Source of the DNA: a virus
Virus record (IMG/VR): IMGVR_UViG_3300040856_001489
Location: 1 to 39,722 of that record
Reading direction: 5' to 3' (one strand)
DNA: 39,722 bases
The notes beneath the pieces were generated by a model. The model was given only the letters and a program-made list of their open reading frames with translations. It did no database searches and had not been told where the DNA came from. The position numbers were made by a program, and so were the translations under genes. Of this stretch, positions 1-39,722 are shown piece by piece. Every line of letters starts with the position of its first letter. Position 1 is the first letter of the stretch.

Positions 1-541
1 CAATATGCAAACCTACAACTAAAGAATTGAATCCTCCATAGTAATGTCCGATATTACCTCCTATAATAACCCCCTCCCTTTCTACATTAGATATGTCTTT
101 TATAGAATCCTCTATCATTAGGGTAGGATTAATGTATCCTTTTTTCTCCAAGAGAGACTGATAATACATTAAATCTTTTATGTTATGTGCTAAAAAGAAA
201 TCTGCATTTACCATAATGTCATAGTAAAGAAAAGTTTCTCCTATATGCAATTCTTGGAAATACCAAGAAGCACCTTCCTGCATAAATGCATAACTTTTAC
301 ATACCCTCTTTAAATTATTCACAATATCCATATGAGCAAAAGCAGCAATCTTTTTTGGTATAATAATAACTCCTAAATCAAAAGAGTTATTCCTTAAAGC
401 AGAGTCATCTGCTAACATACTAATAGGATAGTGATGAGCCTGTTGAGCAACATACCAAGCGTACTCAGTACGCATATTCTTAAAATCTCTCGATAACTTT
501 TCAGTAACGAATCCTGCCTCCGAAAACCATGCTATTTTCAT
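1..541 (-). CDS. Partial GT-B-like glycosyltransferase (N-terminal 180 residues, runs off the left edge)
   Basis: The frame opens with ATG at 541-539 and stays open to base 1, so the C-terminus lies outside the window. The translation starts MKIAWFSEAGFVTEKLSRD and continues with alternating hydrophobic strands and helices, including DLGVIIIPKKIAA and ADFFLAHNIKDL. It ends with GVIIGGNIGHYYGGFNSL, which looks like the entry into the second Rossmann domain of a GT-B fold. The start overlaps the stop of the upstream methyltransferase gene as ATGA, implying translational coupling. Assignment as a glycosyltransferase rests on this fold pattern and on the neighbours, nearly all of which are glycosyltransferase-like; the nucleotide-sugar binding half is not visible. 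Confidence 0.6.
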   Translation of the reverse strand, partial: MKIAWFSEAGFVTEKLSRDFKNMRTEYAWYVAQQAHHYPISMLADDSALRNNSFDLGVIIIPKKIAAFAHMDIVNNLKRVCKSYAFMQEGASWYFQELHIGETFLYYDIMVNADFFLAHNIKDLMYYQSLLEKKGYINPTLMIEDSIKDISNVEREGVIIGGNIGHYYGGFNSLVVGLHI

Positions 542-1101
542 AAATCCTTATTTAAAACATTTTTACAAATTATTCCCTCGAAATCTTTTAATACTTTGTT
601 TTGAGTGTTAGGAAACTTATGATTCTTTTTATGTCCTATGTATCTTTTTACTTCAAGATAACCTTTATCTATGAAATAATCTACTGCTTTTTTAACTTCA
701 GGGAATAACCCATAATCATCAAATACCAGATAGTTTATATCATATTCTATACACTTTTCGATATCAGTTTTTACATGCTTATATGTGTGTATACAGTCTA
801 CAATACACATATCATATGTTTCAATATCCCAAGATTCTTTGTACACATCTTTTCTAATATATTCTATATTAGTATATTTATTATTCAGCTTTTTCGAAAA
901 ATCTAAGTTTCTTTGATTGTTATCAAAAGAAGTTACCTTTTCTACATAGTTGGCTATAGCATTGGTTGTATATCCTAAATTACTTCCTAACTCTAAAACG
1001 GTACTGATTGGATAGTCTGATATAAACTTACATAAATCTTCTTTCCACTTTAAAGATGTAGTGCTTTTAAACTCAGACTTATCAGGTATTTTAGTTTGCA
1101 T
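538..1101 (-). CDS. Class I SAM-dependent methyltransferase
   Basis: The 187-residue protein carries the glycine-rich SAM-binding motif I (VLELGSNLGYTT, about residues 35-46). Acidic strand-end residues follow at VTSFDNN and YIRKDVYK, then DMCIVDCIHTYKHVKTDI, a post-motif pattern seen in small-molecule and sugar methyltransferases, and VFDDYGLF. The whole length is one Rossmann methyltransferase domain without extra modules. It lies inside the glycosyltransferase run, overlapping both neighbours (11 bases with the upstream gene, ATGA with the downstream one), so the likeliest substrate is a sugar or glycan made by those enzymes. That is inference; a nucleic-acid substrate cannot be excluded, although no DNA-methylase DPPY/NPPY motif is present. 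Confidence 0.8.
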   Translation of the reverse strand: MQTKIPDKSEFKSTTSLKWKEDLCKFISDYPISTVLELGSNLGYTTNAIANYVEKVTSFDNNQRNLDFSKKLNNKYTNIEYIRKDVYKESWDIETYDMCIVDCIHTYKHVKTDIEKCIEYDINYLVFDDYGLFPEVKKAVDYFIDKGYLEVKRYIGHKKNHKFPNTQNKVLKDFEGIICKNVLNKDL

Positions 1102-2095
1102 TAGTGTTAGTTTTATCTACTGCTTCCCAAACATCTTCCCAAGTAAAGGATTTGTAGGTATTATCAAATAGTCTATATACATTTTCCTCACACATTTTAT
1201 TAGCAATTGGATACCAGGCGTGAGTCTTTCTTAACTTTCCTAAATCTGATTTATCTTCTACTTCTTCTTCTCCCACAATATATGAACGTTTTTTTGGATG
1301 TTTCCTATTATGAACTAATAAAATATTTGAAATATGAACTTGCTTTATCTCAGGAATAATCCTCTCACACATCTTCATAAATGCCGTATCTTCGTGAATA
1401 AAGAATACGCTCTTAGGTATAGTTACCCCTGCCTTCACAACTTCAGATGATATTACTAATCCACATCCATTGAATTTTAGTTTAGAGAATACTTTTATAT
1501 CTAAATCTTTAGTTTCTGAATTAATATTGTTCATCTCTTCTAAAGACATATTATATCTTAAAGACCACCAATTTTCATTATCTCCTTCTATAAAAGGTTT
1601 GTCCGTAAATTTTGGGTGTTCTAAATGCTTCCAACTGCTATCCCACATTTTGCAAATACCAAAAGTAATAATATACTTAGTCATAGGTATTTCTGCTTGA
1701 GTATTCATTTGATGAATCAAAGAAAACATTTCCTTTGGTACAAGCATATCGCTCTCTCCCCAAACTAAAAAATCTACCTTATTACAATAGTTCTCATTAA
1801 AAGTTCTTCTGTAATCCGCTATAGTAGAATACTCCTCAATGTCTAAATCAATTTTTAAATTAGAATAAAGATATCCTAACTCTTCTTGAATTAAGTCTCT
1901 TATCTCTATTGCCAATGCGTAAGCACCTACCGTACATTTTTCTAATTGAGTGTTTACTGTTAATCTAAAATGTACATAAATATCTTTGTCAGAATCGTAA
2001 TACTTTATGGCTTGTTTTAAACTTTCTACATACTCTGGTATTATTTTTATCTCATACCATTGAACCAGGCATCCTATAGCTATTTTAGTTTTCAT
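1091..2095 (-). CDS. Putative GT-A-fold glycosyltransferase
   Basis: The 334-residue protein begins with a hydrophobic strand (KIAIGCLVQWYE) and contains an acidic metal-site-like segment, FLVWGESDMLVP (around residue 113), where GT2 enzymes carry DxD. A later stretch, KFNGCGLVISSEVV, resembles the acceptor-side 'G..F..R' region of GT-A enzymes, and FFIHEDTAFM could supply the late catalytic acid. No transmembrane segment or signal peptide is seen. The gene overlaps the downstream methyltransferase by 11 bases. The family is divergent and the DxD replacement (ESD) makes a precise family call unsafe; donor and acceptor are unknown. Confidence 0.5.
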   Translation of the reverse strand: MKTKIAIGCLVQWYEIKIIPEYVESLKQAIKYYDSDKDIYVHFRLTVNTQLEKCTVGAYALAIEIRDLIQEELGYLYSNLKIDLDIEEYSTIADYRRTFNENYCNKVDFLVWGESDMLVPKEMFSLIHQMNTQAEIPMTKYIITFGICKMWDSSWKHLEHPKFTDKPFIEGDNENWWSLRYNMSLEEMNNINSETKDLDIKVFSKLKFNGCGLVISSEVVKAGVTIPKSVFFIHEDTAFMKMCERIIPEIKQVHISNILLVHNRKHPKKRSYIVGEEEVEDKSDLGKLRKTHAWYPIANKMCEENVYRLFDNTYKSFTWEDVWEAVDKTNTNAN

Positions 2096-2098
2096 ACT

Positions 2099-2206
2099 TT
2101 ATTTTTCTATTAACTTTTGGAATATTTTTGAATTGCCATTCCAACCCTGCAAATCTTCTTTAAGCAAAGTTAAATTTTTATATATTGAATTATCTATTAT
2201 ATTCAT
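2099..2206 (-). pseudogene. 35-codon frame, possible N-terminal remnant of a methyltransferase
   Basis: An ATG at 2206 opens a 35-codon frame ending in TAA at 2099-2101, filling the gap between two glycosyltransferase-like genes. The C-terminal half, LKEDLQGWNGNSKIFQKLIE, resembles the segment that in a family of SAM-dependent O-methyltransferases comes directly before motif I ('LQGW...H.iF..lI...'). Here the frame stops exactly where the SAM-binding strand would begin. It may be the surviving start of a deleted methyltransferase gene, or an unrelated small protein. The resemblance is recalled rather than searched, so confidence is low. Confidence 0.35.
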
Positions 2207-2209
2207 AAC

Positions 2210-2851
2210 TTATAGATTTATTTCGTACTTATCTTTATTTTTCCAATTAGATTTTATTTTATAAAAGTCTAAATCTGGAAAGTATTCAACAATTCTTTTG
2301 ACTCCATTCCCATAATAGTCAGTAGGTTCACTTATTTCTCTTAAAGTTTTGCATAAACCTTTACTCTTTTTTATAAAAAAGTCTTCTTCCTTAACTAATC
2401 TCTTTTTAAAACTTAATATATCATTTGATAAATTCTTGTAATTTAATATTTTATTTTTATTTTTACTTAAGAATTCATTACTGTAAATTCCCATATTCAT
2501 ACTTCTGCCCTGCTCAGTAAATTTAAGAGTGGGATTAGGTTTTGCTAACTTTAATAACTTACCATAAAATGTTGGACCTACCTTACAAGTATCATGTATA
2601 GAAAACCAATAATCTTTTTGTACTGATAAATCTATTATTGATATTAACGCAGTAAAATCAAATGAATTATGTGGAGCAGTATACATAGTAACCCCATAAT
2701 CATTATCGAATGTTTCATAAGAGTTATACCCTCCAATGAAAACAAATATGTCTTCTCTTGGCACTCCTGATACTATCAAACTCGGAATAAGTTCATTTAA
2801 AGATTTGTCATAAAATGACTTATGAGAACTTATAGCAATACTTAATTTCAT
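2210..2851 (-). CDS. Putative GT-A-like glycosyltransferase
   Basis: The 213-residue protein opens with MKLSIAISSHKSF, typical of GT2-like enzymes ('vsivips'). Its acidic site is degenerate: DYWFSIHDTCKVG (around residue 84) stands where DxD would be. The later segment MNMGIYSNEFL fits the acceptor loop in position only. Its ATG (2851-2849) overlaps the TAA of the upstream gene, as expected in an operon. No membrane segment is visible. It could equally be a GT-fold protein that has lost metal dependence; the call leans on its first strand, its size and its neighbours. Confidence 0.4.
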   Translation of the reverse strand: MKLSIAISSHKSFYDKSLNELIPSLIVSGVPREDIFVFIGGYNSYETFDNDYGVTMYTAPHNSFDFTALISIIDLSVQKDYWFSIHDTCKVGPTFYGKLLKLAKPNPTLKFTEQGRSMNMGIYSNEFLSKNKNKILNYKNLSNDILSFKKRLVKEEDFFIKKSKGLCKTLREISEPTDYYGNGVKRIVEYFPDLDFYKIKSNWKNKDKYEINL

Positions 2852-3540
2852 TATTTATAATAGTTTCTTGCATTCTTCCAACTCCTCAACTTATCGTGGT
2901 GTAACCAACAATCTCCAATAATCGTACCTTTAGTTCCATATAGTTTATACCATACCCACAACATAAGTTCTTGTCCAGCCCAATCATCAATGTAGTCTCC
3001 GTTGTCAAACTTATGGTTTAGAAATAGTTTATCTCCTACGGCTTTTTCCTTATAAAATTCAGAAGTAAAACACATAAAAAATCCATTAATAGAATCTACT
3101 TCCATCCTATGGTTGGGTTTTACACCTTCAGATATTTGATGGATCCAGGGAGGGAAAACACCATTACTAAGCGGAACATATATCTTATTACTATCCGTAG
3201 CGTAGTTTGACAAATATTCTAAAGAATCATTCAGTAGAATATCATCATTAAATCCCATAATAACATCAGCACCATCATCTATAGCCTCTTTACACAAAGT
3301 ATTCCACGCTCCCGTTATACCTCCTTTAAGTTCTTGATTCTCTATCCTAATAAATTTGCACTCCTTTGTATTGACAAAATCATATACGCAAGTAGATTCA
3401 TTATCCAAGATTATCAAGTTTGTTTTGAAATTACATTTAAGCCAAGATTCATAAAATCTTTTAGCTACATCGTATCCTTTAGGTCTCATTGATGAGTGAT
3501 GAAACACTACACAAATAAATGTTTTTGAGTTTTTTCCCAT
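2851..3540 (-). CDS. GT2-like (GT-A) glycosyltransferase
   Basis: The 229-residue protein begins with a short strand (TFICVVFHHSS) and a second strand LIILDNEST, as in GT2 nucleotide-binding halves. Next comes KGGITGAWNTLCKEA, matching the conserved 'g.s.arN.g...a' helix, and then VIMGFNDDILL, whose NDD takes the place of the metal-binding DxD. INGFFMCFTSEFY resembles the acceptor segment, and DDWAGQELMLW may carry the catalytic acid (the ED/QxxRW region). The gene overlaps the upstream gene by 34 bases and the downstream start by one base. Sugar donor and acceptor are not predictable. Confidence 0.6.
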   Translation of the reverse strand: MGKNSKTFICVVFHHSSMRPKGYDVAKRFYESWLKCNFKTNLIILDNESTCVYDFVNTKECKFIRIENQELKGGITGAWNTLCKEAIDDGADVIMGFNDDILLNDSLEYLSNYATDSNKIYVPLSNGVFPPWIHQISEGVKPNHRMEVDSINGFFMCFTSEFYKEKAVGDKLFLNHKFDNGDYIDDWAGQELMLWVWYKLYGTKGTIIGDCWLHHDKLRSWKNARNYYK

Positions 3541-4238
3541 TCATGCCATAATTTAGAAAATAAAGATACAGATTCTTTTCTTAAGTTTAAAAATTCTACG
3601 GTATTTGATTTCGCTTTATCTTTAAACTCCAAAGATTTATGATACCATTCTTGGTCATTTGATGCTCGTTCTACATAGTAATTATTATATCCTTTGGAAT
3701 GAACCCTATAACAGAAATCTTGACTTTCTTTATCTCCAAAATATCGCATATCGAAATATGGAATATCTTTTAATATAGATGTCTTAAAGAACATAATACC
3801 ATCTACCCATAATACTTTGTAAGTATGTAGACTATAAAGTAATCCTAAATCTTTACTGTAAGGTTTAAAATTAGAGTGTTTGGTTATACCTACAACTCCT
3901 GCATTCAAAGTTGGATCTGAGCATAGATTTTTTATACAGAGTATGGACTCTCTATTGATATATACATCTGATTGTAGAAAGCAGAAATACTTCTCCCCAA
4001 AAATATTATCTATTCCTAAATTAATTGCAGCACTAATGGAGAATGGAACTCCTGATACTGATTTTTCTATATTACTATACTTAGGAACATATCTCGAAAA
4101 GGAATCATCTTCTGTATTGCAAACAAAAATAAATCTTTGGTTAGGGAACTGTTTAGCCATCAATTCAAGATTAGAAATCTCAAAGTCAGGTCTATTCATT
4201 ATTGTAGGAACAACAAAAAGAATATCGTTTTGAGTCAT
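3507..4238 (-). CDS. GT2-like (GT-A) glycosyltransferase
   Basis: I place the start at ATG 4238, giving 243 residues that begin MTQNDILFVVPTIMNRPD. An upstream ATG at 4346 would add 36 residues lying almost wholly inside the preceding gene with no domain-like character. Family features are the opening strand, RFIFVCNTEDD, the helix FSISAAINLGID, and CFLQSDVYINRESI, where SDV stands in the DxD position. LWVDGIMFFKTSIL fits the acceptor region, and FGDKESQDFCYRVHSKGYNNYYV matches the catalytic-acid helix followed by the 'G....' strand. It is soluble with no membrane segment. It lies in the middle of the glycosyltransferase run and overlaps the next gene by 34 bases. Confidence 0.65.
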   Translation of the reverse strand: MTQNDILFVVPTIMNRPDFEISNLELMAKQFPNQRFIFVCNTEDDSFSRYVPKYSNIEKSVSGVPFSISAAINLGIDNIFGEKYFCFLQSDVYINRESILCIKNLCSDPTLNAGVVGITKHSNFKPYSKDLGLLYSLHTYKVLWVDGIMFFKTSILKDIPYFDMRYFGDKESQDFCYRVHSKGYNNYYVERASNDQEWYHKSLEFKDKAKSNTVEFLNLRKESVSLFSKLWHEWEKTQKHLFV

Positions 4239-4252
4239 TATAAATAGGATTA

Positions 4253-5017
4253 TTATGAATTTGTACTGTACTTCCCCTTTACTATATTCCAAATGTATTT
4301 GACAACTTCGGTTCTTGACTCTATAGGAAATCCTGTAAAATGCCAAATATTAGAATATTTAACTAAATGAGGTGTATCTGTTTGTAATTGAGAATTAGAA
4401 TTTAGCCAACCTCTTTTATGCATACCTAAAACATTCCAACGACCATCCAAGTATTTTACGTTCACGTTATTCTTTGCTAAAAAGAAATTTAAAATTGTTT
4501 GCTCTCTTCCTCCCCCCTTATTCCAATTATCTAATTCTTCTTGATTATCCTTATAGAATTTGAATATCTGTTCAAACATAGGAATATACATAGCGTGAAA
4601 AAATAGCACTCCTGCATTTCCATAGTTAGAGATATCTAAATGAACTCCTTTAAAAAATTTACCATAGTTTTGTATGCTCTTATAAACCCAAGACCAATTT
4701 ACTGTATCTCTTACCATACAGAAATCATCATTAAAGGTTTCAAAGATATTAGGAGTATCCCATCGTATCATAGTATCAGCATCTACAACACCTATCTTAC
4801 TATACCCATAAGAATGTTCATATACTAATTCTTTATTCCAGATAGGTCTACCACATCTATCATCATTTTCAGTAATAACTTTTAAATCAACCTTATTCTT
4901 CTTACACCAATATTTCCAAGTCTCTATACAATAAAGTGAATAATCGGTATGATCTATCTTAGCGTTACTGTCCGATATATTTACAATATAAATTAGATAT
5001 TTAGCCATAGTATTCAT
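4253..5017 (-). CDS. GT8/glycogenin-like glycosyltransferase
   Basis: The 254-residue protein has the hallmarks of retaining GT-A enzymes near GT8. KIGVVDADTMI (DxD as DAD, around residue 96) is followed by NYGNAGVLFFH (the 'NaGvm..n' loop), REQTILNFFLA (the 'DQ..lN' motif) and IWHFTGFP (metal-binding His near the C-terminus). It is clearly paralogous to the gene immediately downstream, which shows the same motifs in the same order. The start may be the fourth codon (ATG at 5008), which would align with the paralogue's start (YIYIVNI) and reduce the overlap with the upstream gene from 17 to 8 bases. Donor sugar unknown. Confidence 0.7.
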   Translation of the reverse strand: MNTMAKYLIYIVNISDSNAKIDHTDYSLYCIETWKYWCKKNKVDLKVITENDDRCGRPIWNKELVYEHSYGYSKIGVVDADTMIRWDTPNIFETFNDDFCMVRDTVNWSWVYKSIQNYGKFFKGVHLDISNYGNAGVLFFHAMYIPMFEQIFKFYKDNQEELDNWNKGGGREQTILNFFLAKNNVNVKYLDGRWNVLGMHKRGWLNSNSQLQTDTPHLVKYSNIWHFTGFPIESRTEVVKYIWNIVKGKYSTNS

Positions 5018-5726
5018 TATACATTTGCTCCATTAATAAATTTCTTAAATCTCTATCCATAGCATTGAAATGAGTAACATAGGAATACTCCTTTAATATA
5101 TCTAAATCTACCACTTCTTTAGAATGAATACCTTGAACATTATACTTTATGTCCATAAATTTTAATTCGATATCAGTATATATAGTTTTAATGAGATATC
5201 TTACTAAATAATTTAGAGCAGTTTGGTCTCTGCCTACACCAAATGTCTTTTGAATGTTCTGTAAGTTACTGTAATTAGATTTTATAAACTCTAATATAGA
5301 ATTAAATAAGTCTTTGTGATTCTTATCCAATACCATAAATCCAGAGTTAAAGTATTCAAAGGGAGAAAATGTTGGAAAATCTTTAAACACATAATTGCCA
5401 TAAGCCTCCATACTTCTTATTATCCAATCGTAATTAGTATCATCCAATGCTACCCCAATTTGATTCTCTGAAACGTCATCAAAAAAGTTGGGGCATTTAG
5501 GATTAACTATTGTATCATTATCAACAACAACAACTTTATTATAATCAATAGAGGATTCCGAAAGAATATCTAAAGCAAACGCTTTATACCAATGAGGTTC
5601 TATTTCAGTAGAGTCATCTAACACAATTACTTCATGCCCATACTTTTTACTCCATTCTTTCCAAGAATTTATGCAATACTTAGAATAATGAGGAGTTCCA
5701 ATGTTTACTATGTAGATATAATTCAT
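5001..5726 (-). CDS. GT8/glycogenin-like glycosyltransferase, paralogue of its neighbour
   Basis: The 241-residue protein begins MNYIYIVNIG and shows VVVVDNDTIV (DxD as DND, around residue 70), EYFNSGFMVLDK, GRDQTALNYLV and YVTHFNAM, the set expected for a retaining GT-A (GT8-like) transferase. The sister gene at 4253-5017 has the same layout, suggesting tandem duplication followed by strong divergence. The ATG overlaps the stop of the upstream gene as ATGA. The residues around the DxD differ between the two copies (DND against DAD), which would fit different donors, but this is only inference. Confidence 0.7.
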   Translation of the reverse strand: MNYIYIVNIGTPHYSKYCINSWKEWSKKYGHEVIVLDDSTEIEPHWYKAFALDILSESSIDYNKVVVVDNDTIVNPKCPNFFDDVSENQIGVALDDTNYDWIIRSMEAYGNYVFKDFPTFSPFEYFNSGFMVLDKNHKDLFNSILEFIKSNYSNLQNIQKTFGVGRDQTALNYLVRYLIKTIYTDIELKFMDIKYNVQGIHSKEVVDLDILKEYSYVTHFNAMDRDLRNLLMEQMYNEYYG

Positions 5727-6505
5727 AATGTATCGTATAGATTATTTTGTCTTTCTTGTCTCTCAATAGTCTTGTGATGTTGTAGACAATAGGATACGTC
5801 AGTTGGAAACTTTGAATAAATATTCGCACCTACAATCTTCTCGTGGACTTTACCCTCCCATCTAATGGATTCTTTATTCCTATACAACCTTGATTGGTAA
5901 TCAGGAAAGTTTATAATTATAGGATGATATACAGCATTTATCTTATCCTCCACCTCGTTCTCGTGTATTACAAAATTGTAACTCTTTAATAATTGATAGT
6001 ACCCTGATGACTTATCAAAGATATCTGATTCTTGTATCATATCATCTTTACCTACCATCCAACCCCATTTACGAATATGCTCTATGGTTATTCCTTTAAC
6101 GGTGTTTATACGAGGAACATATATTAAATCTACTTCATCTGAAGCCATCTCAAGAATATCTGTCAGATTCTCCATTAAATCTACAGATAATTCTTCATCT
6201 GCATCTATTTGAAATATCCATTCATTTTTGCATTTGCTGTTCCCAAAATTTTTGTAAGCAGCAAAATCTCCTTGAAAGTTATAAGGATAATATGAGTATA
6301 TCAGATTTCCATCCTCATCATCTTCCCTAAAGGGTGCATAAGGTACATATTTAGACAGTATTTCCATAACTTCTTTAGTAATCTTATTCCCATCATAGAT
6401 GACAACAATCTCGTCACTTTCGTTAGTTAGGACTATACTGTTAAGCAATCTTTCTAATTCAAGATGCTCGTTACAAACGGTTATCAGATAACTAATCATT
6501 TCCAT
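5723..6505 (-). CDS. GT2-family (GT-A) glycosyltransferase
   Basis: The 260-residue protein opens with ISYLITVCNEHLELERLLNS, the standard first strand and helix of GT2 enzymes ('s.ii..yNe...l...l.S'). Then come DEIVVIYDGN, the helix GDFAAYKNFGNSKCKNEW, and WIFQIDADEELS, with a clean DxD (DAD) and the common '.lDaDE' wording. The C-terminal part YQSRLYRNKESIRWEGKVHE is typical of the tail of GT2 enzymes acting in glycan synthesis ('.R.F.....i.w.g.vHE'). The start may be ATG at 6505 or two codons later at 6499; the overlap with the upstream gene is 14 or 8 bases. This is the clearest GT2 member of the cluster. Confidence 0.85.
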   Translation of the reverse strand: MEMISYLITVCNEHLELERLLNSIVLTNESDEIVVIYDGNKITKEVMEILSKYVPYAPFREDDEDGNLIYSYYPYNFQGDFAAYKNFGNSKCKNEWIFQIDADEELSVDLMENLTDILEMASDEVDLIYVPRINTVKGITIEHIRKWGWMVGKDDMIQESDIFDKSSGYYQLLKSYNFVIHENEVEDKINAVYHPIIINFPDYQSRLYRNKESIRWEGKVHEKIVGANIYSKFPTDVSYCLQHHKTIERQERQNNLYDTL

Positions 6506-6965
6506 TCATATTTATAAAGCACTCAAATGCCTTTGCGAAGTCTTCTCTTGGAAATTCTTGGGAGTTTTCAAAATCAATAAAACTATCCATAAACTCTCCA
6601 GGCTTATCAGGATTAGGATATCTTTTAGATTCCTCTTCAGTCAATTTCTTTATTGGAGTTACTCTCCAAAGAAAACTTTCGGAATCAGAAGGATCTTGGA
6701 AAGGATATATAGAAGAAAATTCAGTAGACTGCATTGTTGGAATCCATACATTATTGTTGCTATCTACAACTCTTAAATTGTATGCAATCTTAGGTATAGT
6801 AGTTTTCAACTGGTCCATAGTCTTTGATCCCTCAACAAGAAAAGAATTAGTATTGAATCCTGACTCAATGCACATTTTAGAAATCATTCCTGTTGATTCA
6901 TCTCTATCCACTAATACAGACATATTACCTGTTATTGGAGATTTCTCATCATAAGTTTTTTTCAT
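6492..6965 (-). CDS. Conserved-looking phage protein of unknown function
   Basis: The 157-residue acidic protein has no signal peptide or membrane segment. It begins with an ordered N-terminus (SPITGNMSVLVDRDESTGM) followed by CIESGFNTNSF and a proline-rich middle (RYPNPDKPGEF). From memory, proteins with a similar 'PlTGN...D...TG...C.eSG..TNs' opening occur in marine T4-like phages, without a known role; this was not checked by search. It sits between a GT2 and a GT4-like gene and overlaps the former by 14 bases, so it is cotranscribed with the glycan genes. No catalytic motif was recognised. Confidence 0.7.
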   Translation of the reverse strand: MKKTYDEKSPITGNMSVLVDRDESTGMISKMCIESGFNTNSFLVEGSKTMDQLKTTIPKIAYNLRVVDSNNNVWIPTMQSTEFSSIYPFQDPSDSESFLWRVTPIKKLTEEESKRYPNPDKPGEFMDSFIDFENSQEFPREDFAKAFECFINMNGND

Positions 6966-6967
6966 AA

Positions 6968-8239
6968 CTAAAGTTTTTTAAGTTTAGGCAAAGTTAATGA
7001 AATTTCTTTAGAAACGGAAATACTGTCAAGTATTTCATGCAATTTACTTGACATTTTATCAAAAGTAAAATTATCTAAAGTATACTTTCTTTGCTCTTCT
7101 GATTTCTTTAAAACCTCAGAATAGTTCTTCTCTATGGATTGCAATACCTTTATAGCAAAAGCATAATTTACTGTAAACCATTTAGCTTCAGCCATAAACC
7201 ATTTGTTTACCACAGATTTATGAACTTGCAGTAAATCCCCAGGAAGTAGAAAACTCATATTAGGATTCAAGAAATCCATATGACCTGACCATCCCGATGC
7301 TACTACAGGCTTTCCTGTTGTTGTAAATTCTAATAAAGGTCTACCAAATCCTTCACCTTTAGTAAAACTAACCATTGCTTTTACTTTATAATGGTTATAC
7401 AGTCCATTCATCTCTTCATCTGATAATTGACCGTGTATTAAGTATATGGAAGGACAGTTGTCTATATCTTTAGTAATCCTAAGAATTTTGTTTTCTATTT
7501 CAGTCCTATCTATTAAAGAGAAACTCGAACCACTTGTTTTTAGAATCAAAGCAGGTCTTGTTCTCGAAGGTTTTGCTTTGAATGCTTCTGCAAAAGTTTT
7601 TATAAGCATACCTACATCCTTTCTATCTTGACCTAAATCTCCTTCTAACCAATGACCTACAAAAAGATAACAACTATCTTCTTTCACTATACTTAACTTA
7701 TCTTTTATAGTTTGTGGAATACTCTTTGTTTTTTTAAATACATTAGTATTTACACCTTCAAATAATACTTCCAATCTTAAATCCTTCTTTAAGTCAAGTT
7801 TACCTAAAAGTTGATTAGTGGCTTTGTCGTGCTTATCGAAAGAAGAATTCTTCAATACAGAAACGGTGTGTTCACTTACCCCAATAACCATATCCATTCT
7901 GTTACATCCTTCAATCCATTCAGGTTTACATAGGTCTGTTTCTATTCCTGCTGTTATTCCAATATTATATTTGCCAAGTCTAACAAATTCATTTGGTATA
8001 GTTACTTGGATAAAGATATCAGGGTTGGGGTCAGGCTTATAAGCAATACATTTATTTATAGCCTCACCCATTTCGGTAGACGTATCTAATCCATCCCAAG
8101 AAGTATTTCCCCAATTTGTAGGATGAATTTGTAAACTATAATCCTTATGCTTAATTATTGAGTATGCTAAATCTCTTGCATGATCTCCATATCCCGAGCG
8201 TGTTAGCACAGGGGCGTACATTAAAACTGTTTTCTTCAT
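6968..8239 (-). CDS. GT-B (GT4-like) glycosyltransferase
   Basis: This full-length 423-residue two-domain enzyme has an N-terminal Rossmann half with YAPVLTRSGYGDHARDLA (the glycine-rich acceptor loop, residues 8-25) and VIGVSEHTVSVL at the domain linker. The C-terminal half has CYLFVGHWLEGDLGQDRK, then FTKGEGFGRPLLEFTTTGKP. The latter is the E-x7-E motif (EGFGRPLLE) that binds the donor nucleotide in GT4 enzymes, followed by VVASGWSGHMDFL. It is soluble. The downstream neighbour starts 3 bases after its stop, and its upstream neighbour is a related but split GT-B enzyme. Donor and acceptor are unknown. Confidence 0.85.
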   Translation of the reverse strand: MKKTVLMYAPVLTRSGYGDHARDLAYSIIKHKDYSLQIHPTNWGNTSWDGLDTSTEMGEAINKCIAYKPDPNPDIFIQVTIPNEFVRLGKYNIGITAGIETDLCKPEWIEGCNRMDMVIGVSEHTVSVLKNSSFDKHDKATNQLLGKLDLKKDLRLEVLFEGVNTNVFKKTKSIPQTIKDKLSIVKEDSCYLFVGHWLEGDLGQDRKDVGMLIKTFAEAFKAKPSRTRPALILKTSGSSFSLIDRTEIENKILRITKDIDNCPSIYLIHGQLSDEEMNGLYNHYKVKAMVSFTKGEGFGRPLLEFTTTGKPVVASGWSGHMDFLNPNMSFLLPGDLLQVHKSVVNKWFMAEAKWFTVNYAFAIKVLQSIEKNYSEVLKKSEEQRKYTLDNFTFDKMSSKLHEILDSISVSKEISLTLPKLKKL

Positions 8240-8240
8240 A

Positions 8241-9170
8241 TTACCAAGTTATTCCTATATTTGATGAACTATTATATTGCCTCTCCTCAACTTTTGATAC
8301 AGTAAAACTTTCAGATGGTTTCCAATTATCTAATAAGAAACTTATATGCTTTACGAATCTATTGCACATTTCTTTGGAAGACATCCCAGACTCAGAACTC
8401 ATTGCCCACTCCCTACCTTTTCTTCCATATATTTTTCTTTGTTGAGAATCCATATCATACCAATATCTCATAGCATCCGCTACATCTTCAAAACTACATC
8501 TATCATCAAAGATGTACGGAGTAGGTACAGAACCTTGTAAAGACCTATTTGTTGGAAATACAGGCTTTACCCAATCTCCATGACTCTTATAAACACCTGT
8601 GTGATTAGAGGAAACCATAGAATCGAAGTTAATCCATTTACCGTTTTCATCTTGGAATCTACATTGGTCCTGCAATCCTCCGGTAACATTATTAATAATT
8701 GGTGTTCCTGCCATAATAGATTCTGCCCCACTTAATCCAAATCCCTCATTAGATGCTATATTCAAAGTAACATCTGATAAATTATACAAATAATTTAAAT
8801 GCTTAACACCTAACTTCTTTTCAGAAAGTATTATCTTATAGTCAGGGCAGATATTCTTTTTTACTTGCATCAAATCAGTACCGTTAGAATCAATGATTTG
8901 AGTATGCATCAATAAGGCAACGTGCTTTGATTCCTTTTTAGGTAGTCCATCACAAAATTTTCTAAATGCCAATATTACATCTCCAGGTTGCTTTCTTCTG
9001 ATATTCCTATTATTCCAAAATATAACAAAGGATACATCATTCTTCTGCTTAAACTCAGAACTAAATTTTACATAATCTTCGTAATCCTTATCTTCTTTGT
9101 CAATAGGATAGTAATACTTGCTGTTTATTCCGTGAGGTACAAATGCTGTATAGGTAGGTCTATTGCTCAT
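8241..9170 (-). CDS. C-terminal half of a split GT-B glycosyltransferase
   Basis: The 309-residue protein lacks the first Rossmann domain. It starts inside the interdomain linker (PTYTAFVPHGINSKYY, the usual 'vi.nGvd...f') and carries the complete donor-binding domain: VIFWNNRNIRRKQ, LMHTQIID, NEGFGLSGAESIMAGTP (E-x7-E as EGFGLSGAE) and INNVTGGLQDQC. The preceding gene encodes the missing N-terminal domain. The two overlap by 11 bases at ATGAGCAATAG, and this frame has its own ATG at 9170. Together they would make a roughly 500-residue enzyme of normal size. Whether they act as a two-chain enzyme or record a frameshift cannot be settled from sequence alone. Confidence 0.75.
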   Translation of the reverse strand: MSNRPTYTAFVPHGINSKYYYPIDKEDKDYEDYVKFSSEFKQKNDVSFVIFWNNRNIRRKQPGDVILAFRKFCDGLPKKESKHVALLMHTQIIDSNGTDLMQVKKNICPDYKIILSEKKLGVKHLNYLYNLSDVTLNIASNEGFGLSGAESIMAGTPIINNVTGGLQDQCRFQDENGKWINFDSMVSSNHTGVYKSHGDWVKPVFPTNRSLQGSVPTPYIFDDRCSFEDVADAMRYWYDMDSQQRKIYGRKGREWAMSSESGMSSKEMCNRFVKHISFLLDNWKPSESFTVSKVEERQYNSSSNIGITW

Positions 9171-9726
9171 CTAAATCTATTACTTTGTGATTAAAATTTC
9201 TTAAAACATTATTATGAATATTATGAGATTGCTTACTTATACCCAATATCATATCACAAGATGCATAAGACAAAAAGTTATAATTTGGAAAAGGTGTATC
9301 ATCCCAAATCGCATAATAAATAATTGGACATTGCTTTCTCACTTCATTCTCCATAGCATACAACCATTGCCAAAATCTTGGGTCAGTAAAGTGCAGTATA
9401 GCGGAAGGCTTAACTGTTCTCAGTAGATGTCTAAGTATTTGAGGATTACCATAACCAGACCAAGGCATAACCTTTACATCTGCGTGGTCTATCCCCAACT
9501 CATCATTTACATCTTTAGATACATCAATAATCTTGCCTTGTTCAGGATGTTCAATGGCAGCTCCTAACTGAAACCAATTATAGTGATTAGCTGTACCAAT
9601 AACAATCTCTCTACTCATCGTTCCGACTCCTGAATGTAATCTTAAGTCATCTGAGAGTAAAAGAATAGTTTCCTTCTTAGGTATTACTTTTTTAAGAGTT
9701 GGTAACTCTAAATTAGGTGTAGACAT
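9160..9726 (-). CDS. N-terminal half of a split GT-B glycosyltransferase
   Basis: The 188-residue protein matches the first domain of a GT-B enzyme: ILLLSDDLRLHSGVGTMSRE (glycine loop), YNWFQLGAA, ILHFTDPRFWQWL, and CDMILGISKQSHNI, which is the end-of-domain strand before the linker. It then stops (IDLDEQ, TAG at 9160-9162) just as the next gene starts the linker in another frame. It lacks any donor-binding E-x7-E, so it needs the downstream product to be an active transferase. A TATTTATA motif lies 28 bases upstream of the ATG, marking this as the likely first gene of the glycan operon. Confidence 0.7.
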   Translation of the reverse strand: MSTPNLELPTLKKVIPKKETILLLSDDLRLHSGVGTMSREIVIGTANHYNWFQLGAAIEHPEQGKIIDVSKDVNDELGIDHADVKVMPWSGYGNPQILRHLLRTVKPSAILHFTDPRFWQWLYAMENEVRKQCPIIYYAIWDDTPFPNYNFLSYASCDMILGISKQSHNIHNNVLRNFNHKVIDLDEQ

Positions 9727-9745
9727 AATTTATAATTTATAACGA

Positions 9746-10270
9746 CTATTTACTATAAATATAGTTTTCATCAATAATGAATACATCTTTTGATGCTTGA
9801 CTTGCTCTTGAATATTCAATTAATCTTTTTATAGAAATATCTTCCTTTGTAGTATCCTTCAATATAAAAAGCATATCACAATCAAAAAATAAATACTGAT
9901 ATCTTATATTAAAGTTATCTACATTAAATCTTGAGTTGTGAAATTTTTTGGGGAAGAAGCTCGTTTCCCTATGTTCAAAATGTGTTGGAATGTATTCTAT
10001 AAACTGATACTTTAGGTTCGTAGACATTTGTCTAATGTACCCATCAGCACCCCATTTATTACCTCCTCCCAATATGATAAAACTGTTATTAAATGCTTTT
10101 AGAATCATAAACAATCTTTTGATTGCAGTATGATTCTGATAATTAATACAACTTACAATTCCTATTTTAGGAAGGCAATTGCTTGAGTCGTTCTTTTTTC
10201 GGACACAAATCTTCTCGATCCTTGAACTCACAAAATTTACAATTTTTGTTTCTATCTCCTGAGACTGCAT
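9746..10270 (-). CDS. SLOG/DUF2493-like nucleotide-binding protein
   Basis: The frame encodes up to 174 residues. The core resembles the YspA/DUF2493 branch of SLOG Rossmann proteins: strand KIGIVSCINYQNHTAIKRLF, then SFIILGGGNKWGADGYIRQM (the phosphate-binding G-G-x-x-x-G-A-D), then YQFIEYIPTHF. DCDMLFIL occupies the late strand. These proteins bind nucleotides or nucleotide-derived ligands, but this phage branch has no proven function. The start is uncertain: ATG 10270 makes a 104-base overlap with the nuclease gene, a GTG at 10231 shortens it, and no ATG lies between the overlap and the first core strand. The stop is just upstream of the motif that precedes the glycan operon. Confidence 0.6.
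   Translation of the reverse strand: MQSQEIETKIVNFVSSRIEKICVRKKNDSSNCLPKIGIVSCINYQNHTAIKRLFMILKAFNNSFIILGGGNKWGADGYIRQMSTNLKYQFIEYIPTHFEHRETSFFPKKFHNSRFNVDNFNIRYQYLFFDCDMLFILKDTTKEDISIKRLIEYSRASQASKDVFIIDENYIYSK
9754..9761 (-). promoter_or_regulatory. TATTTATA motif, candidate phage promoter before the glycan operon
   Basis: The coding strand reads ACTATATTTATAGTAAATAG, with the core TATTTATA beginning 28 bases upstream of the ATG at 9726. The same core occurs before seven other genes that start after intergenic gaps. No -33 TTTG partner is visible. Confidence 0.4.
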
Positions 10271-11111
10271 AATAAACTTTATTTAAATTATATGAACCAT
10301 CATCATTAAAACAATATTTTACAAAAGAAGTTATATCGCCAACTACCTCTTCCAAAAAATCTCCCGGGGTAGGAAATGAATAAGTTGATATCCTATCCGT
10401 ACCATAGTCCAGTTTCCTTTTACATATTAAAAACTCAACATCTAAGTTCTCTAAAGGAACACCATACTGTTTTGAAAAGAACATCTTATATAAAATAAGT
10501 TGTGCTTGTTTTAGCCTATCCCCTCTCATATACTTATTCCAACCACTTGTACTTGTCTTTATATCTACAATCTTAACTACATTCATAAGTTTATCATATA
10601 AAACAATATCTATGAAAGCCAAGATATTAACGTTTAAACTATCCTCCACAGGAAGAAAAAGAGGTGCTTCAATACCTAATAAAGAATATCTTCTTGGATC
10701 AAAGTAAACGTCTTTAGTATTATCAAACTCTTCAAATATTTCAACTCCATCTTGCCAAAATTCGTGCATCTCTTCAGCAGATGTATAATTTTCAGAGTCT
10801 TGTATATCTCTTTGGTAGATATCAATCATATGCTGCCTAAGCATTGCTGGAAAACTATAATCCCTATACGAAGAGTCATCATTCATATAGAGAGTTAAAT
10901 AACTTTGCATAGTTTCGTGAAAGGCAGTACCAAACATAGTATGGATGGAAGGATCTTTCGTTCTTAAGTTTCTACCATATCCTAACTCCCAACTCTTAGG
11001 GCATTTAGCAAATTTAGAATACTGCGAGTATGAAATCCTCCCTCCATCCTCAGAAGATGTTGGATTGTCAAAAGATTCATCAATCCTCTTCTTTATCTCT
11101 TGTATGTTCAT
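10167..11111 (-). CDS. PD-(D/E)XK nuclease of the RecB/Cas4-like type
   Basis: The 314-residue protein shows YSQYSKFAKCPKSWELGY near the N-terminus (first cysteine of the set), then FGTAFHETMQSYL (conserved His). Next come FIDIVLYDKLMNVVKIVDIK, with the D...D-x-K nuclease core, and KQAQLILYKMFF (the QxxxY motif). A C-terminal C-x2-C-x7-C follows in NKNCKFCEFKDREDLCP. One N-terminal plus three C-terminal cysteines is the arrangement that holds an iron-sulfur cluster in AddB/Cas4-type nucleases, so an Fe-S cluster is likely. It probably trims or degrades DNA ends during recombination-dependent replication; a role in host DNA breakdown is possible. It overlaps the MazG-like gene by 32 bases. Confidence 0.85.
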   Translation of the reverse strand: MNIQEIKKRIDESFDNPTSSEDGGRISYSQYSKFAKCPKSWELGYGRNLRTKDPSIHTMFGTAFHETMQSYLTLYMNDDSSYRDYSFPAMLRQHMIDIYQRDIQDSENYTSAEEMHEFWQDGVEIFEEFDNTKDVYFDPRRYSLLGIEAPLFLPVEDSLNVNILAFIDIVLYDKLMNVVKIVDIKTSTSGWNKYMRGDRLKQAQLILYKMFFSKQYGVPLENLDVEFLICKRKLDYGTDRISTYSFPTPGDFLEEVVGDITSFVKYCFNDDGSYNLNKVYYAVSGDRNKNCKFCEFKDREDLCPKKERLKQLPS

Positions 11112-11292
11112 TTTCTTGTATTAGTTTTTCTAAATAAACAGTAGCATCCATCAACTCCTCTTGAAAATGAATCATCCATTGCAATACCGATAAGTCGTTT
11201 CTCTCCATAGTTACTCCGTACTTCTTCTCCCCAACTTCTGCTCTGCTTCTAATTTTATTAATTACTGATTCTTCAATCTTACTCATTGTCAA
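11080..11292 (-). CDS. Small MazG-like nucleotide pyrophosphohydrolase-type protein
   Basis: The 70-residue protein has RAEVGEKKYG, a central helix with SVLQWMIHFQEELMDATVYL (E-E-x2-D, residues near 43-52), and a charged tail. Many phages encode short proteins with this 'KYG...W..H..EElmDa..Yl' layout, distantly related to all-alpha MazG/dUTPase-like pyrophosphohydrolases that sanitise nucleotide pools. At this length it has only one acidic helix pair, so catalysis is uncertain. It overlaps both neighbours (14 and 32 bases) within the replication operon. Confidence 0.55.
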   Translation of the reverse strand: MTMSKIEESVINKIRSRAEVGEKKYGVTMERNDLSVLQWMIHFQEELMDATVYLEKLIQENEHTRDKEED

Positions 11293-11551
11293 AAATACTT
11301 GGGTCAGGAACAGATTCTTTTAAAACTTCTCCACAGTCAGCACATCTCAATAATTGAATAGGTGCTAATTGGTCAGTTGATTGACCTGTGATAATCTTAC
11401 TAATCTTCTTAACAATGAAACTTGGTGTAAAAAATAAACCATCACAACCGCTACATCTTAGGGTAGGTTGTTCCGATAAGTTAATGTTCATTGCTTGTGG
11501 TTGTGGTTGTGGTGGCTTACCTGCCCCACCTAAGCCAATTACTTTACTCAT
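11279..11551 (-). CDS. Small zinc-ribbon protein
   Basis: The 90-residue protein has two CxxC knuckles, C33-SG-C36 and C70-AD-C73, separated by 33 residues, which would coordinate one zinc ion. The N-terminus is a low-complexity glycine and proline/glutamine stretch (residues 7-20). There is no catalytic motif. Small zinc ribbons in phages often act as DNA-binding or transcription factors, but nothing here identifies the partner. It lies directly downstream of the polymerase region. Confidence 0.6.
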   Translation of the reverse strand: MSKVIGLGGAGKPPQPQPQAMNINLSEQPTLRCSGCDGLFFTPSFIVKKISKIITGQSTDQLAPIQLLRCADCGEVLKESVPDPSIFDNE

Positions 11552-11565
11552 AATTTGAAATTTAG

Positions 11566-11634
11566 TTATTCATTATTATCTACGTCAACTGCGAATATAA
11601 TCAAAATAATTAATAAAAACAACAGTATCAACAT
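11566..11634 (-). CDS. Possible 22-residue single-span membrane microprotein
   Basis: An ATG at 11634 opens a 22-codon frame with MLILLFLLIILIIFAVDVD followed by three polar residues and TAA at 11566-11568. The first 16 residues are almost wholly aliphatic, enough for one transmembrane helix with an acidic tail. The frame fills the gap between the polymerase and zinc-ribbon genes. An AT-rich gap could give such a frame by chance, so the call is tentative. Confidence 0.3.
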   Translation of the reverse strand: MLILLFLLIILIIFAVDVDNNE

Positions 11635-11650
11635 ATTATATATTTTTTAT

Positions 11651-13969
11651 TTAGTGACCTTCCCTAAAATTATTAGATATTTCGGGAGGTGCTTTTAAAG
11701 TAACACCTTCTAACTTAGTAGTGTTCTCCATTATATCTTTAACAATAGGAGCAAACTCTTCAACGTGATTCTCTTCAATCTCTATAACAAGTTGGTCATG
11801 TATTTGAGCAATAACTTGACCATCCCATCCTCTTTCCTTCAAGGCTCTATTAATCATCAATGCAGACCTATTTACAATAGATGCAGCTAAGGATTGAATT
11901 TGAAAATTGAGGGAGGAATTATAAGCATTCTTTATATCTCTATATAAATTTATAGCCTCTTCATTACCTATCTTCTTCATAAGACCATCCCTAAAATCAT
12001 AATCTAATAATCGGTCTCCATACTTGTCATATACTGATTTACCTCTCCATAAATGTCTTGTTCTTCCCAATACATTTTTAATCATACCAGTCTGCTCAAA
12101 CTCTTTCTTAGACCTTTCAATCCATTCCGCAACACCAGGGAATCCCTCTAAGTAGGCATCTCTTAATGCTTCCCCTTCTTTCTTCTTTATATTAAGACTT
12201 TTTGCTAAAGCAAATCCTGACATACCATAAGCAATACCTAAAGCATATGCCTTTGCCTTTTGTCTTTTCGGGGCATCCACTTTTTTCAAATAATTTTCGG
12301 CTTTCTTGTCAGGAGACACCCCCTCCAATTTCTCGGTGCGTATCGCTACGGTGCTGTAAAAATCGTGACCCTTATTAAATATTTCTTGTAAATTTTTATC
12401 TCTTGAGATACTTGCAAAGATGTGGGGTTCTAATGATTCATAATCTGAATCTATAAACTTATACCCTTTTCTTCTAACGAAGAATTCTCTAATTCTATTG
12501 TTGAACTTTAATACAATAGGATTATCCTCTCCATCTTCTTTAGGTTTTGGCAACTGTTGAAGATCACTACCATATCTTCCTGACACCGTTCCGTGCTGTT
12601 TAAAGTAAGGATAAAATACTCCATCTATATGCTGTTCTAATAGTCTTTCTACATAGGTAGAATTAATCTTAACTAACCTATTGTATATTCTTAATTTTTC
12701 TGCCCACTTATATATTGAGGAAATGCTTTCTATAAAGGTATCATCAAATTGAGGACTTCCTGATGGTGTACTTGATAACGGCTTTAAGTTCATATACTTA
12801 AATGCAATTTCAGATAAGTGCTTCTTGGATTGGATATTTATTAAGTCTCCACCATTTGCTTCTCGCCACAATTCTAAACTTATCTTCATAAGTTCCAGAT
12901 CAGGAATGCCATGTTCTGATGTTGGGTCTTGTAAGAATCTTTTATAAGGAGAATCTTCTAACTTCTCCAATTCTTTCTTAAGGATTCTTGGGTCTCCTTT
13001 AGCATCCAAAGGTAAAGGAAGATTAGCATATTTAGCAAGATACTTAGCATACTTTCCTCGGTTCTTAGGTGGAAATGAAGTAACATAGCATTGCTCAAAT
13101 AGCCAAGTCTTTGTAGTAGGCAAGGATACTAACTCTTCTATAACTTCATCTTTTATAGACTTCATCTCCTCTTCTATTTCTACTTTAGTTGTTTGAAGAA
13201 GTTTTAAATCTAAAGCAATACCTTTTCTTTCCATAGGTATCGTAACTTCTTTGTACACAGGCATTACTTCATCCTCGAAAAAGAACTTTTCTAATCCTTC
13301 TTGATAAATCTTCTTTATGAAATAGTGAGCAACTCTTAAAGTTAAATCAGTATCAGCAGAAGCATACTTAGACAATATCTCAAAGTCTGCTTTGTAGATT
13401 TCAAAGTTTTTCTTGGTTACAGATCCTCCATTCTTTAAAATACTATCTTTTAGTTCTATCTGTTCTTTATTAGCTTCTTCTTCTACATTCAATCCTAATT
13501 CTTTCTGATACATCTGAGCGATAGCCTTTAAAGCAAAAGGCTTTCCAAACATAAATGCACCTTCCTCTTGTACCGTATGCACAGCTAATATAGTTTCAAT
13601 CCATAGTTCAGGAAGTAAATCTATTCCGTAATCATTAAGTATTATCCCAGTATCAAAAGAAGCATTGTGCATAATAAGTTTCTTACTTTGCTTCTTTAAT
13701 TGTAGGAATACATTGTACAACATCTCCCGAGATTTTATATCTTCTATTATGATATCATCTAAGGTATCTGTACTTGGATTATATTTTTTGGTAGGTAGAT
13801 AAAATCCATTTCCAATTTTGGTGCTAAATGAAGCACCAATTATCTTGTCAGTTCTAATGTTTACACCGGTGGTTTCAGTATCTACAGCAACAATGTCAGA
13901 ATTGTTGATACAATCTAATAACTCTAAATAAGTATGGTAGTCTAATATTGTCTTATATACCTTATCCAA
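11651..13969 (-). CDS. DNA polymerase I family (family A) replicative polymerase with 3'-5' exonuclease domain
   Basis: The 772-residue protein has an N-terminal DEDDy proofreading domain: ExoI in VAVDTETTGV (D-x-E), ExoII in IMHNASFDTGI, ExoIII in YASADTDL (YxxxD). The family A polymerase domain follows. TVSGRYGSDLQQLP is the template-binding TGR region and FIDSDYESLEPHIFA is motif A with the catalytic Asp. KRQKAKAYALGIAYGMSG is motif B, with R, K and Y kept but Leu at the position of E. coli Phe762. IAQIHDQLVIEI is motif C (HDQ for HDE). There is no 5' nuclease domain; a separate gene at 20149-21189 supplies that activity. It is the main candidate for the phage replicase. Confidence 0.93.
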   Translation of the reverse strand: MDKVYKTILDYHTYLELLDCINNSDIVAVDTETTGVNIRTDKIIGASFSTKIGNGFYLPTKKYNPSTDTLDDIIIEDIKSREMLYNVFLQLKKQSKKLIMHNASFDTGIILNDYGIDLLPELWIETILAVHTVQEEGAFMFGKPFALKAIAQMYQKELGLNVEEEANKEQIELKDSILKNGGSVTKKNFEIYKADFEILSKYASADTDLTLRVAHYFIKKIYQEGLEKFFFEDEVMPVYKEVTIPMERKGIALDLKLLQTTKVEIEEEMKSIKDEVIEELVSLPTTKTWLFEQCYVTSFPPKNRGKYAKYLAKYANLPLPLDAKGDPRILKKELEKLEDSPYKRFLQDPTSEHGIPDLELMKISLELWREANGGDLINIQSKKHLSEIAFKYMNLKPLSSTPSGSPQFDDTFIESISSIYKWAEKLRIYNRLVKINSTYVERLLEQHIDGVFYPYFKQHGTVSGRYGSDLQQLPKPKEDGEDNPIVLKFNNRIREFFVRRKGYKFIDSDYESLEPHIFASISRDKNLQEIFNKGHDFYSTVAIRTEKLEGVSPDKKAENYLKKVDAPKRQKAKAYALGIAYGMSGFALAKSLNIKKKEGEALRDAYLEGFPGVAEWIERSKKEFEQTGMIKNVLGRTRHLWRGKSVYDKYGDRLLDYDFRDGLMKKIGNEEAINLYRDIKNAYNSSLNFQIQSLAASIVNRSALMINRALKERGWDGQVIAQIHDQLVIEIEENHVEEFAPIVKDIMENTTKLEGVTLKAPPEISNNFREGH

Positions 13970-13981
13970 AACTTTAATATA

Positions 13982-14248
13982 TTATTTTTTCTTGTATCTT
14001 GGATTACCAAATAATTGTATAGCTATTATTTTACCCAATCCTGAAGATACTATATAGATAATCATCATATAAGCATCTCCCGACAAAACTGCACTAACTC
14101 CTATTGTTGTTGCGATAAGCCAAATAGCAGACATCACAACGGTAATCACAGTTAAATATACAACTTTATTTTCATAACTGTACTTTATATCAAAAACTTT
14201 TAGAACAGATTGTATTATTTGTAGTATTGCTACTATAAAATAATCCAT
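13982..14248 (-). CDS. Small integral membrane protein, unknown function
   Basis: The 88-residue protein has about three hydrophobic segments (roughly residues 3-18, 31-52 and 60-80) and a basic tail (NPRYKKK), predicting a polytopic inner-membrane protein with a cytoplasmic C-terminus. It has no cleavable signal and no recognised motif. It starts 4 bases after the stop of the upstream gene and ends 12 bases before the polymerase start, so it is cotranscribed with replication genes. Confidence 0.6.
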   Translation of the reverse strand: MDYFIVAILQIIQSVLKVFDIKYSYENKVVYLTVITVVMSAIWLIATTIGVSAVLSGDAYMMIIYIVSSGLGKIIAIQLFGNPRYKKK

Positions 14249-14252
14249 ACAT

Positions 14253-14504
14253 CTATACTCTATTAGTTTCCAACAATTCTATGAGTTTTTCTAAATCTTC
14301 TTTATCAGTAAATCTAAAATCTTCATACTCAAATATTTCTACATACCAAGAATTATCGTCTAAGATTTCATCGTTGGATGTTGTAATAAGAGAAAAATGC
14401 TTAAAGTCATAAGTGTAATAGTAGAAACCATCATCACATCCTGACTCTTCTCGGGAAACTTCTATTTTATCGAAGTTTAAATCAATTAAATCTTGTTCTT
14501 TCAT
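14253..14504 (-). CDS. Small acidic protein of unknown function
   Basis: The 83-residue protein is strongly acidic and rich in aromatic residues (FYYYTYDFKHFSLIT, WYVEIFEYEDFRF), suggesting a small beta-sheet domain followed by a C-terminal helix (DLEKLIELLE). It has no cysteine pairs or membrane segment. It is not recognised. Small acidic proteins in phage replication operons are sometimes inhibitors of host functions, but nothing in the sequence proves this here. Confidence 0.6.
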   Translation of the reverse strand: MKEQDLIDLNFDKIEVSREESGCDDGFYYYTYDFKHFSLITTSNDEILDDNSWYVEIFEYEDFRFTDKEDLEKLIELLETNRV

Positions 14505-14517
14505 AACATTATTTTAT

Positions 14518-14796
14518 TTAAAATTCACCATATAAATCATACTTTTTAGGCTTCGGCTTCTCTACTTGTATTACATCGTGCCTAATTACGAAAAGTTCTC
14601 CATTTAAAGGAGATAGCCTATAATCTCCTCTATAATCATTATTCCTCATATATTCACTCATAACTTCTATAATTCCCTCTATAACTTCTCCATTTATAGG
14701 TTTATTGTTTTCATCCACTAACATCCACCTATCTCCTGGAGGTACTCTATTTGCTATGAGTATGTTTGTTTCCTGTATCTGTTCTTGACTCATCAC
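14518..14796 (-). CDS. Small protein of unknown function
   Basis: The 92-residue protein has a central segment RVPPGDRWMLVDENNKPING, a helix EVIEGIIEVMSEYM and a basic-aromatic C-terminus (KPKPKKYDLYGEF). It overlaps the end of the upstream gene by 50 bases if translation begins at ATG 14796; the next codon is also ATG. No family was recognised. The overlap with an equally plausible frame suggests real, compressed coding. Confidence 0.55.
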   Translation of the reverse strand: MMSQEQIQETNILIANRVPPGDRWMLVDENNKPINGEVIEGIIEVMSEYMRNNDYRGDYRLSPLNGELFVIRHDVIQVEKPKPKKYDLYGEF

Positions 14797-14971
14797 TATT
14801 AACTTTTGATTTTAAAATATTATATGCTTCAAAAATAGATTGAAAGAAATCTTCATTAGAACTTTTATTTAATTCATTTGCTAAAACCAAAACTTCTTCT
14901 CTAATTCCATACTTTTCAGCATCAAACAATACATCCTCCAAAGATTTACTCGTATAATATCTATCTATCAT
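14747..14971 (-). CDS. Small helical protein of unknown function
   Basis: The 74-residue protein is mostly alpha-helical by composition (LEDVLFDAEKYGIREEVLVL, then FFQSIFEAYNILKSKV) with a polar tail rich in Ser, Thr, Lys and His. It starts 6 bases after the stop of nrdA and overlaps the next gene by 50 bases. No motif was recognised. Confidence 0.5.
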   Translation of the reverse strand: MIDRYYTSKSLEDVLFDAEKYGIREEVLVLANELNKSSNEDFFQSIFEAYNILKSKVNSDESRTDTGNKHTHSK

Positions 14972-14977
14972 ATTAAA

Positions 14978-17731
14978 TTATTCACAGCTTACACATTCTA
15001 AAATATTTCTTGAAAACATCTGTGCTGAATTTTGACTAAACTGATAGTACAAAGTTTTAATACCTTCCTCCCAAGCATATAGATATAGTTGATTAATATC
15101 TTTAGCAGGTATTGAAGGGTGTATTTGTAAATTTAAACTTTGAGATTGGTCAATAAACTTCTGTCTCTGAGCAGCTTGTAAAATAATTTCCTTTGGAGAA
15201 ATCTCAACGAAAGTTTTAAATACTTTTTTTGTAGGAAAATCTAAGTGCTGTACAGATCCATCTCTCTTCAATATACTATCCCAAACTTCTTCGGTATCTA
15301 AACCATAGTTTTCTAATTCTACTTTTAAAAAAGGATTCTTATATACAGTCTTTATCTTTGCTAAATCTTTTACAAAGTAATTTGACTTGATAGGCTCAAT
15401 ACCCATAGATACTTGACCTAAAATAAAAGAACTTGATTTTGTAGGAGCAATAGCCATCAAAGTAGAGTTAGCATACCCTTCCCTAAAACATTCGTATTTT
15501 GTAGGCATAGACATATACAAGTCTTGTGAAGCCTTATCTGTACGCTCTTTTAATGTACTGAAAATCTTATGATTGTACTGCTTTGCTTGTAAGGACTCAA
15601 AAGGTATGTTCTTGGACTGAAGTAGTGAGTGATATCCTAAAACTCCAACACCTATTGCTCTATGTTCTCTTGCGAATCTGTGAGCTTTTTTCATTCCTGG
15701 TAAATCCCAAGCCTTTTGTATGAACTCATCCATTACTGCATTTAAAAAATAAACATAAGTTTCTACAGCATCTGTTTTCTCTATCTCATCCCAATGTAAT
15801 AAATTTATAGACCCTATGCAACAAACAAAAGATACATCATCATCTGAAGGGAGCATTATCTCCGAACAATTAAAAGTTTTCAACCCATTTGAAACAAATA
15901 TATGCTCATCAGTATAAACAGTCGGACAGTATACTGGTTCATTTTCTAATTTTTCTATGGATATTACCTTTGCTCTTTTTTTAGAATTATCTCTGTAATC
16001 TCTTGACTCTATAACCACACCTTTTCTTGTTAGGAAAGATGTTTTTTCTTCTATTTTTAAAGCATCATTTTTATTTGAAAATATTAATCGCCAACAATCT
16101 TGAGTATTATAATATTTATGACCACCTTTACCATCAGGCAATAAAGTTTCTCCTGCATGTCTTAATATTTTTATAGAAGAAGAGAGTCCTAAATTTGTAA
16201 ATAATACTTGTAATTCTTCCAAAAAGCCTCTGTTGATACAAGCATAACTTATTTGTAATGGATTACCGTTAGAAGTTCCTAAATTTGCTGTACCATCTGC
16301 ATATAAAAGACCTCTTAAATATGACCATACAGTCTCCTCATTAGCCTCCCATACCCAAGATGGAACATACCCTTTTTCAAAGTTTAATGCTTTTTTTAAA
16401 GTTCTTGAAGTTAATCGTTTCTTTCTAACTGTAGATTGGTTAGTACAGCACTCAACGAACTCAGCTGGTTTTCTTTTTCTTACAGAATTAGTTTTGCCCG
16501 TTTGATTAACTACTTGATAAGTATCACAACCATATTCATAATGTATTTTATTAAATTTTTCTTGGATTTCATCTACTAAATCAAAATCATTTTCCCATAT
16601 ATCAATCATAATCGAATCTTTATGCTGTGTTCCATCTGCTTGATATAATCCTAATAAAAATGCTTCATCTTTCATATCTACTGTTCCGAAGATACCTTTA
16701 TTAGTTTGAGTAGCAACATAATCTCCTATTCTTAAATCTTTAGCCTCTACTCTTACTATATCTTTTTTAGTATCATTTAACACAGCTATTCCGTGATTAG
16801 GACTTACTTTTTGAGACATTCCATTTGAATAAGTTATTTTAAGAACTTCTGAATTATCATCCCTTAATAACATTTTTGATGCTTTAACTTCTTTCTCTCC
16901 ATCAAACAAAATTAGCTCCTCCTCACTTTCATAGAGTTCTTGTACTGTTAAATACCCTTTTGAGGTAACAACCCTTTGATCAGAAGTTAAACATAGATTA
17001 GACGCTTTTATAGTATAAGGTAAATACTTGTAAGGAGTATTAAGGTTAGCTGTAGTTCTGAACATAATATAAGGTAGTCCTACCTCTCCTCTTCTTTGTA
17101 TAATCTTCGCCCAAACTTTTCTCTTATAGGAATCCCCATCTTTCATATGTTGTAACCACTCATCTCCAACAGTAACTCCATACTGTAAATTTTGAATAGG
17201 ATTACCTTCTGTGGCAATATCTAAGAATTCCAAAATATCATCGTGTTCTACGGGTAAGTATACAGCACAAGCACCTCGTCTTGCTTCAGCTTGTTTACAC
17301 ACATCTATAACAGTATCATAAAGTTTAGCATAATGTACTGGTCCATCAGCATTACCGCCAGTTCTTATAGAAGCACCTCTTGGCCGTATATCACCTAAAT
17401 AAGCAGAAGTTCCCCCTCCATATTTTGACATCATTCCAATCTCTTTAGACGTATCTAATATGGAATCCATACTATCATTAACATATGAACCATAACAACT
17501 TATTGGAAGTCCTTTATCTTTAGCAAAGTTAACCCATACAGGGGTAGATAAACTATAAAAACCTCTCGACATATAATCCTCGAACTTTTCAGAAAAGCCT
17601 TGGATACCTAATAATCTTTCAGCAGCATCTGCTATTTCCTTAATTCTTTCTTCAGCAGATTCTTGTATGTATCCTCTTGATAAGAAAGTTCTTGCATCAT
17701 CATTAAGCCAATAATATTTATCGTATGACAT
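14978..17731 (-). CDS. nrdA: Class I ribonucleotide reductase large subunit, interrupted by an intein
   Basis: The precursor has 917 residues, of which 247-621 are intein, leaving a 542-residue enzyme that lacks the N-terminal ATP-cone of E. coli NrdA. Active-site features are C79 (LPISCYGS, first redox Cys), N245-L246 then extein C622 and E624 (the N-x-C-x-E thiyl-radical site), and the second redox Cys in FVCCIGSINL. The tyrosine pair Y895-Y896 (KTLYYQF) serves radical transfer, and the C-terminal CVSC (C913, C916) serves thioredoxin-type re-reduction. It reduces ribonucleotides to deoxyribonucleotides with the product of the adjacent nrdB gene, supplying dNTPs for phage replication. The ATG is 17 bases beyond the nrdB stop. 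Activity depends on intein splicing. Confidence 0.93.
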   Translation of the reverse strand: MSYDKYYWLNDDARTFLSRGYIQESAEERIKEIADAAERLLGIQGFSEKFEDYMSRGFYSLSTPVWVNFAKDKGLPISCYGSYVNDSMDSILDTSKEIGMMSKYGGGTSAYLGDIRPRGASIRTGGNADGPVHYAKLYDTVIDVCKQAEARRGACAVYLPVEHDDILEFLDIATEGNPIQNLQYGVTVGDEWLQHMKDGDSYKRKVWAKIIQRRGEVGLPYIMFRTTANLNTPYKYLPYTIKASNLCLTSDQRVVTSKGYLTVQELYESEEELILFDGEKEVKASKMLLRDDNSEVLKITYSNGMSQKVSPNHGIAVLNDTKKDIVRVEAKDLRIGDYVATQTNKGIFGTVDMKDEAFLLGLYQADGTQHKDSIMIDIWENDFDLVDEIQEKFNKIHYEYGCDTYQVVNQTGKTNSVRKRKPAEFVECCTNQSTVRKKRLTSRTLKKALNFEKGYVPSWVWEANEETVWSYLRGLLYADGTANLGTSNGNPLQISYACINRGFLEELQVLFTNLGLSSSIKILRHAGETLLPDGKGGHKYYNTQDCWRLIFSNKNDALKIEEKTSFLTRKGVVIESRDYRDNSKKRAKVISIEKLENEPVYCPTVYTDEHIFVSNGLKTFNCSEIMLPSDDDVSFVCCIGSINLLHWDEIEKTDAVETYVYFLNAVMDEFIQKAWDLPGMKKAHRFAREHRAIGVGVLGYHSLLQSKNIPFESLQAKQYNHKIFSTLKERTDKASQDLYMSMPTKYECFREGYANSTLMAIAPTKSSSFILGQVSMGIEPIKSNYFVKDLAKIKTVYKNPFLKVELENYGLDTEEVWDSILKRDGSVQHLDFPTKKVFKTFVEISPKEIILQAAQRQKFIDQSQSLNLQIHPSIPAKDINQLYLYAWEEGIKTLYYQFSQNSAQMFSRNILECVSCE
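15869..16993 (-). mobile_element. Intein with LAGLIDADG homing endonuclease inside NrdA
   Basis: The 375-residue insert spans C247 to N621 of the NrdA precursor. Block A is C247 with LTSDQRVVTSKGYLTVQEL. Block B carries SPNHGIAV (H313). Two dodecapeptides, LLGLYQADGT (about 359-368) and LRGLLYADGT (about 472-481), form a two-motif LAGLIDADG homing endonuclease. Block F/G is DEHIFVSNGLKTFN, ending in N621 before extein Cys. The penultimate residue is Phe where His is usual, which is tolerated in some inteins but may slow C-terminal cleavage. The +1 extein residue is the catalytic thiyl-radical cysteine of the enzyme. Other RNR inteins are known at catalytic-site positions. Confidence 0.92.
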
Positions 17732-17748
17732 TTCTTTAATCTTTTAAT

Positions 17749-18741
17749 TTAAAATAAATCATCTTCAGTAATAGACTTCTGTTTTTTAGAATAATCTATT
17801 TGTCTCTTATAGAAAAAGTCTCCTTCCTTAGTAGAAGTTACCTCTACATCAAACCACTTAGTTTTTTCTAATTCAGTCGCATCTACAGCAAATAAAGGTT
17901 TTATTCCAATCTTCTCCAAAGAATTATTAAATCTATTCATAATAAAATGTTGAATAGTTTTCTTTGATAAAAATTCTAATTCTCCATTTTCAAATATCCA
18001 ATCTAAAATCTTGCACTCTGCTTTATAGGCTTTATCACAAGCAGAGTAAATTAATTGCTCAAACTCTTCATCAAACCACTCTGGATACTCTTTTCTTATT
18101 ATATTAATTATCTCCGCACCAAAATTACCGTGAATATCTTCTTCTTTTGATGTTGCTTCTACTACATTAGAAATACCTTTAAAAATGTTTCTTTCTTTAT
18201 TGAAAGACATCATAATAAGGAATTGACTAAATAAGGATACATGCTCAATAAAAAGAGAAAACAATAACACAGATTTTGTGTACATCTTATCATCTCTACT
18301 TCTTGTTCCATCTAAATACTTCTTTAGATATGCTATTCTATCCTTAATAGCAGGAATACTTACCACAGTTCTAAACTCATCTTCTAAGCCTAAAATCCTA
18401 AGTAATCGAGCATAGGCATCTTTATGCCTAACTTCACTTTCGGCAAAAGTCATTCCAACATCTCCAATCTCAGTTATAGGCATTCTCTTGTACATATCTG
18501 CCCAAAAGGTTTTTACATTCACTTCAATCTGAGATATTGCTAACATTGTTTTTTTAATGATATCTCTCTCTACATCTGATACATTTACTTTGTAATCGTT
18601 TATGTCAGTAGTAAAATTATATTCGGTATCAATCCAATATGAATGTCTAATGGCATCCTTATATTTTAATAAAGATGGGTATTCATAGGGGAGAATATTC
18701 TCTCTCCCAGCAAAGATATTCTTTCTGGTCATATCAAACAA
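17749..18741 (-). CDS. nrdB: Class I ribonucleotide reductase small subunit
   Basis: The 330-residue ferritin-like protein carries the metal site that generates the radical. AESEVRHKDAY supplies E103, H106 and the radical tyrosine Y110 (E-x2-H-x3-Y spacing as in E. coli E115/H118/Y122). FIEHVSLF supplies E166, and SKEEDIHG supplies E201 and H204. The first metal ligand appears to be E73 (SQIEVNVKTFW) where E. coli has Asp84. W36 may be the radical-transfer tryptophan, and the C-terminus ends in an acidic DDLF tail for docking to NrdA. No N-terminal ATP-cone is present, unlike the Bacteroidota NrdB type that carries one. A TATTTATA motif 27 bases upstream suggests it begins a transcription unit with nrdA. 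Confidence 0.93.
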   Translation of the reverse strand: MFDMTRKNIFAGRENILPYEYPSLLKYKDAIRHSYWIDTEYNFTTDINDYKVNVSDVERDIIKKTMLAISQIEVNVKTFWADMYKRMPITEIGDVGMTFAESEVRHKDAYARLLRILGLEDEFRTVVSIPAIKDRIAYLKKYLDGTRSRDDKMYTKSVLLFSLFIEHVSLFSQFLIMMSFNKERNIFKGISNVVEATSKEEDIHGNFGAEIINIIRKEYPEWFDEEFEQLIYSACDKAYKAECKILDWIFENGELEFLSKKTIQHFIMNRFNNSLEKIGIKPLFAVDATELEKTKWFDVEVTSTKEGDFFYKRQIDYSKKQKSITEDDLF

Positions 18742-18767
18742 TTTGTGATTTAATTAAAGTGGGCAAC

Positions 18768-18775
18768 TATAAATA
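18768..18775 (-). promoter_or_regulatory. TATTTATA motif, candidate phage promoter before nrdB-nrdA
   Basis: The coding strand reads TCTATATTTATAGTTGCCC in the 43-base gap after the helicase gene; the core starts 27 bases before the nrdB ATG, almost the same spacing as at the glycan operon. Confidence 0.4.
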
Positions 18776-18784
18776 TAGAAGAAC

Positions 18785-20152
18785 TTATCCATTATTGTTA
18801 ATATTTCTAAATTCTTCTAAAAAAAATCTTTTTTGGTCATCTCGCAAACTTTTCTCTACAGCAGTTAAATCATTTTTAACATTGTAGGCTTCTTTGGAGT
18901 CATCCCTAAACATTTCTATAGTTCCGTTAGATGCATCGATTCGAGCTGGGAATGTAATTCCATCAGGACCAAATCTATTCTTTATGATATGGAATCTACC
19001 AACACCTGCTAACTTATCTTCGGATCTTCTTGAAAGAGACATTATGAAATCTCCAATTGCTATTTTACTGTAATCTTCTGCAATGTGGTCTCCTTCAATT
19101 ATTTCAACATTTAAACTTGACCTATTACTTTGGGAAGCAGTCCATATAGGAATACCATATTCAGCAGATAAACTTCTCAAACCTTCATAAATTTGCTTCA
19201 ATTCAAATCTCAATTCTTTATTGTGACCTTTCAACAAATCAGCATAATCAACAATGACAATATCTGGAATCTTTTCTAAAGCAATGCATCTGTCTAAGTG
19301 AGATTTCAAAGTAAGTACAGAAGCAGACTTAGTAGGATAATTTTCTACTATAAGATTTCCCGGTAGATTCTTTATTTTATTTTCTATATCTTCTTTATGG
19401 AGAGGAAGATTAGAGTTGTCGATTCCAGTTAACACACTATCGTATCTTAATGCAGTATATATCTTATTCAACTCTAAAGTATAGTGTACAACAGTTTTGC
19501 CCTGTTTTAATGCACTTGCGCCAATATATACTAATACCCAAGATTTACCTACTCCGGCAGGAGCAACAATAATTCCTAATTCGCCACTTGACAATCCTCC
19601 TTGCATAGCATCATCTACTGGAATCCATCCTGTTTTAATAGTATTCCTAACTAAGTCTGAATATCTAAGTTCAAAATCATCTTTATATATATGTCCAATA
19701 TCCCTTGTATATCCAGACTTAAGAGCAGTATCTAATGTAGCCTTTATTCCATCATAATCAGACTCATTCAAAAGTTCTACAGATTTAAGAATTGCAGATT
19801 TTATTTCTTGATTTCTACAAAAGTCAATGGTTTGATTTTTAACATATTCCAAATCCTTTGATTCTTTATACGCTTGACTTCTTTTTAGAAAATCAAAAAC
19901 TTCTTGCTTCAATACTTTTTTTGATTCATCTATTCGAGTCATCTCTGTATTAAACACTACCATAGAGGGAGCAATGTTGTACTCTTTATAATGCTCTAAT
20001 GCTGTGTTAATGACCCATTGTGAGGCATTACTAAAGAAATAAGAGGGTTTTAAAATGTCTGAAATTTGAGTTAAAAAAGGAGTATTGTCTGTGATTGCTG
20101 CTACTAATTTTAATTCAAATTCTTGTCCATAACTACTTAATGTTCCTTTCAT
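18785..20152 (-). CDS. DnaB/gp41-like replicative DNA helicase
   Basis: The 455-residue protein has an N-terminal helical domain of DnaB type (residues 1-140) and a RecA-like motor. Walker A is APAGVGKS (197-204), and Walker B is in IVIVDYADLLKG. IWTASQSNRSS carries the sensor glutamine (H3) and GRFHIIKNRFGPDG is the late arginine-finger-like motif. DYSKIAIGDFIMSLSRR matches the H4 region. It should form the hexamer that unwinds DNA at the fork and recruits a primase, which was not found in this window. The start overlaps the exonuclease stop by 4 bases (ATGA), so the two are coupled. Confidence 0.93.
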   Translation of the reverse strand: MKGTLSSYGQEFELKLVAAITDNTPFLTQISDILKPSYFFSNASQWVINTALEHYKEYNIAPSMVVFNTEMTRIDESKKVLKQEVFDFLKRSQAYKESKDLEYVKNQTIDFCRNQEIKSAILKSVELLNESDYDGIKATLDTALKSGYTRDIGHIYKDDFELRYSDLVRNTIKTGWIPVDDAMQGGLSSGELGIIVAPAGVGKSWVLVYIGASALKQGKTVVHYTLELNKIYTALRYDSVLTGIDNSNLPLHKEDIENKIKNLPGNLIVENYPTKSASVLTLKSHLDRCIALEKIPDIVIVDYADLLKGHNKELRFELKQIYEGLRSLSAEYGIPIWTASQSNRSSLNVEIIEGDHIAEDYSKIAIGDFIMSLSRRSEDKLAGVGRFHIIKNRFGPDGITFPARIDASNGTIEMFRDDSKEAYNVKNDLTAVEKSLRDDQKRFFLEEFRNINNNG

Positions 20153-21189
20153 TGTTTAATTTTATTAAAATAACTTGACCAAAATACATAATCAGAATCT
20201 CTTCTGCATAATTCTATGTCATAAAATATCTTCTGTAACTTAAAATAACTAAACTTTGGCAATTCACTATTCGCTAAAGACCTTATATTAGATTTAAGAA
20301 TACCTGAAATATTAGGGTCTATTAGTTGCATTAGCTCGTAATTTCTATAAGCAATATCTTTTTGTTCAATAATGTTTTTAAAAATCTTTGGTTTTGCACC
20401 TTCTTCCAACATTTTTTGACTGTTGTCAAAAATTTCATCTAAGGTAATATATCTTTCTGTATTATCCAAACCAAAATGCTTGTTTAAGCCTTTTTCTCCG
20501 ACTTGTTTAACTCCTGGTATGTTATCTGACCTATCACCAGTGAAACATCTTAAAGTTAAATAATTCAAAGGTAAATAGCCATATACGGAATGCATATCAG
20601 CTTCTGATAATAATATCTTCTTTTCGTAGGAATATACCGATGTATTTCTATCCACCAACTGTAAGAAGTCTTTATCGCTACTCATAATAATCTTCATATC
20701 ATCTTGTGGAATAACCTCCTTACACAATGAAGCTATCACATCATCAGCCTCTATTCCATCCAAAGATATCGTACAAACAGGCATCATACTTAACGCTTGT
20801 AATAGAGTGAGAATCTGTGTTCTTTTAGATGCAGTCTCATCTATCAAACCTTTGGTATCTGCAAACCTATTAAAAGATCCTGCACTTAAAGTCTTCCCCT
20901 TATATTCCTTAAACAGTTTTCTTCTTCTCACACTACCTCCTTTACCATCGAAAACAATGAAAATTTTAGTTGGAGAAAAATCTACTATTGCTTTTTGAAG
21001 TCCTCTAAAGAATCCTAAGACACCCCCAACATGCTCTCCTGCATAATTAATAGCAGGAACGGCTTGAAAGTTCCTTAAGAATACATTCAAGCCATCCACT
21101 ATTAACACTCTGTCTTTATTATCTGAGGAAGAGTCTTTATTAGGGTTGTTGATAAAATTCCTAAAGTCTTCCAAGTAATTGTTACTCAT
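20149..21189 (-). CDS. 5'-3' exonuclease / flap nuclease (PIN-like, T4 RNase H type)
   Basis: The 346-residue protein has the metal-binding acidic cluster of FEN-type nucleases: VLIVDGLNVFLRNF (D32), IFIVFDGKGGSVRRRK, DGIEADDVIASL (E-A-D-D) and IMSSDKDFLQLV (D-x-D). A helix-hairpin-helix region RCFTGDRSDNIPGVKQVGEK follows. Its probable role is removal of RNA primers and flaps during lagging-strand synthesis, replacing the 5' nuclease domain absent from the polymerase at 11651-13969. It overlaps the recombinase gene upstream by 8 bases and the helicase gene downstream by 4. Confidence 0.92.
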   Translation of the reverse strand: MSNNYLEDFRNFINNPNKDSSSDNKDRVLIVDGLNVFLRNFQAVPAINYAGEHVGGVLGFFRGLQKAIVDFSPTKIFIVFDGKGGSVRRRKLFKEYKGKTLSAGSFNRFADTKGLIDETASKRTQILTLLQALSMMPVCTISLDGIEADDVIASLCKEVIPQDDMKIIMSSDKDFLQLVDRNTSVYSYEKKILLSEADMHSVYGYLPLNYLTLRCFTGDRSDNIPGVKQVGEKGLNKHFGLDNTERYITLDEIFDNSQKMLEEGAKPKIFKNIIEQKDIAYRNYELMQLIDPNISGILKSNIRSLANSELPKFSYFKLQKIFYDIELCRRDSDYVFWSSYFNKIKQ

Positions 21190-22330
21190 CTGCTACAGGT
21201 GGTTCTTCATCTATGACAATATCATCAATACCAATATCTTTGTTAATCTTGTACTCAACTATCAAAGCATCGCATATCTGATTATAGATTAAATCTCTAT
21301 ACTCTGGGATAGATACAACTTTTTCGTAGAACTGTTTGGATTGGAACTTAATTTCCTCTTTAACTTCCCCTGTATTAGGGTCTACTACTGAATAAGTGTA
21401 CCAGGCTCCTGCTATACTAACGAGATTCCTCTCCTTCATTACAGTTAACCAAGAACCATAATCATCTATACCAGAGTCAAAATAAATGTCATATTCTATA
21501 CTCCTCAAAGGTGGACCAAGTCTATTCTTAACAACTTCTGCCGAAGTTTTTATACCGATTACACTTTCTAATCCCTCATTCTTGACTTTTATTTTGAACT
21601 TAGATTTTAATCTCAATCTAACTGATGAATGAAATGCTATCGCTTTACCCCCAGATGTTGTATACTGATCCGAATACATAGGAGCATTTAATCTAACCCT
21701 AAGTTGATTTGTTATGATTAAGCAAATCCGTTCCCTCCCCAAATGGTTAGTAATCTTTCTCATAGCCTTTGACAATATCAAAGCCTTAGTTGTAGCATAT
21801 CCATCTTTTTCATAATCAGATGCAGATTCTAATTTGGTACTTGCACCCATTATGGAATCAATGACGATAGTTACTAATCTATCACTATCACTACTTCTAA
21901 CTTTTTGAATTATTCTTTCAACGGCTTCAAAGATATCCTCTACAGTTTCTAAGGGAAGGTATATCATCTTTGTTAAATCTATACCTATTGCACTAAAAAA
22001 CTCCTTACTAACAGCATTCTCTGTATCTATATAGACAGCAAGTCCTCCCTTATCTTGAGTAGATTTTAAAGCATGGGCAGCCAATAATGACTTACCCGAT
22101 GCTTCAAGACCTGCGATTTCAGTTATTCTACCAACAGGGAATCCACCATTTTTTCTATTAGATATAGCGATATCTAACATAGAACTACCGGTAGAAACCC
22201 AATCAGTAATATCTGCAGGAGAAAACTCAGAACCATCTAAAAAATAAGCAACCTTATCCATAGATTTAAATTGCTTGTTGAGTTCTTTCGCTATTTCCAG
22301 CTCAGAACCTTCACTATTTTTTTTAGACAT
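21182..22330 (-). CDS. uvsX: RecA/UvsX-like recombinase
   Basis: The 382-residue protein shows Walker A EIAGLEASGKS (residues 71-81), AVYIDTENAV (the catalytic-Glu segment), and Walker B in LVTIVIDSIMG. LIITNQLRVRL is the sensor strand with Gln, followed by the DNA-binding loop TTSGGKAIAFHSSVRLRLKS. The length is close to T4 UvsX (391) and longer than typical RecA cores; the acidic C-terminus (DIVIDEEPPVADE) is common in RecA-type regulators. It catalyses strand exchange on SSB-coated DNA and, with the adjacent gp32-like SSB, should support recombination-dependent replication. Confidence 0.93.
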   Translation of the reverse strand: MSKKNSEGSELEIAKELNKQFKSMDKVAYFLDGSEFSPADITDWVSTGSSMLDIAISNRKNGGFPVGRITEIAGLEASGKSLLAAHALKSTQDKGGLAVYIDTENAVSKEFFSAIGIDLTKMIYLPLETVEDIFEAVERIIQKVRSSDSDRLVTIVIDSIMGASTKLESASDYEKDGYATTKALILSKAMRKITNHLGRERICLIITNQLRVRLNAPMYSDQYTTSGGKAIAFHSSVRLRLKSKFKIKVKNEGLESVIGIKTSAEVVKNRLGPPLRSIEYDIYFDSGIDDYGSWLTVMKERNLVSIAGAWYTYSVVDPNTGEVKEEIKFQSKQFYEKVVSIPEYRDLIYNQICDALIVEYKINKDIGIDDIVIDEEPPVADE

Positions 22331-22340
22331 ATTCTAAATT

Positions 22341-23129
22341 TTAGCTATTAAACAATGAATCAAAAGAATCCATAGCACTCTTAACGTTGTTAGGAGTGGA
22401 GGACTGCACAGAACTTGGACTTGACGAAGGAGTAGTTGTAGTATCATTAGCAGTAGTAGGTTCACTATTAGAATTCTTTGGAGTCATATACTCCTCAAAA
22501 ATAGAAACAAGTTCCTCCTTAGATGGAGCTTTGAAAATGTTTTCTAACTCAGGAACTTCATCTATTTTAGATAATAATGAAGAATCATCAAAAGCAGGAG
22601 TAGGAAAAGGCTTAACTAAAATGTTAGTTTCAGGATAACCTCCTGGCTTCTTGATATATTCAATAGCAATGTCATGCCCCTTCTCCAAGTCAGAAATATC
22701 TCCGTAATCTCCTGAAGAAAGAAACTTGGCAATTTTGTGATAAACATTTTCAGTAAATCCATAGAACCTAACTCCTTTAGACTCTTCACCTCTAACAATG
22801 ATAGGTGCAAATACTCTCATCTTAGGCTCTAAGTTCTTTCCAAGTTTCCACTTTTCAGTATCACCAGAGTTTTGCAACTTTCGAGCATACTCTAAAATGG
22901 GATCATCATTACCAAAAGTAGCAGGAGATACAATAGGTTTTTGAGAAATGTTGTAATGGAATAGGAATCTTCTAAAAGAATCTGCCCTATCATGTGCATA
23001 AGGAACAATTCTAATTACATGTTCTCCTGTCGGTTTCCAAAACAAATCATCATTTCCACCACCCTTACTGCGAGTCTTCTTGTTTAAACGCTCTAAATCT
23101 GCTTTAATAGCATCGAAATTGATACTCAT
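22341..23129 (-). CDS. gp32-like single-stranded DNA-binding protein lacking zinc ligands
   Basis: The 262-residue protein resembles T4 gp32 in layout: a basic N-terminal cooperativity segment (LERLNKKTRSK, residues 12-22), then an OB-type core with HVIRIVPYAHD, FRRFLFHYN, and VRFYGFTENVYHKIAKFL. A Ser/Thr-rich linker (about 212-250) leads to a short acidic-aromatic tail MDSFDSLFNS for partner binding. T4 gp32 holds zinc through one His and three Cys. The matching region here (PIVSPATFGNDDPILEYARK) has no Cys, and the whole protein contains none, so the zinc finger is lost. It lies directly before uvsX. Confidence 0.9.
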   Translation of the reverse strand: MSINFDAIKADLERLNKKTRSKGGGNDDLFWKPTGEHVIRIVPYAHDRADSFRRFLFHYNISQKPIVSPATFGNDDPILEYARKLQNSGDTEKWKLGKNLEPKMRVFAPIIVRGEESKGVRFYGFTENVYHKIAKFLSSGDYGDISDLEKGHDIAIEYIKKPGGYPETNILVKPFPTPAFDDSSLLSKIDEVPELENIFKAPSKEELVSIFEEYMTPKNSNSEPTTANDTTTTPSSSPSSVQSSTPNNVKSAMDSFDSLFNS

Positions 23130-23157
23130 AACTAAAAAATTTAAATTAAAAAATAGA

Positions 23158-23553
23158 TTAAAAATATATTGCTTTTCTAAATTCTAAGCCTAATAAAACT
23201 AAATCATTATCCTTTATTATCAGAAGTTGATCTGAATAAGATTCCCAATCAACTTGATAACTTTTGTCTAAGATACCATTATTTATTCGTACTATCAAAG
23301 AATTTAAAGCATTAATAGTGTAGATGGTATTAGATTGTTTCTTTCTATGTACTAATATGGTATTTTTTGCCAATCCCTCCCGCAAATTTTCTTCTATATT
23401 ATATACTAATATAAGATTGTTGGGATTGTCCACCTCTGAATAAAGATAAATTTTATTATTTGATATCTTAAAGTAAGTGTTCAAATAGTCGATGGTTAAA
23501 CTCAAAGAGTCTTTAACCGCAAACGTACATAATAGTTGTCTTTTCATAGTCAT
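23158..23553 (-). CDS. Protein of unknown function in the replication block
   Basis: The 131-residue protein starts MTMKRQLLCTFAVKD and has a strand-rich N-terminal half and a C-terminal part TIYTINALNSLIVRINNG followed by VDWESYSDQLLIIKD. There is no membrane segment, cysteine pair or nucleotide-binding motif. It lies between the short polymerase-like gene and the SSB gene with a 10-base gap upstream. Position suggests a small replication or translation-control factor, but no family was recognised. The start could be the third codon, which is also ATG. Confidence 0.6.
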   Translation of the reverse strand: MTMKRQLLCTFAVKDSLSLTIDYLNTYFKISNNKIYLYSEVDNPNNLILVYNIEENLREGLAKNTILVHRKKQSNTIYTINALNSLIVRINNGILDKSYQVDWESYSDQLLIIKDNDLVLLGLEFRKAIYF

Positions 23554-23563
23554 TAGTTTACTG

Positions 23564-24799
23564 TCAGTCTATACTGACTCTCCTCATTTCTTTATAGTTT
23601 TTTCCTAAAGATATTTTTGATTTAATTAATTTGTTTTTTATATCAATTAATAACTGCTTTCCATCCAAAGGATTAAAATCAATAAGTATGGAATCATAAG
23701 TATACAATATTACTTTAGACTGTTTATCCTTTAGTAATTCATTTATATCATATATAAATAGCATAGAAAATTCTGTTTCTATCATCTGAATGTAATAACT
23801 AAAGAATTTTGATTTAGTGCAATCATCAGTAACTACTAATCTTCTTTTACTTATAGGACTTTCAATATAAGAATTTTCTAAATACTTATTCCAAATTTTT
23901 TCCTTAAAGTCATTAACTCTATCAAAGAATTCATTACTATATTTTGAATTTTCTATATCCTTATATAATAATGTAAAACTAATCTTCTTACTCTCTGTAT
24001 ACTCTTCTTCAGATATAGAATCCTTTCCAAAATAAAGTTTGGCAAATTCAGTATGAATAGAATCTAAACCATCAAAATCATAACCAATCATCTTACCTAT
24101 CAATCTTAAATGGTAAGAATCAAAATCGTATTCAACTAAATATCCATTATCATATCTACTAATAAAACTCTCTCTACTTGAATCTTTTTTACTAAGAGCA
24201 GAAAAATTAATATTATCAAAAGTATTGGAAGGTCTACCTGTAGAGGTATGAATATTGTAATAACTTCTTACTATATTAGTAACATATTTTTTATTAAAAT
24301 TGTTATTAAAAGTATTTAGATTAATACATAATCCATTTGATTCTATAGTCTTTATATTAGGAAACACATACTTTTTATAGAACTCACTATCACTTGATAT
24401 ACTAAAACCTTCATACGCATTTAGGAAATTCAGTATAAACTTCTCGCAAGAATTTTTTAATATATTAAAAGGTATATACCTTAGATAATCTGCTATTCTA
24501 TAAAAATTTTTAAAATTATTAAAGAATACGGAACTCTTATCAAAGGATATATTTCTAAGCCAACATTCTGTATCTAAGTCGTAGGAATCATTATTATCAT
24601 AGACTCTATCATACAATCTCTTATTAAAAACTATAGTAGTTCCTATAAAATGTTTAGGCAAAGAAACATTATCTATATCTACTAAATTAATTGGATAGTG
24701 GTCAAATTTTTTAGAAAAAGTATCATACACAGACATAAATGATATGTCTGAATAAACATAGTGAGAACCACTATTTGGTATGCATAAAACTATTTTCAT
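23564..24799 (-). CDS. Short exonuclease-less family A DNA polymerase-like protein
   Basis: The 411-residue protein has a complete but divergent family A polymerase signature. HTSTGRP has T187-G188-R189 followed by a FDNINFSAL segment that matches 'NLQNIP'. Motif A is EYDFDSYHLRLIG (catalytic D225; His230 at the steric-gate Glu710 position). Motif B is SKKISFTLLYK (K271, F275, Y279; Tyr267 where Arg754 is usual). YYIQMIE carries Q338 (E. coli Gln849) and motif C is LYTYDSILI (D369; Ser replaces the Glu). The first 150 residues show no exonuclease DxE motif. Both catalytic aspartates are kept, so activity is plausible. It is a second, distinct polymerase besides the one at 11651-13969 and sits first behind a Bacteroidota-type promoter. 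Confidence 0.75.
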   Translation of the reverse strand: MKIVLCIPNSGSHYVYSDISFMSVYDTFSKKFDHYPINLVDIDNVSLPKHFIGTTIVFNKRLYDRVYDNNDSYDLDTECWLRNISFDKSSVFFNNFKNFYRIADYLRYIPFNILKNSCEKFILNFLNAYEGFSISSDSEFYKKYVFPNIKTIESNGLCINLNTFNNNFNKKYVTNIVRSYYNIHTSTGRPSNTFDNINFSALSKKDSSRESFISRYDNGYLVEYDFDSYHLRLIGKMIGYDFDGLDSIHTEFAKLYFGKDSISEEEYTESKKISFTLLYKDIENSKYSNEFFDRVNDFKEKIWNKYLENSYIESPISKRRLVVTDDCTKSKFFSYYIQMIETEFSMLFIYDINELLKDKQSKVILYTYDSILIDFNPLDGKQLLIDIKNKLIKSKISLGKNYKEMRRVSID

Positions 24800-24819
24800 A
24801 AATAAAACCTAATAATTTA

Positions 24820-24851
24820 CAAATGTAAGTAATTATCTGTAGAATTCCAAA
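24820..24851 (-). promoter_or_regulatory. Bacteroidota-type promoter (TTTG, 20-base spacer, TACATTTG)
   Basis: On the coding strand TTTG (24851-24848) is followed after 20 bases by TACATTTG (24827-24820), matching the Bacteroidota -33/-7 consensus TTTG and TAnnTTTG. The -7 box ends 21 bases before the ATG at 24799. The -33 box lies in the last codons of the upstream gene. It would let the host's main sigma factor start the replication block independently of the structural genes. Confidence 0.6.
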
Positions 24852-25354
24852 GGATTTCTTAAATAATTTTTAAGACCACTAAACTCTGATTCAGATTGCT
24901 CTATTTGTCGTATATTAAAATTACTAACATAATTTCTATTCCCTGAAATATACCACTCTATCGAAACCGTTTTATATACTTTAGAACTAATAAAATTTTT
25001 TGAATTGTTAGGTTTAACCTTAGAAAACTGATTTTGGTCTATTTCCATTATGGTACTTAATGGAGAACTTCTTTTCTGTATAAAATATCTTTTTATAAAT
25101 CCTACAGTATAATCATAGTCAGATATCGTAGGTACAAAAGGTTTAGGAGACATATTACCACCTTTGACTTTATTTCTTAATCTTACTGTTTCAGTATTAA
25201 AAGTATGTCTTGGAACTAATATCTGATTAATATTAGACTGCTCATTATAAACATAGGCTACATTAGTTGTTGAGTCTATATAATAGAAGCCTCTATACTC
25301 TAAACCATCTAAAGTATAAAATTCCAATCCATTAGTTTTTCTTACGTTTTTCAT
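24833..25354 (-). CDS. Unidentified protein at the end of the tail block
   Basis: The 173-residue protein has a strand-rich start (FYTLDGLEYRGFYYIDSTTN), a middle part with VPRHTFNTETVRLRNK and SDYDYTVGFIKRYFIQKRSS, and a tail FSGLKNYLRNPLEFYR. It is basic, soluble and without signal peptide. It follows the hub-like gene with a 4-base gap and has the look of a small virion or baseplate accessory protein. The family is not recognised and the structural role is inferred from position only. Confidence 0.55.
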   Translation of the reverse strand: MKNVRKTNGLEFYTLDGLEYRGFYYIDSTTNVAYVYNEQSNINQILVPRHTFNTETVRLRNKVKGGNMSPKPFVPTISDYDYTVGFIKRYFIQKRSSPLSTIMEIDQNQFSKVKPNNSKNFISSKVYKTVSIEWYISGNRNYVSNFNIRQIEQSESEFSGLKNYLRNPLEFYR

Positions 25355-25358
25355 AACT

Positions 25359-27392
25359 TTATAGATAAGGTACTGCTCTCGTGCTTATATAAGTAGTCCA
25401 TACTCCTGGTGCTTCAATCTTATCTTCTATATCTAATGCAACAAAAGCCATACCATTTGAGGGTTTTGCAAACTTAGGTAGATTAGTTGAAGTAAAAACA
25501 TTTCCAGCTATAATAGGAAATACACCTTCCATTTCAACTTTCATTTCTAAAGCAAAATATTCAGTAAAAGTAAAAGGTTTAGGCATATCATCAAGAACAA
25601 CACATAAAGCATTATCAATCTTTTTAAATTCGGCTAAAGTTGAACAAGCATCTCCTATGGTATCTTCACTAAAATCTTTTTTAGCCATTTGTGCAAAAAC
25701 ACCAAAATCTTCGTCTGTACTTGTTAATTTTTTTACTATGGTATTATATTCATCTTGAACACTTTGCTGATAATCCTGTTCTTCAGATAATCTTGCAGCA
25801 GTTCCTGAGCCTTCACCTACCCCTGCTATTATTGCTAAATCAACCATATCACTTGGAGTTTTACCTTCAACAACTAAACTCAAACAATTTCCATCTCCGG
25901 TAAAAGGATCTAATTCAAAATACTCTGGTTTAGGTTCGCTAACTCCAAAAACATCAGTTATGATTATCTTATGCATTTCTTCATTCTTATTCTTTGTGAT
26001 ATCTGGAAATACAAATGCTAAGTTTACATAGTTGCCTGATGATCTTGATATCCTTGCAAAAATAAATTGAAAGAACTCAGCAATAGATAGAGTCACATCA
26101 TTTATTCTATCAATTCTATCTCTCTTTACTCTTTTAGAATCCTCTCTTGATTCATTTACTTTTTCTAATTTATCAGATAAATAAGTAGCTACTATTTTTC
26201 TTGATATCAGTATCTTTTTATGGTTAATAGTTTGATCGGATACATTAACACAATCTGAAAAATAACTTCCTCCAATCTCAAAATTCTTTCCACTTATCCA
26301 ATTATTTTTATAATTTCCTGAATTAGACCCATCTAAAAATAAAACAGATACAGGGTCTGCCGACCTAAACTTATTTCCTAATTTTTTGGTAGGAACATAT
26401 GAGTATGGTTTTTCGTCAAAAACTATTTCATAGGATAACTTATCATTACATTTTGTATTGGTTACTTTTACTATAGTCTTATTAATTAAATCTACAATAT
26501 ATTCCAAAGAGATATATTCGTGCATATCACTACCCACCCCAGTCTTTTCTTCAGACCTATTAGTCATATTATCAAAAGCATTCTTTATATTAAATATTCC
26601 TCCTTCTTGGAATTTTTTGTAAATCTTCCCCACAGGTTTTCCATCATTCATTCCAGGAGAAATAGGTTCTGTTCCTTGATCTACATCATCAGTTCTTGTT
26701 TTACCTCCCTGTTGTAAGTCATAGACAATTTTATTAATTAGATTGCTAACTCTTTCCGTAGCAGAAAAAACTGCTCCTTCCCCATAGATAAATCTCTGAT
26801 TCTTAAATAGATGCATCAAATCACAAGATAAAACGTCAAGATTAGATACTGCTTGAGCGGGTCCAATAGCATTAAATCTGCAAACATAAGTATTTAATTC
26901 AGTATTTGAGTACCCTCCGGATATTAAAAGAGCTCCCTCTATTGAATGTGAAACTTGTCCTCTACCTCCAAAAGTAGACCCATTACCCCATTCAATTTTT
27001 ATAGGTTTTCTTTCAGGACTTCTTCTTAAATATGCAGAAGCAAATACCTCAAAATCATCAAAATTGAATACTTCGAATTCAACATTTATTTCTAAAGTTA
27101 AATTAAAAGTTTCAGCTTTTCCAGTTACTCTTTGTATAGACAATGATTTTAAACTTGCATCACGAGGTCTATTATCAGAACCTGCCCTATATCTTCCCTC
27201 GTATCCTTGCAAATTAGCCTCTATAGGAGGAGCATCAGTTCCAGGTATAGTTATCCTTGCCCAAGCAGGAAGTCTTCTCTTTTGGTCTCCTGTGGGGTCA
27301 GAACCACCACCTCTCATTCTTAAATGAGTTTGCTTCCTCGCTTCTAATCTACTTCTAACACTACCATCTAAAGGTTGTCTAAGTAAGTCCAT
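25359..27392 (-). CDS. Large baseplate hub-like structural protein
   Basis: The 677-residue protein follows tape measure, tube-like and LysM-type baseplate genes, the slot held by the hub (gp27 or gpD-like) in contractile-tail phages. The N-terminus is basic (SVRSRLEARKQTHLRMRGGG). It is followed by beta-rich sequence including SLSIQRVTGKAETFNLTLEI and ERKPIKIEWGNGSTFGGRG, which fits a hub tube-like domain. The rest is mixed and soluble with no enzymatic motif or lysozyme domain. It overlaps the LysM-type gene by 14 bases. The hub assignment rests on gene order and on beta-rich tube-like sequence, not on a recognised family match. Confidence 0.5.
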   Translation of the reverse strand: MDLLRQPLDGSVRSRLEARKQTHLRMRGGGSDPTGDQKRRLPAWARITIPGTDAPPIEANLQGYEGRYRAGSDNRPRDASLKSLSIQRVTGKAETFNLTLEINVEFEVFNFDDFEVFASAYLRRSPERKPIKIEWGNGSTFGGRGQVSHSIEGALLISGGYSNTELNTYVCRFNAIGPAQAVSNLDVLSCDLMHLFKNQRFIYGEGAVFSATERVSNLINKIVYDLQQGGKTRTDDVDQGTEPISPGMNDGKPVGKIYKKFQEGGIFNIKNAFDNMTNRSEEKTGVGSDMHEYISLEYIVDLINKTIVKVTNTKCNDKLSYEIVFDEKPYSYVPTKKLGNKFRSADPVSVLFLDGSNSGNYKNNWISGKNFEIGGSYFSDCVNVSDQTINHKKILISRKIVATYLSDKLEKVNESREDSKRVKRDRIDRINDVTLSIAEFFQFIFARISRSSGNYVNLAFVFPDITKNKNEEMHKIIITDVFGVSEPKPEYFELDPFTGDGNCLSLVVEGKTPSDMVDLAIIAGVGEGSGTAARLSEEQDYQQSVQDEYNTIVKKLTSTDEDFGVFAQMAKKDFSEDTIGDACSTLAEFKKIDNALCVVLDDMPKPFTFTEYFALEMKVEMEGVFPIIAGNVFTSTNLPKFAKPSNGMAFVALDIEDKIEAPGVWTTYISTRAVPYL

Positions 27393-27687
27393 CTTCTATA
27401 AATCTTTCTAATTCTAACTCATTAATAGGATAAGGAATCCTTAATCGTATTCCAGGAGGTATCATAAAACTTCCCTTACCTAAATTGTTAGCTCTTGCTA
27501 TAACCCACCAATATCTTTGGTCTGTATAAAATTCAAAAGCTAATAAGTCTAACCTATCGGAAGACTTTGAATATATGTATATGTCAGTATCCCTATAAGG
27601 TATAGTAGGATAAAATGTTGAGCTATACCTTTCTTTTTGGGTACTCTTATCTTTTATTTTATTTGACAGAAGTTTATATCTCTCCAT
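27379..27687 (-). CDS. LysM-like baseplate wedge protein (gp53/gpX type)
   Basis: The 102-residue protein has the LysM-type layout used by small baseplate proteins such as T4 gp53 and P2 gpX. YSKSSDRLDLLAFEFYTDQRYWWVIARANN carries the 'D.L..iA...Y.d...wW.Ia.aN' core, followed by IPPGIRLRIPYP, the terminal strand ('i..G..L.iP'). It is shorter than gp53 (196 residues) because it has little beyond this domain. It joins the hub and sheath region of the baseplate. A gap of 2 bases upstream and an overlap of 14 downstream place it inside the tail operon. Confidence 0.75.
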   Translation of the reverse strand: MERYKLLSNKIKDKSTQKERYSSTFYPTIPYRDTDIYIYSKSSDRLDLLAFEFYTDQRYWWVIARANNLGKGSFMIPPGIRLRIPYPINELELERFIEDGLT

Positions 27688-27689
27688 AA

Positions 27690-28361
27690 TTAAAAACTAA
27701 AGGTTCTTGCAGAAGATTGTGGCATTTTATTTCCAATCCATTTAACAGTCATATTTACCCTTCCTAATATGGGTAAGTTATCTATCCAACTTGTTTTATC
27801 ATTTTCCCATTGGTATTGCAAGTTAACTATATATCCCACTTCATCTTTGTATATCCTACAAATAGTAAATCTAACAAAATTTCCTTGAAATCCTTGATTA
27901 CCAGGAAAATAATTAGGTAAAGATGCTTTAGACAAATCTTCTAATTTTTTAAAAATATTATCTACATTTCTATCCCCAGGATTTTCAGCAACTACGGTGA
28001 AGTCAAAGTCTACTTCTTTAGAGTAAGAAGCCATTAATATCTTTGGATCTGCTCTACCTATTTCTTGGTATTCATTCCAAGATGGTGTGAATCTCGAACC
28101 GAATGAATTTAAATATGCGGGAAACTCTACGGTGGGTCCTCCCGGTATTATCTGAAATTTAAATTGGCAAACTGAAGGTTCTGAAGATGGTTGGCCTCCT
28201 TGTGCTGCACCTTGACCAGTAGATACTACTCCTAAAGAATTAGGTTCTGATTTTGCATTATTTGGAAGACTCTCTGGCCATTCTCCTCCTGCTCCTCCTC
28301 CTCCACTTCTCCCTCCACCAAATCCAGGTAATGATTTAAATCTATCGAATACATTTGCCAT
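27690..28361 (-). CDS. Baseplate/tube-adaptor-like structural protein
   Basis: The 223-residue protein begins with a glycine-rich leader (residues 10-30). Its core contains VCQFKFQIIPGGPTVEFPAYLNSFGSRFTPSWNEYQEIGRADP, a wording seen in phage proteins that cap or start the tail tube ('F...i.sf......W.e....Grmdp'), and RVNMTVKWIGNKM. The gene starts on the TAATG stop/start overlap with the tape-measure gene, matching the position of gp48/gp54 or other tube-initiator proteins. The exact equivalent is uncertain; a beta-barrel tube-like fold is the main inference. Confidence 0.55.
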   Translation of the reverse strand: MANVFDRFKSLPGFGGGRSGGGGAGGEWPESLPNNAKSEPNSLGVVSTGQGAAQGGQPSSEPSVCQFKFQIIPGGPTVEFPAYLNSFGSRFTPSWNEYQEIGRADPKILMASYSKEVDFDFTVVAENPGDRNVDNIFKKLEDLSKASLPNYFPGNQGFQGNFVRFTICRIYKDEVGYIVNLQYQWENDKTSWIDNLPILGRVNMTVKWIGNKMPQSSARTFSF

Positions 28362-31300
28362 TATACTGTCTTTTTAATTCTTGTTTTTAATCTACTAACA
28401 GTACCATCATCAAACTCTAATACCAAATTAGGAGGATTAGTTGTTGATTGTTCCATTAGTTGTACTAATCTTGTTAACATTCTTACTGTTGAGTTTTCTC
28501 CTAAAGCAGCATTTCTTTCTTCAAAAGTCTTTTCGGTAGATGCTTCTTCCCCACTTTTTTGATTATTTATAGGATTACTTTGAATTTCTGATACAACGGT
28601 AGCATTTGCCTTTAAATCTTCCATTTCAGAACCTACAATATCGGATATGGAACTCAACTCTTTTAGATTATCCTTTATAGTAGATATTGGTATTTCAGTT
28701 AATTTAAGTAATCCATCAACTAAATTTGATACAGAATTACTTAGTTTTTCCATAGGTTCTACAGCCTTGGACATAGACTTACTTAATAACGAGAATGCTA
28801 TACCAAAAATTATTAAGGATGGTATAGCGGCAGTTAATAAAACAGCTGATGCTACAGCAGATATGGCAAAACCTCCTAAAGCAACTCCTAATAGTAATAG
28901 TCCTCCTGCAGCACTTGGAGTTATAGATAACAATGTTGTAAGTAGTTGATTTAAACCATCAAAGACAGCACTAACAACAGTTCCTAATGCTTCTATAGCA
29001 GGAGACATTAATTTTAAAGCATATCCAAATCCTATTGCAAGAGCAATTAAAGCTGCTACACCTAATAAGGCTACCCCAGAAGACATTAAAGTACCAAAGG
29101 AAACTAAAGAAGTGCCTAAAATAGTTAGAGCCGTTTGAGCCATTGGAGCAACAGCAGATAGTGCAGCAAGACCTAAAGATGCAGGTATTAAAGCAAGTAA
29201 CCCAATAGAAGCAACTACAAGCATTAAAGACCCTTTAAGAACCCCCTTTTGACCCATATACTTTAAACCCTCTGATAAATTATGTAGAAATCCTTTTACA
29301 TTTTCTCCTTCAGAAATATTAGATAACGATGATATTGAAGGTTTAAGAAGAAGCAACCCTATGGAAGCAGGTATTAAATTCAGAGAGCCTTTAAAAATAC
29401 CTTTTTGACCCATAGACTTTAAACCCTCTGATAAGTTTTCAAAAAATGTTTTTATGTTACCTCCCTCAGAAACATTAGATAATGCTGATAATGAAGGTTT
29501 CATAATTAGCAAACCTATAGAGGCGGGTATTAAATTTAAAGCACCTTTGAAAACTCCCTTTTGACCCATAGATTTTAAACCCTCTGATAAGTTTTGTAAA
29601 AATATTTTTATATTTTTACCATCAGAAACTGTTGAAGTCTTTTTGGAAGTATCCTCTACGGTCTCTGTTTTCTCTTGTATCTTTTCAGTAACAGTTTCTT
29701 TCTTAAAAGGATTCTTAAATTTATTTACTAACCCCCCGGCTCTTTCTCCTCCTGCCTTTGCTCTTCCACCCCCAGGCATAAACTGACCTCCTTTATACTC
29801 CTTGCCAAATATCATTTCAGTCATACCTCCTTTACCCATCTTAAAAGATTCTTTTAAACCTTTAAAGAAATTAGAGTAAGTATCTGGATTAAACATTTGT
29901 CTAAGTCCATTTCCTATACTTGTAAAGAAAGATCCTGCAATAGGCAAAACTTTACCAAATGCCAAGCCTATACCTAAAATAGCCAAAGGAATTCCTACTA
30001 TTATCCCCAAAAAAGTTTTTAAACCATCTGAAAATCCTTCGGGTAATGAAAATGCGTTAGATATAGCCTCTCCAATGTCTTGCATTCCTCTAAGAATCCA
30101 ATCTATCATACCTGATAACCATCTAAAAGGTAATAGAATGGCTTCTGCCAAAAAACCAATTCCTTTAAGTATAGGTATAAGCATCTTTAAAGGAACTAAA
30201 AATACTTGAGCAATACTAACTAATGACTCAAATATAGGAAGAAGTGCTTCAGCTAATGGCAAGATTAATCTTATTAAAGTATTCTTAAACTTATCCATTA
30301 ATACATTAAACTTCTCTGCTTGTTGTGCTTTAGATATTTCTGCTTTTAACTGCCCAGCAGTCATACTCTCAACATTCTCTAAATCTTTTAAATATTTTTG
30401 AGCATCACCTAATTCTTTATCGGATAAATCAGAAAGTTTTTCTTTAATAAATAAACTCTTCTGTATTTCACTAACCTCTAAACCAAATGCCTTTGCTAAT
30501 AATTTCCTTTGAGGAACAGACATTCTTGAGAATTCAGCATAAGTACCAGCCTCTTTAGAGATTTCCCTCATCATACCTCCAATATCGTTATCCAATGCAA
30601 GTTGTCTGGCTTTAGTGGTGTTTACTACCCTTCCCAACGCCACAGATGCTTCCATTTGAGCAGTTAAACTTCCTTGTATGTCAAATAAATGTTCTTGGAT
30701 TTTAGCTGCTTGTGCTAAAGAATAACCTAACTTTCTTGCTTCTATGGCAGCTTTTGCTGCTTCTTTTGGCATTCCTGCAAAGTTTGTTGCAACAAATTCG
30801 GAATTGTTAACTAAATCTTCTGCTATAATTCCAGGTGCAATTTTATTTGCTTTAGCCAAGTTTCCAACAACAACTTGTAGATTTCCTGCAAGAGATTCAT
30901 CAGCACCCAACTCCATAAAAGTTCCTTGGAGTTTAGCCGCTGTTTCAGCAGAATATCCAAGTACCTTTGCAGCATCCGATATTTGTGTTAAAGTAGTAGA
31001 TGTAAGTTCCGCATATCTGCCATAGGTGCTAACCAAAGATGATTGAAGAGATATAATTTCTTCTAAAGAAGATATTTGATTATCAAAAGAAGTTTGAACA
31101 GCTAAAGCATTTTTATATAATTCATAGGCTTGATCCGAAGATAATTTAGTTTCTGTTCGGATTTGAGAAGTAGTTTTTAGTATACCATTAAATAAATCAT
31201 ACACTCCTTTAGCTACTAAACCTATTGCTAATGCCATCCCTAATAGTAGAACATTAGCTCTTCCTATTGCATTTGTTAATACATTCCAACCCTCTTGTAG

Positions 31301-32359
31301 AGCTGCTATAGGGTCTCTTGTTTCTATCATTGTTCTTCTTATAGCATTCATAGAATCTTGTGCAATTCTATTTGCTTCTAAAAAAGAATTAGATAAGGAT
31401 TCCCCTATTCCAGGTATTAAGTTTGCTATAGAGGCATATGTTACTAAAGAATCCTCTATAGACCTTGAATATTCTTTATGTATATCATTTATTTCAGATA
31501 CGATTTTTTTCTCTCCAAGTAAAACAGTTACTGTTTCTTTTTGATTTTTTAAGTCTTCTTTTATTTGAGCAGAGTTATCTTTTAGATATTGATTATACTC
31601 CTCCTTTCGTTTATTTACTTCTTGTAGTATTTCATCTTTTTCTCGTTCTAAGTCATTAAGTTCTTCTTGCAAAGATATGGATTCCTCTTGAGTAATATTA
31701 GATGATTCAAGTCTTTTCTTTATCTTTTCTATACTATCTATTAATTGACGAGAATTGGCTGTTGCTTCTTCAAAAGCACCTCTTAGTTTTAATGCTTCCG
31801 ATAAAGTTTCAGACTCTAATTGTATTTCTTTTAATTTTCTTACTAAGTCATCGGTAATAGTGTTACCATCTAACTCCGATAAAGCCTCTGCAATATTTAA
31901 ATCTCTTAATTGGGATTCTAAAATATCTATGGTACTTCTAAGTAATAATTTATTTGATTCTAAAACAGATTTAGATTTTTCTCTTGCTCTTGTTATCTTT
32001 TCAGTTAATGATTTGGATTCATTTAAATAGTCTAATTGCTCTTTTATTTTTTTATTTAATTTATCTGCAAAAGTACCAAGTTTATCATATTCATCTACTA
32101 AAGCTTCAACTGTTTCAAATATATCTTCTGCTATATCTCGGAATTCTCCATTTTCAGCTATAATTTTAGATAAAGCAACCTTTAATTTATCATAATCCTT
32201 AACTAATTTTGCTATAGTCTCTTTTTCTGAAGAGCTGAGATTCTTAAACTGTTCAAATAGTTTACTCAACTCTTTTTGCAAATCTTTTACATCTGCCCCA
32301 CTTTTTGAAGCACTTTCTCCAAGTGCTTTTATAGCATCCTTTAGTTTATTATCAGCCAT
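28361..32359 (-). CDS. Tail tape-measure protein (gp29-like)
   Basis: The 1332-residue protein is the longest product here. Its N-terminal 300 residues are Lys/Glu-rich and strongly coiled-coil in character. Hydrophobic segments follow (VLLLGMALAIGLVAKGVYDL and several between about 690 and 1200), including three tandem 52-residue repeats (residues 916-1071). This is the usual tape-measure composition, and the gene sits between the tail-assembly proteins and the baseplate genes. With about 0.15 nm of tail per residue, a family rule, the tail would be near 200 nm, more than twice T4's gp29 (590 residues). Overlaps of one base (TAATG) at both ends couple it to its neighbours. Confidence 0.9.
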   Translation of the reverse strand: MADNKLKDAIKALGESASKSGADVKDLQKELSKLFEQFKNLSSSEKETIAKLVKDYDKLKVALSKIIAENGEFRDIAEDIFETVEALVDEYDKLGTFADKLNKKIKEQLDYLNESKSLTEKITRAREKSKSVLESNKLLLRSTIDILESQLRDLNIAEALSELDGNTITDDLVRKLKEIQLESETLSEALKLRGAFEEATANSRQLIDSIEKIKKRLESSNITQEESISLQEELNDLEREKDEILQEVNKRKEEYNQYLKDNSAQIKEDLKNQKETVTVLLGEKKIVSEINDIHKEYSRSIEDSLVTYASIANLIPGIGESLSNSFLEANRIAQDSMNAIRRTMIETRDPIAALQEGWNVLTNAIGRANVLLLGMALAIGLVAKGVYDLFNGILKTTSQIRTETKLSSDQAYELYKNALAVQTSFDNQISSLEEIISLQSSLVSTYGRYAELTSTTLTQISDAAKVLGYSAETAAKLQGTFMELGADESLAGNLQVVVGNLAKANKIAPGIIAEDLVNNSEFVATNFAGMPKEAAKAAIEARKLGYSLAQAAKIQEHLFDIQGSLTAQMEASVALGRVVNTTKARQLALDNDIGGMMREISKEAGTYAEFSRMSVPQRKLLAKAFGLEVSEIQKSLFIKEKLSDLSDKELGDAQKYLKDLENVESMTAGQLKAEISKAQQAEKFNVLMDKFKNTLIRLILPLAEALLPIFESLVSIAQVFLVPLKMLIPILKGIGFLAEAILLPFRWLSGMIDWILRGMQDIGEAISNAFSLPEGFSDGLKTFLGIIVGIPLAILGIGLAFGKVLPIAGSFFTSIGNGLRQMFNPDTYSNFFKGLKESFKMGKGGMTEMIFGKEYKGGQFMPGGGRAKAGGERAGGLVNKFKNPFKKETVTEKIQEKTETVEDTSKKTSTVSDGKNIKIFLQNLSEGLKSMGQKGVFKGALNLIPASIGLLIMKPSLSALSNVSEGGNIKTFFENLSEGLKSMGQKGIFKGSLNLIPASIGLLLLKPSISSLSNISEGENVKGFLHNLSEGLKYMGQKGVLKGSLMLVVASIGLLALIPASLGLAALSAVAPMAQTALTILGTSLVSFGTLMSSGVALLGVAALIALAIGFGYALKLMSPAIEALGTVVSAVFDGLNQLLTTLLSITPSAAGGLLLLGVALGGFAISAVASAVLLTAAIPSLIIFGIAFSLLSKSMSKAVEPMEKLSNSVSNLVDGLLKLTEIPISTIKDNLKELSSISDIVGSEMEDLKANATVVSEIQSNPINNQKSGEEASTEKTFEERNAALGENSTVRMLTRLVQLMEQSTTNPPNLVLEFDDGTVSRLKTRIKKTV
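29147..29614 (-). repeat. Three tandem 156-base repeats in the tape-measure gene
   Basis: Three in-frame units of 156 bases (29614-29459, 29458-29303, 29302-29147) encode 52-residue repeats with the shared core NLSEGLKSMGQKGVFKG and then PASIGLL. The anchor GACCCAT (plus strand) recurs at 29251, 29407 and 29563, exactly 156 bases apart. The first two units are the most alike; the third has drifted at its end. Confidence 0.9.
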
Positions 32360-32574
32360 TACTTAATCTTAGGATATTTCTTCTTTAATCTCTTTATCTC
32401 TGATTTGTAACGCTTTTCATTAAATTTGATATCGTGAATTAACTCTTGAATTTCAGGATCTTTAGTAGCAGTATACATCTTTTTTAGCATACCTATTTGC
32501 TTACCGAAAGTAAATAATGCTATGATTCCTGCGAGTAATCCTTCTTGCAAAAGTTTTGAGTCTTTGTTTGACAT
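32359..32574 (-). CDS. Small protein with one hydrophobic segment before the tape measure
   Basis: The 71-residue protein has one moderately hydrophobic helix (GLLAGIIALFTFGKQIGML, residues 12-30) and a highly basic C-terminal helix (EKRYKSEIKRLKKKYPKIK). It may be a membrane-associated or tail-assembly accessory protein. A TATTTATA motif lies 14 bases before its ATG, and its stop overlaps the tape-measure start as TAATG. No family was recognised. Confidence 0.55.
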   Translation of the reverse strand: MSNKDSKLLQEGLLAGIIALFTFGKQIGMLKKMYTATKDPEIQELIHDIKFNEKRYKSEIKRLKKKYPKIK

Positions 32575-32587
32575 AAACAGTATTTAC

Positions 32588-32595
32588 TATAAATA
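32588..32595 (-). promoter_or_regulatory. TATTTATA motif, candidate phage promoter before the 71-residue gene and tape measure
   Basis: The coding strand reads CTAATATTTATAGTAAATAC; the core begins 14 bases before the ATG at 32574 and matches the other copies in the flank (AGTAAAT) as well. Confidence 0.4.
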
Positions 32596-32605
32596 TTAGT
32601 AATTT

Positions 32606-32839
32606 TTATTTTCTATAACCTTTAGGTTTTTTTGGAGATTCCTCTTTGATGTACCTCTTTAACTCATCTACGAATACTATTCTTAGATAAACAGGAAGAT
32701 TATATACTTCAGTAAAAGAAAGACTACCTTTACTATGGTATATGATATTTAATATTTGTTTATATAAGTCTAACTTATACTTTTGCGTCAGGCCAAAAAA
32801 ACTGTATCCCGATGGGAGTGTCAACTTGAAACGGTTCAC
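32606..32839 (-). CDS. Frameshift-extension of the gp26-like tail-assembly protein (gp51-position)
   Basis: The 77-codon frame overlaps the last 65 bases of the gp26-like gene, in the +1 frame. Its only upstream start codon is a GTG at 32839, and it has no ATG at all, so independent initiation is poor. The encoded tail after the seven-T run (62 residues, starting GLTQKYKLDLYKQ) has a helical segment VYNLPVYLRIVFVDELKRYI. That resembles the C-terminal extensions of phage tail-assembly chaperones ('..mP...r...i..l'). The position, between tube and tape-measure genes, is where such frameshifted extensions occur. I read it as translated mainly by frameshifting, giving a 338-residue fusion. Free expression from GTG is the alternative. 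Confidence 0.6.
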   Translation of the reverse strand: MNRFKLTLPSGYSFFGLTQKYKLDLYKQILNIIYHSKGSLSFTEVYNLPVYLRIVFVDELKRYIKEESPKKPKGYRK

Positions 32840-33623
32840 CAGTCTCCCTATCTGTCACCTCCACAGACAGATTTACACCCGGTTGAATACCTTCTATAAA
32901 CTTTCTCAACGCTCTTGCATCTGATGCTAATATGCCATTATCCACAAAATCTCTTATGAACTTTTGGTCTTTATTGCCATCTACTGATACAATCTGATGT
33001 TTCAGCTGTGTAGAAGATAACTTTGCTTGTCCAGTAAATAGTTTTTTATTCTTATCAATTTCCATTTGAAACCTCTTCTGATCACCTTGAGTCATAATCC
33101 TAAAGGTTACTACTACTTTTGAAGATGGCAATTCAAATTCAAATTCATTCAGACCTACTTCTTTTAGAAATCTTTCTTCTAAATAATTTAAGGATAATTC
33201 TGATAAATCAACACTTTCTCTTTGTTTCTTACCGGAAGGAGTATCAATGCTTACATCATATTCATTACCATATCCAAAAATTCTTGCTGCTACAGTTAGA
33301 GCATCTACATCTCCCAAAATTAAATCATCTAACTTTACTCCTTCAGTCACAATTAATGATTCTAAGAATCTATCCAAAACAACACCTTTTTTAATATATG
33401 ATTCTGTGGTAAGAATATCTTCTTCCTTTGCAGTCATATATTTAATCTCTATATTCCCAGAATGAAGAGGACTACCCTTTGGATAGAGTAGTCCTTTCGA
33501 TGGTAGTTCTATGATTTCTGTAGGTATTCTATATCCTACTACTTCTTCATTTTTTGAGTTTGGAACTGTCTGTTCATTTGATTCCAAAACTTCTCTCTTA
33601 GGGTAATTTGTATCCATTTTCAT
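32775..33623 (-). CDS. gp26-like baseplate/tail-assembly protein
   Basis: The 282-residue protein has the features of the T4 baseplate protein family that includes gp26: VGYRIPTEIIELPSKGLLYP near the N-terminus, then EIKYMTAKEEDILTTESYIKKG and LDRFLESLIV. DLILGDVDALTVAARIFGYG follows, and the C-terminal half has SSKVVVTFRIMTQGDQKRF. In phages of this type it acts with the tape-measure product during tail initiation, probably as the chaperone-like partner. It lies between the tube gene and the tape-measure gene. Its 3' end overlaps the 77-codon frame, with which it may be fused by frameshifting. The start may be the third codon, also ATG. Confidence 0.8.
   Translation of the reverse strand: MKMDTNYPKREVLESNEQTVPNSKNEEVVGYRIPTEIIELPSKGLLYPKGSPLHSGNIEIKYMTAKEEDILTTESYIKKGVVLDRFLESLIVTEGVKLDDLILGDVDALTVAARIFGYGNEYDVSIDTPSGKKQRESVDLSELSLNYLEERFLKEVGLNEFEFELPSSKVVVTFRIMTQGDQKRFQMEIDKNKKLFTGQAKLSSTQLKHQIVSVDGNKDQKFIRDFVDNGILASDARALRKFIEGIQPGVNLSVEVTDRETGEPFQVDTPIGIQFFWPDAKV
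32791..32804 (-). other. Putative programmed +1 (or -2) frameshift site
   Basis: The coding strand reads CAG TTT TTT TGG CC in the gp26-like frame, with a run of seven T. After a +1 slip a Phe-tRNA on TTT re-pairs perfectly with the next TTT, and reading continues as GGC CTG in the 77-codon frame. A -2 slip gives the same outcome. The run lies 16 bases before the first stop. Confidence 0.5.
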
Positions 33624-33672
33624 TTATATAAAACTTTTAAGTAAAACCAAAAAATAATACAGATAGTTTATA

Positions 33673-34176
33673 TTAACCAGGGAAATATTCTGCCCAATCG
33701 TAAGAAATAGTTGCATCAATAGCAACTAAGTCATCAGAGGATACATCTAAACTTCCCCAATTAATATTCGCAAAAAATGCACCGTTTAATTCCCAAAAAG
33801 CACCTGTTGCTCCTGTTGGATCAACGTAGTACAATGTAATCTTCTTTTTATAAGTAGACATATATTGGTCAACGTTATTAACAGAATCGTGGTGTTCTAA
33901 GTACATCCAATCGTGAGCTACTTGCGCTCCACTAAGAGTAAGTGTCTCTAAAGGATCATAAAAAGTTACACTAATATCTTGCCATCTTGACTTCCCCTTA
34001 ATCTTGTATTCCGCATTAATCGTATCAACAACAACAGGGTTATTCTCAACAGAAGGTAAATCAGTAGTTTTTATGAGATATGAATCTACATTTTGCTCAT
34101 AATATGTTTGTATGTTCATAATGAAGCGATTCTGCTGCTTCATATCAACAAACTGAAAATTATTCTGATAGGGCAT
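33673..34176 (-). CDS. Tail tube protein (gp19-like)
   Basis: The 167-residue protein has the length of T4 gp19 (163) and follows the sheath gene as in T4. It shows the tube beta-barrel pattern: FVDMKQQNRFIMNIQT, DSYLIKTTDLPSV, ISVTFYDPLETLTL, KITLYYVDPTGATGAFWEL and VAIDATISYDWAEYF. It forms the inner tube through which DNA passes, stacked inside the sheath. A TATTTATA motif lies 16 bases before its ATG, so it may be transcribed separately at high level, as befits a major structural protein. Confidence 0.9.
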   Translation of the reverse strand: MPYQNNFQFVDMKQQNRFIMNIQTYYEQNVDSYLIKTTDLPSVENNPVVVDTINAEYKIKGKSRWQDISVTFYDPLETLTLSGAQVAHDWMYLEHHDSVNNVDQYMSTYKKKITLYYVDPTGATGAFWELNGAFFANINWGSLDVSSDDLVAIDATISYDWAEYFPG

Positions 34177-34191
34177 AGTTCTTTATTTTAA

Positions 34192-34199
34192 TATAAATA
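34192..34199 (-). promoter_or_regulatory. TATTTATA motif, candidate phage promoter before the tail tube gene
   Basis: The coding strand reads ACACTATTTATATTAAAATA; the core begins 16 bases before the ATG at 34176. Confidence 0.35.
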
Positions 34200-34216
34200 G
34201 TGTTATTTTATAAATT

Positions 34217-36199
34217 TTATGCATTTCCTTGTCCTTCAGGAGAATCACTTGGGAATACTGCTCCTGTTGGTAATACATAGAAGTCAATAATCACAAATTC
34301 CGCAGTTCTTGTTGGTTTCAAGTAGATAGCACCTCTCAATTCATTTCTATCAATTACATCAGGTGTATTGTTTGATTCATCCATTACAATTCTAAAATCA
34401 TATAAACCTTGTTTTCTTTGAACATCTTGGAAATATGGGGTAGTAATATCAATGAATCTTTTTCTTGTTTGTACAGTATTTTGTTCAAACACCAAGTATC
34501 TTGAAGAAGATGCAACAAACTTCTTAGCTGCAATAAGCAATCTTCTTACATTAATTCTATCTAAAGCAGAACGCTTCTTCTGTAGAGTCTTTTGACCCCA
34601 TACTACAACACCATCTCTTGGATAAGTAGCAATTGGGTTAACATTACTTGAGTATAAAGAATCTCTCATAGATGTTGTAAGTTTGGTTTCAGCCTGTACT
34701 GCAATCTCAATACCTCCCCTATTCAAACCTGCAGGAGCAAACCAAGGGAAACTTACATAATCATTAAAAGATAAGACACCAGCTACTACACAAGAAGGTG
34801 GAATCCAAACGTTTCTATTTAAGTCAGGGTCAGCAACTTGTACCCAAGGGTAGTACATCGCAGCATAATTAGAGTTTCTTGATTCTCCTGCTAATTGTGC
34901 TTGTCCTAAAGAATCACCATACTTAGTTGGGTCAATTACAAGGAATACATCACCTCTCTCTTCACATACTGCAATTGCATAAGTAAGGATATCGCTATGC
35001 TTTCCACCTGCTTCTTGGATGATACCAGGCATAAACAACATATTAATATCATATTCATCTGCATTTGATAAAATGTCTAAAGCATCATAGTATGCTGTAG
35101 AACCTGATATACCACCTGCACCTTGAGATAAGTTAAATCCTTGAGAATTTTCTTCTACAATACTGTTGTAGAATGCTCTTGGATGCTGTACATAGCCATC
35201 AGTACCATAAGCAAAAGTTCCTGATACAGCAGCAGGTAATGAACCTGATAATGCACCATCCCTAACATCTCCATTCTCATTAAGATAATTGAGAGTTTGT
35301 TTTAATACTTCTACTCTAACAAATCTTGAACGGTTAGGATAAGAACCTGACAATTGTAGGTAAGGTCTTCCTGTTCCACTTCCTCTTAAAGTATATACTT
35401 GATCTCCTACTACTCTTGGTAAGTATCCTACATCATTGGGGTCTAAAGATACGTTATTGAATTGCTCAATAACAATCTTTCTTCCTGTTCTATCATCACC
35501 TCTTCTTAAGGAAAGGTTAAACGTACCTCTTCTATTATTTACATTAGATACTTCCCATCTAAAGTTATTTCTGTTTCCGTTTGTTAATATTCCTAAATTA
35601 TTAACATCTCCCGAACTTTCAAGACCGTTATCAGAAGACACAGTAGTACCACTATTACCGTATAATCCTTCAGACATTAAATGAATCTTAAAAGATGCAG
35701 ATGTTTCGTTAAATACAGATGAAGTATAGGAATTCCTCAATGCTAAAGAAGCACTTGCATTAATACCAGCAATATCAGCATTAGGGTCTGCTGCTGCTAA
35801 AGATGCAGATATAGTAGTCCACTCAGAACCTCCTGTTGTATATAAATTTCTATGTTCTTGAACAGAACCAGAATCAACAACATTAGTTCTTGCAATTTCT
35901 GCATCACTATTAATGATTCTTACTACCGTTAAATTATCTCCGTATCTTAAATATTCTTGTGCTGTATAGTTAGTTAAAAACTTATATTCTGTTGCATACG
36001 CTCCTGAACCTGAAATAAAACTATTACCGAATGCTCTTAAGTATTCTGCATAGTTAGATACAGTAGTTGGTCTAAACGCAGGACCATATAAGGTAGGTCC
36101 AATTACTGCTGCACCTATTGCTTGTATTTCTTGAGGTAAGAAGCTCAAGTCCTTTTCTCGTGTAAATACACCGGGACTGATAAATCTTTCGTTAGCCAT
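34217..36199 (-). CDS. Contractile tail sheath protein (gp18-like)
   Basis: The 660-residue protein matches T4 gp18 (659) in length and in landmarks. The N-terminus is FISPGVFTREKDLSFLPQEI and the early domain reads AIGAAVIGPTLYGPAFRPTT with VVRIINSD. The conserved C-terminal sheath core contains NPIATYPRDGVVVWGQKTLQ, DRINVRRLLIAAKKFV, FEQNTVQTRKRFIDI and RNELRGAIYLKPTRTAEFVI. These segments build the handshake and tube-facing domain of contractile sheaths. It is the clearest evidence that the phage is a myovirus. A TATTTATA motif 41 bases before the ATG marks its own transcription unit. Confidence 0.95.
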   Translation of the reverse strand: MANERFISPGVFTREKDLSFLPQEIQAIGAAVIGPTLYGPAFRPTTVSNYAEYLRAFGNSFISGSGAYATEYKFLTNYTAQEYLRYGDNLTVVRIINSDAEIARTNVVDSGSVQEHRNLYTTGGSEWTTISASLAAADPNADIAGINASASLALRNSYTSSVFNETSASFKIHLMSEGLYGNSGTTVSSDNGLESSGDVNNLGILTNGNRNNFRWEVSNVNNRRGTFNLSLRRGDDRTGRKIVIEQFNNVSLDPNDVGYLPRVVGDQVYTLRGSGTGRPYLQLSGSYPNRSRFVRVEVLKQTLNYLNENGDVRDGALSGSLPAAVSGTFAYGTDGYVQHPRAFYNSIVEENSQGFNLSQGAGGISGSTAYYDALDILSNADEYDINMLFMPGIIQEAGGKHSDILTYAIAVCEERGDVFLVIDPTKYGDSLGQAQLAGESRNSNYAAMYYPWVQVADPDLNRNVWIPPSCVVAGVLSFNDYVSFPWFAPAGLNRGGIEIAVQAETKLTTSMRDSLYSSNVNPIATYPRDGVVVWGQKTLQKKRSALDRINVRRLLIAAKKFVASSSRYLVFEQNTVQTRKRFIDITTPYFQDVQRKQGLYDFRIVMDESNNTPDVIDRNELRGAIYLKPTRTAEFVIIDFYVLPTGAVFPSDSPEGQGNA

Positions 36200-36239
36200 T
36201 TTTATGTTATTAAGTTAGTTTTTAATTCAAATTGCTATC

Positions 36240-36247
36240 TATAAATA
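36240..36247 (-). promoter_or_regulatory. TATTTATA motif, candidate phage promoter before the sheath gene
   Basis: The coding strand reads GCCATATATTTATAGATAGC in the 73-base gap upstream of the sheath gene; the core begins 41 bases before its ATG. Confidence 0.4.
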
Positions 36248-36272
36248 TATGGCAATTTTTTGAAAATTAGTT

Positions 36273-37100
36273 TTAATCCCTCTCCCCAGGAAATTTATCC
36301 ACAGCATTTATATCAAAAGAAGACTGCTCTGTTCTAAATACTATCCTTTTTACAGAATAGGCTTTTCGTATAGTAGACTTTCTCAACTCAAATTCAGATT
36401 GTAAACGAGCATCAACAGTCAAAGGTATTGTAGATTTAACTAATCTTTCAGAGTTAGAAGGATTAATGTTATCAAAGGAGATACCTCCTACAAAAGTTCT
36501 AAACTTATAAGAGTCTCCCCATACAAAATTACTTGCAGGAATTATATTTTGAACAATATTGTTCATCTGCTCAATATAGTAAGAGAAAAATACTAACTCA
36601 TATTCTACTTTGTAGAATTCAGGCATAACTGATATGTAGAATTCTTCAGAAAAATTAGAGTTTGTTGTTTTACTATGTTGATCTCTTATGTTTTCAAAGT
36701 TTCTCTCTTTAGGTCTAATTAATAAATTTGAACCCTCCACAGGATAATTCACATCTAATTTTTTAAATCTGTCATCCTCTGACATAGATAATCTTTTTAT
36801 AACTCCATAAGGTGCTAAAATCTTACCTTGCTTATCTCTTAGATATCCTCTTCCTTGAATTTGAGACCATATTTCAGCAGAAGCATACACAATAGGTACA
36901 TCTACCATACTCTCATTCTGCTCTACTTGTAAATCAATAACATTCTTTAGATAATACATTATAGCATAATCCACATCATATATTGATATGGCGGGAGTTC
37001 TAAAGGTGTCATCATCTCGCCTTACTTCACGAGCTCTATTAATATCCCTATTCAGATTGAAATCTGTAGCACTAAATGGTATTTCTTTATTTTGAGACAT
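36273..37100 (-). CDS. Tail sheath stabiliser / tail completion protein (gp15-like)
   Basis: The 275-residue protein has the length and motif order of T4 gp15 (272). MVDVPIVYASAEIWSQIQ parallels 'iRVPITYASkE', followed by ILAPYGVIKRLSM and YKVEYELVFFSYYIEQMNNI, which parallels the 'i.YeLsiftry.dDm.qivEqilp' segment. VQNIIPASNFVWGD and VKSTIPLTVDARLQS complete the set. gp15 caps the top of the tail and joins it to the neck. The order gp13-, gp14-, gp15- and gp18-like is that of T4. The ATG shares one base with the stop of the upstream gene. Confidence 0.8.
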   Translation of the reverse strand: MSQNKEIPFSATDFNLNRDINRAREVRRDDDTFRTPAISIYDVDYAIMYYLKNVIDLQVEQNESMVDVPIVYASAEIWSQIQGRGYLRDKQGKILAPYGVIKRLSMSEDDRFKKLDVNYPVEGSNLLIRPKERNFENIRDQHSKTTNSNFSEEFYISVMPEFYKVEYELVFFSYYIEQMNNIVQNIIPASNFVWGDSYKFRTFVGGISFDNINPSNSERLVKSTIPLTVDARLQSEFELRKSTIRKAYSVKRIVFRTEQSSFDINAVDKFPGERD

Positions 37101-37633
37101 TATATTCTATTTGGTAAATCATAAATACTATTCCTTGCTGTGGTAATATCCTCAACACCAAGTCTATCTGGTGTTGTTTTAAATCCAGTAGCAACAATAC
37201 TTATATTATAACCAAATTCATCTTCGCCATCTTCTGTTGTTGCAAGAAGAGTATCAGGATTTCTTCCTGTCCATAATTCATTTATAGAAACATAAGTTAA
37301 TTCGTAGTATTCATTATCCCACTTTACTACATCTCCTTCCAATATCACTAAGTTCTTATCTTTCAAATCATCTCGCAAAAAAGAGAACTTTATCTCTCTT
37401 GTAAAAGTATTATAGTCATCTCCATCAAAATCCTTATCCTGTCTTGTAATTAAAGAATTTATCCTCATAGGATTATAGAATACCTTTTTTGTAGATTCTC
37501 CGTATATGTTTACTTTTGTAAACTGTGTAGAAATTTTATATATGACAACTTCTGTATTGATAATACCATTTATCAATTCCCTATTGAGTCTTCTGACTAA
37601 ACTAACATCCCTTGAACTTCCAAATAGTGGCAT
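37100..37633 (-). CDS. Neck protein (gp14-like)
   Basis: The 177-residue protein contains INTEVVIYKISTQFTKVN, YNPMRINSLITRQ, and LVILEGDVVKWDNEYYELTY, the last resembling the 'GD.i.f....feI' strand of T4 gp14. It is shorter than gp14 (256 residues). The place between gp13-like and gp15-like genes supports a neck or head-completion protein that sits at the portal vertex and receives the tail. It overlaps the next gene by one base and follows the gp13-like stop by one base. Confidence 0.65.
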   Translation of the reverse strand: MPLFGSSRDVSLVRRLNRELINGIINTEVVIYKISTQFTKVNIYGESTKKVFYNPMRINSLITRQDKDFDGDDYNTFTREIKFSFLRDDLKDKNLVILEGDVVKWDNEYYELTYVSINELWTGRNPDTLLATTEDGEDEFGYNISIVATGFKTTPDRLGVEDITTARNSIYDLPNRI

Positions 37634-37634
37634 A

Positions 37635-38792
37635 TTATCCTATATAAAATCTTAAAGGTACTTTGCTTATTTCACTCTGCAATGCATCAGATTCTGCTTG
37701 TTTTCTCTCCAATAAACTTTGACGAGAGAATTCATTAAGAGTTTCTCTGAGTTCTTCTATCAATGCATTCTTTTCAGATTCAGCAGCACTAAGTAATGCA
37801 TCACCATTCAAAGTTATTTCAGCCTCTGGAATAGGAATAGAAGAATACTTACTTCTTACATATCCCAACATTTCTTTAGCTAACGCTAAAGTATATCTCT
37901 TAATCCATTGTTTACCCATCGAGTTTATTCTTGAATAAACCATATTACCATAAGGTACATTTGAGTAATCGCTTATTTTGCCTTTCCCACGTTTTAATGG
38001 ATCAGTTTCTTGACTCTCTAAAGTATATTCAAAATATAGTTTTACATCTCTATTAGGAATAGGAAATATAGTAAGTCTATTATTCACCAATCTAAAACTG
38101 TAAGCACTCTTACGAATCATATCATTGAATTCAATACCTTGAATTCTAAGCAAGTCTGCATTTAAAGGATATAGAACAAAACTAACAGCAGGTGTATATC
38201 CTCCCCATTCAAATCCTTCTAACAATCCTTGAGTTCCTAATCCAGTTCCTGCATAAGGGTCTTGGTATCTTATAAGGGCAGGAAAAGGATAATGATGTAT
38301 TTTTCTTATAGTAAAATTATCTGTCTGAAAAGAACCTGATTCTAATTGTACAGTTGAATTTGTTTTTAAATCATATACTTGTACATCTTTGGTAATCTGA
38401 ATGCTTCCTGTAAAATAGGTTACATTACCACCTACACCAACAGAAGTACCATAATGTTCAGATAATTTAAATATAGATGAATTATTTGTATCTACATATT
38501 CTTGGCTAAGATTGACAGAACCGGTACTTGCACCCAATAGATACAAAAGATTATCCTTACTTACATAAGTGTTTACTTGAGACCCATACTCAGATATCGC
38601 CTCTTCAAATGCAGCAAAGAAGTTAGATTGTTGAAGTTCAACATCTACTATAGGGTATCCAAGTCTTCTTGCACACCAATCTGCAACCATATCAGCATCT
38701 TGCTGAAAATTATAATCATCATCATAATACCCATAAGGAGTATCTCCAGGGAAGAACGATGCGGATCCAGGCCATATTGGTATGTCTGCCAT
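37635..38792 (-). CDS. Neck protein (gp13-like)
   Basis: The 385-residue protein shows two segments close to T4 gp13: VADWCARRLGYPIVDVELQQ near residue 37 (T4 has a matching 'RRLGaPiinVEL') and, near the C-terminus, QWIKRYTLALAKEMLGYVRS followed by the ITLNGDALLSAAESEKNALI helix. It is longer than gp13 (309) because of central beta-rich insertions. gp13 seals the filled head with gp14. It is the first gene after a strong terminator and has a TATTTATA motif 11 bases before its ATG, so it probably begins the neck and tail unit. Confidence 0.85.
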   Translation of the reverse strand: MADIPIWPGSASFFPGDTPYGYYDDDYNFQQDADMVADWCARRLGYPIVDVELQQSNFFAAFEEAISEYGSQVNTYVSKDNLLYLLGASTGSVNLSQEYVDTNNSSIFKLSEHYGTSVGVGGNVTYFTGSIQITKDVQVYDLKTNSTVQLESGSFQTDNFTIRKIHHYPFPALIRYQDPYAGTGLGTQGLLEGFEWGGYTPAVSFVLYPLNADLLRIQGIEFNDMIRKSAYSFRLVNNRLTIFPIPNRDVKLYFEYTLESQETDPLKRGKGKISDYSNVPYGNMVYSRINSMGKQWIKRYTLALAKEMLGYVRSKYSSIPIPEAEITLNGDALLSAAESEKNALIEELRETLNEFSRQSLLERKQAESDALQSEISKVPLRFYIG

Positions 38793-38802
38793 AATCTTTT
38801 AT

Positions 38803-38810
38803 TATAAATA
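38803..38810 (-). promoter_or_regulatory. TATTTATA motif, candidate phage promoter before the neck genes
   Basis: The coding strand reads CATTATATTTATAATAAAAG; the core begins 11 bases before the ATG at 38792, right after the UUCG terminator. The short leader suggests a promoter very near the start codon. Confidence 0.4.
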
Positions 38811-38821
38811 TAATGTAGATA

Positions 38822-38853
38822 AACAAAAAAACCCCATCCGAAGACAGGGTTTT
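38822..38853 (-). terminator. Rho-independent terminator with UUCG tetraloop
   Basis: On the coding strand AAAACCCTGTC, loop TTCG, then GATGGGGTTTT forms an 11-pair stem with two G-U pairs, and the run continues to seven T. The C(UUCG)G loop is unusually stable. It lies about 28 bases after the stop of the EF-hand gene and closes that transcription unit before the neck genes. Confidence 0.85.
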
Positions 38854-38881
38854 CAAAAGTGGGTTGGTCGGGGTTCGGTTC

Positions 38882-39247
38882 TTACGCTTGAGGTTCTGTT
38901 TTAAAGTGAGAAGCTGTCTTTAATCCTAAAGTTACTAATTGGTCAACAATGACCAACCATTCTTCGATAAGACCTTCCAACACATCATTACTCAAGTCAA
39001 ACTCTTCGTTAAATACCTTAACAAGTTCTTTTCTTTCGGTAGAATCAACATCTTTTAGTTCAGCAAGTGCGGCAGGTAATGAACCGTATACAGCAACAAC
39101 CTTCATTACAAATACTTGTACGATTGCAAAGATTTCTGCTGTGTCGATGTTACCATCCTTATTAGCATCAATTTTAGTTAATGCTGTGATAAGTTGTGCA
39201 ACTGTTCTGATAGTGGGTGTTAATTTTTCGATACCAATAGTAGACAT
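38882..39247 (-). CDS. Small protein with one canonical EF-hand calcium-binding loop
   Basis: The 121-residue protein is largely helical and contains one perfect 12-residue EF-hand loop, residues 27-38 (D-A-N-K-D-G-N-I-D-T-A-E). Ligands D27, N29, D31, N33, D35 and E38 and the central G32 are all kept and flanked by helices. Calcium binding is therefore likely. The remaining helices are mostly acidic and hydrophobic (LIEEWLVIVDQLVTLGL). It is a monocistronic unit with a TATTTATA motif 45 bases upstream and a strong terminator downstream, suggesting high independent expression. A virion or particle-stability role is possible but unproved. Confidence 0.65.
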   Translation of the reverse strand: MSTIGIEKLTPTIRTVAQLITALTKIDANKDGNIDTAEIFAIVQVFVMKVVAVYGSLPAALAELKDVDSTERKELVKVFNEEFDLSNDVLEGLIEEWLVIVDQLVTLGLKTASHFKTEPQA

Positions 39248-39291
39248 AGTTTTATTTGTTTTGTTTTGTTATAATAATTAAGTTCCTTTAT

Positions 39292-39299
39292 TATAAATA
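39292..39299 (-). promoter_or_regulatory. TATTTATA motif, candidate phage promoter before the EF-hand gene
   Basis: The coding strand reads ATATCTATTTATAATAAAGG; the core begins 45 bases before the ATG at 39247. The remaining leader is A/T-rich without a Shine-Dalgarno sequence near the start. Confidence 0.4.
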
Positions 39300-39340
39300 G
39301 ATATGTTTTTTAGAAAAGAGTGTTAAGGGGGTATTAAATT

Positions 39341-39559
39341 TTAGGGTTGCTTCTCCCCGACTTTTTCTACGATGGTAATCGTAGGTTTTTTAGAGTTAGT
39401 TAATTGGTTTAAATACTCTTGTGCTATACTATACTGCTGTTTTGTACTCATAGGTAATCGTGAGTAATAGTACATAGGTTCATAGTGATAAGCAGAACGA
39501 TAAGTTGAACAAGAGGATAAAACTACTGCAACTACTAATAGTTTAAGTAGTGTTTTCAT
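39341..39559 (-). CDS. Small lipoprotein
   Basis: The 72-residue protein has a lipoprotein signal peptide: MKTLLKLLVVAVVLSSC, with lipobox L14-S15-S16-C17, so the mature protein would be a lipid-anchored 56-residue polypeptide. The mature part is Tyr/Ser-rich at first (YHYEPMYYYSRL) then a short helix. Phage lipoproteins of this size include outer-membrane spanins and superinfection-exclusion proteins; neither is identified here. A TATTTATA motif lies 74 bases upstream. Confidence 0.7.
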   Translation of the reverse strand: MKTLLKLLVVAVVLSSCSTYRSAYHYEPMYYYSRLPMSTKQQYSIAQEYLNQLTNSKKPTITIVEKVGEKQP

Positions 39560-39632
39560 AATAATTAATAGTTTGGTTATGTTTATATAAGTATGTAACT
39601 GTTTTAGTTTTTTAGGCTTCTCGCAAACTTTT

Positions 39633-39640
39633 TATAAATA
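39633..39640 (-). promoter_or_regulatory. TATTTATA motif, candidate phage promoter before the lipoprotein gene
   Basis: The coding strand reads TAGGATTATTTATAAAAAGT; the core begins 74 bases before the ATG at 39559. This copy has the longest leader and the least conserved flanks. Confidence 0.3.
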
Positions 39641-39722
39641 ATCCTAATATCCCATTCTATAAATTAGAAATTCTGTATTTTGTCATCTTGACAAGTTTTA
39701 TAATTTATCTACGAGTTCTGTA

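Follow-up and report, generated by a model that had tools for sequence, protein, structure and literature searches.

The window, that is, the whole stretch of DNA analysed here, is a 39.7-kb virus fragment in which an ATG-initiated open reading frame of 411 aa occupies positions 23564-24799. It had been described in a first-pass annotation as a second, short family A polymerase, and the frame is present as described, with its strand corrected to minus. The gene lies in a co-directional run that leads from tail-side genes through a 173-aa gene, the short polymerase, a 131-aa gene, a gp32-type single-strand DNA-binding protein (SSB), a UvsX/RecA recombinase, a FEN-type 5'-3' exonuclease and a DnaB helicase to a ribonucleotide reductase. 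Gene calls, Pfam matches and comparison of loci agree with the earlier placement between tail-type genes and the SSB gene. The features of the region and of the main polymerase gene are as follows.

24833-25354, minus strand: conserved 173-aa gene at the end of the tail-side cluster, upstream of the short polymerase, function unassigned (cluster 3; 68 of 85 loci)
24820-24851, minus strand: candidate Bacteroidota-type promoter TTTG-N20-TACATTTG, 20 bp before the short polymerase gene (sequence)
23564-24799, minus strand: divPolA1-type (thumbless, exonuclease-dead) family A DNA polymerase, 411 aa (open reading frame, Pfam, AlphaFold2, VIA-align, HHalign)
23158-23553, minus strand: 131-aa partner candidate with an HRKKxTNTLYTINALN motif (AlphaFold2 pLDDT 94.5)
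22341-23129, minus strand: gp32-type single-strand DNA-binding protein (Pfam gp32, 1.2e-8)
21182-22330, minus strand: UvsX/RecA recombinase (Pfam RecA, 2.9e-45; PHROG UvsX, 1.5e-67)
20149-21189, minus strand: FEN-type 5'-3' exonuclease (Pfam 5_3_exonuc_N, 2e-28)
18785-20152, minus strand: DnaB-like replicative helicase (PHROG, 6e-70)
11651-13969, minus strand: main ('regular') proofreading family A polymerase, 772 aa, TTG start (Pfam DNA_pol_A, 5.6e-64; exo1, 1.3e-11)

A profile search against family A polymerases, the check proposed with the annotation, was carried out with Pfam. DNA_pol_A matched the short polymerase with an E-value of 1.9e-6 at 27.5 bits, which is under the curated cut-off of 34.3 bits; several relatives score above that cut-off, and 50 of 57 family members were matched (best E-value, 2.4e-14). 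A profile built from the family retrieved the Klenow fragment and Bst Pol I from the PDB (E 4e-8), and HHalign aligned residues 9-406 with an E. coli-led PolA alignment (E 3.7e-17). Comparison with an 82%-identical relative gave a dN of 0.106 and a dS of 0.768, indicating purifying selection. The fold, motifs A, B and C, both aspartates and the motif B lysine are those of DNA polymerase family A (PF00476). The active 3'-5' exonuclease or full thumb of a canonical proofreading or replicative PolA is absent, and no match to the zinc-ribbon and TOPRIM domains of a DnaG-type primase was found by Pfam within the protein. The short polymerase is a real, conserved and stripped-down family A polymerase, far beyond chance.

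An AlphaFold2 model built with 54 homologues (pLDDT 93.3, pTM 0.90) has DNA polymerases as its top structural matches in both Foldseek, where Klenow ranked first (E 2.9e-16), and VIA-align, where rows less than 1 Z apart were counted as tied. In the latter, model residues 1-406 were superposed on Bst (Bacillus) Pol I with a Z of 26.8 over 390 residues at an rmsd of 3.8. The palm is present in the model, its motifs superpose on those of Pol I, and the two aspartates lie in one site, so that neither a missing palm nor scattered aspartates, the outcomes named as damaging to the annotation, was encountered. The residues singled out at that time (D225, H230, Y267, K271, F275, Y279, Q338, D369 and S370) all stand at their places and are paired with Pol I residues by HHalign. 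The parts of the protein, with their E. coli Pol I counterparts, are listed below.

24476-24799, minus strand: vestigial 3'-5' exonuclease fold, residues 1-108, catalytic carboxylates lost (structure match, HHalign, family alignment)
24296-24469, minus strand: helices leading to the missing thumb, residues 111-168, with an IExNG motif at 152-156 (HHalign, spacing in relatives)
24230-24241, minus strand: TGRP motif, residues 187-190; R189 corresponds to R668
24104-24127, minus strand: motif A, residues 225-232, DFDSYHLR; D225 pairs with D705 and H230 with the steric-gate E710
23960-24001, minus strand: motif B (O helix), residues 267-280; Y267 pairs with R754, K271 with K758, F275 with F762 and Y279 with Y766
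23777-23788, minus strand: QxxE, residues 338-341; Q338 pairs with Q849
23690-23698, minus strand: motif C, residues 368-370, YDS; Y368 pairs with H881, D369 with D882 and S370 with E883

The statement that the protein has no exonuclease domain did not hold. Both VIA-align and HHalign place residues 1 to about 108 on the Pol I exonuclease domain, the former matching model residue 1 to Bst residue 315 and the latter pairing residue 9 onward with E. coli residue 358 onward. Among 57 family members, no conserved Asp or Glu was found in residues 1-108, a stretch in which residue-level alignment is of low confidence; the domain is called vestigial because no acidic residue is conserved there. The largest change, which had been overlooked, lies further on. 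HHalign opens one large gap of about 84 residues after residue 165, opposite E. coli residues ~553-636, which form the thumb, and the spacing from IExNG to TGR is about 34 residues here and 22-40 in relatives, compared with about 122 in Klenow. The helices of the thumb are missing, and the protein is correctly described as having a dead exonuclease domain and no thumb.

Next, we considered how constant the altered active-site residues are. The first family scan of IMG/VR relied on motif A and motif C patterns and yielded at least 587 relatives in viral metagenomes. As those patterns include the residues in question, invariance was re-tested on loci fetched through the 131-aa neighbour gene only. 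This partner-selected set comprised 73 loci, 55 with the polymerase and 18 without it; the latter are regarded as cut short because their upstream sequence amounts to at most 2.35 kb. Of the 55 polymerases, 31 match neither scan pattern. In 50 non-redundant rows, the window's own included, the gate position was His in all 49 that could be read, Tyr368, Asp369, Gln338 and Glu341 were present in every row, position 370 was always Ser or Ala, and Lys271 was found in 48. Glu341 is peculiar to the family. D225 and H230 occur in 72/72 members of the first set, and T187 and R189 in 72/72 of the first set and 48/48 of the partner-selected one. D225, D369, K271, R189 and Q338 are invariant or nearly so down to about 25-30% identity.

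Three replacements had been reported in the annotation, and they differ in weight. The replacement of the steric-gate Glu by His230 is invariant in the family, a far stronger result than could be known from one sequence. Tyr267 in place of the motif B Arg is present in the window but not universal, with 35 Tyr and 8 Arg among the 50 rows. Ser for Glu in motif C is likewise present yet not special: SPO1-like DNA polymerases read HDS, and we therefore dropped it as a sign of an RNA polymerase. As these polymerases keep the gate Glu in spite of their HDS, only the gate His, the motif C Tyr and the loss of the thumb are distinctive of the family.

The surroundings of the gene are also conserved. 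Among 85 loci, the genes found downstream of the short polymerase, nearly always on the same strand, are those for the 131-aa protein (76 loci), SSB (70), UvsX (63), the 5'-3' exonuclease (50) and DnaB (40). Eight of the nine loci lacking the 131-aa gene end within 2.3 kb; locus L089 is the sole one with about 10 kb downstream and no detectable copy. In 37 of the 76 loci, the 131-aa gene is separated from the short polymerase by a variable gene of ~360-710 aa, which is absent from the window (for example L014:6665-8014, L023:5850-7838, L042:10810-12234, L040:2279-4138 and L061:7258-8607). These variable genes share about 45 N-terminal residues (EWxYRLPxGYP...) on unrelated bodies, some nuclease-like by eye (HNH- or PD-(D/E)XK-like), and gave no Pfam matches. 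The 131-aa family is large (at least 590 matches) and apparently undescribed, and its window member has no sequence match in Pfam, PHROG or the PDB. Fold searches gave weak ferredoxin/ACT-like or papillomavirus-type origin-binding-domain-like matches, which at a Z of 6.5 or less are not interpretable.

The host-type promoter that had been proposed fared less clearly. The TTTG-N20 element exists, and TAnnTTTG is kept upstream of the short polymerase in the four closest loci (L004, L005, L006 and L012) and occurs in 13 of 79 loci, compared with 5% of random windows. However, the frequency of Bacteroidota-type promoter-like sites in the window as a whole is about that of chance, with 3 found and 1.75 expected.

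A full proofreading PolA had been noted 10 kb away, and the 11651-13969 gene indeed carries DTE, HNxxxD and YxxxD exonuclease motifs; its product is 53% identical to that of immuto gene 71. It has Leu at the Pol I Phe762 position (RQKAKAYALGIAYG) and HDQ as motif C, where the short polymerase has Phe and YDS. BLAST found no similarity between the two PolA proteins of the window, and a tree separates them by a branch with full support (100/100); on both grounds, the idea that the short polymerase arose recently by duplication of this PolA is rejected. The ribonucleotide reductase large subunit (14978-17731) holds a LAGLIDADG intein (Pfam 1e-12 and 3e-11), and its 569-aa immuto homologue is apparently without one.

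A separate main polymerase is encoded in every genome above 50 kb of the first set. This regular enzyme is a full PolA in the window and in immuto and a PolB in Mel-JY01, LR756508 and nine contigs above 50 kb, LR756508 having a family C polymerase as well; of 20 contigs from the partner-selected set, mostly short fragments, 6 gave a PolB. The short polymerase stays the same whether its companion is PolA, PolB or, as published (PMC11348598), PolC. Most of the large genomes, namely immuto, LR756508, Mel-JY01 and three large contigs, also encode a DnaG/gp61-type primase. The DnaG query had no match in G003 (178 kb) or in the fragments, which divergence or incompleteness may explain. A role as the sole primase of the phage is made unlikely by the DnaG of immuto and five other genomes. 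Because a main polymerase and DnaG coexist with it, the short polymerase comes on top of these enzymes and is not the sole polymerase or the sole primase.

The window gene belongs to a family that has already been published. Yutin et al. 2024 (PMC11348598) described divPolA1 from 14 phages, with Flavobacterium phage immuto as the type phage, as having a truncated thumb and an inactivated exonuclease and as accompanied by a regular polymerase, which is of family A, B or C. They proposed a role in replication; in the literature searched, the name occurs only there and in the preprint. The immuto gene-1 protein is 35% identical to the short polymerase over 299 aa (E 1.4e-50), and homology, palm residues, truncated thumb, inactivated exonuclease, regular polymerase and downstream replication genes are all found in the window. 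Three points, on which the text of Yutin et al. (PMC11348598) is silent, are new here: 1) the gate His is invariant; 2) the neighbouring 131-aa gene is nearly constant; and 3) the family is widely spread in viral metagenomes. The invariant altered residue, the near-constant neighbour and the wide spread speak for a distinct job. A search of cellular genomes gave only four contigs, all in metagenome-assembled genomes and possibly phage.

What this job might be can be weighed from the features above. The suggestion of a specialised polymerase survives in its main part: the enzyme is distinct, coexists with a main polymerase, is not a recent duplicate, and by the superposition of its palm is probably active, whereas two of the three altered residues used to argue for it are weak arguments. 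With a probability that we put slightly above even, the short polymerase is a non-proofreading accessory enzyme for short-patch synthesis within a recombination-replication module. This divPolA1-type enzyme, a family A palm and fingers stripped of proofreading and of most of the thumb, would assist the main polymerase by filling gaps, extending recombination intermediates or bypassing obstacles; SSB, the UvsX recombinase, the FEN-type exonuclease, the DnaB helicase and the small downstream protein would be its working partners. We infer activity because the catalytic residues are conserved and the gene is under purifying selection. As thumb and proofreading are absent, distributive (low-processivity) and error-prone synthesis would be expected by analogy with Klenow thumb mutants; trimming of the tip of the Klenow thumb reportedly lowers DNA affinity, processivity and frameshift fidelity. 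Short patches as the DNA substrate would fit a gene that keeps its position next to those for SSB, recombinase, FEN and helicase. Against this reading, the gate His and the Arg-to-Tyr change could impair dNTP use, and the neighbourhood is a general replication module in which repair is not singled out.

Ribonucleotide use, in which the gate His admits rNTPs and the enzyme, lacking a thumb, synthesises or elongates primers of RNA or of mixed composition in a primase- or PrimPol-like manner, is unlikely. The gate Glu is replaced in every member examined, and single-subunit RNA polymerases of the same superfamily likewise lack this Glu and have Asp-Ser in motif C; archaeo-eukaryotic primases, too, are without a canonical thumb. 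However, a bulky His could still exclude rNTPs, Asp-Ser is shared with the SPO1-like DNA polymerases, and the six genomes named above already have a DnaG/gp61-type primase. It is similarly improbable that the short enzyme acts as the main polymerase at the fork, with the exchangeable regular polymerases in an auxiliary role, as hinted by the observation that divPolA1 sits with replication genes and regular polymerases do not (Yutin et al., PMC11348598). Its constant position by SSB, UvsX and DnaB, next to a regular polymerase whose family differs between genomes, would suit such a role; against it, the enzyme has no proofreading and almost no thumb, whereas the regular PolA of the window keeps all exonuclease motifs and its motif A, B and C residues.

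A polymerase specialised in lesion bypass, as a family A equivalent of the Y-family enzymes, would be a narrower form of the accessory short-patch reading and has only a slim chance of being correct. Lost proofreading, reduced thumb and fingers, and the adjoining SSB and recombinase would all suit it, but short-patch gap filling fits the same features, and no damage-response signal was found. Quite improbable is a two-protein primer-making or repriming polymerase, a family A analogue of PrimPol, composed of a widespread thumbless enzyme that would use ribonucleotides through its invariant gate His and of an obligate 131-aa partner. A non-catalytic scaffold that only binds primer-template or replisome is the least credible, since the loss of the thumb and three changed active-site positions are set against aspartates, motif B Lys/Phe/Tyr, R189 and Q338 that are conserved over hundreds of millions of bases down to ~25-30% identity, which is not expected of a dead enzyme across divergent phage sequence.

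Two unrelated polymerases of the same family in one phage were unexpected. Hundreds of large phages retain the short one among the same neighbours even as their main polymerase is repeatedly exchanged, and it must therefore do something that the main enzyme cannot. The family offers a natural test of how a family A polymerase can function when both the thumb and the gate glutamate are missing, and it draws attention to the uncharacterised 131-aa partner gene.

Compared with known systems, the short polymerase is set apart from the single-subunit (T7-type) RNA polymerases, which have Gly at the gate where all family members examined have His, and it has no promoter-binding domain. Outside the family, the highest-ranking BLAST matches (E 1e-6 to 1e-3) are PolA proteins of the SPO1/Twort type (Herelleviridae), which share Asp-Ser in motif C; they differ in being full length and in keeping the gate Glu. 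Staphylococcus phage Quidividi has a similar order of polA, a small gene, an SSB-like gene and RecA, in which the small gene beside the Herelleviridae PolA has no detectable relation to the 131-aa partner. The Pol I large fragments (Klenow, Bst and Taq) share the palm, the O-helix motif, the TGR motif and the Q849 equivalent, and Bst and Taq likewise carry an inactive exonuclease domain; in contrast to them, the short polymerase has no thumb helices, His for the gate Glu, and Tyr-Asp-Ser/Ala for His-Asp-Glu in motif C. The divPolA2 of barbaviruses (PMC11348598) is also a divergent extra PolA beside a main PolB, without an ordinary thumb or proofreading; by its description, from which alone it is set apart here, it differs in that its N terminus forms a novel globular domain and its neighbourhood varies. 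The divPolA1 of immuto, at 441 aa against 411 aa in the window, has the same downstream order of small protein, SSB, RecA, 5'-3' exonuclease and DnaB, and the same regular PolA alongside.
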